From: Actinoplanes oblitus
GTDB taxonomy: Bacteria; Actinomycetota; Actinomycetes; Mycobacteriales; Micromonosporaceae
Direction of reading: 5' to 3'
DNA: 64,000 bases
NCBI RefSeq assembly: GCF_030252345.1
Contig: NZ_CP126980.1
Span: 8,131,501 to 8,195,500 of the forward strand
Every line of letters begins with the position of its first letter. The first letter of the stretch is position 1. The translations under genes and the position numbers were made by a program. The notes under the pieces were generated by a model that did not search any database, was not told the DNA's origin, and saw only the letters and a list, made by a program, of their open reading frames with translations. Below, in pieces: positions 1 to 64,000 of the stretch.

Positions 1-1184
1 GTGCCGGCCCGGGTCAGCGGCTCGTCGGTGTAGCGGCGCCGCCACCACAGCGCGGCCGCGCCGAGCAGGGCGGCCAGCGCGACGGCCGGGGCGGCGTACG
101 CCGCGTTCTGCTCCCACCACGGCAGCACCGACTGGCTGAACAGCTCCCGGCCGCCCTCCTCGCCGCCGGCCAGCCCGCTGATCTGATCCAGCGCCCGGCC
201 CAGGTACGGGTCCAGGTAGTCACCGGTGCGCGGGGCGACCACGCCGAGCCAGGTGGCCACGATCAGCGCGGTGCCGGAGGTGAGCGCCCAGGCCACCCGG
301 GCCGGGGTGACCAGCTCCCGGGCCGGGATCGAGTGGATCGTGGTGACCAGCGCGAGCAGGCCGAGCACCCCGGTCAGCCAGAGCGCGGTGAGGTGGTGGG
401 TGGCGGTGGTCGCGCCGGCCAGCAGCAGGGTGAGCGCGGCCCAGCCGAACCGGGCCGGGACGGTGCCGGCCGCCATCGCGCGCAGCGCCGCCACCAGCGC
501 CCAGACCAGGATGCCGATGGCCAGCGACTCGTAGCCGAGCTGGGTGTCGAAGAACAGGAACGAGCTGTTCAGGCTGTAACCGAGGGCCGCCGCCGCGGCG
601 ATCCGCGGGTCCGGCCAGAGCTGGCCAGCCAGCACCGCGACGCCGAGGGTGAGCAGCACGTGCGCGGTGGTCAGCACGATCAGCGCCGCCTGCCAGATGC
701 TCAGGCCGGTGAGCGCGGCCAGCGACGCGACGCAGGCGTGCAGGCCGGGGTAGTCGCCGATCACCCGGACGATCGGGTTCATCGCGAAGAGCCGGCCGTC
801 GAGCAGGATCTCATGGCTTTGGCCCCAGTGCGCGTACTCGTCGTGGTAGAGCGGGCCGCTCGGGTGCCGCAGCAGTTTCGGCAGGTAGGTGAAGGCGCCG
901 TAGCCGACCAGCACGGCCAGCCGCAGCCGCGGCGAGACGGTGCGGCGCAGCGCCCAGTAGCCGACCGGCAGGGTGAAGAGCAGCATGCCGGCCCAGAACC
1001 AGCCGAACTGCCCGCCGCTGCCCCACTCGGCCCGGTGGTAGGCGATCACGACGCAGGTCGCGCCGGCCGCACCGGCCACCGTCAGGGTGCTCGCGCACCA
1101 CGCGGCCGTGGCGAGTTCCCGGCGCGGACCGCCGGGCCGGGACCCGGTGAGTCCCGGCGCCGGCCGAGTGGTGACCGCGCTCAC
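1..1184 (-). CDS. GT-C-like multi-pass membrane glycosyltransferase (3' end outside window)
   Basis: The frame opens at a GTG (1182-1184) and stays open to the window edge, about 394 codons, so the C-terminus is missing. The translation is mostly hydrophobic, with many likely membrane spans separated by short loops. An HDEYAHWGQ motif (D115, E116) sits in an early loop after the first spans; an acidic pair there is characteristic of GT-C enzymes of the PMT/ArnT type that take sugars from polyprenyl phosphate. The GTG overlaps the stop of the GT4 gene (GTGA), and that gene overlaps the GT2 gene, so the three look like one translationally coupled operon. I infer a role in building an envelope glycan or glycolipid at the outer face of the membrane. 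The exact family is uncertain. Confidence 0.75.
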   Translation of the reverse strand, partial: MSAVTTRPAPGLTGSRPGGPRRELATAAWCASTLTVAGAAGATCVVIAYHRAEWGSGGQFGWFWAGMLLFTLPVGYWALRRTVSPRLRLAVLVGYGAFTYLPKLLRHPSGPLYHDEYAHWGQSHEILLDGRLFAMNPIVRVIGDYPGLHACVASLAALTGLSIWQAALIVLTTAHVLLTLGVAVLAGQLWPDPRIAAAAALGYSLNSSFLFFDTQLGYESLAIGILVWALVAALRAMAAGTVPARFGWAALTLLLAGATTATHHLTALWLTGVLGLLALVTTIHSIPARELVTPARVAWALTSGTALIVATWLGVVAPRTGDYLDPYLGRALDQISGLAGGEEGGRELFSQSVLPWWEQNAAYAAPAVALAALLGAAALWWRRRYTDEPLTRAG

Positions 1185-2287
1185 CGGCCTCCCGCTCCCG
1201 CGCCGGCGGGCAGCGGCGTCCCGGTGATCGCCGCGTACACGTCGCGGGTCGCCGCTACCACGTCGGCCCAGGTCGGCAGCGGTGCCGCGGTGGCCGACCG
1301 GCCGGCCGCGACGGCGTCGCGCAGCGCGGCGGCCAGATCGGCGGTCTCCTCCGGGTCGGTCAGCCGCAGCCAGGCCGCGCTGCCGGCCAGCCCGGCCAGT
1401 TCCCGGTGGGCCGGGATCGGCGCGGCGACGGTCGGGATGCCGGCGGCCAGCGCGTCGGCCACCGTCATCCCGAACGCCTCGTGCGCCGAGGCGGAGACCG
1501 CCGCCGAGGCCCGGGCCAGGCAGCCGGCGAACGCCGCGTCGTCGAGCCGGCCGTGGAACACCACCCGGCCGGCCACCCCGAGCCGGCCGGCCAGCTGCTT
1601 GAGCGCGGACCGGGCGGGCCCGTCGCCGACCACGTCCAGCCGGTACGCCGGGCCGAGCGGGACCATCGCCCGGATCACCCGGTCCACCCGCTTGTAGTGC
1701 TCGAGCCGGCCGACGCAGAGGATGCCGTGCACCCCGGTCCGCCGGCCGGGCACCACCGGGCGCGGGTCGGTCCCGTTCGGGATCACCACGATCCGGCCGG
1801 TGGCCTCCGGGAAGTCGCGCAGCACCAGGTCGCGCTCGGCGCCGGTGACGCAGACGATCCGGCCGGCCCGGCTGACGATCCGCCGCCCGAACGGCCGGTA
1901 CATCGGGTGCAGCGCGGCACGCAGCCGGGTGTGCCCGGTCCCGTGGTAGTGCGGGGTGAAGACCAGCGGGGTGCGGTGCCGGCCGAGCGCGGCGCCGAGC
2001 GACACCAGCGCGTGGTAACTGTGCGTGTGCAGCACGTCATAGTCCCCGCCGTGCCGGCGCAGCCAGCGCCAGAGCGGCATCGAGACCCGGTAGTCACGGG
2101 CCGGCACGGTCAGCGGGAAGCGCCGGACCAGCACGCCGTCCACGGTCGTGGTGGACCGCGCGGCGTGCTGGGTGAGCACCTCGACGTCGTCGCCGGCCTC
2201 GGCCAGCCCGGCGCACAGGCGCCGCACGTGCGTCTCCACCCCGCCGATGTCGGGGTGGTAGGCGTTGCAGACGACGCCGATCCTCAT
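1181..2287 (-). CDS. Family GT4 glycosyltransferase (GT-B fold)
   Basis: The 368-residue protein has the layout of retaining GT4 enzymes. The N-terminal Rossmann half begins MRIGVVCNAYHPDIGGVE, with the GGVE loop typical of family members. The nucleotide-sugar half contains ILCVGRLEHYKRVD and GDGPARSALKQLA. The usual E-x7-E motif appears as EAFGMTVAD, so the second Glu is an Asp; many GT4 enzymes vary here. No membrane span is visible, so it probably works at the cytoplasmic membrane face. The ATG overlaps the stop of the upstream GT2 gene as ATGA, and its own stop overlaps the GTG of the next gene. It probably adds a sugar to a lipid-linked intermediate; donor and acceptor cannot be read from the sequence. 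Confidence 0.9.
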   Translation of the reverse strand: MRIGVVCNAYHPDIGGVETHVRRLCAGLAEAGDDVEVLTQHAARSTTTVDGVLVRRFPLTVPARDYRVSMPLWRWLRRHGGDYDVLHTHSYHALVSLGAALGRHRTPLVFTPHYHGTGHTRLRAALHPMYRPFGRRIVSRAGRIVCVTGAERDLVLRDFPEATGRIVVIPNGTDPRPVVPGRRTGVHGILCVGRLEHYKRVDRVIRAMVPLGPAYRLDVVGDGPARSALKQLAGRLGVAGRVVFHGRLDDAAFAGCLARASAAVSASAHEAFGMTVADALAAGIPTVAAPIPAHRELAGLAGSAAWLRLTDPEETADLAAALRDAVAAGRSATAAPLPTWADVVAATRDVYAAITGTPLPAGAGAGGR

Positions 2288-3129
2288 CGGACAGCCCGTC
2301 CCGCGACCTGCCGGGCCACCGGCTTGCGGCCGCGCGGCCACTCCCGGGCGATGGTCCGCAGCACCCGGATGCCGTCGGTGAACGCGTTCAGGTTGCTCAC
2401 CCCGTGGATCCGATCGTGCTCGAAGCTGGACACCTCCTCGATGACCAGACGGGCCCGGGCGGCACGCAGGTTGAGCAGGGTCTCGATCTCGAAACCGTCG
2501 CCCCACAGCCGCCCGTCGCCGCCGGCCGGGGCGGGCGAGGTGCTGTCCAGGTCGAAGACGTCCAGGTGGCAGGACCAGAACGCGTTGTATCCATAGCAGA
2601 GGTCGCTGTAGCGCGTACCGAAAAGGGCATTGACCAGCACGCTCAGCATCTTGTTGCCGGCCCGGCGCAGCCGGGTGATGTCGGCGCTGCCGCCGCCGGG
2701 ACGGAACCGCGAGCCCTTGGCGAAGTCGGCGCCGGCGCGCAGCGCGGCGATGAAGCTGGGGATCTCCCCCGGGTCGGTCGAGCCGTCGGCGTCGATCATC
2801 ACGATGATGTCGCCGGTACACGCGGCGAACCCGCAGGCCAGGGCGTTGCCCTTGCCGCGGCGGTTCTGGGTGACGACGCGGATGTCCGGGCGCAGCTGCC
2901 GGGCGACCGCCACGGTGTCGTCGGTGGAGCCGCCGTCGACCAGGATCACCTCGTCCACCTGGGGCAGCCGGGCGAAGACGTGCGGCAGGTTACGGGCCTC
3001 GTTCAGCGCCGGTACGACGACGCTGACGATCGGCTCGGGATCGGGCTCCGGGTCGGGTCGGGCCGGCGGCTCGACGATGATCTGTGCGGTGCCGGTCTCG
3101 GTGGGGAGCACACGGTCGACCGTGGGCAT
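2284..3129 (-). CDS. Family GT2 glycosyltransferase (polyprenyl-phosphate sugar synthase-like)
   Basis: The 281-residue GT-A protein shows IVSVVVPALNEARNL at the start of the catalytic domain, VDGGSTDDTV for nucleotide binding and the metal-binding IDADGSTDP. It ends soon after the catalytic domain and has no C-terminal membrane spans, as in soluble DPM1/GtrB-like enzymes that charge a polyprenyl phosphate with a sugar. The chosen ATG at 3129 follows a GGAGA box; an in-frame GTG further upstream would add a poorly conserved tail. The gene is first in the operon with the GT4 and GT-C-like genes. A plausible arrangement is that it makes the lipid-linked donor used by the membrane enzyme two genes downstream, which is an inference from order only. 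Confidence 0.88.
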   Translation of the reverse strand: MPTVDRVLPTETGTAQIIVEPPARPDPEPDPEPIVSVVVPALNEARNLPHVFARLPQVDEVILVDGGSTDDTVAVARQLRPDIRVVTQNRRGKGNALACGFAACTGDIIVMIDADGSTDPGEIPSFIAALRAGADFAKGSRFRPGGGSADITRLRRAGNKMLSVLVNALFGTRYSDLCYGYNAFWSCHLDVFDLDSTSPAPAGGDGRLWGDGFEIETLLNLRAARARLVIEEVSSFEHDRIHGVSNLNAFTDGIRVLRTIAREWPRGRKPVARQVAGRAVR

Positions 3130-3261
3130 GTGGTGTCTCCGATCGGGCAGGGTGGAGGCGGCCTGGCGGGCCGGGCGCATGGGTGCGGAGTGCGATGACG
3201 GGCGGCGATGCCGTCCCGGGAGGGGGCGGCCGGTACCGCGGGCGCGGCGCCGGCAGGGCGG

Positions 3262-4050
3262 TCACGCCTTCGGCGCGTCGACCGTCCAGTCGTAGATGTC
3301 CTGGTGGGAAACCCGGTCGCCGGTGGCGCCGGTGAAACCGAGCCAGCCTTCGGAGACGCCGGCCCAGTGCGCGACGTCGACCTTCTCGTCGAGCATCAGC
3401 TGGGACCGCGCCTGCTTGTACAGCCCGCGGACGTACACGCGCAGTCGCTCGTGCCCGGCGTCGTAGCTGATCCGGGCGGCGAACGGCTTGCCGTACAGCG
3501 GGATGGCGGCGTCGGCGGTCTTGTGGTGCCGGTCCGGGTTGCCGCCGAGCACCACGGCCAGGTGGTTGCTGCTCGGATCGGTGGAGTTCTGGAAGGTGTC
3601 GAACTCGACAGCCACGCTCTTACGGATGCCGCGGTACCCCAGGCCACCGCCCCAGCCGCCGAGCGCCCGCGGCCCGTGGCCCTGCGCCAGGAACGCGATG
3701 CCGTCCGCACCGGGCCGGTCGTGGTGCAGGAACGCCGTGAACGAGGTCTCGAACGACCGCTTCAGGTCGACCCGCTCGGTGGACCAGGCGGATCCGATCT
3801 GCTTGTAACCGCCCCTGGTCAGCTGGATGACCCGGGTGCCGGTGCTGGCCCGGGTGAGCATCTCGGCGGTGCCGTTGAGTTCCAGGTGCTTGCCGGAACC
3901 GTCGGTGATCGGGTGACTCTCGTGCATGGCGCGAGGTGCGGCGACCGCCCCCGCGGCGGGCGCGGCGGCGGATATCGACAGCACGGCGGCGGCCAGCAGG
4001 CCACCCCGCGGCAGTCTCGACGAACGGGACAGACGCACGACATGCTCCAT
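3262..4050 (-). CDS. Secreted L-type (legume-like) lectin domain protein
   Basis: The 262-residue product has a Sec signal peptide (positively charged start, hydrophobic stretch, Ala-rich cleavage region around residue 38) followed by a single concanavalin-type beta-sandwich. The diagnostic segment is VAVEFDTFQNS followed by DPSSNHLAVVLGG, which in L-type lectins supplies metal-coordinating Asp and Asn residues. A second recognisable block is RISYDAGHERLRVYV, the strand pair seen near the end of these folds. No catalytic domain or anchor is attached, so the protein is probably released and binds carbohydrate outside the cell. It is transcribed away from the surface protein gene at 4555, sharing a 504-bp intergenic region. 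Confidence 0.85.
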   Translation of the reverse strand: MEHVVRLSRSSRLPRGGLLAAAVLSISAAAPAAGAVAAPRAMHESHPITDGSGKHLELNGTAEMLTRASTGTRVIQLTRGGYKQIGSAWSTERVDLKRSFETSFTAFLHHDRPGADGIAFLAQGHGPRALGGWGGGLGYRGIRKSVAVEFDTFQNSTDPSSNHLAVVLGGNPDRHHKTADAAIPLYGKPFAARISYDAGHERLRVYVRGLYKQARSQLMLDEKVDVAHWAGVSEGWLGFTGATGDRVSHQDIYDWTVDAPKA

Positions 4051-4554
4051 TTCAGTCGATTTGCCCGACTAAGACCTGGCCTAAGGTAGGGCAGACTCCG
4101 GAGCCGCGTGAGCGAGTCGTGGTTATTTACCCAAGACGGTCCCCCCGTCGTGACCACCCCGGCCCGGCGCCACACCTCGGCGAGCCACCCCGGCGGGGCA
4201 CTATTTCGCCATTACGCAAAGACGCCCATCGAATTCCCGGCCAGGTCGAAAAGTGGACCACCACCGATACTCCAGAATCGACCCGATCGCATCACGGTGT
4301 CGCGGGCCGTTTACTCTGCGCTGCGGGTGTGATTGCATTAGAGCAGGTCAGCGAAATCTGGCCGGATCCCGTTGAACCCCGGGCATCATCCGTTCGGAGG
4401 ATGCCCGGGGTTCACGCACCGGACCCTGTTTTTCTTTAAGTTTCGATCGCGGAAACCTTAAATAACGTTCCGGAATTGCTTTCTGTGAGAGCTGCTCCTA
4501 ACGTCTGCTCGTCGGCGCCACAATGGCGAACGCCACATCACCGAAGGGCACGTC
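4051..4554. other. 504-bp divergent intergenic region, lectin / surface protein
   Basis: This stretch is less GC-rich than the genes around it, notably at 4200-4350 and 4430-4490, and should contain the promoters of both divergent genes. It also contains a strong hairpin with a following T-run (4374-4437) that belongs to no obvious upstream gene. An open frame of 74 codons at 4108-4332 on the plus strand ends shortly before the hairpin, but its composition and start give it no independent support. Confidence 0.5.
4374..4437 (+). terminator. Orphan Rho-independent-type hairpin with T-run
   Basis: A perfect 14-bp stem pairs GAACCCCGGGCATC (4374-4387) with GATGCCCGGGGTTC (4400-4413), and T-rich sequence (tgtttttcttt) follows about 10 bp later. 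By form this is an intrinsic terminator for plus-strand RNA, yet the only plus-strand gene nearby starts after it. It may end a short RNA or small ORF, or act as a leader attenuator of the gene at 4555. Confidence 0.6.
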
Positions 4555-6036
4555 ATGGGAAGCACGGGTCACCGCCGTTCCGGTCTCGCGGCCGCGGGGT
4601 CGAGCCGCACCCGGCTGCTGGCCATCGGAGCCGCGGTCGTCGCCGTGGGTGGCGCGATCGGGTTCACCCAGCTGTCGCGGGCCGACGAGGCCCCGTCGAC
4701 GAAGGCCGCCGGCGAGAGCGGGGCCGGCAAGATCGTCAACGGGCAGAAGATCCTCACCGACACCTGCGTCGACAGCAAGCTGACCGCGCACGACGGCTTC
4801 CAGAAGGGCGACCGGTGCGTCTCCACCGAGTTCGGTGAGGTGGCCTCGGCCGCCAACGACGCGGCACTGCTGATCACCGAGTCGCCGCGAGAGGTCGCGC
4901 CGAACACCCCGTTCACCCTCAAGGTGAGCACCCGCAACCTGATCCGCGACCGGTTCCTGGCGGCCGGCAAGGGCGGGTACTACGTGGAGTCCAGCGTCCT
5001 GCAGAACGGCCTGGTCCGCGGCCACTTCCACACCGCGTGCCGGATGCTGGCCAGCACGGACGAGGCGCCGACCCCGGAGGGCGTGCCGGCCTTCTTCGTG
5101 GCCACCGAGGACTCCAAGGGCGGCCGGACGCCGGACACGGTGACCATCCAGGTCCCCGGGATGCCCACCGAGGGCACCGCGCAGTGCGCGTCGTGGGCCG
5201 GTGACGGCTCGCACCGCACGCCGATGATGGAGCGGGCCAACCAGACGCCGGCGATCGACGCCGTGCGAATCACCGTGCGCGCCGGCGGCGGCAACCAGGG
5301 TGGCGGCGGCAACAACGGCGGTGACCAGGGCGGCAACAACGGCGGTGACCAGGGCGGGAACACCGGCGGAAACACCGGTGACAACAACACCGGTGGCGAC
5401 AACAACCAGAACACCGGCGGGAACACCGGTGACAACAACACCGGCGGCAACACCGGTGACAACAACACCGGCGGCGGGCAGGCGACGGCCACCCCGCGGA
5501 TCACCACCAAGACGACGGTCTCGCCGGGCACCACCAGGAACACCGACAGCACCGGTACGGGCGGCGACTCCGACGACGAGACGACCGGCACCACGAAGAG
5601 CACCACCAAGTCGACCCCGGCACCGTCGGCCACCACCAAGGCGCCGACCACCAAGTCGACGAAGTCCACCAGCGGCAACGCCACGACCTCCGGCTCGGAC
5701 TCCGACTCCGGCTCCGCCAGCGATGCGGACACCACCGCCGACGAGCCGGCGGAGACCACCGCGCCGGCCACCAAGAAGCCGAAGCCGCAGGTCACCGAGA
5801 GCGAGGAGGCACCGGCCGCGGACTACGGCGTGGACGGCGGCGCCCCCGACCAGGCGGCACCGGCCAGCACCGCCGACGACGTGCAGCTCGCCGACCCGCC
5901 GGCCGGCACCGGCGCGAAGGGCGGACCGCTCACCCTGCTCAGCGACCACCCGGCGTGGTTCGGTGGCGGCGCGGTGCTGGTGCTGCTCGCGATCATCGGG
6001 TTCGCCTTCACCCGCTCGCGGCCGCGGCGGTACTGA
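4555..6036 (+). CDS. Cell-surface protein with Gly/Asn repeat and Thr/Ser-rich stalk
   Basis: The 493-residue protein starts with a signal peptide or anchor (hydrophobic at about 20-40), then a globular region (about 45-240) with scattered Cys (TDTCVDSK, GDRCVST, HTACRML, TAQCASW) that could form two disulfides. Next comes a low-complexity tract of GGDQGGNN and GGNTGDNNT units (about 243-310), then a Thr/Ser/Lys-rich stalk, and finally a hydrophobic span (about 467-487) with a basic tail, RSRPRRY. No LPxTG-type sortase motif precedes the tail. The architecture is that of an actinobacterial wall- or membrane-anchored surface protein; the globular domain is not one I recognise. A GAAGGG box precedes the ATG, and a strong terminator follows at 6054. 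Confidence 0.8.
   Translation: MGSTGHRRSGLAAAGSSRTRLLAIGAAVVAVGGAIGFTQLSRADEAPSTKAAGESGAGKIVNGQKILTDTCVDSKLTAHDGFQKGDRCVSTEFGEVASAANDAALLITESPREVAPNTPFTLKVSTRNLIRDRFLAAGKGGYYVESSVLQNGLVRGHFHTACRMLASTDEAPTPEGVPAFFVATEDSKGGRTPDTVTIQVPGMPTEGTAQCASWAGDGSHRTPMMERANQTPAIDAVRITVRAGGGNQGGGGNNGGDQGGNNGGDQGGNTGGNTGDNNTGGDNNQNTGGNTGDNNTGGNTGDNNTGGGQATATPRITTKTTVSPGTTRNTDSTGTGGDSDDETTGTTKSTTKSTPAPSATTKAPTTKSTKSTSGNATTSGSDSDSGSASDADTTADEPAETTAPATKKPKPQVTESEEAPAADYGVDGGAPDQAAPASTADDVQLADPPAGTGAKGGPLTLLSDHPAWFGGGAVLVLLAIIGFAFTRSRPRRY
5283..5482 (+). repeat. In-frame Gly/Asn-coding tandem repeats
   Basis: Short in-frame units built on ggcaacaccggtgacaacaa and ggcggtgaccagggcggc encode the GGNTGDNN and NGGDQGG blocks of the surface protein. 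Such tracts can change length by slippage and usually form flexible extracellular linkers. Confidence 0.8.
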
Positions 6037-6053
6037 GCTTTCCCCACTCTCCA

Positions 6054-6106
6054 GTGATGTCCCGGGCAGGCGCGACTTCTTCCGCGCCGCCCGGGACATC
6101 ACTTTT
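6054..6106 (+). terminator. Intrinsic terminator after the surface protein gene
   Basis: GTGATGTCCCGGGC (6054-6067) pairs perfectly with GCCCGGGACATCAC (6089-6102). A second stem, GGCGCG with CGCGCC, lies inside the loop, and TTTT follows directly. It lies 18 bp after the stop codon at 6036. The sequence continues into the recurring TTTCCGGTACGCC motif. Confidence 0.9.
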
Positions 6107-6316
6107 CCGGTACGCCGGCAGCCGCGTTCACGGCGCTGGTCCCGGTGCGCGTGCTCGGGGCGTACGGAAAGCGGGTGATCCGGACGGGGAGCGGACCGTG
6201 ACGTGCCCGCCGTGTCTGCCGATGGCGCGATTTTCCGGTCGCGCGGCCGGGCGGTATCGGGCATTGCGTGTCGCGCAGGTGAGGGATGCGCACACCGGTC
6301 GGTTGGACGGCCGAAA

Positions 6317-6335
6317 TTAAGGGTAGCCTTACTTG
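6317..6335 (+). promoter_or_regulatory. Iron box (DtxR/IdeR/DmdR-type operator)
   Basis: TTAAGGGTAGCCTTACTTG matches the actinobacterial iron-box pattern (TTAGGTTAGSCTAACCTAA) at the key symmetrical AGG/CCT positions. It lies 34 bp before the ATG of the siderophore-interacting protein, whose function fits iron repression. Established knowledge: DtxR-family repressors with Fe(II) bind such sites. Confidence 0.75.
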
Positions 6336-6369
6336 CCGGAGATCCGTCCACCGGCAGTGAGGTGCGAAC

Positions 6370-7212
6370 ATGTCGAACAGACCGGCGCGGCCCGCGCACG
6401 AAGGCGTGGTCACGCGGGTGGAGCAGCTCACCCCGCACATGGTGCGGGTGGTGGTCGGTGGCGAGGCGATCGCCCGGATCGACGCGAGCCGCTGCACCGA
6501 CCATTACATCAAGGTGCTCTTCCCGCAGTCCGGCGTCGACTATCCGGAGCCCTTCGACATGGGCGTGATCCGGGAGACCCTGCCGCGGGAGAGCTGGCCG
6601 CTGGTCCGGACCTACACGGTGCGCAGGTGGCTGCCCGAGGCCGCCGAGATGTGGGTGGACTTCGTGGTGCACGGCGACGCCGGCATCGCCGGGCCGTGGG
6701 CGGCGCGGGCCCGGGTCGGCGAGCCGTTCCGGTTCATGGGCCCCGGCGGTGGCTACACGCCGGACGCCGGCGCCGACTGGCACCTGCTGGCCGGCGACGA
6801 GAGCGCGCTGCCGGCGATCGCCGCCTCGCTGGCCGGCATGCCGGAGGGCGCGATGGTGCGGGCGTTCATCGAGGTGGCGGGGCCGGACGAGGAGCAGAAG
6901 CTGGAGACCCCCGCGGACGCCGAGATCGTCTGGCTGCACCGCGGCGACCGGCCGGTGGGCACCGCGCTGGTCGAGGCCGTGCGGGGGCTGGAGTTCCCGG
7001 CCGGGCGGGTGCAGGTGTTCGTCCACGGTGAGGCCGGGTTCGTCAAGGACCTGCGCGGGCACCTGCGGCTGGACCGCGGGCTGAGCATGGACCAGCTGTC
7101 CATCTCCGGATATTGGCGGTCCGGGCTGAACGAGGACGGCTGGCAGTCCAGCAAGCGGGAGTGGAACGCCAAGGTCGAGCAGGAGCAGGAGCAGCCGGCC
7201 GTTTCCCGGTAA
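6370..7212 (+). CDS. Siderophore-interacting protein (FAD-dependent ferric reductase, SIP/ViuB family)
   Basis: The 280-residue protein has the full SIP layout. The FAD-binding beta-barrel carries RTYTVR (around residue 80) and DFVVHGDAGIAGPWA, where the isoalloxazine ring sits. The NAD(P)H-binding half carries LLAGDESALPAIA, and the C-terminal ISGYWRSGLNEDGW is a family signature. The enzyme reduces Fe(III) in imported ferric siderophores in the cytoplasm, which frees Fe(II). An iron box just upstream (6317) supports expression under iron limitation. No siderophore transporter or synthase lies next to it in this window, so it stands alone. The last residues (Glu/Gln-rich tail) are not conserved in the family as far as I can tell. 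Confidence 0.93.
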   Translation: MSNRPARPAHEGVVTRVEQLTPHMVRVVVGGEAIARIDASRCTDHYIKVLFPQSGVDYPEPFDMGVIRETLPRESWPLVRTYTVRRWLPEAAEMWVDFVVHGDAGIAGPWAARARVGEPFRFMGPGGGYTPDAGADWHLLAGDESALPAIAASLAGMPEGAMVRAFIEVAGPDEEQKLETPADAEIVWLHRGDRPVGTALVEAVRGLEFPAGRVQVFVHGEAGFVKDLRGHLRLDRGLSMDQLSISGYWRSGLNEDGWQSSKREWNAKVEQEQEQPAVSR

Positions 7213-7227
7213 GGACCGACCCGCCGG

Positions 7228-8484
7228 GTGAGGCCTTCGTCTCATCCGGCGTCTCCGCAGCTCTCCGGTCCACCACCGCCGGACGATGATGGTGCCGTGG
7301 CAGTGCTGGAAGAACAACCGACCCGGTCGCGTCGCGGGCGCGCCTTCACCCTCGTGGCCCTCGTGCTGGCCGCGGTGAACCTGCGGCTCGCGGTGACCAG
7401 CGTGGGCCCGGTGCTCACCGAGATCCGCGACGGGCTCGGGATGAGTTCGACAGTGGCCGGGCTGCTGACCTCCGTGCCGGTCGTCTGTTTCGCCACCGTC
7501 GGACTGCTCGCGCCGCGCCTGGCTCGGCGGGTGGGCGCCGCTCCGGTGATCGCCGGCGGCCTGGTGCTGCTCGCCGCGGGGCTCACGGCCCGGCCGTTCG
7601 CTGGCGGCCCGGCGCTCTTCCTGCTGCTCAGCGCCGTCTCACTGGCCGGCATCGCGCTGGTCAACGTGCTGCTGCCGTCGATCGTCAAGGACCACTTCCC
7701 GACCCAGGTGGGCACCGTCACCGGGCTCTACTCGGTGGCGCTGAACCTGGGCGCGACAGCGGCCGCCGCCACCACCGTGCCGCTGACCGACGGCTTCGGG
7801 GACTGGCGGCTCGGGCTGGGCTGCTGGGCGCTGGCCGCGCTCGTCGCGCTGCCGCCGTGGCTGCTGCTGGCCCGGCAGCGCACCGCCACCCGGACGGCGG
7901 CGGCCAGCACGCCGCCGGTGCGGGTGAGCCGGCAGCCGATCGCCTGGGCGCTGGCCGTGTACTTCGGGATGCAGTCCACCTCGGCGTACGTGATCATCGG
8001 CTGGCTGCCGCAGATCTACCGGGACGCCGGGCTCTCCGCGGAACTGGCCGGGGTGCTCTTCGCGACCACCTCGCTGCTCGGCGTGCCATTGGGGATGCTG
8101 CTCTCCGCGGTGGCCGGCAAGCTGCGGTCACAGAGCGGCATTGCCGTCACTTTGGGGCTTTTCGGTATTGCCGGTTATTCCGGTCTGTGGGCTGATCCGG
8201 CTGCGGCGCCGTGGCTGTGGGCCGTCCTGCTGGGCATCGTGAACACAGCGTTCCCGCTGGTCCTGACGATGATCGCGCTGCGCGGCAGCAACCCGGCAAC
8301 GGTGGTGCGGCTGTCCGCGTTCGCCCAGGGTGTCGGCTACCTGATCGCCATTCCGGGCCCGATCCTGATCGGCGCGCTGCACGACGCGACGGGCGGCTGG
8401 CGGGCCCCCTTGGCGGTCATGGTGGTCCTGATGGTGCCGCAGATCACTGCGGGCTATTTCGCCGGCCGTAATCGCCAGATTTAG
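7228..8484 (+). CDS. MFS transporter, CynX/NimT-like
   Basis: The 418-residue protein has about 12 hydrophobic spans in two halves, with an MFS-type loop around RLARRVGAAPVIAGG after span 2. The opening NLRLAVTSVGPVLTEI after the first span, and the QSTSAYVIIGWLPQIYRDAG segment in the second half, are typical of CynX/YeaN-type transporters (cyanate, nitroimidazole or similar small solutes). The start is uncertain: the GTG at 7228 has an AAGGA box 12 bp upstream, while the GTG at 7297 would remove a 23-residue Pro/Ser-rich tail that looks unnecessary. It begins only 15 bp after the SIP gene and may be cotranscribed. The substrate cannot be read from sequence. Confidence 0.85.
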   Translation: MRPSSHPASPQLSGPPPPDDDGAVAVLEEQPTRSRRGRAFTLVALVLAAVNLRLAVTSVGPVLTEIRDGLGMSSTVAGLLTSVPVVCFATVGLLAPRLARRVGAAPVIAGGLVLLAAGLTARPFAGGPALFLLLSAVSLAGIALVNVLLPSIVKDHFPTQVGTVTGLYSVALNLGATAAAATTVPLTDGFGDWRLGLGCWALAALVALPPWLLLARQRTATRTAAASTPPVRVSRQPIAWALAVYFGMQSTSAYVIIGWLPQIYRDAGLSAELAGVLFATTSLLGVPLGMLLSAVAGKLRSQSGIAVTLGLFGIAGYSGLWADPAAAPWLWAVLLGIVNTAFPLVLTMIALRGSNPATVVRLSAFAQGVGYLIAIPGPILIGALHDATGGWRAPLAVMVVLMVPQITAGYFAGRNRQI

Positions 8485-8677
8485 GTCTTGGCTCAGGGTC
8501 CGCGAAACCGGAATCCGGAGACCTCAACGGCGTTCCTGACTGGCCGATAGTGACCTCAGGCTATCCACAGCCGATCTCCAGGTCGACAACCCGATCTTTA
8601 AAAGGTGGATCAGGTTCACTATCCTTCCGGCGGCGGGCCGCACCCACGCCCAGCCGTTTCAGTCAAGGAGTCAGCGC

Positions 8678-9865
8678 ATGCCAGCGGCAACCGACCGGAC
8701 CGACGGCCGTCAGCTTCTGGCAGACGGGACACCGGGCAAGAAGAAGAAAAAGGCGAAGGGCCCGAGGGCCCCGCTCTGGACCAAGCTGCTCACCGCTTTC
8801 GGCGCGGTGCTGCTGGTGATCAGCGGGGGCACCGGCATCACCGCCAACTACCTGCTCAGTCAGGTCACCGACAACGTGCAGACCACCACCTCGGCGCTCA
8901 GCCAGGACGGCGGGGTCGGCGCGGTGCAGACCAACGGCAAGCTGCCCGAGGGCGCGATCAACCTGCTGATGCTCGGCCTGGACACCCGGACCGGCTGGGA
9001 GAAGAGCGGTGAGGGCTCCCGGTCGGACACGATCATCGTGCTGCACATCCCGGCCAGCCGCGACAAGGCCCAGATGATCTCGATCCCCCGGGACACCAAC
9101 GCGGAGATCCCGGCCGACGAGAAACTCGGCTTCGGCGGCAGCACCGAGAAGATCAACGGCGCGTTCTACTACGGCTCCCGGGGCAAGGGCGGCATCGCGG
9201 GCGGCATGAAACTCGCCGCCAAGGCCGTGCACAACCTGACCGGGATCAGCTTCAACGGCGTCGTCGTGATCAACTTCAACGGCTTCAAGGACATCCTGGA
9301 GGCCCTCGGCGGCGTCTACATGTGCGTCGACCAGGACTCCTGGTCCAGCCACTACGTGGTGAACAACGGCAAGGTGGAGTACGCGAAGGGCGCCGACCCG
9401 CTGTCCCCGCCGAGCAACGCCCTGTGGTTCAGGAAGGGCTGCCGCAACATGAAGGCCTGGGAGGCCCTGGAGTTCTCCCGGATCCGGCACTCCGCCCACG
9501 GCGACTACGACCGGCAGCGGCACCAGCAGCAGCTGCTGCGCGCGATGGCGAAGAAGGCCACCAGCAGCGGCGTGCTGACCGACCTCTCGAAGGTGTCGAA
9601 GCTGCTCTCGGCGGCCGGCTCGTCGCTGACGCTGGACACCAACAACGTCCCGGTCTCCGACTTCTTCTTCGGGCTCAAGGGGCTGGCCAACGCCGAGCTG
9701 CTGCCCATCCGCAGCAACAGCGGCAGCTTCTACAGCACGTCGGACGGCAGGAAGGAACTGATCAACGACGTGACCAAGCAGCTGTTCGCGGCCGCGGCCA
9801 AGGACAAGCTGGACCCGTTCCTGCTCGCGCACCCGGAACTGGTGATCAACAGCTCGGGGAACTAG
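8678..9865 (+). CDS. LytR-CpsA-Psr (LCP) family cell-wall glycopolymer ligase
   Basis: The 395-residue protein has a Lys-rich cytoplasmic tail (KKKKKAKG), one membrane span (about 34-58) and an extracellular LCP domain. Family landmarks are LLMLGLDTRTG, the SRSDTIIVLHI segment with R115/D117, and SIPRDT with R138/D139, residues that bind the polyprenyl pyrophosphate head group and magnesium. FSRIRHSAHGDYDRQRHQQQLL is the conserved C-terminal helix (quoted in part: RIRHSAHGDYDRQRHQQ). LCP enzymes transfer glycopolymers from the lipid carrier to peptidoglycan, or arabinogalactan in mycolata. An AAGGAG box precedes the ATG. It is a single-gene unit that converges with the luciferase-like gene, with a hairpin between them. 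Confidence 0.93.
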   Translation: MPAATDRTDGRQLLADGTPGKKKKKAKGPRAPLWTKLLTAFGAVLLVISGGTGITANYLLSQVTDNVQTTTSALSQDGGVGAVQTNGKLPEGAINLLMLGLDTRTGWEKSGEGSRSDTIIVLHIPASRDKAQMISIPRDTNAEIPADEKLGFGGSTEKINGAFYYGSRGKGGIAGGMKLAAKAVHNLTGISFNGVVVINFNGFKDILEALGGVYMCVDQDSWSSHYVVNNGKVEYAKGADPLSPPSNALWFRKGCRNMKAWEALEFSRIRHSAHGDYDRQRHQQQLLRAMAKKATSSGVLTDLSKVSKLLSAAGSSLTLDTNNVPVSDFFFGLKGLANAELLPIRSNSGSFYSTSDGRKELINDVTKQLFAAAAKDKLDPFLLAHPELVINSSGN

Positions 9866-9874
9866 CCGGGTCGG

Positions 9875-9901
9875 GCCGGGGGATGGCGGAAATCTCCCGG
9901 C
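9875..9901. terminator. Hairpin between convergent genes
   Basis: GCCGGGGGAT (9875-9884) pairs with ATCTCCCGGC (9892-9901) with one mismatch. It lies between the stops of the LCP gene and the convergent oxidoreductase gene, where it could end transcripts from both sides. There is no T-run. Confidence 0.45.
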
Positions 9902-9914
9902 CGTCCGGCGGGGC

Positions 9915-10763
9915 TCAGCGGGCGCTGGTGGTGACCGCGTCGGTGGCGCGGAGGCGCTGCACGACCGGGGCGAACTCCTCCATGAACATGCCGTTCACCG
10001 CGTAATAGGAGAAACCGCCCTCGGCGCGGCGGCGGCGCAGCTCCTCGGCCGCGTGGTCGGCGTCCCCGATCAGGAAGGTGGCGGCGCCGGAGGCGGCCAT
10101 CTCCCGCGGATCACCGCCGACCTGCCGGGACAGCCGGTCCGGCAGAGCGAAGATGGTCGGGGCGAACGCGGTCACCCCGACCAGCAACTCGACCTGATCG
10201 GCGCGTTGCGACATGGACCGGAACGTGTCCGCGGCGCGGAACAGCTCGGACGGCGTGGTGGCCGGCGGCAGCCCGAACGTCACCGTGTCCGCCTGCTCCG
10301 CGGCGAGCCGCATCATGCCGGGCTTCGACGCGGCGACCAGCACCCGCGGCGGAACCGGCAGTTCCCGGGCGGCGGCGATCACCTCGGCTGTCCGGTGCAG
10401 GCGCTCGCCGGGCGTACCCCACATGCCGCCGAGCGCCGCGGTGTCCGTCTGGCCGTTGGGCCGGCCGCCGCCGACACCGAGCTCGAACCGCCCGTCGCTG
10501 ATCGTCTGCAGGCTGCGAGTCTCCCAGGCGACGTGGGCGGGGGTGCGGTTGGGCGCGTTCAGGACGTAGGTGCCGACGCGCAGGGAACCGGTCGCCGCGG
10601 CGGCCGCCGCCAGGCCGGCGAACGGCGAGAGGGTGAACAGGGTGTCCGGGATGAGCAGGATGTCGTAGCCCAGCTCTTCGGCGCGCCGCGCGGTCGCCGC
10701 CCACTCCGCGCCGGTGCGGGCCTGCCCGGCGATGACTCCGAATCGAAACGCACGCTCAGTCAT
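9915..10763 (-). CDS. LLM class (F420-type) luciferase-like oxidoreductase
   Basis: The 282-residue TIM-barrel protein shows the family order FRFGVIAGQA, AEELGYDILLIPDTLF, a block giving GTYVLNAPNRTP and ISDGRFELGVGGGRPN, the usual cofactor and phosphate contact in bacterial luciferase-like monooxygenases. VLVAASKPGMMRLAAEQAD and the C-terminal GDADHAAEELRRRR fit the actinobacterial TIGR03621-type group thought to use coenzyme F420. The ATG at 10763 was chosen because the frame stays open for another 400 bp upstream through a GC-rich direct-repeat region with no conserved protein sequence. The substrate is unknown. Confidence 0.88.
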   Translation of the reverse strand: MTERAFRFGVIAGQARTGAEWAATARRAEELGYDILLIPDTLFTLSPFAGLAAAAAATGSLRVGTYVLNAPNRTPAHVAWETRSLQTISDGRFELGVGGGRPNGQTDTAALGGMWGTPGERLHRTAEVIAAARELPVPPRVLVAASKPGMMRLAAEQADTVTFGLPPATTPSELFRAADTFRSMSQRADQVELLVGVTAFAPTIFALPDRLSRQVGGDPREMAASGAATFLIGDADHAAEELRRRRAEGGFSYYAVNGMFMEEFAPVVQRLRATDAVTTSAR

Positions 10764-11067
10764 CCGCCCACTGTCGCGGACGCGGCGCACTACCGCGTCC
10801 GCTCCGGGACGACTTCCGGCGTACGCCCGTCGGCGTACCCGGGCCCGGCAGCCTGCGCCCCGAGGCGAATCCGCACCCGCCAGCAGGCACCGCGCACCGG
10901 TGCGGGTCCACCGCGTCCCGAAAACCCACCGGCGCGAACCGTGTCCACCTCCGCACCCCGCGCCCCGAGGCGAATCCGCACCCGCCAGCAGGCATCGCGC
11001 ACCGGTGCGGGTCCACCTCGGCACGCCTGCGCCCGGAGGCGAATCCGCACCTATGAGCCGGCATCGG
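10764..11067. repeat. Intergenic direct repeats of 57 bp
   Basis: Two 57-bp copies (10856-10912 and 10961-11017) begin cgccccgaggcgaatccgca and differ at one base; a third, truncated copy starts at 11030. Each full copy contains the palindrome CGCACCGGTGCG. Copies one and two are 105 bp apart. The stretch lies between two same-strand genes and probably carries the promoter of the oxidoreductase gene; no conserved coding frame is seen. Confidence 0.8.
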
Positions 11068-12567
11068 TCAGGAATAGTGCTGGAGGGCCGGCCAGAGGGT
11101 GTGCCACGGGGTGGCCGGGTGGCAGACGTAGATGTGCGCTCCTTCCGTCTCCTCGTTCTCGACGCCGGCGGCATTGCGCAGCGCGCCGTGCTCGGTGCAA
11201 CTGCCGAACATCGCGGCGGCCCGGGCCGGGCCGGTCTGCAGGACCGCGATCACCACGGTCCTGTCGTCCGGTGGCGGGCCGAAGTTGTGCAGCTCGTTCT
11301 GTCCGCTGTAGACCTCGGGCAGGCCGAGCGGGCGGCCGAACCGGTTCAGCGCCCCGGCCTCGCCGTAGTTACCGGTGAACAGCACCGCCCGGGACTGCTC
11401 GTCGGCGGGCAGGGCGCGATAGACGGCGGCGACCTGTGCGACGTAGTCCGGCCAGCCGATCTGGTCGGCCACCGTCTGGTTGGTCGCCGGCACCGTGGTG
11501 TCGGCCAGGCTGCCCTCCGGGATCACCGGGAGCGAGGTGACGACGGCGAGCCCGGCGAAGAACACCGAACCCGCGATCAGCCAGCACAGTCGTGACCGGC
11601 GGCCGTCCAGCCAGCGCACGGTGGGCACGGCGCCGATGGCGAACAGCGCGGTGAGCAGGCCCAGCGGATAATAGGGCTGCCCGGAGATCACCAGGACCAG
11701 GACCAGCATCACCGGGTACGCCACCGCGAGCGCGCGGATCGGCCGCCAGCGAGGGTCGCGCAGCAGCGCCACCAGGCCGGCGATCCACACCGGCGGCAGG
11801 CTGATCAGCAGCAGTTGGAAGGGCACCAGCAGCACCCGGGAGTCGGTGCCCTTGTCCTCGGCGATGGCCTCGGCCATCTTCGCCTGCGGGAAGTCGGCGG
11901 CCACCTGATAGATCAGGTTGGGCAGGCCGACGACCAGGGCGATCGCGACACCGCCCCACAGCCACGGTGAGCGCAGCACCCGGCGCGGACCGGCCACCAG
12001 CAGGCCGCCGGCCAGGCAGAGCAGGAGCAGGATGACCAGCAGCTTGTTGTAGAGGCCGAACCCGGTGACCAGGCCGGCCCACAACCAGGCCCGGGGCTGG
12101 TCGTGCAGCAGCGCGCGCACCACGAAGAGCAGCACGCCGAGCCAGACCAGCAGGTCGGGCGCGGCCGTCGAGCCGACGTGGGCGGCGCTGAGCGGGAACG
12201 TGCCGAACACCACGGTGGCGGCCAGCGACTGAGCACCGGCGCCGCCACCGACCTCGCGGGCGAGCGCGGCGGCCAGCAGCGCGGCCAGGCCGACCATCAG
12301 GGCGCCGGGCACCCGGATCGCCCAGAGCGAGTCGCCCAGCACCTCGATCGCCAGCCGGTCGAGCAGCGGGGTGAACGGTGGCTGATCGACATAACCCCAG
12401 GCGGGGTGATCGCCGAGCACCCGGAAATAGAGCTCGTCGCGGTGATAGCCATAGCGCCCAGCGGTGATCAACAGCAGCAGGGTCGCGGACAGCGCGATCA
12501 GGCCGACCGGGACCCAGGCCATCGGCCGGCGGCCGATCTGCGCACCAGGCGTCAGCGTTTCGGTCAC
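11068..12567 (-). CDS. PMT-type (GT39-like) membrane glycosyltransferase
   Basis: The 499-residue protein has about 11 to 12 membrane spans. After the first span it carries YHRDELYFRVLG with the conserved D-E pair in the first outer loop, the catalytic acid region of protein O-mannosyltransferases and ArnT-like enzymes. QPPFTPLLDRLA follows, another PMT_2 signature (the P-P-L/F block). The C-terminal part (about 350-499) is a soluble outer domain with two Cys (SCTEHG, YVCHP). The enzyme is predicted to move a sugar from polyprenyl phosphate to a protein or lipid acceptor outside the membrane. It has no close operon partner: the gene on its left is separated by the repeat region, and a divergent gene starts at 12835. 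Confidence 0.87.
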   Translation of the reverse strand: MTETLTPGAQIGRRPMAWVPVGLIALSATLLLLITAGRYGYHRDELYFRVLGDHPAWGYVDQPPFTPLLDRLAIEVLGDSLWAIRVPGALMVGLAALLAAALAREVGGGAGAQSLAATVVFGTFPLSAAHVGSTAAPDLLVWLGVLLFVVRALLHDQPRAWLWAGLVTGFGLYNKLLVILLLLCLAGGLLVAGPRRVLRSPWLWGGVAIALVVGLPNLIYQVAADFPQAKMAEAIAEDKGTDSRVLLVPFQLLLISLPPVWIAGLVALLRDPRWRPIRALAVAYPVMLVLVLVISGQPYYPLGLLTALFAIGAVPTVRWLDGRRSRLCWLIAGSVFFAGLAVVTSLPVIPEGSLADTTVPATNQTVADQIGWPDYVAQVAAVYRALPADEQSRAVLFTGNYGEAGALNRFGRPLGLPEVYSGQNELHNFGPPPDDRTVVIAVLQTGPARAAAMFGSCTEHGALRNAAGVENEETEGAHIYVCHPATPWHTLWPALQHYS

Positions 12568-12834
12568 GGCGCCAACCTACAAAACCCCACCGACATTTTT
12601 CGATACGTCGTTCCGCGCAGCCGAAATCCGACCGGTGGAAGGTCGGAGCCGGCGGCGAACATGACCGACGGGCGAGCAGAACCGGCGGCGAACGTGCACG
12701 ACGGGGTGAGCAGAACCGGCGGCGGCAGAGCCGGCGTGGGATGCCGTCGACGGGCGCGCCCGGCCGATGGGACTGGGGGATGACGGCAGATTCCTCCCTG
12801 GGTTCGATGCGGCGGATCGACCGGTGGTGCCACC
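12568..12834. repeat. Divergent promoter region with 33-bp imperfect repeats
   Basis: Between the PMT-type gene and the STAND NTPase gene the unit ggcggcgaac...gagcagaacc recurs at 12651, 12684 and about 12718. The part nearest the PMT-type gene (12570-12610) is AT-richer and may hold its promoter. No gene is seen. Confidence 0.5.
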
Positions 12835-15800
12835 ATGAGTGCCGGAATCCCGATGTCCACGAAGGACGGCACCGTGCCCGAGCCCGATGACACCCTCGAC
12901 CCCGGCGAGCGCGCCCGCGCCGGTGTCCGTGGCTGGGTGCGTGAGTCCGGCCGGCGTGCCCGGGCACGGCTGCGCGGCGCCAGTCCGTATGCGATTCTGG
13001 CTTTTCTGACCGCCTCGGCGGTGGCTCCGGTGGCCGGGGCGGGGCTGGACGTCCCGGCCGCGTTCGCCGTGGCGCTGGGCCAGCTCGGTGGACTGGGCAG
13101 CAACTTCCTCGCCGACGTCCTGGCCGGCTCGGCCCAGCGGATGCGCGGTACCGGGCCGATCACCGAGCAGCAGTGGCGGGACGCGATCGCTGCCGATCTA
13201 CTGCTCCGGCTCGACGCCGACGATGAGCAGAGCCGGCAGTTGCGGGCCGAGGTCTCCGCGGTGCTCCACGAGATCGACGCGGTGGCCACCGCGCTGACCG
13301 AGGCGGCGCACGCCGACGACGAGTTGCGCCGGCAGCTGGAGCAGGTCTTCGAGGAGCTGGGCAGTGACGTCGGCGAGCTGCACTGGATGCTCACCGACGT
13401 CCGGCGCTCGATCGACGACCTGCGGCAGCAGTTCGCCGGGCAGAGCCTGCTGCTGACCCAGCAGCTCGAACAGGTCCGCCGCCAGTTGCTCGCGGTGACC
13501 GGCGAGCCGCCGGCGGTCGTCCCGGCGGCCTCCTCCTCGGTGCCGCCCTATCCGGGACTGGCCAGCTTCGAGCCGGTCGACGCACCGTGGTTCCGGGGCC
13601 GGGAGACGCAGGTCGCCGAGCTGCTCGCCCGGCTCAGTGAGCAGACGGTGGGCGGTCCGGCCCTGGTCGTCACCGGGGTCTCCGGCGCGGGCAAGTCGTC
13701 GCTGCTGCGGGCCGGGCTGCTTCCGGCGATCGGTGCCGGGCGGCTGGGCGAGGCAGCGACGGGCTGGCCGTGGATCCTGCTGACACCGGGTCCCACTCCC
13801 CTGCGCACCCTGGTGGGCCGCGTCGCCGCACTGCTCGGCGAGGACACACCCGCGACCAGCGGCAGCACCGCCGCGTCGGGTGCTGACGACGCCGGAGGAA
13901 GCGGCAGCGCGGCTGAGCCGGATGCCGTCGAGACGACGGCTGACGGCGAAACGGCCACGCTGGGGCGCGACGAGGGCGGGAGCACCGGCAGCGCGGCTAC
14001 GCCGGGTGCCGACGACGGCGGGAGCACCGGCAGCGCGGCCACGCCGGGTGCCGACGAGGACGGAAGCGCCGACCGGGTCGCCGTGGTCCCCGGGAGCGTG
14101 AGGGCGGCCGGCTCCAGGCGGGGCGCGACTATCGACAGGCTGACCGCGGCGGTGCGACGAGAGCCGGGCCGGCTGGGGCGGATCGCCGCGGAGCTGGCGG
14201 CGCGCGGGCGGCGGCCGGTGATCGTGGTGGATCAGTTCGAGGAGTTGTTCACCCTGGGTGCGGACCCGGCCGAGCGGCTGGCCTTCGCCGCGGCGCTGAC
14301 CGCCGCGGCACCCGCGCTCGTGGTGATCGCGGTGCGCTCCGACTTCTACCCGGCCTGCGTCGAGGTGCCGCCGCTGGCCGAGTTGCTGACCGCCGGGCAC
14401 GTGGTGCTCGGCCCGCTGGACGCCGAGGCGGTGCGCCGGGCCGTGGTGGAGCCGGCCGCGCAGGCCGGCCTGACCGTCGACCCCGGTCTGCCCGAGCTGA
14501 TGCTGCGCGACCTGAGCGACGGGGACAGCTACGAACCGGGCAGCCTGCCGCTGCTGGCGCACGCGCTGCGCGCCACCTGGGAGCGGCGCGAGGGCGATCG
14601 GCTCACCGTCCGGGCGTACCGGGCCACCGGCGGGATCCGGCACGCGGTCGCCGAGACCGCCGAGCGGATCTATCTGGAGCTGGACCCAGGCGACCGATCG
14701 GCGCTGCGGACGCAACTTCTCGCCCTGGTCACGGTGACCGGCAACGGCACGGTCGTCAGGCGGCACGGCGAGCGCGGCGCGGGCGGTTCCCGGGTGCTCG
14801 ACCGGCTGGTCGCCGAGCGGCTGGTGACCGCCGGGACGGACACCGTGGAGATCAGTCACGAGGCGCTGCTCACCGGCTGGCCACGGCTGGCCGGCTGGGT
14901 CGCCGAGGCGCGCGCCGATCTGGAGCTGCGGCAGCGGGTGATCGAGGCGGCGGCGGACTGGGAGCGTTCCGGCCGCGACCCGGACCTGCTGCTGCGCGGC
15001 GCCCGGCTGCTCGCCGCCCGCGAGCGACTCGTCGACCCGGCCACCCACTCCGAGCCGGCCCGGCCCCACGACAACAACTCGACCCGCAGCCACGACAACG
15101 ACTCGACCCGGCCCGGCGACAACGACTCGACCCGCACCCACGACAACAACTCGACCCGGCCCGGCGACAACGACTCGACCCGCACCCACGACAACAACTC
15201 GGTCCGGACCCACGACAACGACTCGGTCTGGGCCCCCGACAACGACTCGGTCCGGACCCACGACGTCGAGTCGACCGGGATCCACGACACCGGACCGGGC
15301 CGGATCGCGACGCCGACCCTGGCCGGGCACACCCCGCGGGCCGGCGTGACACAGGCGGGCCCGGCCCTTCCCGAGCCGGCGCTGTCCTTCGTGATGGCCG
15401 GGACCGAGGCGGCCGAGGCGGCCGAGGCGGCGCGGCGCCGGGCCACCGGGCGGCTGCGCAGGCTGGCCGCCGGGCTCGGGGTGGCGCTGCTGCTGGCCGT
15501 CGCCGGCGGCCTGGCCGCTGTCGACAAGCAGCAGGTCGCCGCGGACAAGGAACGGGAGGCGCAGGCGGCCCGGCATGACGCCGCGTCCCGGCAGGCGGCC
15601 GCCGAGGCGGTGAACGCGCTGGACAAGGACGAGGTCACCGCGGTCCGGCGGGCGCTGGACGGCTGGCAGGAGGCACACACCGCGCAGGCCCGCGGCGCGC
15701 TGCTCTCCGCCCAGATGGTCAACTCGCTCGGCACGCTGGGCACCGGCACCGGTGGTCTCTCGGCGGCGTTCAGCCCGGACGGCAAACGAATCGCGATCGG

Positions 15801-17670
15801 TCACGGCGACGGGGTGGTCCGGCTCTGGGACACCGCCACTTTCACGCCGGTCGGCGAACCACTGGTCACGCCGAAAAAGGCAGCCCGCGGCCTCGTCACC
15901 TCGGTGGCGTTCTCGCCGGACGGCCGGTTCCTGATGTCCAGCGCCTTTGCCAAGGACAGCCTGCAGATCTGGGACGCCGCCACCGGATCTCCGGTCCACA
16001 CGCTGCGGGGCGCCGGCGTGGCCGCCTGGCTACCCACCGCGGGAGCGAACACCGCGGCGGGAGCGAACACCGCGGCGGGCACCGGACCGAGTGCCGGCAC
16101 CGTGCTGGCCCTGCGCACCGATCCCAAGGCGACAGGGCTCCAGCTCGGTACCTGGGACGCCGCCACCGGCCGCCTCACCCGGTCGTTCCCGATCGACGAC
16201 TACTACCCCTACGACCTCGCGATCAGCCGGGACGGGCGATATGTCGCGGTCACCAAGGGCCCGGGCTCCGCCGCGCGGGTATGGCGGCTGAGTGACGGCC
16301 GGGCGGTGACCACCGTCCCGGACACCACGCACGTGGCGTTCGCCCCGGACGGGACGCTGGTCGGCATGGACCGGGTCGGCCACCTCTTCCAGTGGGCGGT
16401 ACCGTCGGGGCGGCGACTGCGGACCCTGTTCGCCGGGGCCAGCACGCCCGGAGCCAGCCGGTTCACCGTCACCGCCGACGGGATGGCGGTGGCGAATGTC
16501 GGTTTCCGGAAGGTCGGCATCTTCTCTCTGGCCGACGGCACCACTCTGATCCAGGACACCGGGGTGGCGTCCTCACCCGCGGTGGCGTCCTCACCGGACG
16601 GCCGCCTGATCGCGGTGACCGGATCGGACGCCCCGACAGCGGTGTTCCGGCGGGCGACCACCTGGCTCCCGCACGGCGGCATGGTGACCAGCAGCGGCTT
16701 CTCCCCGGACGGCCGGCGGCTGGTCGCCGCCGCTGACGACGGCCGGATCCGGATCTGGGACGTGGCCTCCCGCGACCTGGTCACCGAGTTCCCCGCCGGC
16801 GGCATTCCGTTCCGGGTCGCGTTCGCCGCCGGCGGCCTGCTGGTGGACGCCACCATGGACGACAGGCTGGAGGTGCGGGACGCCGCCACCGGGCGGCTCC
16901 GGGAGACCGTGCCGCTCGCCGGTATCCCCAACGACCTGGCTGTCTCACCGGACGGTTCCCTGGTGGCCGTGGCGACCGGCCCGCTTCCCGCCGAGGTGGT
17001 CGTGCCCGGCGCCCGGACGGAGCAGCACGAGCGGATCCTGGTCTATGACGTCACCCGGCGCGCGGTACGCACTCAATTCCAGTCGGTGGAGGCGCCGCAC
17101 GCGGTGGCGTTCAGCAGGGACGGCACGCGACTGCTGGCGACGACGACCGATCCCTATCCGGTCACCAAGATCTTCCACTCGGCCCTGCGGGCCTGGCGCA
17201 CCAGCGACTTCGCCGGTGCCGGCAACTATCGGCTCGGCGACTACCAGGCCACCGACCTGGCGGTGTCCCCGGCCGACGGCTCGATCGCGGTGGCCGGGAC
17301 CGGCGGGCAGGTCGAGATCCGCAGCCCGGACGGCGCTCAGGCACTGTGGCAGGCCCCGCGGCAGATCGAGCAGATCGACGCCATCGCGTTCGCACCGGAC
17401 GGCCGGACGCTGGCCGTGAGCGACTTCGACGGCCGCGTCCACCTGTGGGACACCGTGGGCCGGGCCGAGGCCGCCACCCTGAACGGGCACCGCAGCCGTG
17501 TCGCCTCACTGGACTTCGCCCCGGACGGCGGGCTGCTGGCCAGCTCCGAACTGGACGGTCCGTTCGGGTTGTGGCGGCTGGACCCGGCGCGGGTCGTACC
17601 GGAAATCTGCCGGATCGCGATCATCGCGAGCCGCAACGAGGGCGGCGGTCTCTCACCGCTCTGTGGCTGA
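12835..17670 (+). CDS. STAND-class NTPase with WD40 beta-propeller
   Basis: The 1611-residue protein is modular. Residues 1-230 form a helical region with a hydrophobic Gly/Ala-rich stretch (about 50-98) and a coiled coil (about 130-225). The NTPase domain follows, with PYPGLASFEP and WFRGRE entry motifs of the nSTAND1 group, Walker A GVSGAGKSS (281-289) and Walker B VIVVDQFEELF (about 461). Two Asp/Ser/Gly-rich inserts interrupt it, one at about 345-420 inside the NTPase core, and one at about 743-820 made of HDNNSTR-like units. A membrane span (about 885-905) precedes about 13 WD40-like blades ending in W-D or related pairs (RLWDTAT, RIWDVAS, HLWDTVG). STAND proteins act as ATP-driven signalling hubs; some serve in defence or regulated death. 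Start could also be ATG 12853. Confidence 0.88.
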   Translation: MSAGIPMSTKDGTVPEPDDTLDPGERARAGVRGWVRESGRRARARLRGASPYAILAFLTASAVAPVAGAGLDVPAAFAVALGQLGGLGSNFLADVLAGSAQRMRGTGPITEQQWRDAIAADLLLRLDADDEQSRQLRAEVSAVLHEIDAVATALTEAAHADDELRRQLEQVFEELGSDVGELHWMLTDVRRSIDDLRQQFAGQSLLLTQQLEQVRRQLLAVTGEPPAVVPAASSSVPPYPGLASFEPVDAPWFRGRETQVAELLARLSEQTVGGPALVVTGVSGAGKSSLLRAGLLPAIGAGRLGEAATGWPWILLTPGPTPLRTLVGRVAALLGEDTPATSGSTAASGADDAGGSGSAAEPDAVETTADGETATLGRDEGGSTGSAATPGADDGGSTGSAATPGADEDGSADRVAVVPGSVRAAGSRRGATIDRLTAAVRREPGRLGRIAAELAARGRRPVIVVDQFEELFTLGADPAERLAFAAALTAAAPALVVIAVRSDFYPACVEVPPLAELLTAGHVVLGPLDAEAVRRAVVEPAAQAGLTVDPGLPELMLRDLSDGDSYEPGSLPLLAHALRATWERREGDRLTVRAYRATGGIRHAVAETAERIYLELDPGDRSALRTQLLALVTVTGNGTVVRRHGERGAGGSRVLDRLVAERLVTAGTDTVEISHEALLTGWPRLAGWVAEARADLELRQRVIEAAADWERSGRDPDLLLRGARLLAARERLVDPATHSEPARPHDNNSTRSHDNDSTRPGDNDSTRTHDNNSTRPGDNDSTRTHDNNSVRTHDNDSVWAPDNDSVRTHDVESTGIHDTGPGRIATPTLAGHTPRAGVTQAGPALPEPALSFVMAGTEAAEAAEAARRRATGRLRRLAAGLGVALLLAVAGGLAAVDKQQVAADKEREAQAARHDAASRQAAAEAVNALDKDEVTAVRRALDGWQEAHTAQARGALLSAQMVNSLGTLGTGTGGLSAAFSPDGKRIAIGHGDGVVRLWDTATFTPVGEPLVTPKKAARGLVTSVAFSPDGRFLMSSAFAKDSLQIWDAATGSPVHTLRGAGVAAWLPTAGANTAAGANTAAGTGPSAGTVLALRTDPKATGLQLGTWDAATGRLTRSFPIDDYYPYDLAISRDGRYVAVTKGPGSAARVWRLSDGRAVTTVPDTTHVAFAPDGTLVGMDRVGHLFQWAVPSGRRLRTLFAGASTPGASRFTVTADGMAVANVGFRKVGIFSLADGTTLIQDTGVASSPAVASSPDGRLIAVTGSDAPTAVFRRATTWLPHGGMVTSSGFSPDGRRLVAAADDGRIRIWDVASRDLVTEFPAGGIPFRVAFAAGGLLVDATMDDRLEVRDAATGRLRETVPLAGIPNDLAVSPDGSLVAVATGPLPAEVVVPGARTEQHERILVYDVTRRAVRTQFQSVEAPHAVAFSRDGTRLLATTTDPYPVTKIFHSALRAWRTSDFAGAGNYRLGDYQATDLAVSPADGSIAVAGTGGQVEIRSPDGAQALWQAPRQIEQIDAIAFAPDGRTLAVSDFDGRVHLWDTVGRAEAATLNGHRSRVASLDFAPDGGLLASSELDGPFGLWRLDPARVVPEICRIAIIASRNEGGGLSPLCG
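15064..15292 (+). repeat. In-frame 27-bp repeats coding HDN(N/D)S(T/V)R units
   Basis: About eight copies of a 27-bp unit built on cacgacaacaactcgacccg encode nine-residue blocks such as THDNNSTRP and SHDNDSTRP in the STAND protein. They sit between the NTPase/helical part and the membrane span, so they lengthen a hydrophilic linker. Confidence 0.85.
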
Positions 17671-18306
17671 CGGACGGCAGACGGCGGTCACGACGAGGTC
17701 CCGCGCGATCAGGTAACGGCCGGTCAGCCGGTCGATGGTGGTGTCGGCGAGGAGGATGCGGCCGGTGAACTCGCCGGTGGACGGGTCGATGTCCAGGGTC
17801 GCGTCCTCGAAGCCGAGCCAGCGGCCGGTCAGCGGGTACCACGCCTTGTAGATCGACTCCTTGGCGCTGAACAGCAGGCGGTCCCAGCAGGTGCCCGGAT
17901 GTGTCACAGCGAGCCGGGCCAGCAGGTCGCGGTCGGCGGCGGTGGTCACCGCGCCGAGAACCCGGGGCGGGAGGGGCGCATGCGGTTCCGCGTCGATGCC
18001 GACGCTCGCGACGTCGGCGACGTGTGTCACGGCGGCGGCCCGGAATCCGGTGCAGTGGGTGATGCTTCCGGCCACCCCGGCCGGCCAGATCGGCTCCCGG
18101 CGCGGGCCGCGGAGGATCGCGGTGGGCGCGTGCCCCAGGGCGGCCAGCGCCTCCCGGGCACAGCGCCGCGCGGTGAGGATCTCCCGGCGGCGGCCCGGGG
18201 CGGCGGTCGCGACCAGCTCCTCCTCACCCGGGTAGCAGGCCTCGTCGGGATCGTCGGTGTAGGCGACGGCGAAGCGCACCGGGTGCGGCAGCAGTTGATC
18301 GAGCAC
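17653..18306 (-). CDS. 4'-phosphopantetheinyl transferase (EntD/Sfp type)
   Basis: The 217-residue protein moves the phosphopantetheine arm of CoA to carrier-protein domains of PKS, NRPS or fatty-acid systems. Motifs are HCTGF (H84), VGIDAEPH with the metal ligands D105 and E107, and the helix WDRLLFSAKESIYKAW with K149-E150-S. LTARRCAREAL near the N-terminus is the P1a region of EntD-like enzymes. Its start is GTG (18304-18306). Its 3' end overlaps the 3' end of the convergent STAND gene by 18 bp. No biosynthetic cluster is next to it here, so it probably serves carrier proteins encoded elsewhere. Confidence 0.93.
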   Translation of the reverse strand: MLDQLLPHPVRFAVAYTDDPDEACYPGEEELVATAAPGRRREILTARRCAREALAALGHAPTAILRGPRREPIWPAGVAGSITHCTGFRAAAVTHVADVASVGIDAEPHAPLPPRVLGAVTTAADRDLLARLAVTHPGTCWDRLLFSAKESIYKAWYPLTGRWLGFEDATLDIDPSTGEFTGRILLADTTIDRLTGRYLIARDLVVTAVCRPSATER

Positions 18307-18336
18307 GTGCGGAGTGTCCCACCTCCGCCGGACGGA

Positions 18337-19311
18337 TCAGGGGCGGACGGTGGAGTCTCTGATGATCAGGCGCGGCGGGTGCGGGTGGGCTCCGGGTGAC
18401 GGCTCGCCGTCTATCGCGGACAGCAGAAGCCCCGCCGCAGCACGGCCCAGGCCCTCCAGGTCCATGTCCACGCTGGTCAGCGGCGGGCGGCTGGCTTCCG
18501 CGATCACATCCCAATTGTCGAACCCGGTCACCGCGACGTCTCCCGGCACGTCCCGGCCGGACTCCCGCAGGGTTTCGGCCAGGCCCCTGGCGATCTGGTC
18601 GTTACCGCAGATCACCGCGTCGAAGGCAGGTCCCCGGGCGAGCAGCAGCCCGGCCGCGCGGCGCCCCCACGCCTCGCTCCACTCGCCGTAGAGGGTTTCG
18701 ACGCCGGCCTCGGCGGCGCGCACCCGGGCCGAATGGTGATGTTCCGGACCGGTCACGTGCACCAGGCGAGTGCGGCCGGTGGCACGCAGGTGCTCCACAA
18801 CCAGCCGGATGCCGCCCGGCTCGTCCGGGATGACCGAACAGTCCGCGGGATCGGTGGAGGCGAGGAAGGCGTAGACCACCGGGACGGGCAGGCCGGTGCC
18901 GATCGGCGGCCGGGTCCCGGTGCGCCGGCCGGTCACGATGATGCCGTCGACCCGGCGGCTGAGCAGCACTCGCAGGTGATGCCGCTCGCGGATCGGATCG
19001 TCGCGGGCGTCGCAGAGCAGCACCGACACCTGACCGGCGCCGAGGATGTCCTCGGCGCCGATGAGCAGCGGGATGCTGAACCGCCCGATGGTGTCCGTGG
19101 TGATCATCCCGACCGTGTAGGTCCGGTCGGTGTGCAGGCTGCGCGCCGCCTGGTTGGGCCGGAAGTCGAGCTGCTCGGCGGCCTGCCGCACCCGCGCCAC
19201 GGTCTCCGCGCGCAGCGAGCCGCGACCGTTCAGCGCCTTCGACGCGGTGCCGACCGAGACCCCGGCCAGCGTCGCGACGTCGCGGATGGTGGCAGCGCGC
19301 GGACGGGACAT
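18337..19311 (-). CDS. LacI family transcriptional repressor (paralog 1)
   Basis: The 324-residue protein has an N-terminal helix-turn-helix (TIRDVATLAGVSVGTASKAL, residues 8-27, followed by the hinge region FRPNQAARSL) and a periplasmic-binding-protein-like effector domain. It is strikingly similar over its full length to the LacI protein at 26989-28017; shared blocks include YTVGMITTDTIGRFSIPLLI, LCDARDDPIRE, VDGIIVTGRRT and VTGPEHHHSA. The two regulators lie on opposite sides of the arabinofuranosidase/ABC transporter operon. The ATG at 19311 directly starts the HTH domain. I see no LacI-type operator in the short region upstream. It probably responds to a sugar related to the one sensed by its paralog. 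Confidence 0.92.
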   Translation of the reverse strand: MSRPRAATIRDVATLAGVSVGTASKALNGRGSLRAETVARVRQAAEQLDFRPNQAARSLHTDRTYTVGMITTDTIGRFSIPLLIGAEDILGAGQVSVLLCDARDDPIRERHHLRVLLSRRVDGIIVTGRRTGTRPPIGTGLPVPVVYAFLASTDPADCSVIPDEPGGIRLVVEHLRATGRTRLVHVTGPEHHHSARVRAAEAGVETLYGEWSEAWGRRAAGLLLARGPAFDAVICGNDQIARGLAETLRESGRDVPGDVAVTGFDNWDVIAEASRPPLTSVDMDLEGLGRAAAGLLLSAIDGEPSPGAHPHPPRLIIRDSTVRP

Positions 19312-19418
19312 GCCAGGAAGCTACCGTGCCGGCCGCCCCGCCACCCATCCCACCCGGTTGCGGATCACACCCGGTCCGCTCCGGCCCGGGCCGCCGAGTT
19401 CCCGGTACGGCGGGAGCG

Positions 19419-20240
19419 TCACCCCACCCGCCCCGCCGGCACCAGGTCCACCCGGGCACCCAGCGCCAGCCGGCCGGGCCGCAGCACGTCGGCGTAGACA
19501 CCGAAGCAGGCGCCTTTCCCGGTGCCGAACACCTCGACCCGATAGTGCCGGGCAAGCGTCCGCAACACGACCGGATCCGCCGGCAGCCCGTCCTGGGGCA
19601 GGCTCGGCACCACGCAGCGTGGCGTCCGGAACGCCACCCGGAGCACCACGTCACCGATCGCCAGTTCCGCACCGGGCTCGGGGTCGGCGTCGGCGTCGAT
19701 CAGCAGGTTGGGCCGGAACCGCTCGGCCGGCACCGGGTGCCCGGTCCGCCCGGACAGTCCGGCCAGGGCGCCGGTGGTGATCAGGTGCACCGCCCCGAAG
19801 TCGACGAACCGGCCGGTCCGGGCGTGGCCGCCGGCCTCCTCGACGCGTTCCTGGCCGGGTCGCAGCTCGGCGAGCCAGTCCGGCACCATCCCGGCCTCGG
19901 CCGGCAGCATCCGATGGATCCGTGGGGTGGCGGGCGCGGTCCGGGTCAGCCGGACCGGCCGGCCGAGATGCTCGGCCAGCGCCGCGTCGGCTTCCTCGGA
20001 ACCGGCCTCGTAGAGTGCCCCGCCGACCTCGATGGTCGCCGGTTCGCCGGCCGCGCGCACCGCGAGCAGGTCGCCCCAGCGTCGTGGGTGCTTGGCGCTG
20101 CCGATGGTGCCGTCCTGATCGTCGACGCAGGCCCAGGCCCGGTCGCCGGCCAGGCCGCCGGTGTCGGCCCGTGCTTCGCCGAGGGCCTCCCCGCCGGCGC
20201 TCTTCACCGGATAACGCCAGATTCCCGCCGCCTCGCCCAT
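19419..20240 (-). CDS. MOSC domain protein (molybdenum-sulfur carrier-like)
   Basis: The 273-residue protein has an N-terminal MOSC beta-barrel (GIWRYPVKSAGGEALGEA, GDRAWACVDDQDG) and a MOSC domain with FRPNLLID, TPRCVVPSLPQDGLP and the C-terminal FGVYADVLRPGRLALGARVD. The Cys in TPRCVVP matches the conserved Cys of MOSC proteins such as mARC and the molybdenum cofactor sulfurase C-terminus. These proteins bind molybdenum cofactor and reduce N-hydroxylated compounds, or they carry sulfur. The frame is open far upstream into the next gene, so the ATG at 20240 is chosen as the first Met of the barrel. It is separated from the upstream sugar operon by a hairpin. Confidence 0.87.
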   Translation of the reverse strand: MGEAAGIWRYPVKSAGGEALGEARADTGGLAGDRAWACVDDQDGTIGSAKHPRRWGDLLAVRAAGEPATIEVGGALYEAGSEEADAALAEHLGRPVRLTRTAPATPRIHRMLPAEAGMVPDWLAELRPGQERVEEAGGHARTGRFVDFGAVHLITTGALAGLSGRTGHPVPAERFRPNLLIDADADPEPGAELAIGDVVLRVAFRTPRCVVPSLPQDGLPADPVVLRTLARHYRVEVFGTGKGACFGVYADVLRPGRLALGARVDLVPAGRVG

Positions 20241-20316
20241 GACCGTTCTGCTTACCAGAGCGGCCGCGCGCCGTGGGTTCGGCCGGCACGGGACTGCTCC
20301 GGGCGTACCGGAAGAG

Positions 20317-20344
20317 GCTGCCGGGTCCGGGCGGACCCGGCAGC
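20317..20344 (-). terminator. Terminator of the sugar operon
   Basis: On the minus strand GCTGCCGGGTCCG pairs with CGGACCCGGCAGC (20317-20329 and 20332-20344), starting 9 bp after the stop of the last operon gene (20354). The sequence CTCTTCCGGTACGCC follows, which again contains the recurring TTCCGGTACGCC motif. Confidence 0.8.
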
Positions 20345-20353
20345 GGGAAGCGG

Positions 20354-22042
20354 TCAGGCGAGGTTGAGGTAGTCGAGTTCGGCGTAGCCGGTGCCGCCGG
20401 CGAAGTTGGGCGAGCCCTTGGCCAGGCGGATCACGTTGTAGCCGGCCTTCAGGGTGACCGGGGTGCTGACCGTGGAGCCGAAGACGCCCCAGGCCGCGGT
20501 CGGCGGGTAGGAGATCGTCTGGAAGGCGCCGCCGTTGTAGGCCAGGCCCTGGGTCGCGGTGGCGCCCGTGGCGTTGGCGTAGCCGATGGTCATCGTGTAC
20601 GTGCGAGCGGTGGGCACGTTCACCACGAAGTCCACGAAGGACTGGTTGCGGGAGTTCGCCGAGCCGTCGATCTGGCCGACGTAACCGCCGTTGGAGGCGG
20701 AGCCGGCGGAGAACCGGTTGGCGTTGACGACGGTGGCGTTCTCCGCCTCGTAACGCTGCTGCCAGGTGGCGGCGCCCGAGGCCGGGGTGATCAGCAGCTG
20801 GTAGGCGTCCGCCGCGTCCATGCCGGCGACCGGCACGCTGATGCTCCCGCCGGACACCTGGTAGGTGGCCGAGGACACCGCGATCGGCGCGCTCTGGTTG
20901 GTGGTCCGCCCGGTGGTGCCGGACCGGACGAGGGTGGCCCGGACCTGCGAGCCGAGCGCGCCGAGCCCGTTGACCTTGACGGTGTTGTTGCCGCTGTCGC
21001 CGCCGAACACCACGTTCACGAACCTGCGGGTCGGGTCGTAGGCGGCGACGCCCTCCAGCCACGAGCCGGGGACGGTCTGCACGATGGTGCCGGCCATCTC
21101 GCCGTACCACTTGTAGGCCCAGTACGACGAGGTCGGCGCGTTGTCGTGCAGCAGGCCGTTGAGGGTGCCGGCCTCGTACCAGTAGGCGCGCTCGGCGTCC
21201 CGGATGCCGTAACGCTCGAACGTCGCCATGAAGTGCACCGCGACGCTCGGGATGTCGACCTGGCTCGGCGACGCGTACTCGTTGATCGAGATCGGTCGCG
21301 GCGAGATGCCCAGCGACTTCTCGATCGCCCGGTAGTCGGCCACGTCCGCGCCGATGTTGAGGTAGTCGTCGTTGTCCAGCTCGTGCCAGACGATCACGTC
21401 GGGCAGCGTGCCGGTGTCCCGGGCGTTGGTGAGGAAGCTGACCAGGTAGTCGTGGTTGTACCAGGAGATGCTCGGGCCGACGATCGGGGTCACCGGGTCG
21501 AGCGAGCGGATCAGCTTGACGGTACGGGTCCAGCCGGCGTTGAACGTCCCGGCCGACCCGGTGTTCCAGGTCCAGTCCGGCTCGTTCCACAGCTCGTAGC
21601 CGTCGACGTTGGTGGTGCCGGTCGCGGCCAGCCGCGCGTTCACCATGGTGCGGACCTTCGACTCCCAGTCGGCCCAGCTGACCCACTTGTACGGGAAGTC
21701 CCGGTAGATGTCCGGCAGCCGCCAGAACTGCTGGGCGCCGGCGCTGGTCACCTTGCCGGCCACCTGCAGGCCGTCGCAGCACGGAACCGTGGCGCCGTTG
21801 CCGAGTTGCTGCACGCCGGGCGGCGGCTGGGTGAGGTGGTTCATCCGGAGCGGGTACATCTGCTCCAGCGGCGGCTTGCTCCCGGTGTCGACGGCGTAGA
21901 GGCCGCCGGCCGCGACGTGCGTGACCGGCCGGACCGCGGTGCCGACGTTGACGGTGAGGGTGTTGCCGGCGGCCGCCGCCGGGCTGGGGACGACCAGCCC
22001 GGCGGCGGCGAGCAACAGGACGGGGATGACGGAGCGGCGCAT
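20354..22042 (-). CDS. Secreted glycoside hydrolase (clan A-like barrel) with C-terminal carbohydrate-binding module
   Basis: The 562-residue protein starts with a signal peptide (MRRSVIPVLLLAAAGLV, cleavage after PAAAA). The catalytic part is a TIM barrel with ELWNEPDW, E154 being the likely acid/base after Asn, and SINEYASP, E255 the likely nucleophile; this two-Glu layout is typical of clan GH-A (GH39/GH30/GH5-like). A beta-sandwich ends the protein (about 430-562): YEAENATV, GGYVGQID, VDFVVNVP and IRLAKGS are CBM35/CBM6-type signatures. It is the last gene of the ABC transporter/GH127 operon, 2 bp after GH127. I infer that it releases oligosaccharides outside the cell that are then imported. 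The exact GH family is not resolved. Confidence 0.82.
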   Translation of the reverse strand: MRRSVIPVLLLAAAGLVVPSPAAAAGNTLTVNVGTAVRPVTHVAAGGLYAVDTGSKPPLEQMYPLRMNHLTQPPPGVQQLGNGATVPCCDGLQVAGKVTSAGAQQFWRLPDIYRDFPYKWVSWADWESKVRTMVNARLAATGTTNVDGYELWNEPDWTWNTGSAGTFNAGWTRTVKLIRSLDPVTPIVGPSISWYNHDYLVSFLTNARDTGTLPDVIVWHELDNDDYLNIGADVADYRAIEKSLGISPRPISINEYASPSQVDIPSVAVHFMATFERYGIRDAERAYWYEAGTLNGLLHDNAPTSSYWAYKWYGEMAGTIVQTVPGSWLEGVAAYDPTRRFVNVVFGGDSGNNTVKVNGLGALGSQVRATLVRSGTTGRTTNQSAPIAVSSATYQVSGGSISVPVAGMDAADAYQLLITPASGAATWQQRYEAENATVVNANRFSAGSASNGGYVGQIDGSANSRNQSFVDFVVNVPTARTYTMTIGYANATGATATQGLAYNGGAFQTISYPPTAAWGVFGSTVSTPVTLKAGYNVIRLAKGSPNFAGGTGYAELDYLNLA

Positions 22043-22044
22043 GA

Positions 22045-23922
22045 TCACCTCTCGGATAGGGGGATGAACACCCGCATCGGTCCCGGCTCCCGGTTGGCCC
22101 AGAGGTGGTAGGGGATGGCGGTCACGGCCACCGGTGGGGTGGCGCGTGCCGGGGCCGGGAGGGGCCGGTAGAGATGCGGGGTGTCGGAGGGCCGGGCCCG
22201 CAGCGAGATCCGCAGCAGCACCGGCGCGAGACCGTCGGGGTCCCGGAGGACCCGCGGCGGCGCTGACGCGTCCAGCTCCAGGTCCTCGAACGGCACGCCG
22301 GCCGGCGCGTCCGCGTGTTCCAGGCAGTAGACCATCGGGCCGCGGACGACGGCGGCCGCGCCGCGGACGGCGTCGACGCGCGGGTGCGCGGTGATCAGGA
22401 GAGGCGGCATCGCCAGGGTCAGCTCGACGCGGTCGCCGACGAGCCAGGTCCGCTCCAGGACGACCCAACCGGATTCGCCGGCGTCGACCGGCTCGCCGTT
22501 GACGGTCAGGCGCGCCCGCGTGCACCACGCCGGGATGCGCAGCGACAGCGCCCACGGCCCGGGGCCGACCTCGGTGACGGTCACCGTGATCGTCTCGTCC
22601 CACGGGTAGTCGGTGCGCACGTCGACCGCGTGGCCGCCGGCCCGGAACGTGCCGGCGGTGTAGAGGTGCAGTTGCAGCCCGGCCGCGTCACCGGTGGCGG
22701 CGTAGTTGTCCAGCGAGGCCATCAGCCGGGCCAGGTTCGGCGGGCAGCAGGCGCAGGAGTACCAGGGCAGCCGCTGCGACGGGGCGTCCTCGTGCGAGCC
22801 GTCGTGCCCGGTGCGCAGCTGCAGCGGGTTGGAGTAGAAGAAGGTGGCGCCGTCGAGCCCCGTGCTCCCGGCGATGCCGTTGTAGATCAGCCGCTCCATC
22901 TCGTCGGCATACTTCGGTTTGCCGGTGGCCAGCAGCAGGCGCCAGGCCCACTGGAAGCTGCCGATCGCGGCGCAGGATTCGGCGTACGCGCGGTCCGGCG
23001 GCAGTTCGTAGGGATCGCCGTACGCCTCGTCCCGGTGCCGGGAACCCTGGCCGCCGGTGAGGTAGGTGCGGCTCTCCAGGGCGGAGTCCCACAGTCGTTC
23101 GGCCGCCGCCAGCAGCTCGGCATCACCGGTCTCCACGGCGACGTCGACCGCACCGGCCAGCAGGTACACCTGCCGGACCACGTGCCCGGTGACCTCGTCG
23201 GCCTCCGTCACCGGCTGATGATCCTGGAAGTACCGCGGACCGAAGCGCCCCTCGCCCAGCACGCCGTGCCCCCGGTTCGCCACGAAACGCGCGGCCAGGT
23301 CCAGGTACGGGCGGTGGCCGGTCACCCGGTAGAGCTCGACGAGCGCGGTCTCGACCTCGGGATGGCCGTCGACCTCCGGGGAGCCGGCATAACGGCGTAC
23401 CAGTAGATCGGCGAACCGCCGGGCGATGGAGACCACCTGCGGGGCCGCCGCGGCGCCGCTTCGCGCGGCGGCGACCGCCGCCTGGAACAGGTGGCCCGCG
23501 CAGTACATCTCGTGGCTGAAATGCAGCTCACTCCACTGCTTGTCGCGGTGGTCGACCTGGTAGTACGAGTCGAGATAGCCGTCCGCGTCCTGCGCCTTCT
23601 CCAGCAGGGACGCGGCATCGGCGACGAATCCGGACTCGTCGCCGCCCCAGAACGCGGCCTCCAGCGTCTTGTACACATCGGAGTCGGCGAACCAGAAGCC
23701 GCGGAACTCCCCGGCCGCGTCGCCGGTGACCCTGCGCAGGTTGGCGAGGTTGCCGTAGGCGTCGAGCTGGGCGACGCAGTGCGGCAGGGTGACGGCGGCG
23801 TTGCGCGCCTGCCACCCACCGAACAGGCTCTCCGGCCGCAGCGTCACGGCTTCGCGCGGCAGCGGCCGCAGCGCGGAGACGGCACGGGAGGTGGGCACGA
23901 CGGGGCCGTACGAAACGTCCAT
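22045..23922 (-). CDS. GH127 beta-L-arabinofuranosidase
   Basis: The 625-residue protein has the (alpha/alpha)6 barrel of GH127 (formerly DUF1680): LPHCVAQLDAYGNLANL, FRGFWFADSDVYKTLEA, DGYLDSYYQ and HEMYCAGHLFQAAVA. Metal and catalytic residues are visible: YAESC gives E315 and C317, and SCACCPPN gives C390, C392 and C393. In the Bifidobacterium longum enzyme HypBA1 the equivalent Cys pair and Glu/Cys bind zinc, one Cys acting as nucleophile. No signal peptide is present, so it works on imported beta-L-arabinofuranosides in the cytoplasm. It is the fourth gene of a five-gene operon with the transporter, 13 bp after the MalG-like gene. A GAGGAAA box precedes the ATG. Confidence 0.92.
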   Translation of the reverse strand: MDVSYGPVVPTSRAVSALRPLPREAVTLRPESLFGGWQARNAAVTLPHCVAQLDAYGNLANLRRVTGDAAGEFRGFWFADSDVYKTLEAAFWGGDESGFVADAASLLEKAQDADGYLDSYYQVDHRDKQWSELHFSHEMYCAGHLFQAAVAAARSGAAAAPQVVSIARRFADLLVRRYAGSPEVDGHPEVETALVELYRVTGHRPYLDLAARFVANRGHGVLGEGRFGPRYFQDHQPVTEADEVTGHVVRQVYLLAGAVDVAVETGDAELLAAAERLWDSALESRTYLTGGQGSRHRDEAYGDPYELPPDRAYAESCAAIGSFQWAWRLLLATGKPKYADEMERLIYNGIAGSTGLDGATFFYSNPLQLRTGHDGSHEDAPSQRLPWYSCACCPPNLARLMASLDNYAATGDAAGLQLHLYTAGTFRAGGHAVDVRTDYPWDETITVTVTEVGPGPWALSLRIPAWCTRARLTVNGEPVDAGESGWVVLERTWLVGDRVELTLAMPPLLITAHPRVDAVRGAAAVVRGPMVYCLEHADAPAGVPFEDLELDASAPPRVLRDPDGLAPVLLRISLRARPSDTPHLYRPLPAPARATPPVAVTAIPYHLWANREPGPMRVFIPLSER

Positions 23923-23935
23923 GGCGCGGTTTTCC

Positions 23936-24745
23936 TCAATCCTTGACGGCGCCGGCGGTCACACCGGCTGCCACGTAACGCTGGGCGACGATGAGCAGCA
24001 GGGTCGCCGGGATGGACGCGATCACGGCGGTGGCCATGATGGCGTTCCACTGCTGGTTGTTGTTGCCGATGTAGTGGTAGATGCCGAGGGTGATCGGCTG
24101 GTACTCGCCGCCGCCGTCGAGCGTGGTGGCGAAGACGAAGTCCGACCAGGCCCAGAGGAAGGCGAACAGGCTGACGGTGACTATCGCGTTGCGGGACACC
24201 GGCAGGATCACCGAACGGAACGTCCGCGCGGTGGTCGCCCCGTCGATCAGCGCGGCCTGCACCAGCTCGTCGGGGATGCCCGACATGAAGGCCGTGAAGA
24301 TCAGTACGCCGAACGGCACCGCGATGGTGGAGTCCGCCAGGATCAGCCCGGGCAGCGTGTTCAGCACACCGGCCCGCAGGTAGATGGCGTAGAACCCCAT
24401 CGCCATGATGATCCCGGGGATCATCTGCGCGATCAGCAGCACGAAGTTCAGCGCGCCGCCGCCCCGCGGGCGCAGCTTGGCCAGGGCGAACCCGGCCGGC
24501 GCCGCGACGATCAGGGTGAGCGCCACGGTGCCGAGCCCGATCACCAGGCTGGTACCGAGATAGGGCAGCTGCTGGTCGAGCACCGCCCGGTAACCGTCCA
24601 GCGTGCCGTCGAACGGGAACAGGTGCGGCGGGTCGGCACGCATGTCGGTGTCCTTGGTGAAGGACACGTTGATCATCCAGTAGACCGGGAACAGCATGAT
24701 CGCGGTGAGGATCAGCCCGATGCCGGTTCTCAGGTGCTTGGTCAT
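23936..24745 (-). CDS. ABC sugar transporter permease, MalG type
   Basis: The 269-residue protein has about six membrane spans and the EAA-loop motif of carbohydrate permeases in ELVQAALIDGATTARTFRSV, which contacts the ATPase subunit. MLFPVYWMINVSF at the N-terminus and SDFVFATTL near the fifth span are typical of MalG/CUT1 proteins. The ATG overlaps the stop of the MalF-like gene (ATGA), so the two are translated together. No ATP-binding subunit is in the operon; CUT1 systems in actinobacteria often share a common MsiK-like ATPase encoded elsewhere. Predicted role: uptake of arabinose-containing oligosaccharides. Confidence 0.93.
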   Translation of the reverse strand: MTKHLRTGIGLILTAIMLFPVYWMINVSFTKDTDMRADPPHLFPFDGTLDGYRAVLDQQLPYLGTSLVIGLGTVALTLIVAAPAGFALAKLRPRGGGALNFVLLIAQMIPGIIMAMGFYAIYLRAGVLNTLPGLILADSTIAVPFGVLIFTAFMSGIPDELVQAALIDGATTARTFRSVILPVSRNAIVTVSLFAFLWAWSDFVFATTLDGGGEYQPITLGIYHYIGNNNQQWNAIMATAVIASIPATLLLIVAQRYVAAGVTAGAVKD

Positions 24746-25665
24746 GAGCGCTGCCGCCGAACGTAGAGGAGACCGAAGAACAGGGCGATCAGGATCAGCA
24801 GGTTGCCGACCGCCGCGCCCGGGCCGAACTGCGGCAGCAGGTTGCCGAAGGACAGCTTGTAGGACCAGGTGGCCAGGGTGGTCGACGCGTCGGTCGGGCC
24901 GCCCTTCGTCATGATCCAGATCAGGTCGAAGACCTTGAGGGTGTAGACCAGGCCGAGCAGCAGGGTGATCGCGGAGACCGGGCGCAGCAGCGGGAACGTG
25001 ATCTGCCAGAAGCGCTGCCCGCTCGTCGCGCCGTCCAGCGCGGCCGCCTCGTAGACGTCGGCCGGGATGGCCTGCAGTCCGGAGTAGAGGATGACCAGGT
25101 TGAACGGGATGCCGATCCAGATGTTCGCGATGATCACGCTGGTCAGCGCCCAGTCGGGCGAGGTCAGCCAGTTGACGTGCCCGAGGTGCAGGGCCTCGAG
25201 AGCGACGTTGACGATCCCGGAGTCGCTGTTGAGCATCCAGGACCAGGTCGAGGCGCTGACGATCAAGGGCAACAGCCACGGTACGAGGAACAGCGCCCGC
25301 AACGTCGCCGACAGCTTGAAGTGAGCGGTGAAGAAGACCGCCAGCGCCAAGCCGATGGCGAACTGGAACGCGATGCTCACGAACGTGAAGACCAGCGTGT
25401 GCAGCAGCGCCGGACCGAAGGTCGGATCCGCGAACACCGTGGTGTAGTTGTCCGCCCCGGAGAACGGCGCGTCCCCCTGCACGAACGAGCGGACCGTGTA
25501 GTGCCGCAGGCTCAGGTCCAGGTTGCGGTAGAGCGGGTAGGCGTAGAACGCGACCAGGTAGATGATCACCGGGGCGAGGAACGCCCACGCCGCCCACTGT
25601 CCCCGGGCCCGCCGGACCCGGGCAGCCCCCCGGGTCCGGACGAGCGCTTCCGCGTGCGTCGTCAC
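24742..25665 (-). CDS. ABC sugar transporter permease, MalF type
   Basis: The 307-residue membrane protein has a charged N-terminus, six spans and the EAA motif PADVYEAAALDGATSGQRFW. FLAPVIIYLVAFYAYPLYRN is the first span, as in other MalF-like proteins. The start chosen is GTG at 25665, which overlaps the TGA of the binding-protein gene (GTGA); the frame continues upstream but only into an Arg-rich, non-conserved segment. It forms the membrane channel with the MalG-type partner encoded next to it. Confidence 0.92.
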   Translation of the reverse strand: MTTHAEALVRTRGAARVRRARGQWAAWAFLAPVIIYLVAFYAYPLYRNLDLSLRHYTVRSFVQGDAPFSGADNYTTVFADPTFGPALLHTLVFTFVSIAFQFAIGLALAVFFTAHFKLSATLRALFLVPWLLPLIVSASTWSWMLNSDSGIVNVALEALHLGHVNWLTSPDWALTSVIIANIWIGIPFNLVILYSGLQAIPADVYEAAALDGATSGQRFWQITFPLLRPVSAITLLLGLVYTLKVFDLIWIMTKGGPTDASTTLATWSYKLSFGNLLPQFGPGAAVGNLLILIALFFGLLYVRRQRS

Positions 25666-26885
25666 TTGCTCGCCGCACCCTGGGCGTCGGTGAGCGCCTG
25701 CTGCGGATTCTTCGAGCCGGACAGCGCGGCCTGGAAGGCGCCCCACATCGGCTCGGAGATCTTCGGGTACTTGGTGCCCAGATCGTCACTGGTCCGGCCC
25801 TTGGCCGCGCCGACCGCCTGCGCCCACACCTTCAGGTCCGGGTTCGCGGCGACCTGCTTCTCCTGCACCGGCTTGGTGGCCGCCACGTAGGAGAGGGTGG
25901 TGTCGGTGGTGAGGGCGTTGTCCGCGTTGGTCAGGCAGGCGATCAGCTTCTGCGTGGTGGCGTACTTGCCGGTGTCGGACTGGACCGGGGCGGTGACGAA
26001 CTCGCCGCCGGTCGGCGCCGGGGCGGTGCCGCCGGCCTGGGACGGGATCGGGATGATGCCGTACTCGAAACCGGCCTTCTTGGCGTTGGCCAGCTGCCAG
26101 GTGCCGTTCTCGCTGAACGCGAAGTCACCGGCGGCGAACTCCTGCCAGCTGGTCGTCTGGGTGTTGTTGAGAACCGAGTTGGGCGCGTAGCCCTTCTTCA
26201 GCCAGTCGGTCCACAGGCTCAGCGCGGCGACGCCCTGCGCCGAGTCGAGCTGGGTGAGGTTCGCGCCGGAACCCCAGAACCAGGGCAGGAACTGGAAGCT
26301 GCCCTCCTCGGTGCCGATCGCCGAGAAGGTGATGCCCTTCTTGCCGGCCGCCTTCACCTTCGCCAGCGCCCCGGTCAGCCCGGCCCAGTCCTTGATGGTG
26401 GCCGGGTCGACCTTGGCGGCGTCCAGCACCTTCTTGTTGTAGTAGAGCGCCAGCGTGTTGGCGCCGATCGGGATGCCGTACGTCTTGCCCTGCAGCTGGC
26501 CGGCCGCGAGCAGGTTGGGCTCGACCGCCGAGGTGTCGACCTTCATCTCCTCGGTCGTGGTGAGCACGCCGGCCTCGGCCAGCGTGGAGACGACCGGGTT
26601 GTCGACGATCAGCACATCCGGGGAGTTGTTCTGCTGGGCGGCGAGCAGCGCCTTGTTGGTCAGGTCGGTGGTGTCGTAACCGGTGCGCTTGACCGTGACG
26701 CCGGCGTCGGTGCCGCACTTGGTCAGCAGCTTCACCCAGTCCGAGCTGTCGTCGAACTGCGGGTACGGGTCCCAGACGGCGTAGCTCGTGGGTGTGCCGG
26801 AAGAAGTCGTGTCGCCGCCGGACGAGCAGGCGGAGAGCAGGCAGGCGGTGACCGCGAGCGCGGCGCCGAGGCCTCGGATGTTCAT
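25662..26885 (-). CDS. ABC sugar-binding lipoprotein (CUT1 family)
   Basis: The 407-residue protein starts with a lipoprotein signal, LLSACSSGG, where the Cys (about residue 20) would be lipidated. The mature part is an extracellular solute-binding protein of family 1: PDVLIVDNPVVSTLAEAGVL, GKTYGIPIGANTLALYYNK and FAFSENGTWQLANAKKAG match the conserved core. It is the first gene of the five-gene operon and lies about 39 bp from a LacI-type operator, with a divergent LacI gene on the other side. It presumably captures the arabino-oligosaccharides released by the operon's secreted hydrolase; that specificity is inferred from the neighbours only. Confidence 0.93.
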   Translation of the reverse strand: MNIRGLGAALAVTACLLSACSSGGDTTSSGTPTSYAVWDPYPQFDDSSDWVKLLTKCGTDAGVTVKRTGYDTTDLTNKALLAAQQNNSPDVLIVDNPVVSTLAEAGVLTTTEEMKVDTSAVEPNLLAAGQLQGKTYGIPIGANTLALYYNKKVLDAAKVDPATIKDWAGLTGALAKVKAAGKKGITFSAIGTEEGSFQFLPWFWGSGANLTQLDSAQGVAALSLWTDWLKKGYAPNSVLNNTQTTSWQEFAAGDFAFSENGTWQLANAKKAGFEYGIIPIPSQAGGTAPAPTGGEFVTAPVQSDTGKYATTQKLIACLTNADNALTTDTTLSYVAATKPVQEKQVAANPDLKVWAQAVGAAKGRTSDDLGTKYPKISEPMWGAFQAALSGSKNPQQALTDAQGAASK

Positions 26886-26923
26886 GGTTGTTACCCCTCG
26901 AGAGCGGGTGTGGGGAAACTCAA

Positions 26924-26937
26924 GGAAAACGATTGCC
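26924..26937. promoter_or_regulatory. LacI-family operator
   Basis: GGAAAACGATTGCC is close to the symmetrical operator pattern of sugar-type LacI repressors (GGAAANCGNTTNCC), with the central CG. It sits between the binding-protein gene (start 26885) and the divergent LacI gene (start 26989 or 27022), so one site could control both the sugar operon and the regulator itself. Confidence 0.8.
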
Positions 26938-26988
26938 TAGACGCTAAGGACGTCCTTGCGGGCGTGTCAATAGGAAGTTACCGTCGCA

Positions 26989-28017
26989 TTGCACAGGGCG
27001 AAGGAAACCGGGGAGGAAACTCTGAGCAACGAACGACGCGGCGCCACGATCAGCGAGGTGGCCGCCCTCGCGAAGGTTTCCACAGGCACCGCGTCGAAGG
27101 CGCTCAACGGTCGCGGCACCATGCGGCCGGAGACCCGGTTACGCGTTCAGCAGGCCGCCGACCAGCTCGGATTCGTGGTCAACGCGGCCGCGCGGAGCCT
27201 GCAGACCGGGCGCACCTACACGGTCGGGATGATCACCACGGACACCATCGGGCGGTTCAGCATCCCGCTGCTGATCGGCGCGGAGGACGCGCTCGGCGCC
27301 GGGCAGATGTCGGTCTTCCTGTGCGACGCCCGCGACGATCCGATCCGGGAGCAGTACTACCTGCGTACGCTGCTGAGCCGCAAGGTCGACGGGATCATCG
27401 TGACCGGCCGCCGCACCCAGGCGCGGGCCCCGATCGGCGCCGGCCTGCCGGTGCCGGTGGTCTACGCCTTCATCAGCTCCACCGACCCGCGGGACTGCTC
27501 GGTCGTCCCGGACGAGGCGGACGGCGCCCGGCGGGCGATCCGCCACCTACTGGACACCGGCCGCCGCCGGATCGCGCACGTCACCGGCCCGGAACACCAC
27601 CACTCGGCGCAGGTCCGCGCCGCAGCGGCGGCGGCCGAGGCGGAACTCGCCGCGCCGGTGCTGCACGGCGAGTGGACCGAGGCGTGGGGCCGGCAGGCGG
27701 CCGGGATGCTGCTCTCCGGCGGTGTCGCGTTCGACGCGGTGCTCTGCGGCAACGACCAGATCGCCAGGGGGGTCGCCGAAGGGCTGCGGGAGGCCGGCCG
27801 GGACGTGCCCGGCGAGGTGGCCCTGGTCGGCTTCGACAACTGGGACGTCATGGTCGACGCCTGCCGCCCCGCGTTGACCAGCGTCGACATGGACCTGGAG
27901 GGCATCGGCCGGACCGCCGCCGAGTTGCTGCTGGCCGCGATCAACGGCGAACCGGCACACGGCCGCGTGGCCCGCCCCTGCCGCCTGGTCCCACGGGAGT
28001 CGACAGCCGTCTATTAA
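26989..28017 (+). CDS. LacI family transcriptional repressor (paralog 2)
   Basis: The protein (342 residues from the TTG at 26989) has an HTH, TISEVAALAKVSTGTASKAL, and the sugar-binding domain of LacI/GalR regulators. It is very similar to the LacI protein at 18337-19311. Start choice is open: the paralog begins exactly where this protein has LSNERRGATIS, and the CTG at 27022 there has a strong GGGAGG box 5 bp upstream, whereas the TTG at 26989 has AGGAAG about 12 bp away. A CTG start is therefore plausible. It is divergent from the arabinofuranosidase/ABC operon with an operator between them, so it is the likely local repressor. Confidence 0.92.
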   Translation: MHRAKETGEETLSNERRGATISEVAALAKVSTGTASKALNGRGTMRPETRLRVQQAADQLGFVVNAAARSLQTGRTYTVGMITTDTIGRFSIPLLIGAEDALGAGQMSVFLCDARDDPIREQYYLRTLLSRKVDGIIVTGRRTQARAPIGAGLPVPVVYAFISSTDPRDCSVVPDEADGARRAIRHLLDTGRRRIAHVTGPEHHHSAQVRAAAAAAEAELAAPVLHGEWTEAWGRQAAGMLLSGGVAFDAVLCGNDQIARGVAEGLREAGRDVPGEVALVGFDNWDVMVDACRPALTSVDMDLEGIGRTAAELLLAAINGEPAHGRVARPCRLVPRESTAVY

Positions 28018-28028
28018 GGTGCGCGATC

Positions 28029-28460
28029 ATGGAGCTGGTCCACACGTTCACGGTCGCGGCGCCGGCCGCGCGGATCTACGCGCACCTGATGGATCCGCGC
28101 AGCTATCTCGGCCTGTCCCCGCTGCTGGTCGAGGTCCGCGACATCCACCGGGCCGACGACACCGTTTCGTACGTCGCTGTCGAGCGCTTCACCTTCGGCC
28201 CGTTCCACTGGAACAACCCGATCCGCGTGACGATGACCGGCGAAGCGTTGGGCCGGGCGGTCGTCAGCGCGGTCCGGAGTCCTGGGTTCGTCACCCTCAC
28301 CTCGCGGGTTGTCCTGTCTCCACAGGTCAGCGGCACGCTGGTGGTGGAGACGATCAGGCTTGCCGCGCCGGCGCCGCTGCGGCGGTTCGTGGTGGGGCAG
28401 GCTCGCTCGGTCCAGTTGCACCGCGCGTCCGAACTGACCCGGCGGATGGCAGCGGCCTGA
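28029..28460 (+). CDS. SRPBCC (START-like) superfamily protein
   Basis: The 143-residue protein begins MELVHTFTVAAPAARIYAHL, the first strand and helix of the polyketide-cyclase/START fold, followed by a sheet (VERFTFGPFHWNNPIRVTM, VLSPQVSGTLVVET) and the long C-terminal helix with HRASELTRRMA. The fold makes a hydrophobic pocket for lipids or aromatic ligands, and no catalytic residue can be identified. The ATG lies 11 bp after the LacI stop, so it may be transcribed with the repressor, but no functional link is evident. Confidence 0.75.
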   Translation: MELVHTFTVAAPAARIYAHLMDPRSYLGLSPLLVEVRDIHRADDTVSYVAVERFTFGPFHWNNPIRVTMTGEALGRAVVSAVRSPGFVTLTSRVVLSPQVSGTLVVETIRLAAPAPLRRFVVGQARSVQLHRASELTRRMAAA

Positions 28461-28809
28461 GGTCCACAGCTCACCCATAGCTCAGTCGGGCTGTTCTCCG
28501 TTTCGCTTTCTCTCCGGGGTCGGCCTTCCTTCCCGGGCCGCCGCTCCTCCTTCCGGGCCGCCGCCCGCCTCCAGCCCGATCGCGCCTTCCGGGTCCGCTC
28601 TGCTCCGTGCCCGCTTTCCTGCGGGTGCTCCCCGCTTCGGTCCTCCCCCAGCGGGCCGCTGCCTGCTCTCGGTTCAGGTGCCCTCCGCGCACGCGCCCCC
28701 TGATGATCCTCATTCTTCCGAACTATTGTGGAAATTCGCTGTGGGAGTTTATCGAAACGACATGATCGAATACTGATGGGCGGGGTTCGGGGGTCGGGAT
28801 AATGGGGGC
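28461..28809. other. 349-bp intergenic region, pyrimidine-rich then AT-rich
   Basis: The first 240 bp are rich in C and T on the plus strand (tctccgg, ttccttcccgggccgccgctcctcc) with only a low-complexity Arg/Gly-rich frame on the other strand. From about 28715 to 28780 the composition becomes AT-rich (gaactattgtggaaattcgctg), and a promoter for the gene at 28810 is likely there. No gene is supported. Confidence 0.5.
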
Positions 28810-29778
28810 ATGGCGCAGTTGTCATTGTTCGGCAAGGCAGAACTCGCGAAGATGCGGGATCGAACCGCATCGCGCAATTATTCACCCCTCAAAGACGAGT
28901 TTCGTCGGGAGCACGAGCGTCACCGTGCGTGGGGCCTGCGACGCAGACAGGCCGAAAAACTTCGCCGTCTCCACCAGCGCGCCGTGACAGCACCCGCCGC
29001 GAAAAACGATCAGACACGCCCCGCGGTTCCAACGGCGAACCCGCGTACCTCACGCTCCAGGAGCGGAGAGCCACGGCCGCCACAAGCATCCCGACGAGAT
29101 GCCGCCGGCCCATCCAGCCCCGCCACGGACATCGCACCGAACCGGCCGCAGCAGCCCGCACCGCACCAGAACGCCACGTGCCAGTCACCACGATCAGCGG
29201 CGGCACCGACAGCTTCGGCCACATCTCACCCGCGGCCCCAGCCACCACGATCAGCGGCGGCACCCACAGCTTCGGCCACATCTCACCTGCGGTCCCAGTC
29301 ACCACGATCAGCAGCGGCACCCACAGCTTCGGCCACATCTCACCTGCGGACAGCGGCATACGCACCTGCATTATCCGCAGCCCGAGCGACATCCCGAGAC
29401 ACGGAGCAGCAAGCCGCCACGCGAAATGCCGCGGGGGTAACTGAGCGGTCGGCACCCGAAGCAGGCATACCGAAGCAGTCCCCACCCGGGCCGAGGCGCC
29501 CGGGGTCCGGATGGGCAGTTGGCGTCGAGGGGGTCGCGGCACCGCGGGGTTCACTCGCGGCGGGGCGGCTCGCTTGCGGCAGGGCGGCGGGCGGCGGTTC
29601 GCTTGCGGCAGGGCGGCGGGCGGCGGTTCGCTTGCGGCAGGGCGGCGGGCGGCGGTTCGCTTGCGGCAGGGCGGCGGGCGGCGGTTCGCTTGCGGCAGGG
29701 CGGCGGGCGGCGGTTCGCTTGCGGCAGGGCGGGATTTTATTGATGAATTTGGCTGGGGCGGGATGGTGGCAAAGGTGA
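28810..29778 (+). CDS. Protein of unknown function; basic N-terminal domain and repeat-coded tail
   Basis: The 322-residue frame begins MAQLSLFGKAELAKMRDRTA, then a strongly basic, helical segment (FRREHERHRAWGLRRRQAEK) up to about residue 56. This part looks like real coding sequence and has a plausible start (GGGGG box, ATAAT upstream). From about residue 70 the protein becomes Pro/Ala/Ser/Thr-rich, with three 19-residue repeats of SPRSAAAPTASATSHLR type coded by a 57-bp tandem array, and then runs through a 29-bp array giving Gly/Ala/Arg-rich blocks. A hairpin with T-run follows at 29824. The tail may be repeat DNA captured by a small gene. I do not recognise the N-terminal family; the basic helix could bind nucleic acid. 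Confidence 0.5.
   Translation: MAQLSLFGKAELAKMRDRTASRNYSPLKDEFRREHERHRAWGLRRRQAEKLRRLHQRAVTAPAAKNDQTRPAVPTANPRTSRSRSGEPRPPQASRRDAAGPSSPATDIAPNRPQQPAPHQNATCQSPRSAAAPTASATSHPRPQPPRSAAAPTASATSHLRSQSPRSAAAPTASATSHLRTAAYAPALSAARATSRDTEQQAATRNAAGVTERSAPEAGIPKQSPPGPRRPGSGWAVGVEGVAAPRGSLAAGRLACGRAAGGGSLAAGRRAAVRLRQGGGRRFACGRAAGGGSLAAGRRAAVRLRQGGILLMNLAGAGWWQR
29181..29351. repeat. 57-bp tandem repeat, 3 copies
   Basis: Copies start at 29181, 29238 and 29295 with ccagtcaccacgatcagcgg (small variants). The unit is a multiple of three and codes 19-residue blocks in the gene at 28810. Confidence 0.9.
29564..29737. repeat. 29-bp tandem repeat, 6 copies
   Basis: The unit ggcggttcgcttgcggcagg plus gcggcgggc repeats at 29564, 29593, 29622, 29651, 29680 and 29709; the first copy has one change and the last is cut off. 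Copies are head-to-tail without spacers. The period is not a multiple of three, so the frame rotates through all three phases. Confidence 0.95.
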
Positions 29779-29823
29779 CACCCAGTGTTGTCCGGAACCG
29801 CCGGACTCGCGACCCTCCCTGTC

Positions 29824-29861
29824 GGGTGGATAAGGTTAAAGATTCCACCCTAACGCTTTTT
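29824..29861 (+). terminator. Hairpin with T-run after the gene at 28810
   Basis: GGGTGGA (29824-29830) pairs with TCCACCC (29844-29850), and taacgcttttt follows. It lies 46 bp after the stop at 29778, in an intrinsic-terminator position. Confidence 0.65.
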
Positions 29862-30339
29862 GCACCGGTCTGCGCGGACCGGAATTGTCAGTCCCGCGGA
29901 TCTTATCTAGCCACGTCTTTTATCGGTGGCGAGGCGGAGGTGAAGCATTACTTTTCCATTTGCGGGGGCATAGCAGTCACGCCCTCCGCAGTCGTCACCT
30001 CGCTGGCGATATCGCGGTCAACTCGGTCAACTCCGCCGCCGGGTTCGGCAGCTCGGTGCATACCGCCCGACAAGGCAGCACCTGTAGTCGGCAGCGCGGG
30101 CGGGGTGGTGCTCCTCCCGGGACAACTCGCCGTGAGGGCTCGGTCTTGCCCGGGAACGACCCCACCCGTGAGGGCTCGCCCTTACCCAAGACGCCCCGTC
30201 AGGAGAGCTCGCTCCACCCAACCAACCCCTTGGGCGGGTGTGCTTTCACCCGGCTGGCATCCCAACTGGGAGGGGTGCTCGCTCCAGGGAGCAACCCGGC
30301 TGGGCGGTGGGGGTGGTCGCGCCAGGGGGCAACCCGGCA

Positions 30340-30501
30340 GTGAGGGGAGCATCCAGCACGGGCAGGCCGGGCGGCTGTGCGGGGAGCGGCGTTCGTCGTG
30401 GATCGGGGCGCAAGTCGGTGGTGAGGAGAGCATCCAGCACGGGTGGGCCGGACGGCTGTGCGGGGAGCGCGCATTCGTCGTGGATCGGGGCGGAAGTCGG
30501 C
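30340..30501. repeat. 81-bp tandem repeat, 2 copies
   Basis: Two adjacent copies (30340-30420 and 30421-30501) share atccagcacgggnnggccgg, ggctgtgcggggagc and ttcgtcgtggatcggggc with scattered substitutions. The unit is 27 codons long, but no convincing protein frame contains it. Confidence 0.85.
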
Positions 30502-30690
30502 GTAGGTCGTACGAAAGCGGGTTTTGGGGTGCGGTCGGATTGGTAGCGGCATGCCTGTCGTGGGGGTGGTTGCGGTCTTGAGGATGGGTGGGGACATGCA
30601 CGTCAAGCGGGGGGACCCTGGGATGCGGGCGTGGGTTCTTCGACGAGCGGAACCGAGAACGTCAGCCGTTGGAAACGTGGTCGCGGCAGA

Positions 30691-33138
30691 ATGGGGCGCA
30701 TGGATCTTCGCCAAGGCATCGGTCTGCGACGACTGGGCACCACCGCGGAAGAGTTCCAACAGGATCTGCTCAGCAGTCTGTACTACCGCAGGGGGACGAC
30801 CATCGAGTCGGCCAGCTCGCGGGACGCTTACGAGGCGCTGGTGCTGACCGTGCGCGACCGGCTCGCGGATCGGCGGGCGCGCACGGCGGCCGCGCACTTC
30901 GCCACCAATCCGCGGTGGGTCTACTACCTGTCCGCGGAGTATCTGCTGGGTGCGCAGCTGGAGCAGAACCTGCTGTACTCCGGGACCGGCGAGATGGCCG
31001 CCGCGGCGGTGAAGGTGCTCGGGCGGTCGCTGGAGGAGATCGAGGAGCTGGACGTCGAGCCGGGCCTGGGCAACGGTGGGCTGGGACGCCTCGCCGCGTG
31101 CCTGGTCGACTCGATGGCCACCCGGGACATCCCGGCGGTCGGCTACGGCATCCGCTACGACTTCGGCATCTTCCGGCAGTCGCTGGAGGGCGGCGCGCAG
31201 GGGGAACGCCCTGACGACTGGGCGTTCCAGGGCAACCCGTGGGAGTTCCCGGCGCCCGACGACCGGCAGACGGTCGGCTTCTACGGGCACACCGAGCCGG
31301 TCGCCGGCTCGGAGATCCGCAAGCGCTGGCTGCCCGGCGAGATCGTGCTCGGCGAGCCCAGCCACATGCTGGTGCCCGGGTACGGCACCGAGACGGTCAA
31401 CATCGTCCGGCTGTGGCGGGCCCGGGGCAGCGAGGCCTCCTTCGACCTGTCCCGGTTCTCCGCGGGGCAGTATGCCGAGGCTGTGCAGGAGGCGGTGCGC
31501 GCGGAGAACATCAGCAAGGTGCTCTACCCGGACGACAGCACCGAACTGGGCCGTGAGCTGCGGCTCAAGCAGCAGTACTTCCTCTGCTCCTGCTCGCTGC
31601 GCGACATCATCCGGCGGTTCCGGATCCGCAACGAGGACTGGGACGACTTCGCCGACAAGACGGTCATCCAGCTCAACGACACGCACCCGACGATCGCCAT
31701 CCCGGAGCTGATGCGGCTGCTCGTCGATGAGAACGGGCTGGACTGGGACAAGGCCTGGTCGATCACCCGGCGCACGTTCGCGTACACCTGTCACACGCTG
31801 CTGCCAGAGGCCCTGGAGACCTGGCCGGTGCACCTGTTCGAGCGGCTGCTCCCCCGCCACCTGGAGATCATCTACCTGATCAACATGCTGTTCCTGCGCG
31901 AGGTGGAGGACCGCTTCCCGGGCGACACCGACCGGATCCGCCGGATGTCGATCATCGGCGAGGGCGCTGAGCGCCGGGTCCGGATGGCGCACCTCGCGGT
32001 GGTCGGCACCGAGGCGGTCAACGGGGTCGCCGAGCTGCACTCCAAGCTGCTGCGGGAGACGGTGCTGCAGGACTTCGCCGACCTGTGGCCGGCCAAGTTC
32101 CAGAACGTCACCAACGGCGTCTCGCCCCGCCGGTTCGTCAAGCTGGCCAATCCTCGGCTGTCCGACCTGATCACCGAGGGGCTCGGCGGCGACGGCTGGC
32201 TCAACGACCTGGACAAGCTGGCCGGGCTGGAGCGGCTGACCGGCGACGCCTCGTTCGCCGAGCGGTGGCGGGCGGTGAAACGCGCCAACAAGGTGGACCT
32301 GGCCGCCGGCGACCCGGACGCGCTCACCGACGTGATGATCAAGCGATTCCACGAGTACAAGCGGCAGCAGCTCAAACTGCTCCACGTGATCACGATGTAC
32401 CACCGGATCCGGGCGAACCCGACGGGTGACTGGGTGCCCCGGGTGGTGCTGTTCGCCGGGAAGGCGGCACCGGCATACCACGCGGCGAAGAGCATCATCC
32501 GCCTGATCAACGCGGTGGGCGCGACGATCGCGGCGGATCCGGTGGTCGCGCCGTACCTCAAGGTGGTCTTCGCGGAGAACTACAACGTGACGCTGGCCGA
32601 GCGGATCATCCCGGCCGCCGACCTCTCCGAGCAGATCTCCCTGGCCGGCAAGGAGGCCAGCGGCACCGGCAACATGAAGCTGGCGCTCAACGGGGCGGTC
32701 ACCATCGGCACGCTGGACGGCGCCAACATCGAGATCCGGGCGCGGGTCGGCGAGGAGAACTTCTTCCTCTTCGGACTGGACGCCTTCCAGGCCGTCGACG
32801 TGCAGCTCGGCGGCTACCACCCGCGGGGCTTCTACGACCGCGACGCCGAGCTGAAGACGGCGCTGGACTCGATCACGGCGGGCACGTTCGGCGGGGTCGG
32901 GCACGAGGTCGCGGAGTCGCTGCTCGGCTGGGACGAATACCTCACGCTCGCGGATTACCGGTCATATCTGGAGGCGCAGGACGAGGTGGAGCGCGCCTGG
33001 CGGGATCGGGATCGCTGGACCCGGATGTCGATTCTCAACACGGCACACAGCGGGTTCTTCTCGGCGGACCGCACGGTGGCCGATTACGCCGCCCGCATCT
33101 GGCGGGTCGCCCCGGTCACGGTTCCCCGCGAGGACTGA
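30691..33138 (+). CDS. glgP: Glycogen/alpha-glucan phosphorylase (GT35)
   Basis: The 815-residue protein has the normal length and layout of bacterial glycogen phosphorylases. N-terminal blocks are [18 protein letters not shown] and [20 protein letters not shown], part of the active-site wall. The C-terminal half has [34 protein letters not shown] and [19 protein letters not shown], the last with the Lys that binds pyridoxal phosphate. It breaks alpha-1,4 glucan ends with phosphate to give glucose-1-phosphate in the cytoplasm. Two ATGs (30691 and 30700) are possible starts, and neither has a clear ribosome binding site. The gene stands alone; its 3' end overlaps the next, convergent gene by 23 bp. 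Confidence 0.96.
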
Positions 33139-33451
33139 ACACCTCACGGATGAGGGCGTGCCCGACGACCCGCGCGCCCTCCTGGATCAGAATCCGCCGG
33201 CCGACGGTCAGATACGGCGCGGCGATCTCCGGCGCGAGGAAGCCGATCCGGGCGCGCCGCTCGCCGCCGTCCTCCGGACCGAACTGCTCCATCAGGATGC
33301 TCAGCACCTCTGAGGTGCCGTCGCCGGCCAGAAAGGCGCAGGTGGCGGCATAGACAGGCGCCGAGGGAGGCCCGGAGCGGCGGCCGCCCTCGGCAGCGGA
33401 GAGCCAGCGCACCGACACGACGGCCGCCGGCTCCTCGATCCGATCGATCAC
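33116..33451 (-). CDS. Small protein resembling the EF-Tu C-terminal beta-barrel
   Basis: The 111-residue protein has a beta-rich pattern. Its last third, [23 protein letters not shown], resembles the end of domain III of translation factor EF-Tu (the R-F-x-I-R-E-G-x-x-T-V-G segment). There is no GTPase domain, and free-standing proteins of this kind are found in actinobacteria without a known function. The start is GTG (33449-33451) with a GGAGGGG box. It converges with and slightly overlaps glgP. The similarity is by eye and needs a profile search to confirm. Confidence 0.6.
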
Positions 33452-33632
33452 GGCCCCTCCCGCCGGGTCGACGTGCTGATCCCGGCCGAACTCACCGCGG
33501 CGTCGAGATTCATGATCATCTTATCGTCCGGGAGCGCCTGGTCGCCAGTTGCCCGGGGAGCCGATCAAGATCCTCAAAATCTTCATTTACGCAGGTCCGC
33601 TGGGGTGCGGATCGCATGCTCCCGCGCGGGCC

Positions 33633-33679
33633 GAGGGCGGCGATCTGGCCGCTGCGCGTCCAGGGCGATCGCCGCCCTC
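33633..33679 (-). terminator. Hairpin after the sigma-associated membrane protein gene
   Basis: GAGGGCGGCGATC (33633-33645) pairs perfectly with GATCGCCGCCCTC (33667-33679), starting 52 bp after the stop of the gene at 33731. No T-run follows, as is common in GC-rich actinobacteria. Confidence 0.6.
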
Positions 33680-33730
33680 TTCACTGCCCGTGGGTGGTCA
33701 CTGTTCGAGACGGAAACACCAACCGGGAAC

Positions 33731-34588
33731 TCAGCCCGCCGGGTAGAAGTTGCCGTAGACGTCGAGGGACTGGCCGCTCGCGGTGGTGGCGACCGCCTCG
33801 TAGGTGTCGCCGCCGGCGTCGCGGCCGCCCGGGTCGTAGCTGTACCTGGCGGTGAAGGTGTACGTCCCCGGAGCGATCTCGTCCGCCGAGGCCAGGGTGA
33901 ACGTGTAGAGCAGCGCGTCGGGCCGCTCGGTGACGGTGCTGGTCACGCTGGCCCCGGGAACCGACTTGGTGCCGCCGCGCGAGGTCAGGCCCGGCGTCTT
34001 CGCGACCCGGACGGTGACCGTGAGGGCGGTCAGCCTCTCGGCCGACTTCAGGGTGATGACGCCGGCGCCCTGGGTGTCGCCACTGTCCGGGTCGATCGAG
34101 CCGTCCGACCAGAGCGGGCCCTGCTCGACCCGGGTGTAGCCGGGCTGGCCCTTGGCCGGCGCCGCCGACGGCGCCCGGGTCGGCGAGGTGGTGGCCGGGC
34201 CGGTCGTCGCGGTGGCCGGCGCGGTCGTCGCCGGGGTGGCCGGGTCGGTGGTCCTCGCCGGCTTGCCGGTCGGTGTGGAGGAGACGGACACACCGGGGGA
34301 CGCCGACGGCGGCGGCGATACGGTCGCGGGCGTCGAGACGACCGGGACGGCCTGATCGTTGTCGGTCGCTCCGGCCAGTGCCCACTGGGCCGCGAAGCCA
34401 CCCCCGCCGAAGAGCGCCACCAGCGCGCCGACGACCGCCAGCCGCAGCCGGGAACCGCTGCGGCGCGGCGGCACGGGCGTGTTCATCGCGGTCGAGGTGA
34501 TCCGGGCCAGCATCGCCTCACGGTCCGGCCGGTGCGCGGCCGCCTCGGCCTTCAACGCCGCCCGCAACTGCTCGTCCGAGGGCCTCAT
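33731..34588 (-). CDS. Membrane protein encoded with SigE-type sigma factor (possible anti-sigma factor)
   Basis: The 285-residue protein has a cytoplasmic N-terminus (MRPSDEQLRAALKAEAAAHR, about 1-45), one membrane span (about 48-68), a Pro/Ser/Thr-rich linker and an extracellular beta-rich domain (about 150-285) ending in YGNFYPAG. The gene overlaps the sigma gene (ATGA), the usual place for a regulator of that sigma factor. The N-terminus lacks an obvious HxxxCxxC zinc motif of ZAS anti-sigma factors, so an anti-sigma role is inferred from position and topology only. A long hairpin ends the unit at 33633. Confidence 0.7.
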   Translation of the reverse strand: MRPSDEQLRAALKAEAAAHRPDREAMLARITSTAMNTPVPPRRSGSRLRLAVVGALVALFGGGGFAAQWALAGATDNDQAVPVVSTPATVSPPPSASPGVSVSSTPTGKPARTTDPATPATTAPATATTGPATTSPTRAPSAAPAKGQPGYTRVEQGPLWSDGSIDPDSGDTQGAGVITLKSAERLTALTVTVRVAKTPGLTSRGGTKSVPGASVTSTVTERPDALLYTFTLASADEIAPGTYTFTARYSYDPGGRDAGGDTYEAVATTASGQSLDVYGNFYPAG

Positions 34589-35091
34589 CGGGCCGCCTCC
34601 CAGCCGTCGATCCGGGTGACCGCCCCGCCCAGCAGGACGGCCAACTGTTTCGCACCCCGAGAGGTGGCGCTCTTCACCGCGCCGACGGAGATGCCCAGCG
34701 TCGCGGCGACCTCACGTTCGGACAGGTCGAACGCGTACCGCAAGACTACGCATGCCCGGCGGCGGTGCGGGAGCTTGCGCAGCGCACTGCGGACGTCGAG
34801 CACCGCCGGCACGTCACTGCCGCCCGGCGCGCGGCCGGCGAGACCCAGACCGAGCAGGCGGTCCCGGCCCCGGCGGCGCACCCACTGGCGGGCCAGGTTC
34901 ATCAGGATGCCGTGGCCGTAGGCGACCGGGTCGTCGGCGGCCTGCACCCGCTCCCAGTGCCGCCACACCTCGGTGAGCGCGTCCGCGGCCAGGTCGTCGG
35001 CGACCGACGACTCCCCGGTCATCAGGTAGGCCAGCCGCGACAGCGACGCATGATGCCGCTCGAAGTACGCGCGGAACGCGTCGTCGCGCAT
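34585..35091 (-). CDS. SigE-family ECF RNA polymerase sigma factor
   Basis: The 168-residue protein has region 2 (FRAYFERHHASLSRLAYLMTG, ADDLAADALTEVWRHWERV) and region 4 (ALRKLPHRRRACVVLRYAF, LSEREVAATLGISVGAVKSA) of actinobacterial SigE-like sigma-70 factors. The chosen ATG (35091) follows a GGAGGGG box; an upstream in-frame ATG at 35124 would add a Gly-rich tail. The downstream gene overlaps it and encodes a membrane protein that may control its activity. The regulon is unknown. Confidence 0.9.
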   Translation of the reverse strand: MRDDAFRAYFERHHASLSRLAYLMTGESSVADDLAADALTEVWRHWERVQAADDPVAYGHGILMNLARQWVRRRGRDRLLGLGLAGRAPGGSDVPAVLDVRSALRKLPHRRRACVVLRYAFDLSEREVAATLGISVGAVKSATSRGAKQLAVLLGGAVTRIDGWEAAR

Positions 35092-35329
35092 CGGCACCCC
35101 TCCCCCGCTCCCTGGCCGGTTCATTGCCTGAACCTTCTCCGGACCGGATGACGTTAGAGATCAACCGGTCGCGCCGGCAAGGCCCGGACGGACGAGGAAA
35201 TCCGATCGTCGACCCGACCCGGAGGGGGCCGTGCGGACAACGCTTTCCCGCCGGTCCGGACACCGCCTCGCAACAGTGCCGAAGGGAGCGGAGCGTGTCA
35301 ATGCAGCGCTGCAAACCAGACTGCCCGGA

Positions 35330-37690
<2,361 letters not shown>

Positions 37691-37700
37691 GACGGCCAGG

Positions 37701-39239
37701 CTAGTTGCTCACCTCGACCACGTCGCCGAGCGGACTGGAGTTGCTGATGTTCGCCGGGGCGTTCCACTTCTGCAGCTCGGAGCTGTTGCACACGGCCACC
37801 TTGACCTTGCTGGTGCCGTCCGAGTGCAGGTCCACGTTCTTGACCCCGGTCTTGAGGTCGGCCGGTTGCAGGCAGAGGCCCTTGCTGTCCTCGATGCGGT
37901 AACTCGTGGTGTAGCTGGGAGTGCCGCGGCGTACGTTCCAGACGAGCTCGGCCGGGATGCCGGTGAGGCTCGTCGTGGTGGTCTGCGGGCAGCCGGTGGT
38001 CGTCACCGTCACCCAGCTGCTCGACGTGGCGACCAGCGGCGACTTCAGGCAGTACCGCTTGCCGCCGGTGACGACGTAGATGACGCCCTTCTTCTCCACC
38101 GCCGGAGCGACCGGGACCGGGTGGTACCAGGTCTGGTTCCAGTCGACGACGCCGTTCGGGTCCTGCTTGCAGAACCAGGCGATCATGTACGTCGAGGTGA
38201 CGGACCGGTTGGTGACGTCCAGGCAGCGGCTGAACTGGGAGTAGTTGACCAGCTGGTAGGTCTCCTCACCGGCCATGCCGGCGCCGACCGCCGCGTCGAA
38301 CCGCCACACGTTCAGCGAGGCGTTGCTGCTGCACGAGTTCAGGATCAGCGGCGTGTCCACCTTGCTGGCCGTGGTGAGGTTGATGCAGAAGTTCTCCACG
38401 GTACGGGTGGGGCTGGTCGACTTGAGCTCGCTGTTGTTGTCCAGACTCCACTGGAAGTCGGGCACGATGGTGCCGGTCGGGCACGGCTGGAGCACTATCG
38501 CCTTCCCGTTCGCGTGCACCGTCGTGCCGAACACACACATGCCGGTCGGGTAGGCGTCGGTCTCCGAGTTGACCAGCTTGATGTAGAGCTCTTCGGTGTA
38601 CCTGAACTGCTGGGTGCTGCTGCCGTCGCAGAGTCGCGCCTTGACCGGCGCGCCGGCGGCGGGAGTCTTCGACACCGCGTCCATGCAGAGGTTGCCGACC
38701 GAGGAGCTGTCGATCCGGATCGAACCGCCGGTGGCCTTCTGGTTGTCGTTGTCCACCCCGAACGAGTAGCTCCCGGTCAACTTGCGGGAGGCGTACTGCG
38801 CCGGTGCGCCGGCCGGGGACAGGTTGGCCGCGCCCCGGCCCGCCGACCTCAGCTCCGCGCGGTACGGGACCGTCGTGACGGGACACATCTCCTGGTCGGC
38901 CGCGTCGAAGTACTTGACGGTCACGGAGTAGTCGAGTTTCTCGTCGCCCACGCCGACGTCACCCTCGATCGCTTTGTCGCACGGCGGCAGGTCCTCCAGG
39001 AGACCGGTGGACTTACCGGAGGACTTGTCGACGGCGGCCGCGATCCGGGCCAGCACCACGTCCAGGCCCACCCGGGCGCCGGCCAGGGCGGTGTTGCGGT
39101 CGGCCATCGTCCGGGCGCCGGTGACCTGCCGGACGATCATGGGAAGGACCGCTATCGACAGGACGAGCCCGGTGGCCACCACCATCATCGCGATGGGAAG
39201 CGACCCGCTGTCGTCGCCGGCACGGCGCTGAGTCCTCAT
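37701..39239 (-). CDS. Pilus-tip-like membrane protein with ricin-type lectin repeats
   Basis: The 512-residue protein has a short basic start, then SGSLPIAMMVVATGLVLSIA, a hydrophobic helix that resembles PilX/minor-pilin N-termini although the GF cleavage motif is degenerate. The rest is beta-rich, with repeated trefoil motifs: CMDAVSK, FRYTEE, CINLTTASK, FQWSLD, CLDVTNR, CLQPADLK and LQKWNAP. These are QxW-type ricin repeats. It is the third gene of the prepilin set, 2 bp after the second, with a GGGAGG box. I infer a surface-exposed carbohydrate-binding component presented by a pilus-like fibre or anchored to the membrane. Confidence 0.72.
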   Translation of the reverse strand: MRTQRRAGDDSGSLPIAMMVVATGLVLSIAVLPMIVRQVTGARTMADRNTALAGARVGLDVVLARIAAAVDKSSGKSTGLLEDLPPCDKAIEGDVGVGDEKLDYSVTVKYFDAADQEMCPVTTVPYRAELRSAGRGAANLSPAGAPAQYASRKLTGSYSFGVDNDNQKATGGSIRIDSSSVGNLCMDAVSKTPAAGAPVKARLCDGSSTQQFRYTEELYIKLVNSETDAYPTGMCVFGTTVHANGKAIVLQPCPTGTIVPDFQWSLDNNSELKSTSPTRTVENFCINLTTASKVDTPLILNSCSSNASLNVWRFDAAVGAGMAGEETYQLVNYSQFSRCLDVTNRSVTSTYMIAWFCKQDPNGVVDWNQTWYHPVPVAPAVEKKGVIYVVTGGKRYCLKSPLVATSSSWVTVTTTGCPQTTTTSLTGIPAELVWNVRRGTPSYTTSYRIEDSKGLCLQPADLKTGVKNVDLHSDGTSKVKVAVCNSSELQKWNAPANISNSSPLGDVVEVSN

Positions 39240-39241
39240 GG

Positions 39242-39928
39242 CTACGGCCTCCCTGCGTTCGCGCAAGCCGACGGGTCCTGATCCTGAACGGCGTCCTTGT
39301 AGACGTTCTGTGAGGTGAAGACGTTGTCGAACCGCTGGACGACGTCACCGACCTTGACCTTGAAGCGGATCCGGACCATCAGGTACGTGTTGTTGAACTC
39401 GCTGCCCAGCCCGGTGGTCCCGGGACTCGCCGCGGCGGCCGGCAACCCCGGCTTGGAGACGAGGAACGGCGACGTGGCACCGTCCTCCAGCGCCACGTCG
39501 GTGGCGAGGTTGGCCGGCAGCGCCGGCTTCGTGCCGGGCAGCTCCCAGCTGTACATCGCCAGCGACTTCTGGGTCGGGTCGAACATGAGCTGCCGGCACT
39601 GGGGCAGCGGATCCGTGGCGTCCGTCGCTGTCTTCTCCCGGGCCGGGATCGCGAACTCCAGGTACGACCGGGAGTTGCTGGCGCCCGCGGTCGGCCCGTT
39701 GACCATCGTCGCGTAGTGCAGGTCACGGTCCAGCCGGGTGAAGGCGATGTCGAGCTGGTCGCCGGCCACGGAGTTCTGCTCGATCTGCTTGGTCCCGGAG
39801 TAGATCTGGATGGTGGCGGTCACCGCCATCAGCGTCACCACCCCGGTGATCGCCGTCGTGACCATCACCTCCATCAGGGAAAAGCCCTGGTCGTCACCGG
39901 CCGGTCGGCGGCGCTTCCACCGGGACAT
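39242..39928 (-). CDS. Prepilin-like protein (PulJ/GspJ type)
   Basis: The 228-residue protein has the type IV prepilin motif DDQGFSLMEVMVTTAITGVV: cleavage after Gly, Phe at +1, Glu at +5 and a hydrophobic helix of about 20 residues. The C-terminal part has Cys at LPQCRQLM and SACANAG that may pair. GGAGGAG precedes the ATG at 39928. It lies between two other prepilin-like genes on the same strand. No prepilin peptidase, assembly ATPase or platform protein is in this window. Confidence 0.87.
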   Translation of the reverse strand: MSRWKRRRPAGDDQGFSLMEVMVTTAITGVVTLMAVTATIQIYSGTKQIEQNSVAGDQLDIAFTRLDRDLHYATMVNGPTAGASNSRSYLEFAIPAREKTATDATDPLPQCRQLMFDPTQKSLAMYSWELPGTKPALPANLATDVALEDGATSPFLVSKPGLPAAAASPGTTGLGSEFNNTYLMVRIRFKVKVGDVVQRFDNVFTSQNVYKDAVQDQDPSACANAGRP

Positions 39929-39960
39929 CCAGGCTCCTCCCCGGCTGACGAGACGACGGC

Positions 39961-41727
39961 TCACAGGACGGTCCAGACGAAGGTGTACTGCGTGTTCTGC
40001 TTGCTGTTCGGGCTGATCGCGGTCAGCGTGACCGTGTAGACGCCCGGCACGATCGGCGTACCGGTGAGGTTTTTGCCCTGGCCGTCCAGACTGATGCCCT
40101 TCGGCAGCCCGGCGGCGTCGATCTGGCTGATGCTCACGCCGATGGTGGCGGCATTGGTGGTGACCGGGATGGACACCGCCTTGCCCAGGCTGGAGGTGAC
40201 GGCGACGCCCGGCGAGGTGAACTGGAGGCTGGACGCGGAGCCCGCCTGCAACGCGAAGCTGACGCTCACCGACCCTCCAAGTCCGTCCCGCACCGTGACT
40301 GTCGGCAGGTACCGGCCCTGGATGAGGACCGGACCGCCGGAGATCACCCCGGTGGTGGTGTTGATGCTCAGCTCGGCCGGCAGACCGCTCGCGCTGAACG
40401 TGTACTTCCCGTCACCACCCGCCGCGACGGGCGCCGGCAGGTTGACCGTCGACAGCAGGTCGACCTGCTGGTCGGCGATCGGCTGCAGGGTCAGCGGCGA
40501 GTACACCGTGTGCGTGAACGTCACCGGGACCGGCACGTAGTTCGCCGTGGTCGTGGCGGTGATGGTGGCGGTGAACGTCGCGGCCGGCGTCCCGGTGATC
40601 GTTCCGGTGGCCGGATCGAACGACAGCTCGGCGGGCAGGTCCTTGATCGAGTAGGTGTAGGGCACCACGGGCGCCGTGGTGTCCACGACGACCGGCGCGA
40701 TGCTGATCGGGTCACCCAGGTAGCTCGTCGAGGCGGGCACCCGGGCCGTCGGCGGCTCGATCACTCGCCAGGTCAGGGCCGGGCTGAGCGCCTTGTCGGT
40801 GTCCGAACGAGGCGACAGCGTGCCGACCGGCGGCTGGCTCTCCACCACCTTGATGTAGGTACCGGTGGCAGACCAGGACCAGGTGCCCACCTTCGTCGGC
40901 GTCTGCTTCTCGCCGACCATCCCGGTCTGCGGGTCGATCGAGAGGCCGTCGGGCAGGTTGACGGCGCTCCAGGTGTTGGGCAGGTTGCCGCCGGTCACCT
41001 TCATCTTGACGGCGACGTCGTTCCGGCCCCGGTAGAACACCTTCATGTCGGGCTGGCGGATCTTCGGAATCGCCCGGGTGGTGCTGTACGTCGCGTCGGC
41101 CTTGTCCTTGGAGATCAGGGTCGAGGCGATGTGACCGCACACGCCACCGGACACCGTGCAGCGTTTGTGCTGCCAGGTCTCCAGGACGACCACCCGGTAG
41201 TACTCCAGGATCGAGGTGGCGTCCGCCGGACGCAACGGGTCGCCGACGGGCAGCGGGAGGACACACTTGTCCGTCCGCGTCACGTAGACCTCACAGGTAC
41301 CGACGAGGATGTTCTGCGTGAAGCTGGTGCCGCCCACGGTGATCGTCTTCGGTGCCGTGGGCAGCGACGCGTTGTCTCCCTCGGTGCTGTCCTCGATGCC
41401 GTTGTCGGCCGGCTCCATGCTGTCCAGGTACGGCTGAAGTTTGTTCTTGAACGGCCCGTTCTGGAGGCTCTGCCACTGCTGCAGGACCTTCTGCGCGCCG
41501 CGCCCGTCCACCAGCGCCGTCGGCTCCAGCGCCCGGACCTGCTCCAGCGCGTTGCCGGCGAGCCGGACCGCGTAGCGCTGATCACGCTGCTGAGCGACGA
41601 TGACCGCACCGTTGACGAAGAACGCGCCCAACCCGGCCATGGCGACGCTGATCACAGCCATCGCCACGAGGACTTCGAGCAGCGTGAAGCCCTCGTCCCC
41701 GCGACGGTCGGACGATTCGCCGCGCAT
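39961..41727 (-). CDS. Large prepilin-like protein with putative Ig (He_PIG) domains
   Basis: The 588-residue protein begins with a prepilin signal, GDEGFTLLEVLVAMAVISVA, with Glu at +5. A pilin-like region follows (about 45-210). The rest consists of repeated beta-sandwich modules with LPDGLSIDPQTGMV, LPAELSFDPATGTITGTP, LPAELSINTTTGVISGGP and LPKGISLDGQGKNLTGTP, the hallmark of He_PIG putative immunoglobulin domains in surface adhesins. Start: ATG 41727 after GAGGAG. It is the first gene of the set with the 39242 and 37701 genes. A prepilin fused to adhesion modules suggests a tip or minor subunit that reaches outside the cell wall. Confidence 0.85.
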   Translation of the reverse strand: MRGESSDRRGDEGFTLLEVLVAMAVISVAMAGLGAFFVNGAVIVAQQRDQRYAVRLAGNALEQVRALEPTALVDGRGAQKVLQQWQSLQNGPFKNKLQPYLDSMEPADNGIEDSTEGDNASLPTAPKTITVGGTSFTQNILVGTCEVYVTRTDKCVLPLPVGDPLRPADATSILEYYRVVVLETWQHKRCTVSGGVCGHIASTLISKDKADATYSTTRAIPKIRQPDMKVFYRGRNDVAVKMKVTGGNLPNTWSAVNLPDGLSIDPQTGMVGEKQTPTKVGTWSWSATGTYIKVVESQPPVGTLSPRSDTDKALSPALTWRVIEPPTARVPASTSYLGDPISIAPVVVDTTAPVVPYTYSIKDLPAELSFDPATGTITGTPAATFTATITATTTANYVPVPVTFTHTVYSPLTLQPIADQQVDLLSTVNLPAPVAAGGDGKYTFSASGLPAELSINTTTGVISGGPVLIQGRYLPTVTVRDGLGGSVSVSFALQAGSASSLQFTSPGVAVTSSLGKAVSIPVTTNAATIGVSISQIDAAGLPKGISLDGQGKNLTGTPIVPGVYTVTLTAISPNSKQNTQYTFVWTVL

Positions 41728-41815
41728 CCCACTCCTCAACTGATCCGCCGGCGCCCACGCGGGAGCCTGCCAACAAGCACCATCGGCAGTCCGGCGGCGA
41801 AGTGGAGCGGTTTTC

Positions 41816-42673
41816 CTACTCGATCCGCAGCGCCGCGGACGGCCCCGACCAGTGGAAACGCAGCAGTCGCCGCAACGACGGGGAAGCACCGGCGATCCGC
41901 AACTGGTGGGTTCCCGCGGCGGCCGGCCCGAGCAGGGTCCGGGCGGCTGCCGAGTCGGCGAACCGCAGCCGGCTGAGATCGAGCGTCAGCGGCACCGGCG
42001 CCGGCACGTGGTCCTCGATCAGGTGCTCCATCATCGCCCGCAGCGCCTGCCGGTTGGAGAGGTCGGCCTCGCCCGCCAGCCGCAGGCCGGGTGGCTTGCG
42101 GGTACGCACGCCGCGGAGCAGCGGTACCCGATCCGGGTCAGTGTTCCGGGTGATGGTGGCCGGATGGGTACGGGTGAGCCGGCGCAGCTCGAGCTCGCTG
42201 AACAGGCGACGGTCGTAGAGGCAGATGCCCATCGCGTACCCGTCGGCGAAGACCCGGTTGACCTGGGCCTCGTACCAGGAGAGCTGGTCGACGCCGTCCA
42301 GGCGGCGGGCCCAGGACATGTCGCCGATGCCGCGCATGCCCCGGTAACCGGCGGCCCGGGCCCGGTCCGCCTCACCCATCCAGGCGGCCAGGCTCGCCTC
42401 GGCGTCGAAGACCCCGGCCGTCAGGTACGCCGCCCCCGGCCCGGCCAGCAGCAGCTGCCCACTGTCCAGGGCCGCGCTGACATCCACGCCGTGCGAGGCG
42501 AGCACCGCGGGCAGCCGGTCGGCGCTCTGCCCGTGGTACAGGATCCGATGATGCTGACGCAGCCCGGCCCGGATGTACGCCGTCACGCTGCGGGCGCGTA
42601 GTGGCTCGTCGTCGAAGACGAGACAGGCGTGATCACCCGGGCTCAGCTGGTCCAGCGGGCTCGATGCGGCCAT
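41816..42673 (-). CDS. MEDS-STAS domain regulator
   Basis: The 285-residue protein has an N-terminal MEDS (DcmR-like sensory) domain, LSPGDHACLVFDDEPLRARS, with IRAGLRQHHRILYHGQSA and GMRGIGDMSWARR, and a C-terminal STAS domain with PLTLDLSRLRFADSAAARTL, where the Ser is the usual phosphorylation-type position of anti-anti-sigma factors. Such proteins probably sense a signal and act in sigma-factor or partner-switching control. The gene is divergent from the acyl-CoA dehydrogenase (120-bp gap). The ATG at 42673 was chosen because the frame upstream runs into a gene on the other strand. Confidence 0.85.
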   Translation of the reverse strand: MAASSPLDQLSPGDHACLVFDDEPLRARSVTAYIRAGLRQHHRILYHGQSADRLPAVLASHGVDVSAALDSGQLLLAGPGAAYLTAGVFDAEASLAAWMGEADRARAAGYRGMRGIGDMSWARRLDGVDQLSWYEAQVNRVFADGYAMGICLYDRRLFSELELRRLTRTHPATITRNTDPDRVPLLRGVRTRKPPGLRLAGEADLSNRQALRAMMEHLIEDHVPAPVPLTLDLSRLRFADSAAARTLLGPAAAGTHQLRIAGASPSLRRLLRFHWSGPSAALRIE

Positions 42674-42793
42674 CGTGACCCCTCGCTGCCGAACGCCCCG
42701 TGACGAATTGGTTGGGCCCCACGGTAACGACGCCCGCGCGCCCGTACTATCGCTGAATCGGGTGCCCGGCAGGCCGCTGACGACGGAGGACAG

Positions 42794-43963
42794 ATGACCC
42801 TCACCGACCCCCTCGAGCTGCTCGACATCGCCGGTCTGCTGAGCGACGAGGAGCGGCAGATCCAGCAGACGGTGGGCCGGTTCGTCGCCGACCGGATCCG
42901 GCCACACGTCGCCGAGTGGTTCGAGGCCGGCACCTTCCCTACCCGCGAGCTCGCCCCGGAGCTGGGCAAACTCGGCGTGCTCGGGATGCACCTGGACGGT
43001 TACGGGTGCGCCGGGACGAGCGCTGTGGCGTACGGTCTGGCCTGTCTGGAATTGGAGGCCGGCGACTCGGGCCTGCGCAGTTTCGTCTCGGTGCAGGGCT
43101 CGCTGGCGATGTTCTCCATCTGGAGGTACGGCTCCGAGGAGCAGAAGCAGGAGTGGCTGCCGCGGATGGCGGCGGGCGAGGCGATCGGCTGTTTCGGCCT
43201 GACCGAGCCGGACTTCGGCAGCGACCCGGCCAACATGCGCACCCGCGCGGTCCGCGACGGCGACGACTGGGTGCTCACCGGCACCAAGATGTGGATCACC
43301 AACGGCAGCATCGCCGACATCGCGACGGTGTGGGCGCAGACCGAGGACGGCATCCGCGGCTTCCTGGTGCCGAAAGGGACGCCGGGGTTCACCACGCGCA
43401 CCATCAAGCAGAAGCTGTCGCTGCGGGCGTCGATCACCGGCGAGCTGATCCTGGACGAGGTGCGGCTGCCCGACTCGGCCCGGCTGCCCGGCGCGCGCAG
43501 CCTGGGCGCACCGCTGAGCTGTCTGAACGAGGCCCGCTTCGGGATCATCTTCGGCGCGGCCGGCGCCGCCCGGGACTGCCTGCGGACCACGATCGAGTAC
43601 GCGAACACCCGGGTGCAGTTCGACCGGCCGATCGCGGCGTTCCAGCTCACCCAGGAGAAACTGGCGAACATGGCGGTGGACCTGAACACGTCCGCGCTGC
43701 TGGCCCTGCACCTGGGCCGGCTCAAGGACGCCGGGTCGATCAAGCCGCACCAGGTCAGCGTCGGCAAGCTGAACAACGTGCGGAAAGCGCTGGGGATCGC
43801 CCGCGAGTGCCGGACCATCCTCGGCGGCAGCGGCATCACCCTGGAGTACTCGCCGCTGCGGCACGCCAACAACCTGGAGTCGGTGCTCACCTACGAGGGC
43901 ACGTCGGAGATCCACACACTGGTCATCGGGCAGGCGCTGACCGGCCACGCCGCGTATCGCTGA
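42794..43963 (+). CDS. Acyl-CoA dehydrogenase, glutaryl-CoA dehydrogenase-like
   Basis: The 389-residue flavoprotein shows GCFGLTEPDFGSDPANM (FAD and substrate binding), WITNGSIADIATVWA, TRVQFDRPIAAFQLTQEKLA and TYEGTSEIHTLVIGQALTG. E368 in YEGT is the catalytic base position of the glutaryl-CoA dehydrogenase group. The enzyme would oxidise, and perhaps decarboxylate, glutaryl-CoA in lysine or tryptophan breakdown. It may be monocistronic. Its 3' end overlaps the convergent sigma-factor fusion gene by 41 bp, which is also where that gene's recombinase domain is cut short. Confidence 0.92.
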   Translation: MTLTDPLELLDIAGLLSDEERQIQQTVGRFVADRIRPHVAEWFEAGTFPTRELAPELGKLGVLGMHLDGYGCAGTSAVAYGLACLELEAGDSGLRSFVSVQGSLAMFSIWRYGSEEQKQEWLPRMAAGEAIGCFGLTEPDFGSDPANMRTRAVRDGDDWVLTGTKMWITNGSIADIATVWAQTEDGIRGFLVPKGTPGFTTRTIKQKLSLRASITGELILDEVRLPDSARLPGARSLGAPLSCLNEARFGIIFGAAGAARDCLRTTIEYANTRVQFDRPIAAFQLTQEKLANMAVDLNTSALLALHLGRLKDAGSIKPHQVSVGKLNNVRKALGIARECRTILGGSGITLEYSPLRHANNLESVLTYEGTSEIHTLVIGQALTGHAAYR

Positions 43964-45839
43964 GGGTTCGCAGGGTCCGCCCGGTCGCCTGTTTGAAGAG
44001 GTGGGCGGCGCGTTCGTAGGACAACCGCCGCCGGCCGGTCTCCGGGCAGAGATCGGCCGGTTGCGGACGGCGGGCCGGGGCGGGCCGCCGGTCCGACAGG
44101 AAGAGCGGTCCTCGGGTCCGGCTCCCGATCAGCTCGGGCAGCAGGGCCGCGGTCCGCTCGCCCCAGGTCACTCCGGGTCCGCGGCGGCCGGCCAGATCCA
44201 GAGCGTCGACGTCGAGCGCGAGCACGGCGCCGATCGGGGCCGCCGACTCCCGCACCATCGCCCACAGCACGCGCTCCCGCACCGGGACGCCGGCCAGGTC
44301 GGGCAGTCCGCCCGGCACGATGCCGGCGCTGTCCGGCACGGCCCGATTTCGCAGCCCGGCCGCCAGGTCGGGGAATCCGGCCCACGCACTGAACGACCGG
44401 ACCGCGGCGAGGTGCCGGTTCCAGCTGCGAGGCGCGGCGTCCGGCCAGATCGCGGCCACGGCCGCGGCCACCCCGGCGGCGTCGAGGGCGGCCAAGGGAG
44501 TCCGTTCCCCCAAGATCCGCCGCAGCCGGCCAAGCGATTTCCGGTACGCGTGAGCCGTCGCCCCGCCCAGCCCCGCCACGAACTCGTCGACCGCCGCCCC
44601 GAGCATCGGCCCCGCGCCGGCGCGGCCCGCACCGCCCTCCGCCCGCGCTCGCAGGAAGTCCCGCTCCGCCGCGTTCCGGGTCAGCGACGCGGCCCGCTCC
44701 AACTCCAGCCGCGCCTCCGCCACCCGCCCGACCCGCAGCAGCAGATCCCCGCGAACCCCCGGCAGCAGGTGGTAGTCCCGCAGCACCGGATCCGCCCGCA
44801 GCGCGTCCACCAGCGCCAGCCCCGCCTCCGGCCCGGCCGCGAAGCCCACCGCGACGGCCCGGTTCAGCCGTACCACCGGCGTCGGCAGCAGCCGCTCCAA
44901 CGCCCCGTAGAGGGTCGCGATCCGCCCCCAGTCGGTCTCCTCAGCCGTCCGGGCCTGGGCGTGACAGACCGCGATGGCGGCCTGCAACACGTACGGCCCC
45001 GGCGCCCTCCCGGCACCGGCCGCCCGGGCTCGCAGCATCGCCGCGAACCCGCGGTTGATCAGCAGACGGTCCCATCGCCCGCGGTTCTGTTCGTGCAGCT
45101 GGACCGGCTCGCCCCGGGGACCGGTGCGGGCCGCCGACCGGGACTGCTGGATCTCCATGAGCGCGACCAGGCCGTGCACCTCGGGTTCGTCAGGCGCCAG
45201 CTCGGCGAGCAACCGGCCGAGCCGCAGCGCCTCCAGGCACAGGCCGGGGCGCATCAGGTCGTCGCCGGAGGTCGCCGCGTAGCCCTCGTTGAAGACCAGG
45301 TAGACGACCTCCAGCACGGAGGCCAGCCGGCCGCTCGACTCGGCGCCGGACGGCAGTCCGTAGGCGACACCGGACTCGGCCAGGGTGCGTTTCGCCGCGG
45401 CGATCCGCTGGGCGACGACCGGTTCGCCGACCAGGAACGCACGGGCGATCTCGGCGGGGCTGAGGCCGGCGACGACCCGCAGCGTCAGGGCCACCCGCGC
45501 GTCCCGGTCCAGCACCGGATGGCACGAGATGAACATCAGCCGCAGTACGTCGTCACCTGACGACTCCTCGGCGGTGGCCCGGGGCTCGATGTCCGTACCG
45601 TCGAATCTCTGTGCTCTCCGCAAGTGATCGACGGCCTTGCGGCGGGCGATGGTGGTCAGCCAGGCACCCGGATTGTCCGGGACGCCGTCGACCGGCCACT
45701 GCTCCATGGCCGCGACCAGCGCGTCCTGCGCGAGTTCCTCGGCCAGGCCGACGTCGTGGACCATCCGCAGGAGCGTCGCGATGATCCGCGCGGACTCCTG
45801 CTTCCAGACGACGCCGACCCGGGCGCGGACCTCGATCAT
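43923..45839 (-). CDS. ECF42 sigma factor fused to a degenerate tyrosine-recombinase domain
   Basis: The 638-residue protein is far longer than the usual ECF42 factors (about 400; the one at 47832 has 406). Residues 1-165 hold sigma regions 2 and 4 (LAEELAQDALVAAMEQWP, LSPAEIARAFLVGEPVVAQR), and residues 166-400 the DUF6596/TPR-like extension (VVYLVFNEGYAATSGDD, VVRLNRAVAV, RNAAERDFLRARA). Residues 415-490 then look like a recombinase core-binding domain (DEFVAGLGGATAHAYRKSL, RSWNRHLAAVRSF) and 518-625 like part of the catalytic domain (RERVLWAMVRES, LALDVDALDLAGRR, LFLSDRRP, RLSYERAAHLFKQATG). The expected first Arg is replaced (AAPIG), the HxxR box is replaced by LRTLSDTR, and the Tyr segment is absent. 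It lies 19 bp after its DGPF partner. Confidence 0.85.
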   Translation of the reverse strand: MIEVRARVGVVWKQESARIIATLLRMVHDVGLAEELAQDALVAAMEQWPVDGVPDNPGAWLTTIARRKAVDHLRRAQRFDGTDIEPRATAEESSGDDVLRLMFISCHPVLDRDARVALTLRVVAGLSPAEIARAFLVGEPVVAQRIAAAKRTLAESGVAYGLPSGAESSGRLASVLEVVYLVFNEGYAATSGDDLMRPGLCLEALRLGRLLAELAPDEPEVHGLVALMEIQQSRSAARTGPRGEPVQLHEQNRGRWDRLLINRGFAAMLRARAAGAGRAPGPYVLQAAIAVCHAQARTAEETDWGRIATLYGALERLLPTPVVRLNRAVAVGFAAGPEAGLALVDALRADPVLRDYHLLPGVRGDLLLRVGRVAEARLELERAASLTRNAAERDFLRARAEGGAGRAGAGPMLGAAVDEFVAGLGGATAHAYRKSLGRLRRILGERTPLAALDAAGVAAAVAAIWPDAAPRSWNRHLAAVRSFSAWAGFPDLAAGLRNRAVPDSAGIVPGGLPDLAGVPVRERVLWAMVRESAAPIGAVLALDVDALDLAGRRGPGVTWGERTAALLPELIGSRTRGPLFLSDRRPAPARRPQPADLCPETGRRRLSYERAAHLFKQATGRTLRTLSDTRRGRSAPAR

Positions 45840-45858
45840 GGGAGTCTCGGCGTCGCTC

Positions 45859-46179
45859 TCAGGCGAAGACCTGGTGGATCATGCTCTCGCCGTCCCCGAC
45901 GATCTTGCGGAACCGCCGCCCGAGCTCGACCGCCTCCTCCCGCGACCGCACCTCGACCAGCGCGAACCCGCCGATCGCCTCCTTCGCCTCGGTGAACGGC
46001 CCGTCGGTCACCGTCACGTCGTCCCCCTGCGAGGCGATCTTGAACCCGGCCGGGTCCAGGCCGCCGGTCGCCAGCAGCACGCCGGACGCGGTCATCTCCT
46101 CGATGAACGCCGCCATCTCGGCGAACAGCTTCTCGTCCGGCTGGGTGTCCTGCATCTTCGACAGCATCAGGTAGCGCAT
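45859..46179 (-). CDS. YCII/DGPF-domain protein, partner of ECF42 sigma factor
   Basis: The 106-residue protein contains VTDGPFTEAKEAIGGFALVEV, the DGPF motif that gives the family its name, in a small ferredoxin-like fold (YCII superfamily). DGPF proteins are regularly encoded next to ECF42 sigma factors and can be their main targets. The gene precedes the ECF42 fusion gene by 19 bp on the same strand, so both are probably read from the promoter at 46219-46247. Its role is unknown; a small-molecule or stress sensor has been suggested for the group. Confidence 0.92.
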   Translation of the reverse strand: MRYLMLSKMQDTQPDEKLFAEMAAFIEEMTASGVLLATGGLDPAGFKIASQGDDVTVTDGPFTEAKEAIGGFALVEVRSREEAVELGRRFRKIVGDGESMIHQVFA

Positions 46180-46218
46180 CGTTCTCTCCGTTCCTCGACG
46201 GTGGCACTCGCACCCTGA

Positions 46219-46247
46219 CGTCGTCCGGGTCCATGTGACAGGTAATC
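46219..46247 (-). promoter_or_regulatory. ECF-like promoter for the DGPF/ECF42 operon
   Basis: Read on the minus strand: GATTACCTGTCACAT (46247-46233), nine bases, then CGACG (46223-46219), 40 bp before the ATG. The same bases at the same spacing occur on the plus strand for the divergent gene. TGTC- and CGA-type elements match what has been reported for ECF42 promoters. Assignment to this sigma factor is inference. Confidence 0.6.
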
Positions 46248-46276
46248 ACTTCCGGTACGGCCGTGGCGCCCCTCAC

Positions 46277-46305
46277 GATTACCTGTCACATCCGCTGAGG
46301 CGACG
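46277..46305 (+). promoter_or_regulatory. ECF-like promoter for the DUF998-like gene
   Basis: GATTACCTGTCACAT (46277-46291), nine bases, then CGACG (46301-46305), 37 bp before the ATG at 46342. It is the mirror image of the promoter at 46219-46247, so the two 15-bp elements also form a perfect inverted repeat separated by 29 bp. Confidence 0.6.
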
Positions 46306-46341
46306 GTTGGGCAGAGCACCCACCCGACAAGGAGCCCCAAG

Positions 46342-47025
46342 ATGACCACCACCCGCCACCCGGCCGCCTCCGTCACCTCCCACCCGGCCGCCTCCGTCGC
46401 CTCATACCCGGCCGATCGCGTCGGCGGCACCCGGGCGATGCTCGGCGCGCTCGCGGTCGCCGGACCGCTGTGGGCCGCCGTGTCGTTGACCCAGGCCGCC
46501 ACCCGGGACGGCTTCGACCTGACCCGGCACCCGCTGAGCCTGCTCAGCACCGGCGCGCTCGGCTGGCTGCAGATCACCAACTTCGTCCTGGCCGGAATCC
46601 TCCTGCTGATCGGCGCCACCGGCCTGCGCCGCACGATCACCAGCCGCTGGGCACCGCGGCTGGTCCGGATCAGCGGGGCGGGCATGCTCGCTGCGGGCGT
46701 CCTGGTGATGGATCCGGCCGACGGCTACCCGATCGGCACCCCGGCCGGGATGCCGGCCACCATGAGCTGGCACAGCATCGGCCACATGGCCGCCGGTTCG
46801 GTCACCTTCATCGCCCTGATCGCCGCTTGCTACGTCCTGGCCCGGCACTTCAGGGCAGCCGGCGCGGGCGGCACGGCCGTCGCCGGAGCCATCGCCGGAA
46901 CCGCCCTCCTGGCCGGCGACACCTGGGCCATGACCGGCAGCCCGGCCGGCTCCGCGACCCTGGCCGTCGGCGCCATCACCGCGATGTGCTTCCTCACCGC
47001 CGCCGCCCTGCACACCCGCCGCTGA
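46342..47025 (+). CDS. DUF998-like integral membrane protein
   Basis: The 227-residue protein has about six membrane spans after a 30-residue hydrophilic tail that contains a short repeat (HPAASVTS, HPAASVAS, YPADRVGG). DLTRHPLSLLSTGALGWLQ and MDPADGYPIGTPAG are conserved blocks of this membrane protein family. AAGGAG precedes the ATG. It is divergent from the DGPF/ECF42 operon and shares a symmetrical promoter pair with it, which suggests that the ECF42 factor also drives this gene. The biochemical role is unknown. Confidence 0.85.
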   Translation: MTTTRHPAASVTSHPAASVASYPADRVGGTRAMLGALAVAGPLWAAVSLTQAATRDGFDLTRHPLSLLSTGALGWLQITNFVLAGILLLIGATGLRRTITSRWAPRLVRISGAGMLAAGVLVMDPADGYPIGTPAGMPATMSWHSIGHMAAGSVTFIALIAACYVLARHFRAAGAGGTAVAGAIAGTALLAGDTWAMTGSPAGSATLAVGAITAMCFLTAAALHTRR

Positions 47026-47502
47026 CCACCCTCCCCCAGCTGGTCATGGTGGTGGCCTCCCAACCCACGACACCACCGCCAGCACCAGCCACCAGCTCCC
47101 GGCTGGTCATGGCGGTGGCATCCGGACCGCCGACACCACCGTCAGCACCAGCCACCAGACCCCGGCTGGTCATGGCGGTGGTATCCGGAACCACGAGACC
47201 ACCGTCAGCACCAGCCGGCAGATCACGGCTGGTCAGGGGGGTGGTATCCGGACCCACGAGAGCACCGTGAGCACCAGCTGGCAGATCACGGCTGGTTGTG
47301 GTGGGGGTGTGTGGGGAGCTGACCGCCGCCGGCTCACGGTCCGTCCCGGGTCCGGATCGCCGATTTCCGGTACGGGACTCGCCGGCGTACCGGAAGAGAT
47401 CCTCGAAAATCCTCGGCGGAACGTGTCGGATGGCGGTGCCGGCGTTCGTAGCGGGATTGTGGAGCGGTCGGAGTGACCGCCGGGCGACAGGAGATGATCT
47501 CG
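47026..47502. repeat. 63-bp tandem repeats and second DGPF promoter region
   Basis: Four full copies and part of a fifth of a 63-bp unit start at 47040, 47103, 47166, 47229 and 47292 (ctggtcatggcggtggtatc in the best-kept copies). The period equals 21 codons and leaves open frames on both strands, such as TAMTSRGLVAGADGG on the minus strand, but no start signal. Beyond 47310 two inverted copies of the TTCCGGTACG motif (47367-47394) form a possible hairpin, and the promoter of the DGPF gene at 47503 should follow; TGTCGG at 47425 with CGTTC at 47444 is a weak ECF-like candidate. Confidence 0.8.
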
Positions 47503-47835
47503 ATGGCGCAGTACCTGATCTCGGTGCTTCACGACGCGGCGGAGCTCGCCACCGACGCGGAGATGGCGGCGATCGACGTCTTCAACGAGGGACTGCGGGC
47601 GGACGGGCACTGGGTCTTCGCGGGCGGGCTGGCGTCGCCCGACTCGGCCACCGTCGTCGACGCGCGGGCCGGCGGGCCGATCTACACCGACGGGCCCTAC
47701 CTGGAGTCCAAGGAGTTCGTCATCGGCTTCTGGATCGTCGAGGCACCGCACCTGGACGTGGCGCTGCGGCTCGCCGGGAACGGGTCGAGGGCCTGTAACC
47801 GGCGGGTCGAACTGCGGCCGTTCCTGGACGCGTGA
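47503..47835 (+). CDS. YCII/DGPF-domain protein, partner of second ECF42 sigma factor
   Basis: The 110-residue protein starts MAQYLISVLHDAAEL and carries IYTDGPYLESKEFVIGFWIVE, where DGPY replaces DGPF. The ATG at 47503 lies 9 bp after AGGAG; the ATG at 47494 directly touches that box and is less likely. Its TGA overlaps the GTG of the ECF42 gene, so both proteins are produced together. It is a second, complete DGPF/ECF42 pair less than 2 kb from the first. Confidence 0.9.
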   Translation: MAQYLISVLHDAAELATDAEMAAIDVFNEGLRADGHWVFAGGLASPDSATVVDARAGGPIYTDGPYLESKEFVIGFWIVEAPHLDVALRLAGNGSRACNRRVELRPFLDA

Positions 47836-49052
47836 CCGGCGTCCAGGAGGCGCTCACCCGGGTTCACCGCGAGGAGTGGGCCCGGGTGGTCGCGACGCTG
47901 GCCAGGCGTTACGGCGACCTCGACCTGGCCGAGGAGATGGCCGCCGAGGCGTTCGCGGCAGCCGTCGAGCGCTGGCCCGCCGACGGTGTCCCGCCCGCTC
48001 CGGGCGCCTGGCTGACCACCACCGCCCACCGCAAGGCCATCGACCGGCTCCGGCGCGAGGCCCGGCGCGACGAGAAACACCGGGAGGCGCTGATGCTGTC
48101 CGGCACCCCGGAGCCGCTCGGCGTGATCGACGACGACCGGCTCCGCCTGGTCTTCACCTGCTGCCACCCGGCGCTCGCCATGGAAGCCCGGGTGGGGTTG
48201 ACCCTGCGGATGGTCGGCGGCCTGACCGTGTCCGAGATCGCCCACGCGTTCCTGGTCCAGGAGACCGCCATGGGCCAGCGCATCACCCGCGCCAAGGCGA
48301 AGATCAAGGCAGCCCGGATCCCGTACGGGGTGCCGCTGCGTGACGATCTCCCGGCCCGGGTGACCGGGGTGCTCGCCGTGCTCTACCTGATCTTCAACGA
48401 GGGCTATCTGGCGTCCGGCCCGGGCGCCGGGGCGGTCCGCGCCGACCTGACCGCCGAGGCGATCCGGCTGACCCGGCTGGTGCACGCCCTGCTGCCGGCC
48501 GACGGCGAGGCCACCGGGCTGCTGGCGCTGATGCTGCTGACCGAGGCCCGCCGGCCCGCCCGGGTGTCGGCGAGCGGTGAGCTGGTCACGCTCGCCGAGC
48601 AGGACCGTGGCGCCTGGGACCGGGCGCTGATCGCCGAGGGGCACGCCCTGGTCCGGGCCCGGCTCGCCGCCGGGGAGGCACCGGGTCGCTACCAGATCCT
48701 GGCCGCGATCAACGCGGTGCACACCGACGCCCGGGATGTCCGGGACACCGACTGGTCACAGATCCTCGCCCTGTACGACCAGCTGGTCCGCGTCGATCCG
48801 TCGCCGATCGTGCGGCTCAACCGGGCCATCGCGGTCGCCGAGCTGGACGGGCCGGAGGTCGCGCTGGCGGAGATCGCCGGGCTGCCGCTGGCGGAGTATC
48901 ACGCCTACCACGCGGTCCGCGCCGACCTGCTGCGCCGCACCGGCCGCAGCACGGAGTCGCGGGAGGCGTACGACCGGGCCATCGCGTTGAGCGGCAACAC
49001 GGCCGAGACGGCACACCTCATCCGCCGGCGGGACCAGCTGGGCGCCCCGTGA
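47832..49052 (+). CDS. ECF42-group RNA polymerase sigma factor
   Basis: The 406-residue protein has sigma region 2 (LAEEMAAEAFAAAVERWP, PGAWLTTTAHRKAIDRL), region 4 (LTVSEIAHAFLVQETAMGQR) and the long C-terminal extension of ECF42 factors (LYLIFNEGYLASGPG, GLLALMLLTEARRPAR, VVRLNR-like IVRLNRAIAVAEL, ending SGNTAETAHLIRRRDQL). The extension is needed for activity in characterised members. Start is GTG 47832, overlapping the DGPF stop (GTGA). This is the normal family length and serves as the comparison for the 638-residue fusion protein at 43923. Confidence 0.93.
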   Translation: MTGVQEALTRVHREEWARVVATLARRYGDLDLAEEMAAEAFAAAVERWPADGVPPAPGAWLTTTAHRKAIDRLRREARRDEKHREALMLSGTPEPLGVIDDDRLRLVFTCCHPALAMEARVGLTLRMVGGLTVSEIAHAFLVQETAMGQRITRAKAKIKAARIPYGVPLRDDLPARVTGVLAVLYLIFNEGYLASGPGAGAVRADLTAEAIRLTRLVHALLPADGEATGLLALMLLTEARRPARVSASGELVTLAEQDRGAWDRALIAEGHALVRARLAAGEAPGRYQILAAINAVHTDARDVRDTDWSQILALYDQLVRVDPSPIVRLNRAIAVAELDGPEVALAEIAGLPLAEYHAYHAVRADLLRRTGRSTESREAYDRAIALSGNTAETAHLIRRRDQLGAP

Positions 49053-49342
49053 CGCATGACCGCCGGTCGGCTCGACGATCGACGTCCGCCGGGAGTCCGA
49101 GGCGATCGTCGTGGCGCAGCCGCCCGGCCCCGGACCTGCGCCTGCTCATCGATCGCGAGACGGAGATCCTGCTGCTGATCGCGCGCGGCCTCGCCAACCA
49201 GGAGGTCGTCGACACCCTCGCCATCTCCATCAAGACCGTGCGGACGCACATCGGCAACCTGCTGGCCAAACTGCTCGCCCGGGACCGGGCCCAGCTCGTC
49301 GCCGCCTGCGAGAGCGGCCTCGCCGGCCCACGCCACCGCTGA
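49049..49342 (+). pseudogene. LuxR-type HTH fragment (truncated response regulator)
   Basis: Residues 33-97 match the C-terminal HTH of NarL/LuxR response regulators: DRETEILLLIARGLANQEVV, LAISIKTVRTHIGNLLAKL and RDRAQLVAACESGL. The receiver domain and its Asp are missing; only a 30-residue Arg/Ser-rich lead remains. The GTG at 49049 overlaps the stop of the ECF42 gene, so it may still be translated as a free HTH protein. A decayed remnant is the simplest reading; a functional small DNA-binding protein cannot be excluded. Confidence 0.6.
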
Positions 49343-49435
49343 CCCGAGCGACGGAGAGCCGTTCTCACCGGGGTGTAAAGGTTTCGGCTTGGCCGGACAT
49401 CTGCTGGGTGTAGGCCAACGAGGAAGAGAGACACC

Positions 49436-49861
49436 ATGCGTCCCGAGCAGAACTCATCGCCCCGCTCAGTCACGGTCAAGGGATCACGGACCCGCCGTCG
49501 CGTGTTCGCCGTCGCGGCCGGTTTCGTGTTGGCCGCCGGTGCCGGTGGTGTCGCGGTGGCCAACGGGCTGCCGTTCTCCGACAGCGACCCCAGCGGCGGC
49601 ATGTGCGCGCGCACCCTGTCGGCCGAAGCCGACCTGTCCCAGCCGGTCGGCGAGTTCGACCCCGCCAACCCGGCCAAGGCATGCGCGGACAGCTGGCAGC
49701 AGATGTGGCCCGACACCCCGAAACCGGCCGGCTTCGTCGCCTGCCACCACCCCGGAGCCACCGCCGGCGGCTCGGTGATCTACCCCGCCGCTAAGGACGC
49801 CGACCCCGCCACCGCCTGCGCCTCGATCGGCAGCAAACCGATAACGGGAACAGCGGCGTAA
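49436..49861 (+). CDS. Truncated copy of a sigma-associated membrane protein
   Basis: The 141-residue protein has a membrane span (FAVAAGFVLAAGAGGVAVAN) and an extracellular part nearly identical to the C-terminal 115 residues of the protein at 50535-51035 (one substitution, Glu for Lys, in the shared outer part). Its N-terminal 25 residues (MRPEQNSSPRSVTVKG) are unrelated to the cytoplasmic region of the full-length copy. The shared DNA is a 337-bp direct repeat (49506-49842). A GAGGAAGAGAG box precedes the ATG. It could act as a decoy partner, or be a non-functional duplication product. Confidence 0.75.
   Translation: MRPEQNSSPRSVTVKGSRTRRRVFAVAAGFVLAAGAGGVAVANGLPFSDSDPSGGMCARTLSAEADLSQPVGEFDPANPAKACADSWQQMWPDTPKPAGFVACHHPGATAGGSVIYPAAKDADPATACASIGSKPITGTAA
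49506..49842. repeat. 337-bp direct repeat, copy 1
   Basis: Aligned base by base with 50692-51028 (offset 1186) I find three differences: near 49511, in gcgagttc/gcaagttc, and in cctcgatcgg/cctccatcgg. The ends of similarity are abrupt. The segment between the copies contains the ECF sigma gene and the 5' part of its partner gene. Confidence 0.93.
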
Positions 49862-49876
49862 GGACCTTGCGCGTGC

Positions 49877-49910
49877 GTGTTGCCCGCGGCCTCGGCGCCG
49901 TGGGCAACAC
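49877..49910 (+). terminator. Hairpin between truncated copy and sigma gene
   Basis: GTGTTGCCC (49877-49885) pairs with GGGCAACAC (49902-49910), with further pairing inside. It lies 16 bp after the stop at 49861 and before the sigma gene at 49954, so the two are probably separate units. Confidence 0.65.
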
Positions 49911-49953
49911 ATCAGCTTGCCGAGGGCCGGACCGCGAAAGGGAACACCTACCG

Positions 49954-50538
49954 ATGAAGCAGATGTTCAGGTCCCGGGCGGGACACCACGACAGCGAACC
50001 CACCGGGGAGCAACGGCTCGAGAAGCTGTTCAGAGCCCACGCCGACGCCGTGCTGACCTTTCTCCGGCATCGGACCGACCACGAGACGGCTCAGGACGTG
50101 CTCACCGAGACGTTCCTGATCGCCTGGCGCAAGCTCGATGAGGTTCCGGCAGATCCGCGGGGCTGGCTCTACGGCGTCGCCCGGCGAGTACTGGCCAACC
50201 ACGTACGGTCCCAGGGACGCACAGCGGCGGTCGTCGAGCGGCTGCAGACCGAGACCCGGTTCGCCCCGGACCAGTCCGGGATCGAGGACGCCATCGGCCG
50301 CCATGACGTGCTGGCCGCGCTGGCCGCGCTGCCCGAAGCCGACCGCGAGGTGCTGCTGCTGGCAGGCTGGTACGACCTCACCGGCGCCCAGGCCGCACAA
50401 GCACTCGGCTGCAGCCACGCGGCGTACGCCGTGCGCCTGCACCGCGCACGCCGGCGGCTGCGCGACATCCTCGGCACAGCGACCATCACCCGCGGCAGCT
50501 CCACCGCCACCCGCCCGGCATGGGAGGCCCACTCGTGA
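49954..50538 (+). CDS. ECF RNA polymerase sigma factor
   Basis: The 194-residue protein has region 2 (LEKLFRAHADAVLTFLRHRT, TAQDVLTETFLIAWRKLDEV, DPRGWLYGVARRVLANHVRS) and region 4 (LAALPEADREVLLLAGWYDL, QAAQALGCSHAAYAVRLHRA). AAAGGGA precedes the ATG at 49954. The next gene starts within its stop codon (GTGA) and encodes a one-span membrane protein, a typical arrangement for a sigma factor with its regulator. The sigma gene lies between two 337-bp direct repeats, so homologous recombination could delete it. Confidence 0.92.
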   Translation: MKQMFRSRAGHHDSEPTGEQRLEKLFRAHADAVLTFLRHRTDHETAQDVLTETFLIAWRKLDEVPADPRGWLYGVARRVLANHVRSQGRTAAVVERLQTETRFAPDQSGIEDAIGRHDVLAALAALPEADREVLLLAGWYDLTGAQAAQALGCSHAAYAVRLHRARRRLRDILGTATITRGSSTATRPAWEAHS

Positions 50539-51035
50539 ACGACGACCTGCGATCCGTACGCCAGACCCGGCCCACGCCCATCACCGGATGGGCCGACTCC
50601 GCCGAAGGCCGGGCGGTCCTGGACACCATCCTTGCCCGGACCCGCACCGAGATCTCCGGGCACAAGGCCAAGCCTCGCCACCGCCGGCTCGTCGCCATCG
50701 CGGCCGGTTTCGTGTTGGCCGCCGGTGCCGGTGGTGTCGCGGTGGCCAACGGGCTGCCGTTCTCCGACAGCGACCCCAGCGGCGGCATGTGCGCGCGCAC
50801 CCTGTCGGCCGAAGCCGACCTGTCCCAGCCGGTCGGCAAGTTCGACCCCGCCAACCCGGCCAAGGCATGCGCGGACAGCTGGCAGCAGATGTGGCCCGAC
50901 ACCCCGAAACCGGCCGGCTTCGTCGCCTGCCACCACCCCGGAGCCACCGCCGGCGGCTCGGTGATCTACCCCGCCGCTAAGGACGCCGACCCCGCCACCG
51001 CCTGCGCCTCCATCGGCAGCAAACCGATCACCTAG
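50535..51035 (+). CDS. Sigma-associated one-span membrane protein (possible anti-sigma factor)
   Basis: The 166-residue protein has a cytoplasmic N-terminus (VNDDLRSVRQTRPTPITGWA, about 1-50), one membrane span (IAAGFVLAAGAGGVAVANG) and an extracellular domain with Cys residues at MCARTL, KACADSW, VACHHPG and TACASIG that could form two disulfides. Start is GTG 50535, overlapping the sigma stop. The cytoplasmic segment resembles the N-terminal tail of other sigma-linked membrane proteins in actinomycetes, which would contact the sigma factor; that role is inferred. Its outer domain is duplicated upstream at 49436. Confidence 0.8.
   Translation: MNDDLRSVRQTRPTPITGWADSAEGRAVLDTILARTRTEISGHKAKPRHRRLVAIAAGFVLAAGAGGVAVANGLPFSDSDPSGGMCARTLSAEADLSQPVGKFDPANPAKACADSWQQMWPDTPKPAGFVACHHPGATAGGSVIYPAAKDADPATACASIGSKPIT
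50692..51028. repeat. 337-bp direct repeat, copy 2
   Basis: Second copy of the repeat described at 49506-49842, covering the membrane span and outer domain of the full-length gene. It ends just before the stop codon. Confidence 0.93.
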
Positions 51036-51140
51036 GCGGCTGACCCATCAGGAAGATCCCGGTCCGAGCGGGCCGGAAGCGGGAGAAGCCACGGTACGAC
51101 CGCTGAGCCCACGGATCACCAAGCGAGAAGGAACCCTCTG

Positions 51141-51641
51141 ATGCGCCCGCACACCCAAGTACTCGTCGCCGTGACCGGAGCCACGATGCTGGCCCTGACC
51201 GGTTGCGGCTCGTCAACCGGTTCGACGACCGCGACCGGCCAAGCGCCCGCCGCCGTCACGAGACAGGCCACTTCCACCACCCCGACCAGCGACCCCGGCG
51301 ACGGCAAGCCCGCCGCCACCCCGACCAGCGACCCCGGCGACGGCAAGCCCGCCGCCACCCCGACCAGCGACCCGGGCGACGGTGGTTGCCCGGCTCCGGC
51401 GGCCACTCTCGAAAAGCTGATGAAGCTGGATGCCGGCCACCGGATCGACAAGTCCAGCATCAAGTGTTCCCAGGGCTGGGCCGTCGCCGGCGTCATCACT
51501 GCCGACAAGTCCCAGCAGGGTGACGGGAAGTTCCTGTTCGAGTTCGCCAACTCCACCGGCAGGTGGACGGTCAAGGGCGAGGGCAGTTCGTTCGACTGCG
51601 CCACGCAGGGCATCCCGAGGAGCACCGGCTTCTGCGGCTGA
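51141..51641 (+). CDS. Small secreted lipoprotein with PTSDPGDGKPAAT repeats
   Basis: The 166-residue protein has a lipoprotein signal (LALTGCGSS, Cys at about residue 22), a Ser/Thr-rich linker and two and a half 13-residue repeats PTSDPGDGKPAAT coded by a 39-bp tandem repeat (51281-51378). The C-terminal domain (about 85-166) has C-P-A-P, IKCSQGWAVAGVI, FDCATQG and TGFCG, four Cys probably in two disulfides. The domain resembles small outer-surface lipoproteins found next to sigma/anti-sigma genes, but I cannot name the family. GAAGGA precedes the ATG. It follows the duplicated sigma locus on the same strand. Confidence 0.8.
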   Translation: MRPHTQVLVAVTGATMLALTGCGSSTGSTTATGQAPAAVTRQATSTTPTSDPGDGKPAATPTSDPGDGKPAATPTSDPGDGGCPAPAATLEKLMKLDAGHRIDKSSIKCSQGWAVAGVITADKSQQGDGKFLFEFANSTGRWTVKGEGSSFDCATQGIPRSTGFCG

Positions 51642-51658
51642 GAGGGAAATCGCGGCCG

Positions 51659-51758
51659 GCGAGGCCGCTGGCGGAAGCTGCCAGCGAGGCCGCTGGCGGA
51701 AGCGGCCAGGCCGGCCGCTGGTGGAAGCAGCCAGCGAGGCCGCTGGAAGAAGCGGCCA
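51659..51758. repeat. 25-bp tandem repeat, 4 copies
   Basis: Units gcgaggccgctggcggaagc plus ngcca start at 51659, 51684, 51709 and 51734 with a few changes. Each unit contains self-complementary ggccgct/agcggcc, so the stretch can fold into hairpins. It lies between the convergent ends of the lipoprotein gene and the histidine kinase gene and may act as terminator for both. Confidence 0.85.
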
Positions 51759-51782
51759 GCCCGGGCAGCCCACGGCAGGTGA

Positions 51783-53279
51783 TCAGGCGACGGCGGCCGT
51801 CAGCGTCAGGACGAAGGTCGCTCCCGGAACGGGCCGGTCTGCCACCTCCAGGGTGCCGCCAAGCCGGACGGCCAGTTCGCGGGCGAGCGACAGCCCGAGG
51901 CCCGTCCCGCCCGCGTGGCGGTCCCGTGCGGCGTCCAGCCGGGTGAACCGGTCGAAGATCCGCTCGCGGTCGGCCGGTGGGATGCCCGGCCCGTCGTCAG
52001 CGACCTCGACGCGCAGCCGCACGTGTCCGGGGCCGGCCGGCGAGGCGTCGACACGGATCTCGACGCGTTTCCCGGCGTGGCGGACGGCGTTGTCGAGCAG
52101 GTTGCGCACTATCCGTTCGAACGGCGAACGGGCCAGCCGTACCCGGATCGGGGGGTGCTCCCGGCAGGTCGTGGTGAGGCCGTCACGGGTGAGGGTCTCC
52201 GCGGCCATCCGGGTCAGCACGGCCACGACGTCGACGTCGGTCTCCGGATGCGCGGGTGCCGTGTCCGCGTCCAGGCGCGCCAGCAGCAGCAGGTCGTCGG
52301 CCAGGCCGGTGAGCCGTTGCGCCTGCGCCACCGCGGTCGCCGCGGTCGCCGGCCAGTCGGTGCGGTCCGGGTATGCCTGGGCGACCTCCAGGCCGGCCCG
52401 CAGGATCGCCAGCGGGCTGCGCAGCTCATGGGCGGCGTCGGAGACCATCCGGCGTTGCGCCTCGTCGGCCCGCTGCAGCCGGTCCAGCATGGCGTTGATG
52501 GTGACCGCCAGCGCCGCGATCTCGTCGCCGGTGGGCGGCACCGTGACCCGGTCGGCCAGACTGCTGGCGGTGACCGCCGCGGTGCGGGCCCGGATGGCCT
52601 CGACCGGGCGCAGTGCCCGGCGGGTGGCCAGCCAGGCGTTGAGGGCCACCAACCCCACCGCCGGGGGGATGGCGGCCAGGAGGATCCACTCGACCGTCGC
52701 GGTCGCCCGACCGGCCGCCAGCGGGGTGACGAAGACATAGATGGCGAACGTGGTGCCGGGCGTGCGGCGCAGCTGCTGTTCGTAGTCGCCGAAGTCGACC
52801 GGGTTCACCTGGACCCGGACGCCGGTGACCGGCTCGCCGTCGAGCTCGTGGTCGCCCGCCGGGTTCGCCAGCCGTACCGTGGGGAAGACCTGCGGGACGT
52901 CCATGGTGATATCGATGGGGAGCGGTTCCGCGGCCGGCATGACAGCGCGCCCGCCGGTCTCGTACGGGCCCAGGTCGGGGCTCGCGGTCAGCACCCGTCC
53001 GGCGGTGTCGACCACCTCGAAGGTCACGTCCGGGTAGAAGGCGGGCTGCAGCCCCGTCGCGCCGTCGATGGCCGAGACGGCCAGGCCCATGGCGTTGACC
53101 TGCCGGATGGCACTGTGCCGCCCGGCTTCCCACTGCTGCTGACCGACCAGATGGCGGACCCACCATCCGCCGCTGACCAGTATCACGGCCGCCGCCGCGG
53201 CGGCGGCGAGCGCGGACTGTGCCCGCACCGACCGCAGGCCGCGTACCCACCGGCGTCCGGCCGGCAGCCGGTCGCTCAT
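51783..53279 (-). CDS. Two-component sensor histidine kinase (HAMP, HisKA, HATPase)
   Basis: The 498-residue protein has a first span (about 21-40), an extracellular sensor region, a second span (about 196-217), a HAMP linker (RRALRPVEAIRARTAAV, to about 270), the dimerisation domain with the phosphorylated H284 in SDAAHELRSPLAI, and an ATPase domain with N box NLLDNAVRHAG, G1 DDGPGIPPADRERIF and G2 GGTGLGLSLARELA. It would autophosphorylate and pass phosphate to the response regulator encoded just upstream, whose stop it overlaps (ATGA). The signal is unknown. Confidence 0.94.
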   Translation of the reverse strand: MSDRLPAGRRWVRGLRSVRAQSALAAAAAAAVILVSGGWWVRHLVGQQQWEAGRHSAIRQVNAMGLAVSAIDGATGLQPAFYPDVTFEVVDTAGRVLTASPDLGPYETGGRAVMPAAEPLPIDITMDVPQVFPTVRLANPAGDHELDGEPVTGVRVQVNPVDFGDYEQQLRRTPGTTFAIYVFVTPLAAGRATATVEWILLAAIPPAVGLVALNAWLATRRALRPVEAIRARTAAVTASSLADRVTVPPTGDEIAALAVTINAMLDRLQRADEAQRRMVSDAAHELRSPLAILRAGLEVAQAYPDRTDWPATAATAVAQAQRLTGLADDLLLLARLDADTAPAHPETDVDVVAVLTRMAAETLTRDGLTTTCREHPPIRVRLARSPFERIVRNLLDNAVRHAGKRVEIRVDASPAGPGHVRLRVEVADDGPGIPPADRERIFDRFTRLDAARDRHAGGTGLGLSLARELAVRLGGTLEVADRPVPGATFVLTLTAAVA

Positions 53280-53956
53280 GCCCCGGTCCGGTCGTCGACG
53301 AGCTGGTAGCCGACGCCCCGGACGGTGCGCAGGCTGCTCCGGCCGAACGGCAGATCGACCTTGCGACGGAGCCGGCCGACGCGCACCTCGACCAGGTTGG
53401 GGTCGTCCACGTCGCCGGACCACACCTGGCGCAGCATCTCGGACTTGGTCACCGGCTCGCCCGCACGATGCGCGAGCAGGTCCAGGATCGCGAACTCGCG
53501 CGGCGTCAGGGGGACCGGCACGGTACCGCGATGGCAGCTCCGGGTGGCCCGGTCCAGCACGAGATCGCCGACGGTCAGCAGCACCGGGACGGCGGCCGGG
53601 CCCCGGCGCACCAGTGCCCGCAGCCGGGCGACCAGCACCGGGTAGGAGAAGGGTTTGCTCAGGAAGTCGTCGGCGCCGGTGTCCAGGGCCTCGATCTGGT
53701 CGTAGTCGCCGTCCTTGGCGGTCAGCACGAGGATCGGCGTGCGGATCCCCTCGCGGCGCAGCGTCGCGCACACCCGGTAGCCGTTGAGTCCCGGCAGCAT
53801 CAGGTCGAGCACGATGCCCGCGTAGTCCTCGAAGCGGGCCAGTTCCAGCGCGCTCACCCCGTCGCCGGCGACGTCAACGGCGTACCCCTCAGCGGTCAGC
53901 CCCCGCTGGAGGATGGTCGCCAGTTCGGGTTCGTCCTCGATCACCAACACGCGCAT
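53276..53956 (-). CDS. OmpR/PhoP-type response regulator
   Basis: The 226-residue protein has a receiver domain with E7-D8, phospho-acceptor D51 (IVLDLMLPG) and the conserved Lys in FLSKPFSYP, and a winged-helix DNA-binding domain (LTPREFAILDLLAHRAGEPV, VRVGRLRRKVD, RTVRGVGYQLVD). It pairs with the kinase gene that overlaps its stop. The 93-bp gap to the divergent DUF2079 gene contains GTCAGG direct repeats (54001-54027) that are good candidates for its binding site. Confidence 0.95.
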   Translation of the reverse strand: MRVLVIEDEPELATILQRGLTAEGYAVDVAGDGVSALELARFEDYAGIVLDLMLPGLNGYRVCATLRREGIRTPILVLTAKDGDYDQIEALDTGADDFLSKPFSYPVLVARLRALVRRGPAAVPVLLTVGDLVLDRATRSCHRGTVPVPLTPREFAILDLLAHRAGEPVTKSEMLRQVWSGDVDDPNLVEVRVGRLRRKVDLPFGRSSLRTVRGVGYQLVDDRTGA

Positions 53957-54000
53957 GGGGTGCAGCTTCGCATAGCCCGTGATCGTTTCCTGATCGGTTC

Positions 54001-54027
54001 GTCAGGTCGGGTCAGGTGACGGTCAGC
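54001..54027. promoter_or_regulatory. Direct repeats, candidate response-regulator binding site
   Basis: GTCAGG at 54001, GTCAGG at 54011 and GTCAGC at 54022 repeat with a 10 to 11-bp period, about one helical turn. PhoP/OmpR-type regulators bind such tandem sites as dimers. The site lies between the regulator gene and the divergent membrane-protein gene at 54050. Confidence 0.55.
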
Positions 54028-54049
54028 CGGGCCGGTGCAGGGTCTCGCC

Positions 54050-55438
54050 ATGATCACCCTCACCCGGGATGTCGTCCCGGTGTCTGTCGCCACCCCCGTA
54101 CGCCGTACCGGCGGGGTGCTCGCCTGGTCCTTCGCGGCGGCGCTGGCCGTGACGTACGCGCTGCTGTCGGTGCTCGACCACGAGCGGCTCCGTACCACCG
54201 GATTCGATCTGGGGATCTTCGAACAGGCGGTCCGCTCGTACGCCGAGGGCGGTCCCGGGCTGGTACCGCTCAAGGGACCGGGCTTCCCGCAGCTCGGCGA
54301 CCATTTCTCGCCCGTGCTGGTGGTGCTGGCGCCGCTGTACCGGGTCTTTCCCTCACCGCTGACGCTGCTGGTGGTCCAGGCACTGTCGCTGGCGGTCGCG
54401 GTCGTACCGATCATGTCGCTCGCCCACCGGCGTCTGGGCGGGTTCGCCGCGATGGTCGCGGGAGCCGGGTACGGCCTGTCCTGGGGAATCGCGTCGACGG
54501 TCGGCTTCGACTTCCACGAGGTGTGCTTCGCGGTGCCACTGCTGGCGTTCAGCCTTACCGCGGTCGCGGACCGGCGCCCGCGGGCAGCCGCCCTGTGGGC
54601 GATGCCCTTGCTGCTGGTCAAGGAGGACCTGGGGTTGACCGTGGCGGTCATCGGGCTGCTCGTCGCGGCCGGCGGGTCCCGCCGTCTGGGCGGCGGACTC
54701 GCGGCCGGCGGGATCCTGGGCACGGCTCTGGCGATGGGTGTCGTCGTTCCGGCCCTCAACCCGGACGACGGCTACGCCTACACGGCGACGGTCGGTTCCG
54801 GGCTGCCGGACGCGGTGTCCGGAGTCAAGCTGCTGACCGTGCTCGCCCTGCTGGCGCCGACCGCCGGTCTCGCCCTCCGATCGCCACTGGCGTGGGCCGC
54901 CGTGCCGACGCTGCTCTGGCGCTTCGCCTCCGGCAATCAGAACTACTGGGGCACCGGCTACCACTACAGCGCCGTCCTCATGCCCGTCATGATGCTGGCG
55001 TTTGTCGACGGGATGACTCGCTGGCGGATCGCTGGCGGGCGCGTCCGCTCCCGGCTGGCTTCCGCCGCGTTGCCGGCGAGCCTCGCCGTCACCCTGATCC
55101 TGCTCCCCCACTACCCGTTGGCGCGGCTCGCCTCGGCACAGCTCTGGCACCGGGATCCTCGCGACGCCGCCGCGCACCGGGTCCTCGACCTCGTTCCGGA
55201 CGGCGCCACGGTGGCCGCCGCCAACCGGCTGGCCCCGCAGCTGACCAGCCGGGCGACGGTCACGCTGTTCGGCTTCGACTACCCCGACCCGGCTCCGGAG
55301 TTCATCGTCGTCGACACCCGGACCGTGGACTTCCCCCTCCAGCCCGGCAGCCAGCGCCGCAGGATCGACACCGCGCTGGGCAGCGGTTACCTACGCGTGG
55401 CCAACGACGACGGATTCCTGCTGCTGAGGCGCCCCTGA
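54050..55438 (+). CDS. DUF2079 family polytopic membrane protein
   Basis: The 462-residue protein has about 10 membrane spans and the DUF2079 landmarks TGFDLGIFEQAVRSYAEGG, LGDHFSPVLVVLAPLY, FDFHEVCFAVPLLAFSL, LLLVKEDLGL and GYHYSAVLMPVM. The family resembles GT-C glycosyltransferases, with the H-E and D-x-G residues in outer loops, but has no proven activity. The C-terminal soluble part (about 370-462) includes VAAANRLAPQLTSRATVTLF, as in relatives. The ATG at 54050 was preferred; a GTG at 54035 would add five residues. It is divergent from the two-component genes and is a likely target of them. Confidence 0.88.
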   Translation: MITLTRDVVPVSVATPVRRTGGVLAWSFAAALAVTYALLSVLDHERLRTTGFDLGIFEQAVRSYAEGGPGLVPLKGPGFPQLGDHFSPVLVVLAPLYRVFPSPLTLLVVQALSLAVAVVPIMSLAHRRLGGFAAMVAGAGYGLSWGIASTVGFDFHEVCFAVPLLAFSLTAVADRRPRAAALWAMPLLLVKEDLGLTVAVIGLLVAAGGSRRLGGGLAAGGILGTALAMGVVVPALNPDDGYAYTATVGSGLPDAVSGVKLLTVLALLAPTAGLALRSPLAWAAVPTLLWRFASGNQNYWGTGYHYSAVLMPVMMLAFVDGMTRWRIAGGRVRSRLASAALPASLAVTLILLPHYPLARLASAQLWHRDPRDAAAHRVLDLVPDGATVAAANRLAPQLTSRATVTLFGFDYPDPAPEFIVVDTRTVDFPLQPGSQRRRIDTALGSGYLRVANDDGFLLLRRP

Positions 55439-55717
55439 GAGGCCGGCGGGACCCGCCGCTCGATGACCGGCGACCGGCCACCGACTCGTGGTGGGTGCGG
55501 ACCGCGTACCGAAAAGCGCGAAGCGCACAAGCGACCCGCAAGCGAGAAACCAACCGCACCGACCGACCCGAGGGCGAAGCCCGGGTGTCGAACCCGGAAG
55601 CGGGCAGACTCACCGCAACCATCGCACCGTGGGGTTTCCGGGGGCTCGGCCCCCGGAGCGGACAAGACAAGGGGCCCCGGTCCGCGCGTTCCGCGGACAC
55701 AGAGCCCCTGCCACTTG
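55439..55717. other. Intergenic region between DUF2079 gene and tRNA cluster
   Basis: Contains GC-rich hairpins, including the tRNA terminator at 55660-55709 and a second stem (gggggctcggccccc near 55640). A TTTCCGGTACGC-type motif occurs in reverse at 55504-55516 (gcgtaccgaaaa). No gene is seen. Confidence 0.55.
55660..55709 (-). terminator. Terminator of the tRNA cluster
   Basis: On the minus strand AGGGGC (55709-55704) pairs with GCCCCT (55675-55670), and an inner stem pairs GTCCGCG with CGCGGAC. The T-rich TTGTCTTGT follows. It begins 9 bp after the end of tRNA-Val. Confidence 0.75.
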
Positions 55718-55789
55718 TGGGCGATACTGGGATCGAACCAGTGACCTCTTCCGTGTCAAGGAAGCGCGCTCCCGCTGCGCCAATCGCCC
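55718..55789 (-). tRNA. tRNA-Val (anticodon GAC)
   Basis: 72 nt. Acceptor stem GGGCGAT pairs with ATCGCCC, discriminator A. The anticodon stem CTTCC/GGAAG closes the loop TTGACAC with anticodon GAC. The T arm has GGTTCGATCC. CCA is not encoded. Third of three tRNA genes on this strand. Confidence 0.97.
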
Positions 55790-55818
55790 GCGAACTGTGC
55801 CGTTTCCACGGCAAAGCG

Positions 55819-55889
55819 AGGTGGAGACGGGATTTGAACCCGTGTACACGGCTTTGCAGGCCGTTGCCTCGCCTCTCGGCCACTCCACC
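55819..55889 (-). tRNA. tRNA-Cys (anticodon GCA)
   Basis: 71 nt. Acceptor GGTGGAG pairs with CTCCACC, discriminator U as usual for tRNA-Cys. The anticodon stem ACGGC/GCCGT closes CTGCAAA with anticodon GCA. The T arm has GGTTCAAATCC. CCA is not encoded. Confidence 0.97.
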
Positions 55890-55930
55890 GAGCAGACCGG
55901 TGCCCAGTGGAACCGGCAACAGCCTCTCCG

Positions 55931-56002
55931 AGCGGAAGACGGGATTCGAACCCGCGACCCTCACCTTGGCAAGGTGATGCGCTACCACTGCGCCACTTCC
56001 GC
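55931..56002 (-). tRNA. tRNA-Gly (anticodon GCC)
   Basis: 72 nt. Acceptor GCGGAAG pairs with CTTCCGC, discriminator U. The anticodon stem TCACC/GGTGA closes TTGCCAA with anticodon GCC. The T arm has GGTTCGAATCC. First of the Gly-Cys-Val cluster, an order common in actinobacteria. Confidence 0.97.
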
Positions 56003-56240
56003 GTTCGCCGCCCGGTTTCCCCGGCGACGGATGAAACATTAGCCGAGCCCCCGGCCGGATGCCAAAGCGGGTCCCGCATCTCGCGATCCGCGACACCCGG
56101 GCATCCGGACAAATCACCAAAAGAGCAGGTCAGAGGCATCAGCCACGAGCCGGCCGCTCGGATCCGGACGGGTGATCCGTGGTCCGGCTCAGATCAACAC
56201 CGGTTTCCGGTACGCCCGGAGCACGGTCCCGCCCCGCGCC

Positions 56241-56432
56241 TCAGTGCGCGTCACCCAGCAGGCGGCGTACCTCGGCGACCAGCTCCGCCTGGAACGCCGC
56301 CACGCTGCCGTCCACCACGCCGATCCGGTAGTCCGAACCGGTCTCCGGGTCGTCGGCGAGCTGCGTGTCACGTTTCCCGGCCGAGCCGTCGGCGTGGCCG
56401 GCGGTGTACGCCAGGAATGCTTCTTCCATCAT
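56241..56432 (-). CDS. Small hypothetical protein (63 residues)
   Basis: The protein starts MMEEAFLAYTAGHADGSAGK and ends FQAELVAEVRRLLGDAH, an acidic, mostly helical small protein with no membrane span. AGGAG lies 7 bp before the first ATG of an ATGATG pair, a good translation signal. Longer upstream starts exist, but they extend into GC-rich non-conserved sequence. The YxxGxxDG pattern (YTAGHADGSAG) recalls small actinobacterial proteins of unknown function. Confidence 0.65.
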   Translation of the reverse strand: MMEEAFLAYTAGHADGSAGKRDTQLADDPETGSDYRIGVVDGSVAAFQAELVAEVRRLLGDAH

Positions 56433-56471
56433 CGGGGTCTCCTCGAACACGCGCGACAATCTCGCATGACT

Positions 56472-56494
56472 ACGGATGGCGGGGGGCCATCCGT
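56472..56494. terminator. Hairpin between VWA operon and small gene
   Basis: ACGGATGGC (56472-56480) pairs perfectly with GCCATCCGT (56486-56494) around a five-G loop. It may end the HtrA/MoxR/VWA operon, whose last stop is at 56729, although the distance is large and no T-run follows. Confidence 0.4.
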
Positions 56495-56621
56495 TCGATC
56501 GGTCCGCACCGGTGAGACGTCCGTCCGAATCCGGCCGCGGGTCCGGCGGCAACGAGGCGCCCGGCCGGAACCCGCCGCCGTTCAGTTGATCGAGGCCGGC
56601 GCGGCGATCGAGCCGGCGGCC

Positions 56622-56760
56622 GGCGGGACGGGACCACGGCGGACACGATCAGCCGCAGACGCGCGGGACGAGACGACGGCGGACACGATCAGCCGCAGAC
56701 GGGCGGGACGGGACGACGGCGGGCACGATCAGCCGGAGACGGGCGGGACGGGACGGCGGC
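56622..56760. repeat. 40-bp tandem repeat across the end of a VWA gene
   Basis: The unit ggacacgatcagccgcagac plus 20 bp (gcgcgggacgagacgacggc) starts at 56641, 56681 and 56721, with a partial copy before the first. Every unit contains a TGA on the minus strand (tca in gatcagcc). The VWA gene stops inside the copy at 56721; the other copies lie downstream. Confidence 0.9.
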
Positions 56761-57862
56761 GGGCCGGGCGGGGGCCGCGGTTCCACCACAGGGAGAGGCC
56801 GGCGCCGGTGACCACCAGCAGGGCGCCGGCCAGGACGAACCAGAAGCTGATCTCGACGTTCTCCCGGTGCAGGCCGATGGCCTTGGGCAGGTCGCCGAGC
56901 ACGCCGTTGAGCTCGTCGGCGTCCTGGGCCGTGAAGTACCGGCCGCCGGTGAGGTCGGCGACCTGGGTGAGCGCGACTTCGTCGATCTCCTGGACCCGGC
57001 CGCGCCCGCCGCCGGGGAAGCCGCCACCGCCGGGGAAGCCGCTGCCGCCGGGGAAGCCGCTGCCGCCCAGGAACGAGTCGCCGCTGACCTGGTCGGCGGT
57101 GCACACCATCGGGGACGGTTCGGTGGTGCCGAAGCCGATGGTGAAGATCCGGACCCGGCGGGCCGCCGCCTGCCCGGCCGCGGTGACCGGGTCGACGCCG
57201 GTGGTGTTCGAGCCGTCGGTGAGCACCACGATGGTGTCCGGCTGGTAGTCGCCCACCGCGCCCGGCGCGGCCGGACCGGACACGGAGCCGTCCAGGTCGG
57301 CGCCGGTCGCGGCGACGTCCGGGTTCCGTTCGGCGATCGCGTCGATGGACGTGAGGATGGCCTGGCCGATGGCGGTGCCGCGGGCGGTCCTCAGGGTGTC
57401 GATCGCGTCGAGCAGCCGGTCCTTGTCGGTGGTCGGGGTGACCAGCAGGCCGGCGATGCCGGAGAAGGCGACCAGCCCGATCTTGGTGCCGTCGCCCTGT
57501 GACCTGACGAACCGGCGGGCCGCGTCGGTCGCCGCGGCCAGCCGGTTGGGCCGCACGTCGGTGCTGCACATCGAGCCGGAGACGTCGATGGCCAGCAGGA
57601 TCGAGGTGTTGTTGGCCGGCACCGCGACCCGGGCCTGCGGCCGGGCCACGCCGACGGCCAGCGCCAGCAGGCCGGCCAGGAAGAGGTGGACCGGGATCCG
57701 GCGCTGCCAGGCGGACCGGCCGGGCAGCGCGGCCCGGATCAGCGCCACGCTGGAGACGGTCACCGCGGTGCGCTTCCGGCGCCGGTTCAGCCACCAGCGG
57801 GCGACCGGCAGCAGCGGGACGACCAGCAGGGCCGTCAGCGCCCACGGCCAGTGGAACGACAT
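56729..57862 (-). CDS. VWA domain membrane protein (BatA/BatB-like)
   Basis: The 377-residue protein has N-terminal spans (WPWALTALLVVPLLPVARWW and about 55-75), a VWA domain with the MIDAS motif AIDVSGSM (D-x-S-x-S) and the second and third metal residues in RGTAIGQAI and VLTDGSNT. A Gly/Phe-rich insert (GGSGFPGGSGFPGGGG) interrupts it, and a C-terminal span precedes the tail RGPRPARRRPVPPVSG. The tail is coded by the 40-bp repeat array. It is the last gene of the MoxR operon. Such proteins work with MoxR AAA+ ATPases in envelope assembly or protein maturation. Confidence 0.88.
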   Translation of the reverse strand: MSFHWPWALTALLVVPLLPVARWWLNRRRKRTAVTVSSVALIRAALPGRSAWQRRIPVHLFLAGLLALAVGVARPQARVAVPANNTSILLAIDVSGSMCSTDVRPNRLAAATDAARRFVRSQGDGTKIGLVAFSGIAGLLVTPTTDKDRLLDAIDTLRTARGTAIGQAILTSIDAIAERNPDVAATGADLDGSVSGPAAPGAVGDYQPDTIVVLTDGSNTTGVDPVTAAGQAAARRVRIFTIGFGTTEPSPMVCTADQVSGDSFLGGSGFPGGSGFPGGGGFPGGGRGRVQEIDEVALTQVADLTGGRYFTAQDADELNGVLGDLPKAIGLHRENVEISFWFVLAGALLVVTGAGLSLWWNRGPRPARRRPVPPVSG

Positions 57863-58830
57863 CACACGATCCTTCCGTGCCAGCGGGAGCCGAGCAGGCC
57901 GCCGAGCGCGAGCAGCAGCAGCGCGGCCCCGGCGAACGGCCCGGTCAGCTCCAGCGGCTCCCGCTTCGTGGTCAGGCGCAGATCGATCGACTCGGTGGTG
58001 TCGCGGAGCGTGCCCGGGTCGCCGGCCGCGTGGTACGACCCACCGGTGACCTGGGCGATCGCCGTCAGCGTGCGCTCGTCCAGCGCGGTGTTCAGCTGGT
58101 AGCCGTCGACCTTCACCGGCGCGCCCCGGGCGGTGCCGACGCCGACCGTCTGGATCCGCACCCCGGCCGCCGCGGCCAGCTCGGCGGCGGCCTGGACGTC
58201 CGGTCCGCCGGTGTTCTCCCCGTCGGAGAAGACCACGATGGTGGCCGACGGCCAGTAGCCGAGCGCGCTGGTGTCCGGGACCGAGCCGTTCGCCGGCAGG
58301 CTCACCGGTTTGCCGGTGATGGTGCCCAGGCCGACCAGGATGGCCTGGCCGAGCGACGTGCCGCCGCTGGGCCGCACCCGGCCGATGGCGGCCACCGCGG
58401 CGGCGTGGTCGCCGGTCGGCGCCTGGGTGAGCAGCGCGGTGTCGCCGAAGACCAGCACCCCGACGTCCACCGAGCCGGGTTGCCGCTCGACGAACCGGGT
58501 CGCCGCGGCCTGCGCGGCGGCCAGCCGGGTCGGGGTGACGTCGGTGGCGGCCATGCTGTTCGAGATGTCGAAGGCCAGCAGCACGGTGCCGGCCACCCGC
58601 GGCACGGCGACCTCTGCCTGCGGCCGGGCCAGCCCGACCAGGAGGATGGGCAGGGCGGCGAGCAGCAGCGCGTACGGTAGATGGCGCCGCGGGCCCCCGC
58701 CGGCCGGCGTGCCGAAACCGGCGGATCGCCAGGCGGCGGAGCGGCGGCGTTGCAGCGCGACGTAACCGGCGATCGCGCCGCCGGTCACCACTACCGCGAC
58801 GAGCAGGACGACCGGATAGCGGAAGCTCAT
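57862..58830 (-). CDS. VWA domain membrane protein (BatA-like)
   Basis: The 322-residue protein has two N-terminal spans, the motif RHLPYALLLAALPILLVGLA and a VWA domain with AFDISNSM (D-x-S-x-S), GGTSLGQAI and VFSDGENTGG. A C-terminal span (about 297-315) ends in RWHGRIV. Its stop overlaps the ATG of the second VWA gene and its ATG overlaps the stop of the DUF58 gene, so all are coupled. The two VWA proteins may form a membrane complex driven by the MoxR ATPase. Confidence 0.9.
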   Translation of the reverse strand: MSFRYPVVLLVAVVVTGGAIAGYVALQRRRSAAWRSAGFGTPAGGGPRRHLPYALLLAALPILLVGLARPQAEVAVPRVAGTVLLAFDISNSMAATDVTPTRLAAAQAAATRFVERQPGSVDVGVLVFGDTALLTQAPTGDHAAAVAAIGRVRPSGGTSLGQAILVGLGTITGKPVSLPANGSVPDTSALGYWPSATIVVFSDGENTGGPDVQAAAELAAAAGVRIQTVGVGTARGAPVKVDGYQLNTALDERTLTAIAQVTGGSYHAAGDPGTLRDTTESIDLRLTTKREPLELTGPFAGAALLLLALGGLLGSRWHGRIV

Positions 58831-59732
58831 CGGCGCACCTGCCCGGCGGTGCGCACCATCCGCACCAGGGCGGAGAGCAGGTCCTGGTCGGTGGTGATCC
58901 GGTGAGCGGCCACCCCGGCCCGGCGCATGACGGCGGCCAGCTCGGTCTCCCGGGCGTCGACCTCCCCGGCCAGCCGGCCGCGCAGCAGCGGGTCGCTGGT
59001 GTCGACGAGCAGTTGCTCGCCGGTCTCGGCATCCTCGACCAGGATCAGCCCGAGGTCGGGCAGGTCGAGTTCGGCCGGGTCGACGATCCGGACGACCACC
59101 ACCTCGTGCCGGTGGGTGAGCCTGCCGAGCGGGCGGTCCCAGCCCGGGTCGCCGATGAAGTCGGAGATCAGGAAGAGCAGGCTGCGCCGGCTGGCTGTGG
59201 TCTTCGCCGCCAGGTTGAGCATGGCGGTTAGATCGGTACCGGCGGCCGGCGTTCCGGACCTCTTCGGCTTCGCCGCCGGGGAGGGCTTGAGCAGCTCGTG
59301 GGCGATGCGCAGGATCTGGTCGCGGCCGGTGCGCGGCGGGATCACCCGCTGCGCGGCGTTGTCGAAGAGGATGGCGCCCACCCGGTTGCCGCCCTGTGAG
59401 ACGAGCCGCGCGAGGCTGACCGCCAGCTCGGTGGCGACCGAGTCCTTCCCCTCGTGGGCGCCGAACCGCATCGAGGCCGACCTGTCCACCACCAGCCAGG
59501 CGGTGAACTCGCGGTCCTCGGTGTACTGCCTGACGAACGGCTCGTCCAGCCGGGCGGTGACGTTCCAGTCGATGTGCCTGACGTCGTCCTCGGCGGTGTA
59601 GGTGCGCAGGTCGGTGAAGTCGACCCCGGCACCGTGCCAGATCGTGCGGTAGGCGCCCTGCAGCCGCCCGTCGAGCCGGCGGCCGAGCCGCCACTCCAGG
59701 CGCCGCAGCAGCCGCTCGGGAGGGCTGCCCAT
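58827..59732 (-). CDS. DUF58 family protein
   Basis: The 301-residue soluble protein carries DFTDLRTYTAEDDVRHIDWN and TARLDEPFVRQYTEDRE, the defining blocks of DUF58, followed by a degenerate VWA-like fold with VVDRSASMRFG. It follows the MoxR gene after 3 bp and overlaps the first VWA gene. In other bacteria DUF58 genes always sit between moxR and VWA genes, and the protein probably links the AAA+ ATPase to the membrane partners. Confidence 0.93.
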   Translation of the reverse strand: MGSPPERLLRRLEWRLGRRLDGRLQGAYRTIWHGAGVDFTDLRTYTAEDDVRHIDWNVTARLDEPFVRQYTEDREFTAWLVVDRSASMRFGAHEGKDSVATELAVSLARLVSQGGNRVGAILFDNAAQRVIPPRTGRDQILRIAHELLKPSPAAKPKRSGTPAAGTDLTAMLNLAAKTTASRRSLLFLISDFIGDPGWDRPLGRLTHRHEVVVVRIVDPAELDLPDLGLILVEDAETGEQLLVDTSDPLLRGRLAGEVDARETELAAVMRRAGVAAHRITTDQDLLSALVRMVRTAGQVRR

Positions 59733-59735
59733 GGG

Positions 59736-60728
<993 letters not shown>

Positions 60729-60765
60729 GAATCCCGTCCCTCGCTTCGTTGTGCCTGTCCTGCCA

Positions 60766-61620
60766 TCACAGCGGCGGCGCCCGGCCGGGGCCGTTGTCAC
60801 CGCCGCCCAGGGCCGCGCCGATCGGCACGGCGAACCCGATGCCGATGAAGGTGCCGGCGTCGGTCGGGTTGGCCAGCGCCACCACGATGCCGACCACCTG
60901 GCCCTGGTCGTTGATCAGCGGGCCGCCGGAGCTGCCCGGGTTGACCGCCGCGTCGAACTGGATCAGCCCGGCGATGCCGCCCCGTGCGCTCCGGGCCAGC
61001 TCGCGGTCCAGCCCGGAGACCACGCCGCTGCTGGTGGACGCGGTCAGGCCGAGCGGGTTACCGATCGCCACCACCGTGTCGCCGACCTCCACGCCGCCGC
61101 CGAGAACGGCCGGGACCAGCGGGTCCGGCAGTTTCGCCGGGGCCAGGGTGGCGATGTCGAGGGCCTGGTCGCGCGAGGCGACCCGGGCGGACGAGGTGGT
61201 GCCGTCGGTGAAGGTCAGCTTGATCGTCTCGGCGCCGTCGACCACGTGGAAGGCGGTCAGCACGGTGCCGTCCTCGTTCGCGATCACGCCGGTGCCGGTG
61301 GCCGACTCGGCCGCCTTCCTCGCGTCGTGGCCGGTGGTCTGGATCAGCACCACCGAGGGGAGCAGCGTCTGGTAGACCTCGCCGACCGTGAGCGGGCCCG
61401 GTGACGCGGACGGGCTGGGCTTGGCGGCGGCTTGCGACCGGGTGGTGTCACCGCCACGGGTGAACGCCACCCAGGTGATCACCGCGGCCCAGGCGACGAC
61501 CAGGGCGATCACCGCCCAGCGGCGGCGCGCGGGAGTGTTCAGGCTGCTCAGACGGCTTGGGGTAGGCTCCTCCACGGCCGGTCCCGAGGGTTCGGAACCG
61601 TCCGGCCGGAGCACGGTCAT
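60766..61620 (-). CDS. Membrane-anchored HtrA/trypsin-like serine protease without PDZ domain
   Basis: The 284-residue protein has a cytoplasmic tail, one span (about 34-54), a Ser/Pro linker and a chymotrypsin-fold domain. The triad is H125 (LTAFHVVDG), D155 (ALDIATL) and S231 (NPGSSGGPL). It ends after FIGIGFAVPIGAALGG without a PDZ domain. The chosen ATG at 61620 leaves out an AT-rich upstream stretch that would give MKISEKSL; that stretch looks like leader or promoter DNA. It is the first gene of the MoxR/DUF58/VWA operon, suggesting joint work in envelope protein quality control. Confidence 0.88.
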   Translation of the reverse strand: MTVLRPDGSEPSGPAVEEPTPSRLSSLNTPARRRWAVIALVVAWAAVITWVAFTRGGDTTRSQAAAKPSPSASPGPLTVGEVYQTLLPSVVLIQTTGHDARKAAESATGTGVIANEDGTVLTAFHVVDGAETIKLTFTDGTTSSARVASRDQALDIATLAPAKLPDPLVPAVLGGGVEVGDTVVAIGNPLGLTASTSSGVVSGLDRELARSARGGIAGLIQFDAAVNPGSSGGPLINDQGQVVGIVVALANPTDAGTFIGIGFAVPIGAALGGGDNGPGRAPPL

Positions 61621-61843
61621 CACGGCACGACCGCCACACTCAGCATTTCTTGACGCTACAAGCGATTTCTCGGAAATCTTCATGCGTCACCCAATGGTTT
61701 CCGGTACGCAAGATCGGCCATCAACCAGCAAAGCGGGTATATCGCCTCGCCGTGGGTTTGACAGCCGACGCCTACCTCGGGGACAGGGTCCCCATGGTCC
61801 GGGCGGTGACGCTGGGGTTCCCCGACGAGCCGAGGAGCCCCGT

Positions 61844-62362
61844 ATGAACAAGCCCGAGGAAGCCACGCTGGCGGTCGGCGCCGTTCCGCCGCGTGATCCG
61901 TGGAGTGAGCCGGCGCGGGACGCTTCCGGGCCGCCCGCCGAGATCGTGCCGACCGCTCCGGAGTGGACCCGGACCGGCCCGATCCTGGAGATCGGCGGGG
62001 CCGCCGCCGCGCCGCCGGCTCCCCCGGCCGCCGGAGCACCCCAGCGCAAGCGGTCCTGGAGTCCGCGCATGATCCTGATCGCCGCGGTTCTCGGCACGGC
62101 GGTCGCCAGCTCCGGCATCACCGCCGGCATCATGGCCGCCACCGGCGGCACCGGCTCGGCGGGCGTCACCCAGCAGCAGGGCGGCCCGGGCGGCGGCGGG
62201 ATGCCGGGCGGTGGCTTCGGCGGCGGCATGCGCGGGCAGAACGGCCAGCCGGGCGGCACCCTCGATCAGGGCCAGGGCGCTACCCAGGACGGTGCCGCCG
62301 GTGCCGACGGCACCACGGGCTCCGCCGGCACCACTGGTTCCACGGGCTCCACCGGCACGTGA
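61844..62362 (+). CDS. Membrane protein with Gly-rich extracellular tail
   Basis: The 172-residue protein has a hydrophilic Pro/Ala-rich cytoplasmic half (1-75), one span (MILIAAVLGTAVASSGITAG, about 76-97) and a Gly-rich tail with GGPGGGGMPGGGFGGGM and Gly-Ser-Thr repeats (TTGSAGTTGSTGSTGT). GAGGAG precedes the ATG. It is divergent from the HtrA-type protease gene with a 223-bp gap. The cytoplasmic half followed by a span before Gly-rich sequence resembles the N-termini of actinobacterial HtrA-like proteins, but no protease domain is present. It may be a truncated relative or a structural surface protein. Confidence 0.7.
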   Translation: MNKPEEATLAVGAVPPRDPWSEPARDASGPPAEIVPTAPEWTRTGPILEIGGAAAAPPAPPAAGAPQRKRSWSPRMILIAAVLGTAVASSGITAGIMAATGGTGSAGVTQQQGGPGGGGMPGGGFGGGMRGQNGQPGGTLDQGQGATQDGAAGADGTTGSAGTTGSTGSTGT

Positions 62363-62368
62363 GCACTC

Positions 62369-62403
62369 CCGTGGGGCGCGGCCACGGCGGGCGCGCCCCA
62401 CGG
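62369..62403. terminator. Bidirectional hairpin between convergent genes
   Basis: CCGTGGGGCGCG (62369-62380) pairs perfectly with CGCGCCCCACGG (62392-62403). On the plus strand GTACCGAAAA follows. It lies between the stop at 62362 and the convergent nuclease gene ending at 62454. Confidence 0.8.
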
Positions 62404-62453
62404 CGTACCGAAAACCGGTCCGACCGGTGGCACCGGGCGGCGGTCCTGTTCGC

Positions 62454-63695
62454 TCAGGCGTAGTAGTCGTCGAGCGTCTCGACCGTGGCCGTGCCCGGCA
62501 GGGGCTGGTCCCGCGCGCCGCCCGGGTACGGGATGCCCAGCTCCCGGAAGTAAACGGCGGCCAGCAGCTCGGTGTGGTGGTGGAAGATGACCGACGAGCG
62601 GGGTGACGCGGGAACCCGCTCCTTGGTGACGTTCTCCACCGCGCGGTTCAGGTATCCCCACAGCCGCAGGTGCTGTCCGGAGTAGAGCTCGCGGGCGCGG
62701 GCCCGGTCGATGTCGGTGCCCAGGAACGCCTCCGTCACCCGCTGCCGGACACCCCGCACGTAGGAGACCACCTCGTCCGGCATCGCCGCGAGCAGACCGG
62801 AGTGCTCCAGCGAGCGGGCATCCTGGTTGACGGCGGTGACCGCACCGGACCCGTCGATCCGGAACAGGCACACGTCCAGTTCACCGGCCGCCTCCAGGGC
62901 GCTCGCGGTGTACCCGGACGTCGAGTAGAACAGGTGGTACGGGCTGTCCGGGCGGGCCCCGCGCAGCTGCTGGACCACCGGGGCGCCGACCGGGGTGCCC
63001 TGCATCTTGACCTGGGCGACCGCCTCGGCGGCGACGACGTCGAGCCCGTTGTCCCGGCTGCCCCCGGTGAGCGCCGCGTCCGGGAAACCGAACTCCCGCA
63101 TGTGCCGGCAGGCGATCATCTCGGCGGCACGCCAGTCGGTCGGCAGGATCGGCTGCTCCGGCAGCGGCCGGGCCGGCGCGTCGGACAGCAGTCGCGGGTC
63201 CGGCGGCAGCGGCACGCCGGGACTCTCCGGCAGCCGCATGATGTGCTCCCCCGCACCCGTCGTGAGGATGGCGAACTCCGGTGACTCCAGGCTGTCCAGG
63301 AACACCTTGAAGTAGAAGTGGCGCCCGTCGATCGCCTTGAGCGCGTTCGTCCAGCCGGTCACCTCCCAGGGGGCACCCGGATCGCTGGAGTGACCCGCGG
63401 AGGACGGCGTACCCGGCAGCACCGCGATGCCACCGGTGCCGCGGTCGACCAGGAACCAGGCCCGGAGGGTACGCACGGCGAGGTCGAGCGGCCGCTCCCG
63501 GCGGGACAGGCGGGGCAGCGGCACGAGGGTGCTCTGCGACACCGCGTCGGCGATCAGCTCCACGTGGTCGCCGGGCAGCAGGGCGTTCAGGATGACGGCG
63601 CCGACAGCCGGGTGGATCGGCTGCGGCTCCCGGCCGCCGGCGTAGCGGCGCCAGGCCCAGGCCGAGCGGGCGTCCTCATGCAGTGGGTTGGTCAT
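62454..63695 (-). CDS. Mrr-like PD-(D/E)xK restriction endonuclease domain protein
   Basis: The 413-residue protein has a C-terminal-to-middle nuclease fold. A helix with E192 (WRAAEMIACRHMREFGF) precedes GGSRDNGLDVV with D219 and AVAQVKMQ with Q228 and K230, which is the D...QxK form of the Mrr family core; PVVQQLRGAR follows as in Mrr-type enzymes. The N-terminal 180 residues are not recognised and may be a specificity or sensor domain; the last 100 residues are helical (GYLNRAVENVTKERVP). No methyltransferase lies next to it, so a methyl-dependent (type IV-like) or regulated activity is plausible. A near-perfect palindrome lies just upstream (63712). Confidence 0.8.
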   Translation of the reverse strand: MTNPLHEDARSAWAWRRYAGGREPQPIHPAVGAVILNALLPGDHVELIADAVSQSTLVPLPRLSRRERPLDLAVRTLRAWFLVDRGTGGIAVLPGTPSSAGHSSDPGAPWEVTGWTNALKAIDGRHFYFKVFLDSLESPEFAILTTGAGEHIMRLPESPGVPLPPDPRLLSDAPARPLPEQPILPTDWRAAEMIACRHMREFGFPDAALTGGSRDNGLDVVAAEAVAQVKMQGTPVGAPVVQQLRGARPDSPYHLFYSTSGYTASALEAAGELDVCLFRIDGSGAVTAVNQDARSLEHSGLLAAMPDEVVSYVRGVRQRVTEAFLGTDIDRARARELYSGQHLRLWGYLNRAVENVTKERVPASPRSSVIFHHHTELLAAVYFRELGIPYPGGARDQPLPGTATVETLDDYYA

Positions 63696-63711
63696 GGTCC
63701 TCTGTCCCCCA

Positions 63712-63739
63712 TCGAATGATCTTGAAGTAGATCACTCGA
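63712..63739. promoter_or_regulatory. Palindromic operator upstream of the nuclease gene
   Basis: TCGAATGATCT (63712-63722) and AGATCACTCGA (63729-63739) form an 11-bp inverted repeat with one mismatch and a 6-bp spacer, centred about 30 bp before the ATG. A direct repeat gtgcacagtgcacagtg follows at 63741. The location suggests a repressor site controlling the nuclease gene; the repressor is not encoded next to it on the left. Confidence 0.6.
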
Positions 63740-63874
63740 AGTGCACAGTGCACAGTGGGCCCGCGGTTCCCGGCTGTTCGACCGGGCCGAACTGGCCGTG
63801 AGGACGACCGCAGGAAACCGAGGAGATCCACTAACCTCGTGCTTTAAACTTAAATAAATAACTGGAGCGCTACC

Positions 63875-64000
63875 GTGTCACACCCGTTCCCGCCTCCGCA
63901 CGGCTACACCCCGCACGGCGAACACCCGGCCGGCCAGCCCGCCTATCCGCCGGCGCCCGCCCCCGGCCAGCAGGTGCAGCAGTACCCGCCGCAGTACGGG
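63875..64000 (+). CDS. Pro/Gln/Tyr-rich protein, N-terminal part only
   Basis: From the GTG at 63875 the frame stays open to the window end (42 codons), giving SHPFPPPHGYTPHGEH and QQVQQYPPQYG. A GGAG box lies 9 bp upstream, and the leader at 63841-63862 is AT-rich (ttaaataaataa), unusual here and probably the promoter. Such Pro/Gln/Tyr tails commonly precede membrane domains (DUF4190-, TM2- or RDD-like) in actinobacteria; the rest lies outside the window. Confidence 0.7.
   Translation, partial: MSHPFPPPHGYTPHGEHPAGQPAYPPAPAPGQQVQQYPPQYG

Follow-up and report, generated by a model that had tools for sequence, protein, structure and literature searches.

What is a tyrosine-recombinase domain doing at the end of a sigma factor? 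The question is raised by one 638-codon frame in the window (the whole 64,000-nucleotide stretch of Actinoplanes oblitus DNA analysed here), in which a complete ECF42 factor, beginning at an ATG, runs with no stop into tyrosine-recombinase domains. This continuous frame, which an earlier note had read from the letters alone, was confirmed by the ORF call, Pfam and hhalign. The gene, its parts and its neighbours are as follows.

43923..45839, minus strand: ECF42 sigma factor with a catalytically dead tyrosine-recombinase domain, 638 aa (ORF, Pfam, hhalign, AF2 model)
45606..45794, minus strand: Sigma-70 region 2, residues 16-78 (Pfam Sigma70_r2, E 3.3e-13)
45381..45536, minus strand: Sigma-70 region 4, residues 102-153 (Pfam Sigma70_r4_2, E 3.1e-6)
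45027..45329, minus strand: DUF6596, residues 171-271 (Pfam, E 5.1e-36), with TPR-like helices after it up to about residue 405
44355..44603, minus strand: tyrosine-recombinase core-binding (SAM-like) domain, residues 413-495
43956..44288, minus strand: truncated dead catalytic domain, residues 518-628 (alignments, hhalign, fold search)
45859..46179, minus strand: YCII gene, directly upstream of the fusion on the same strand (Pfam, E 2.4e-13)
46342..47025, plus strand: divergent DUF998 gene, with an uncertain start codon at 46342 or about 46438 (PF06197, E 9.9e-29)
42794-43963: convergent acyl-CoA dehydrogenase gene, overlapping the 3' end of the fusion

The window protein shares with ECF42 factors both sigma-70 regions, DUF6596, the TPR-like helices (also recovered as TPR fold matches) and the upstream YCII gene; section 3.5.2 of PMC8999054 describes for this group both a TPR extension and a neighbouring YCII gene. 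It differs from them in its extra 230-residue recombinase domain, and the main group of fusions differs further in an altered region 4 recognition helix, which the window protein also has in comparison with unfused ECF42, and in a half-site that replaces TGTCGA, which we take to be the ECF42 -35 word. This hexamer was the commonest among 24 upstream stretches (two of them from fusions) obtained from 30 loci, although placing the YCII start by motif put some of these stretches in the wrong position. In 74 of 81 fusion loci the parsing gave a YCII start upstream, and DUF6596 was found in 115 of the 120 listed homologues of the fusion (165 matches in all), the five without it being so classed by a precomputed domain list. 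Neither "integrase" nor "recombinase" occurs in the main text of PMC8999054, and among the papers listed in a literature search on ECF42, DUF6596 and sigma factors with an integrase or recombinase none was on the fusion by title or abstract, an earlier mention in the central ECF papers being possible. The one paper that came up for ECF42 together with integrase employs integrases as a tool.

Taken by themselves, Pfam, NCBIfam and PHROGs gave marginal evidence for an integrase. Phage_int_SAM_1 matched residues 427-487 with 22.1 bits in the whole protein, just below the cut-off of 22.3, and with 23.7 bits (E 5.9e-5) in the C-terminal piece alone; Phage_integrase had no Pfam match in the protein, and PDB sequences searched by profile yielded nothing. 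A profile-profile comparison against relatives whose catalytic residues are intact decided the matter: hhalign returned a probability of 100, an E-value of 1.5e-49 and 37% identity over 232 columns, the match stopping at the HxxR box; the core-binding domain and partial catalytic domain proposed earlier were thereby borne out. The AF2 model of the fusion protein had a pLDDT of 91.8 and a pTM of 0.82. Since the matches of a fold search with the whole protein were dominated by TPR proteins, the recombinase domain was folded alone, and this model matched recombinase folds. By these alignments the domain shares its ancestry with a family of actinomycete recombinases that are catalytic, and it is predicted to fold like a recombinase.

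The catalytic set of tyrosine recombinases consists of Arg, Lys, HxxR, His/Trp and Tyr. In the window protein the first Arg is Pro (ESAAPIG), the HxxR box reads RTLS, and there is no Tyr segment, just as had been noted from the translation; moreover, the Lys hairpin is deleted and the second His is absent. Lacking a complete set, the protein is not classed as a recombinase enzyme. The catalytic Tyr is kept in none of the 120 listed homologues (of 165 fusion-type matches), which were compared with 30 free-standing relatives, every fourth of 120 listed from 3482 matches in all. The fusion thus shares with Xer, Cre, lambda Int and actinomycete integrases such as P0121 the core-binding and catalytic folds, the sequence through the HxxR box and half-sites, but it lacks the Tyr and the complete catalytic set, is joined to a sigma factor and in most members ends at HxxR. 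With MrpR-type regulators the fusion has in common a recombinase fold with lost catalysis; of the other mark of such regulators, sequence-specific binding at target promoters, the sign seen here is the co-occurrence of domain and promoter word described below. MrpR/YopR of SPbeta is a free-standing phage repressor, and SroF of phi3T is listed as one, whereas the domain here sits within a chromosomal sigma factor and probably helps to start transcription.

The end at HxxR is common to the 120 listed homologues, except P0053 and P0073, which extend past it without a Tyr there, and P0085, which is marked partial. Because of this common end point, the overlap with the acyl-CoA dehydrogenase gene, where the earlier note had placed the break, does not explain it. 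Conservation of the fusion across relatives also excludes a frameshift or an assembly error near residue 400: its frame is open, with a length of 629-848 aa, in 14 of 60 relatives (the window's genome counted), and is interrupted in two further ones, G020 and G032, the latter having a run of N. The fusion is present across many genera, and in the domain tree a branch with support 99 has all fusions on the same side. In 11 pairs chosen from 12 genes the catalytic remnant had a dN/dS of 0.13-0.25, and by this measure the recombinase domain is under purifying selection. The earlier proposal of a sigma gene joined to an integrase-type domain, with catalysis lost and a DNA-binding remnant kept, therefore stands, but not that of a decaying relic; judged from these comparisons, the fusion is an old conserved architecture rather than a relic in decay in the window's genome.

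These comparisons drew on 80 of 245 loci, a homologue alignment of 90 of the 120 listed homologues, a locus set of the window and 65 of the 80 loci, a domain tree (29 of 120 fused, five full-length and 21 free-standing rows), a further tree (28 of 80 fused loci, five full-length and six free-standing rows), and an ECF tree (37 of 73 fused and 23 unfused rows). In the ECF tree the split between fused and unfused ECF42 had a support of 39, and the sister of the fused clade perhaps lies outside the unfused set.

The promoters suggest a purpose for the domain. They carry a 13-bp word, TTMCCTGTCACAT, that was found in none of 28 unfused ECF42 loci, and all 17 matches of the word plus CGACG in the 60 relatives fall at fusion loci. 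The word at fusion promoters appears to be a new observation. In the window the corresponding elements are:

46233..46245, minus strand: recombinase-type half-site TTACCTGTCACAT, upstream of YCII
46279..46291, plus strand: second half-site TTACCTGTCACAT, inverted, 33 bp from the first
46219..46242, minus strand: promoter-like unit CCTGTCACAT-N9-CGACG facing YCII and the sigma gene, with its CGACG at 46219-46223 (G000:C1:8177719-8177742)
46282..46305, plus strand: promoter-like unit CCTGTCACAT-N9-CGACG facing the divergent DUF998 gene (G000:C1:8177782-8177805)

In the main group the word occupies the place of the -35: a gap of 8-9 bp parts it from CGACG, its first base lies 21-22 bp ahead of that motif, and one copy per promoter suffices. 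Half-site plus CGACG is missing in nine of 81 loci: L046 and L098 have half-sites in an upstream arrangement, L032, L059, L074 and L072 have a single half-site of the left type, no half-site was found at L054 and L087, and L067 has a damaged gene with a half-site pair closer to it than the scanned stretch. Among the 16 class-sample genomes with a fused frame of more than 600 aa, five have the strict palindrome, nine besides the window's have a half-site matching at least 12/13, in some as direct repeats, and G410 showed no half-site within the 2.6 kb fetched. Inverted repeats are generally common, with arms of at least 11/13 in 36 of 77 control windows. A short search with the half-site core and CGACG at a gap of 0-10 bp was too loose, its matches lying in 31 of the 60 genomes and nearly all elsewhere; the longer word with CGACG was specific where the short core was loose.

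The same word lies close upstream of five of six nearby free-standing recombinases with the full catalytic set; in the other free-standing relatives examined it was missing, except in L125, where it is inside a gene. Sites of 13-7-13 adjoin free-standing recombinases, the geometry of loxP being 13-8-13. Counting any 13-N7-13 palindrome near them was not convincing by itself, and a scan of viral contigs with the L178 recombinase found no relative. In one genus the sigma factor is fused to a full-length dead recombinase (five sequences), with Arg replaced by Pro, Lys by Arg, and Tyr by Phe in four and Leu in one. In these and in two early truncated fusions, the word stands upstream of an ordinary ECF42 promoter (TGTCGA, CGAC) and the region 4 Arg is kept; in L046, L098 and L211, all early fusions, about 28-41 bp lie between the half-sites and the TGTCGA downstream of them. 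In the main group, TGTCGA, which is typical of ECF42 but not defining, occurs in none of 72 promoters, the window's included, and the Arg is kept in one of 63; helix position 11 is variable in fusions, with no newly fixed residue. This correlation of Arg with TGTCGA rests on few independent lineages and is not perfect, since L029 retains the Arg though a half-site occupies its -35, and the small clade of L032, L057, L059 and L072 is mixed. Catalytic, dead full-length and truncated stages are still visible together with matching promoter stages.

Sigma factors are thought to locate promoters through regions 2 and 4. As its own promoters carry the word of its intact relatives, this one probably uses the old recombinase as an extra hand to find them. 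We consider it likely that the protein is an ECF42 sigma factor with a domesticated, catalytically dead recombinase C-terminus that binds the half-site and so carries the sigma factor to the adjacent -10. A point against this is that the catalytic domain beyond HxxR, which in recombinases is part of the DNA clamp, is missing in most fusion members. We also lean slightly towards a particular history, in which domain and half-site were co-opted together, catalysis was lost while the recombinase was still full-length, and the half-site lay upstream first and then moved into the -35, with TGTCGA and the reading residue of region 4 lost and back-to-back promoters arising, so that the sigma factor handed -35 reading to the captured recombinase. 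The domain would first have served as an upstream helper of an ordinary ECF42 promoter and later have taken over the -35 from region 4, the outcome being an almost self-contained switch that serves its own YCII operon as well as the DUF998 gene diverging from it, with a signal perhaps entering via the TPR part and YCII.

ECF41 and ECF56 are described in PMC8999054 as ECF sigma factors with SnoaL-like C-terminal domains. The window fusion resembles them in joining an ECF sigma factor to a C-terminal extension. SnoaL-like domains are not known to be DNA-binding heads, unlike the proposed recombinase head. If true, a DNA-binding head and a binding site that were both imported would offer a further route to a private promoter, a clear example of how a mobile-element recombinase can become a component of the transcription apparatus, and a sigma-promoter pair that is ready-made and has few targets; the fusion also offers a concrete test of the ECF42/YCII/DUF998 wiring.

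Alternatively, the main-group word might be a new -35 read by sigma region 4, with the recombinase domain serving dimerisation, partner binding or autoinhibition. Its position, the sufficiency of one copy and a changed helix that could read part of it there agree with this, but we regard it as unlikely, since the word adjoins catalytic recombinases that have no sigma factor (5/6) and lies upstream of an intact TGTCGA in early fusions, position 11 turned variable instead of newly fixed, and 13 conserved bp are long for region 4 recognition. About equally improbable is an autorepressor, in which the domain would cover the promoter and shut off the operon and DUF998, with the sigma part at work elsewhere or once released. 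Main-group half-sites do overlap the -35 region, as those of an autorepressor would, and MrpR (PMC10516654) is a precedent for a recombinase-fold repressor. However, CGACG keeps its constant 8-9 bp distance and recurs in mirror image beyond the left arm in 54 of 59, and the 72 promoters have no separate TGTCGA. Furthermore, the half-sites of L046, L098 and L211 lie upstream of the -35, a place more usual for an activator.

It is highly improbable that the palindrome is a working site of another resident recombinase, with the fusion a passenger beside it: the inverted 13-8-13 geometry and the 13-7-13 sites beside free-standing recombinases would suit this, but each of the 10 relatives with a strict site has it just once, the window's arms have moved 33 bp apart and yet the spacing from half-site to CGACG is kept, early fusions have direct repeats, and the inverted pair tracks the divergent DUF998 gene (46/12/3/14, Fisher p 6e-6). 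Finally, a functionless decayed relic in a neutral read-through fusion, for which the lost catalytic residues might speak, is already contradicted and can hardly be entertained given the purifying selection on the domain, its spread across many genera and the co-occurrence of fusion and site.

The earlier note had described a frame of 638 codons that runs without a stop and includes a complete ECF42 sigma factor, and both the frame and the ECF42 part were recovered in the window:

43923-45839, minus strand: ECF42-recombinase fusion ORF, 638 aa, no internal stop (ORF call)
45859-46179: YCII gene, with the fusion gene directly behind it (Pfam)

The fusion protein has Pfam matches to sigma regions 2 and 4 and to DUF6596, which identify it as an ECF42 factor, and a marginal one to the recombinase core-binding domain. 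Section 3.5.2 of PMC8999054 describes a YCII gene as typically adjoining ECF42 genes. The fusion gene is convergent with an acyl-CoA dehydrogenase gene. A second YCII-ECF42 pair, without a recombinase domain, lies at 47473-49052 on the plus strand, about 0.45 kb past the DUF998 gene of the first pair. We found no paper on an ECF42-recombinase fusion in the open-access literature searched.

The absence of catalytic residues claimed earlier extends to the fusion homologues: among the 120 listed of 165 matches, 4 retain the first Arg, 1 the Lys and 7 the HxxR His, and none has the second His or the catalytic Tyr. All 30 sampled free-standing relatives, i.e., homologous recombinases without a sigma part, have complete catalytic residues. 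The fusion proteins end at a median of 32 residues past the start of the LSY motif, versus 77 in 116 free-standing relatives. In five genomes of one genus (g44), a full-length recombinase is fused to the sigma factor, one with a PF00589 match (E-value 2.3e-8); these fusions retain HxxR and the second His, and have the first Arg replaced by Pro, Lys by Arg, and Tyr by Phe (four) or Leu (one). To judge by these residues, the recombinase domain of the fusions is catalytically dead. MrpR, as described in PMC10516654, offers a precedent, being a recombinase fold turned transcription regulator after losing catalysis.

The same fusion is present in related genomes, as a single open frame in 14 of 60 relatives (the window's genome counted) and interrupted in two more. 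DUF6596 is found in 115 of the 120 listed homologues (precomputed domain list; 165 matches in all), whose hosts include Actinoplanes, Herbidospora, Nonomuraea, Streptosporangium, Streptomyces, Kitasatospora, Amycolatopsis, Saccharopolyspora and Nocardiopsis. From the 245 loci of a genome scan, 80 were retained for comparison, and the DUF6596 motif FNEGY lies in the same open frame at 73 of these 80. In 11 pairs, the dN/dS of the catalytic remnant was 0.13-0.25 and that of the core-binding domain 0.15-0.50, compared with 0.20-0.40 for sigma regions 2-4. Judged from its sequence, the fused domain is conserved, not lost.

We located the promoter upstream of the YCII gene, whose start was parsed at 74 of 81 loci. 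The word TTMCCTGTCACAT occurs there in the main group of fusion loci, which have this 13-bp half-site at -35. Its 9-bp core is present in 76 of 80 fused loci (~10.7 kb each), almost solely at this position, and in none of 28 unfused ECF42 loci (~3.3 kb each); the remaining two of the 30 loci in the unfused set proved to be fusions, both with the core. The right arm is matched at 10 or more of 13 positions in 76 of 81 loci, including L059 and L087, whose matches look like chance, and an inverted left arm is present in 59. The spacer between the arms is 8 bp in 47 loci, 9 in 8, 10 in 2 and 12 in 1. CGACG follows the right arm by 8 or 9 bp, the two occurring together in 72 of 81 loci, and 54 of the 59 left arms are flanked on their outer side by a mirrored CGTCG. 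The inverted pair is associated with a divergent DUF998 gene (both 46, pair only 12, DUF998 only 3, neither 14; Fisher p 6e-6). From this mirroring and this association, we read the palindrome as two putative back-to-back promoters, each combining a half-site with a -10-like CGACG. The window's own arms are 33 bp apart, but each still lies 9 bp from CGACG. Four fusion loci (L032, L059, L072 and L074) have a single left-type half-site.

Of the 60 relatives, 10 have the strict palindrome, in one copy per genome and always beside the fusion gene, and all 17 matches of CCTGTCACAT-N7-10-CGACG, in 11 of the 60 genomes, fall at fusion loci. One or the other is found in 14 of the 16 fusion-bearing relatives and neither in any of the 44 without the fusion; the remaining two, G004 (L155) and G014 (presumably L022), carry variants. 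Within the 9.8 Mb of the window's genome, the word has three copies with at most one mismatch, two of them at the fusion locus. Among 394 genomes of the class sample, 16, including the window's genome, have a fused frame of >600 aa with a strong match. The strict palindrome is found in 5 of these 16, the word is single or directly repeated in the five g44 genomes and matched at 12-13 of 13 positions in G237, G128, G379 and G325, and G410 has no word in the 2.6 kb examined.

We infer that the 13-bp word is the predicted site of the recombinase. The strict palindrome occurs seven times in the class sample, five times beside fusions and twice elsewhere. Locus L178 encodes a free-standing recombinase in which the catalytic set is complete and the fusion-type stretch DLCPHTGRSRLSYERAEYLFKQ is present; 0.9 kb upstream of it is one of these two palindromes, ATGTGACAGGGAA-N7-TTCCCTGTCACAT, whose arms are the same as in the fusion promoters. 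Between this palindrome and the gene (11156-12030) are a small ORF without a Pfam match and, read by eye, apparent pieces of a ParA-type gene; the region suggests a plasmid or an integrated element. At another locus, we found:

3329-9720 in L179 (G371:C50:15000-28000): ECF42 gene apparently split by a ~5-kb insertion

The strict palindrome sits at one end of this insertion; near the opposite end a recombinase gene begins, with a half-site ~170 bp upstream of its start. We compared six free-standing recombinases with complete catalytic sets: L178 and a five-row clade (L116, L118, L120, L123 and L181). The loose word GACAGnnAA is found at five of the six, L116 being without it; in four it lies upstream of the homologous stretch by ~100-160 bp, and in L178 it is farther off. 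Control loci totalling 99 kb contain it three times, each copy being a site of one of that set's two fusion loci, and it is absent from the other free-standing relatives examined, save one copy inside L125. The free-standing L120 has a near-identical palindrome GTGTGACAGAGAA-N7-TTCTCTGTCACAC (2308 and 2385), with a third half-site 77 bp away. Different inverted repeats adjoin several other free-standing recombinase genes, inverted repeats in general not being rare; one such repeat, ccgcagtaaa-N7-tttactgcgg, nearly the same at both loci, lies upstream of the distant recombinases of L017 and L222 and is perhaps a candidate for their own core sites.

TGTCGA is the commonest hexamer in the unfused ECF42 set (13 of 24 upstream stretches). 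A search of 72 main-group promoters, covering 60 bp on the upstream and 20 bp on the downstream side of CGACG, found it in none. All 16 unfused proteins have an Arg in the recognition helix of sigma-4, versus 5 of 70 fused ones, and a Thr is found there in 15 of 16 versus 12 of 70; loci with the half-site at -35 have Arg in 1 of 63 (L029) and Lys in 2. The five full-length fusions (L211-L215) retain the Arg, and their half-sites, directly repeated with an 18-bp period in four of five, stand upstream of an ordinary ECF42 promoter: TGTCGA then CGACG is exact in L211 and L212 and has one changed base in TGTCGA in L213 and L215, and of this pair L214 shows the CGACG part. The truncated fusions L046 and L098, whose half-sites are direct repeats, likewise retain both TGTCGA and Arg. 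In a tree rooted with the free-standing rows, the full-length fusions and L046/L098 leave first and a mixed clade (L032, L057, L059 and L072) next, the relevant forks having supports of 82-100 in two measures (bootstrap values are rough). The pattern of promoter, sigma-4 residue and tree, drawn from few independent lineages, fits a stepwise hand-over in which the recombinase domain would have taken over -35 reading from sigma region 4.

Three fusions in the precomputed list (P0053, 885 aa; P0073, 870; P0111, 667) have an extra sigma region-4 domain, PF04545. L078, a Rhodococcus rhodnii record, closely resembles Kibdelosporangium aridum L028 in YCII, tail and promoter; the resemblance may reflect recent transfer, or else contamination or mislabelling of the assembly.
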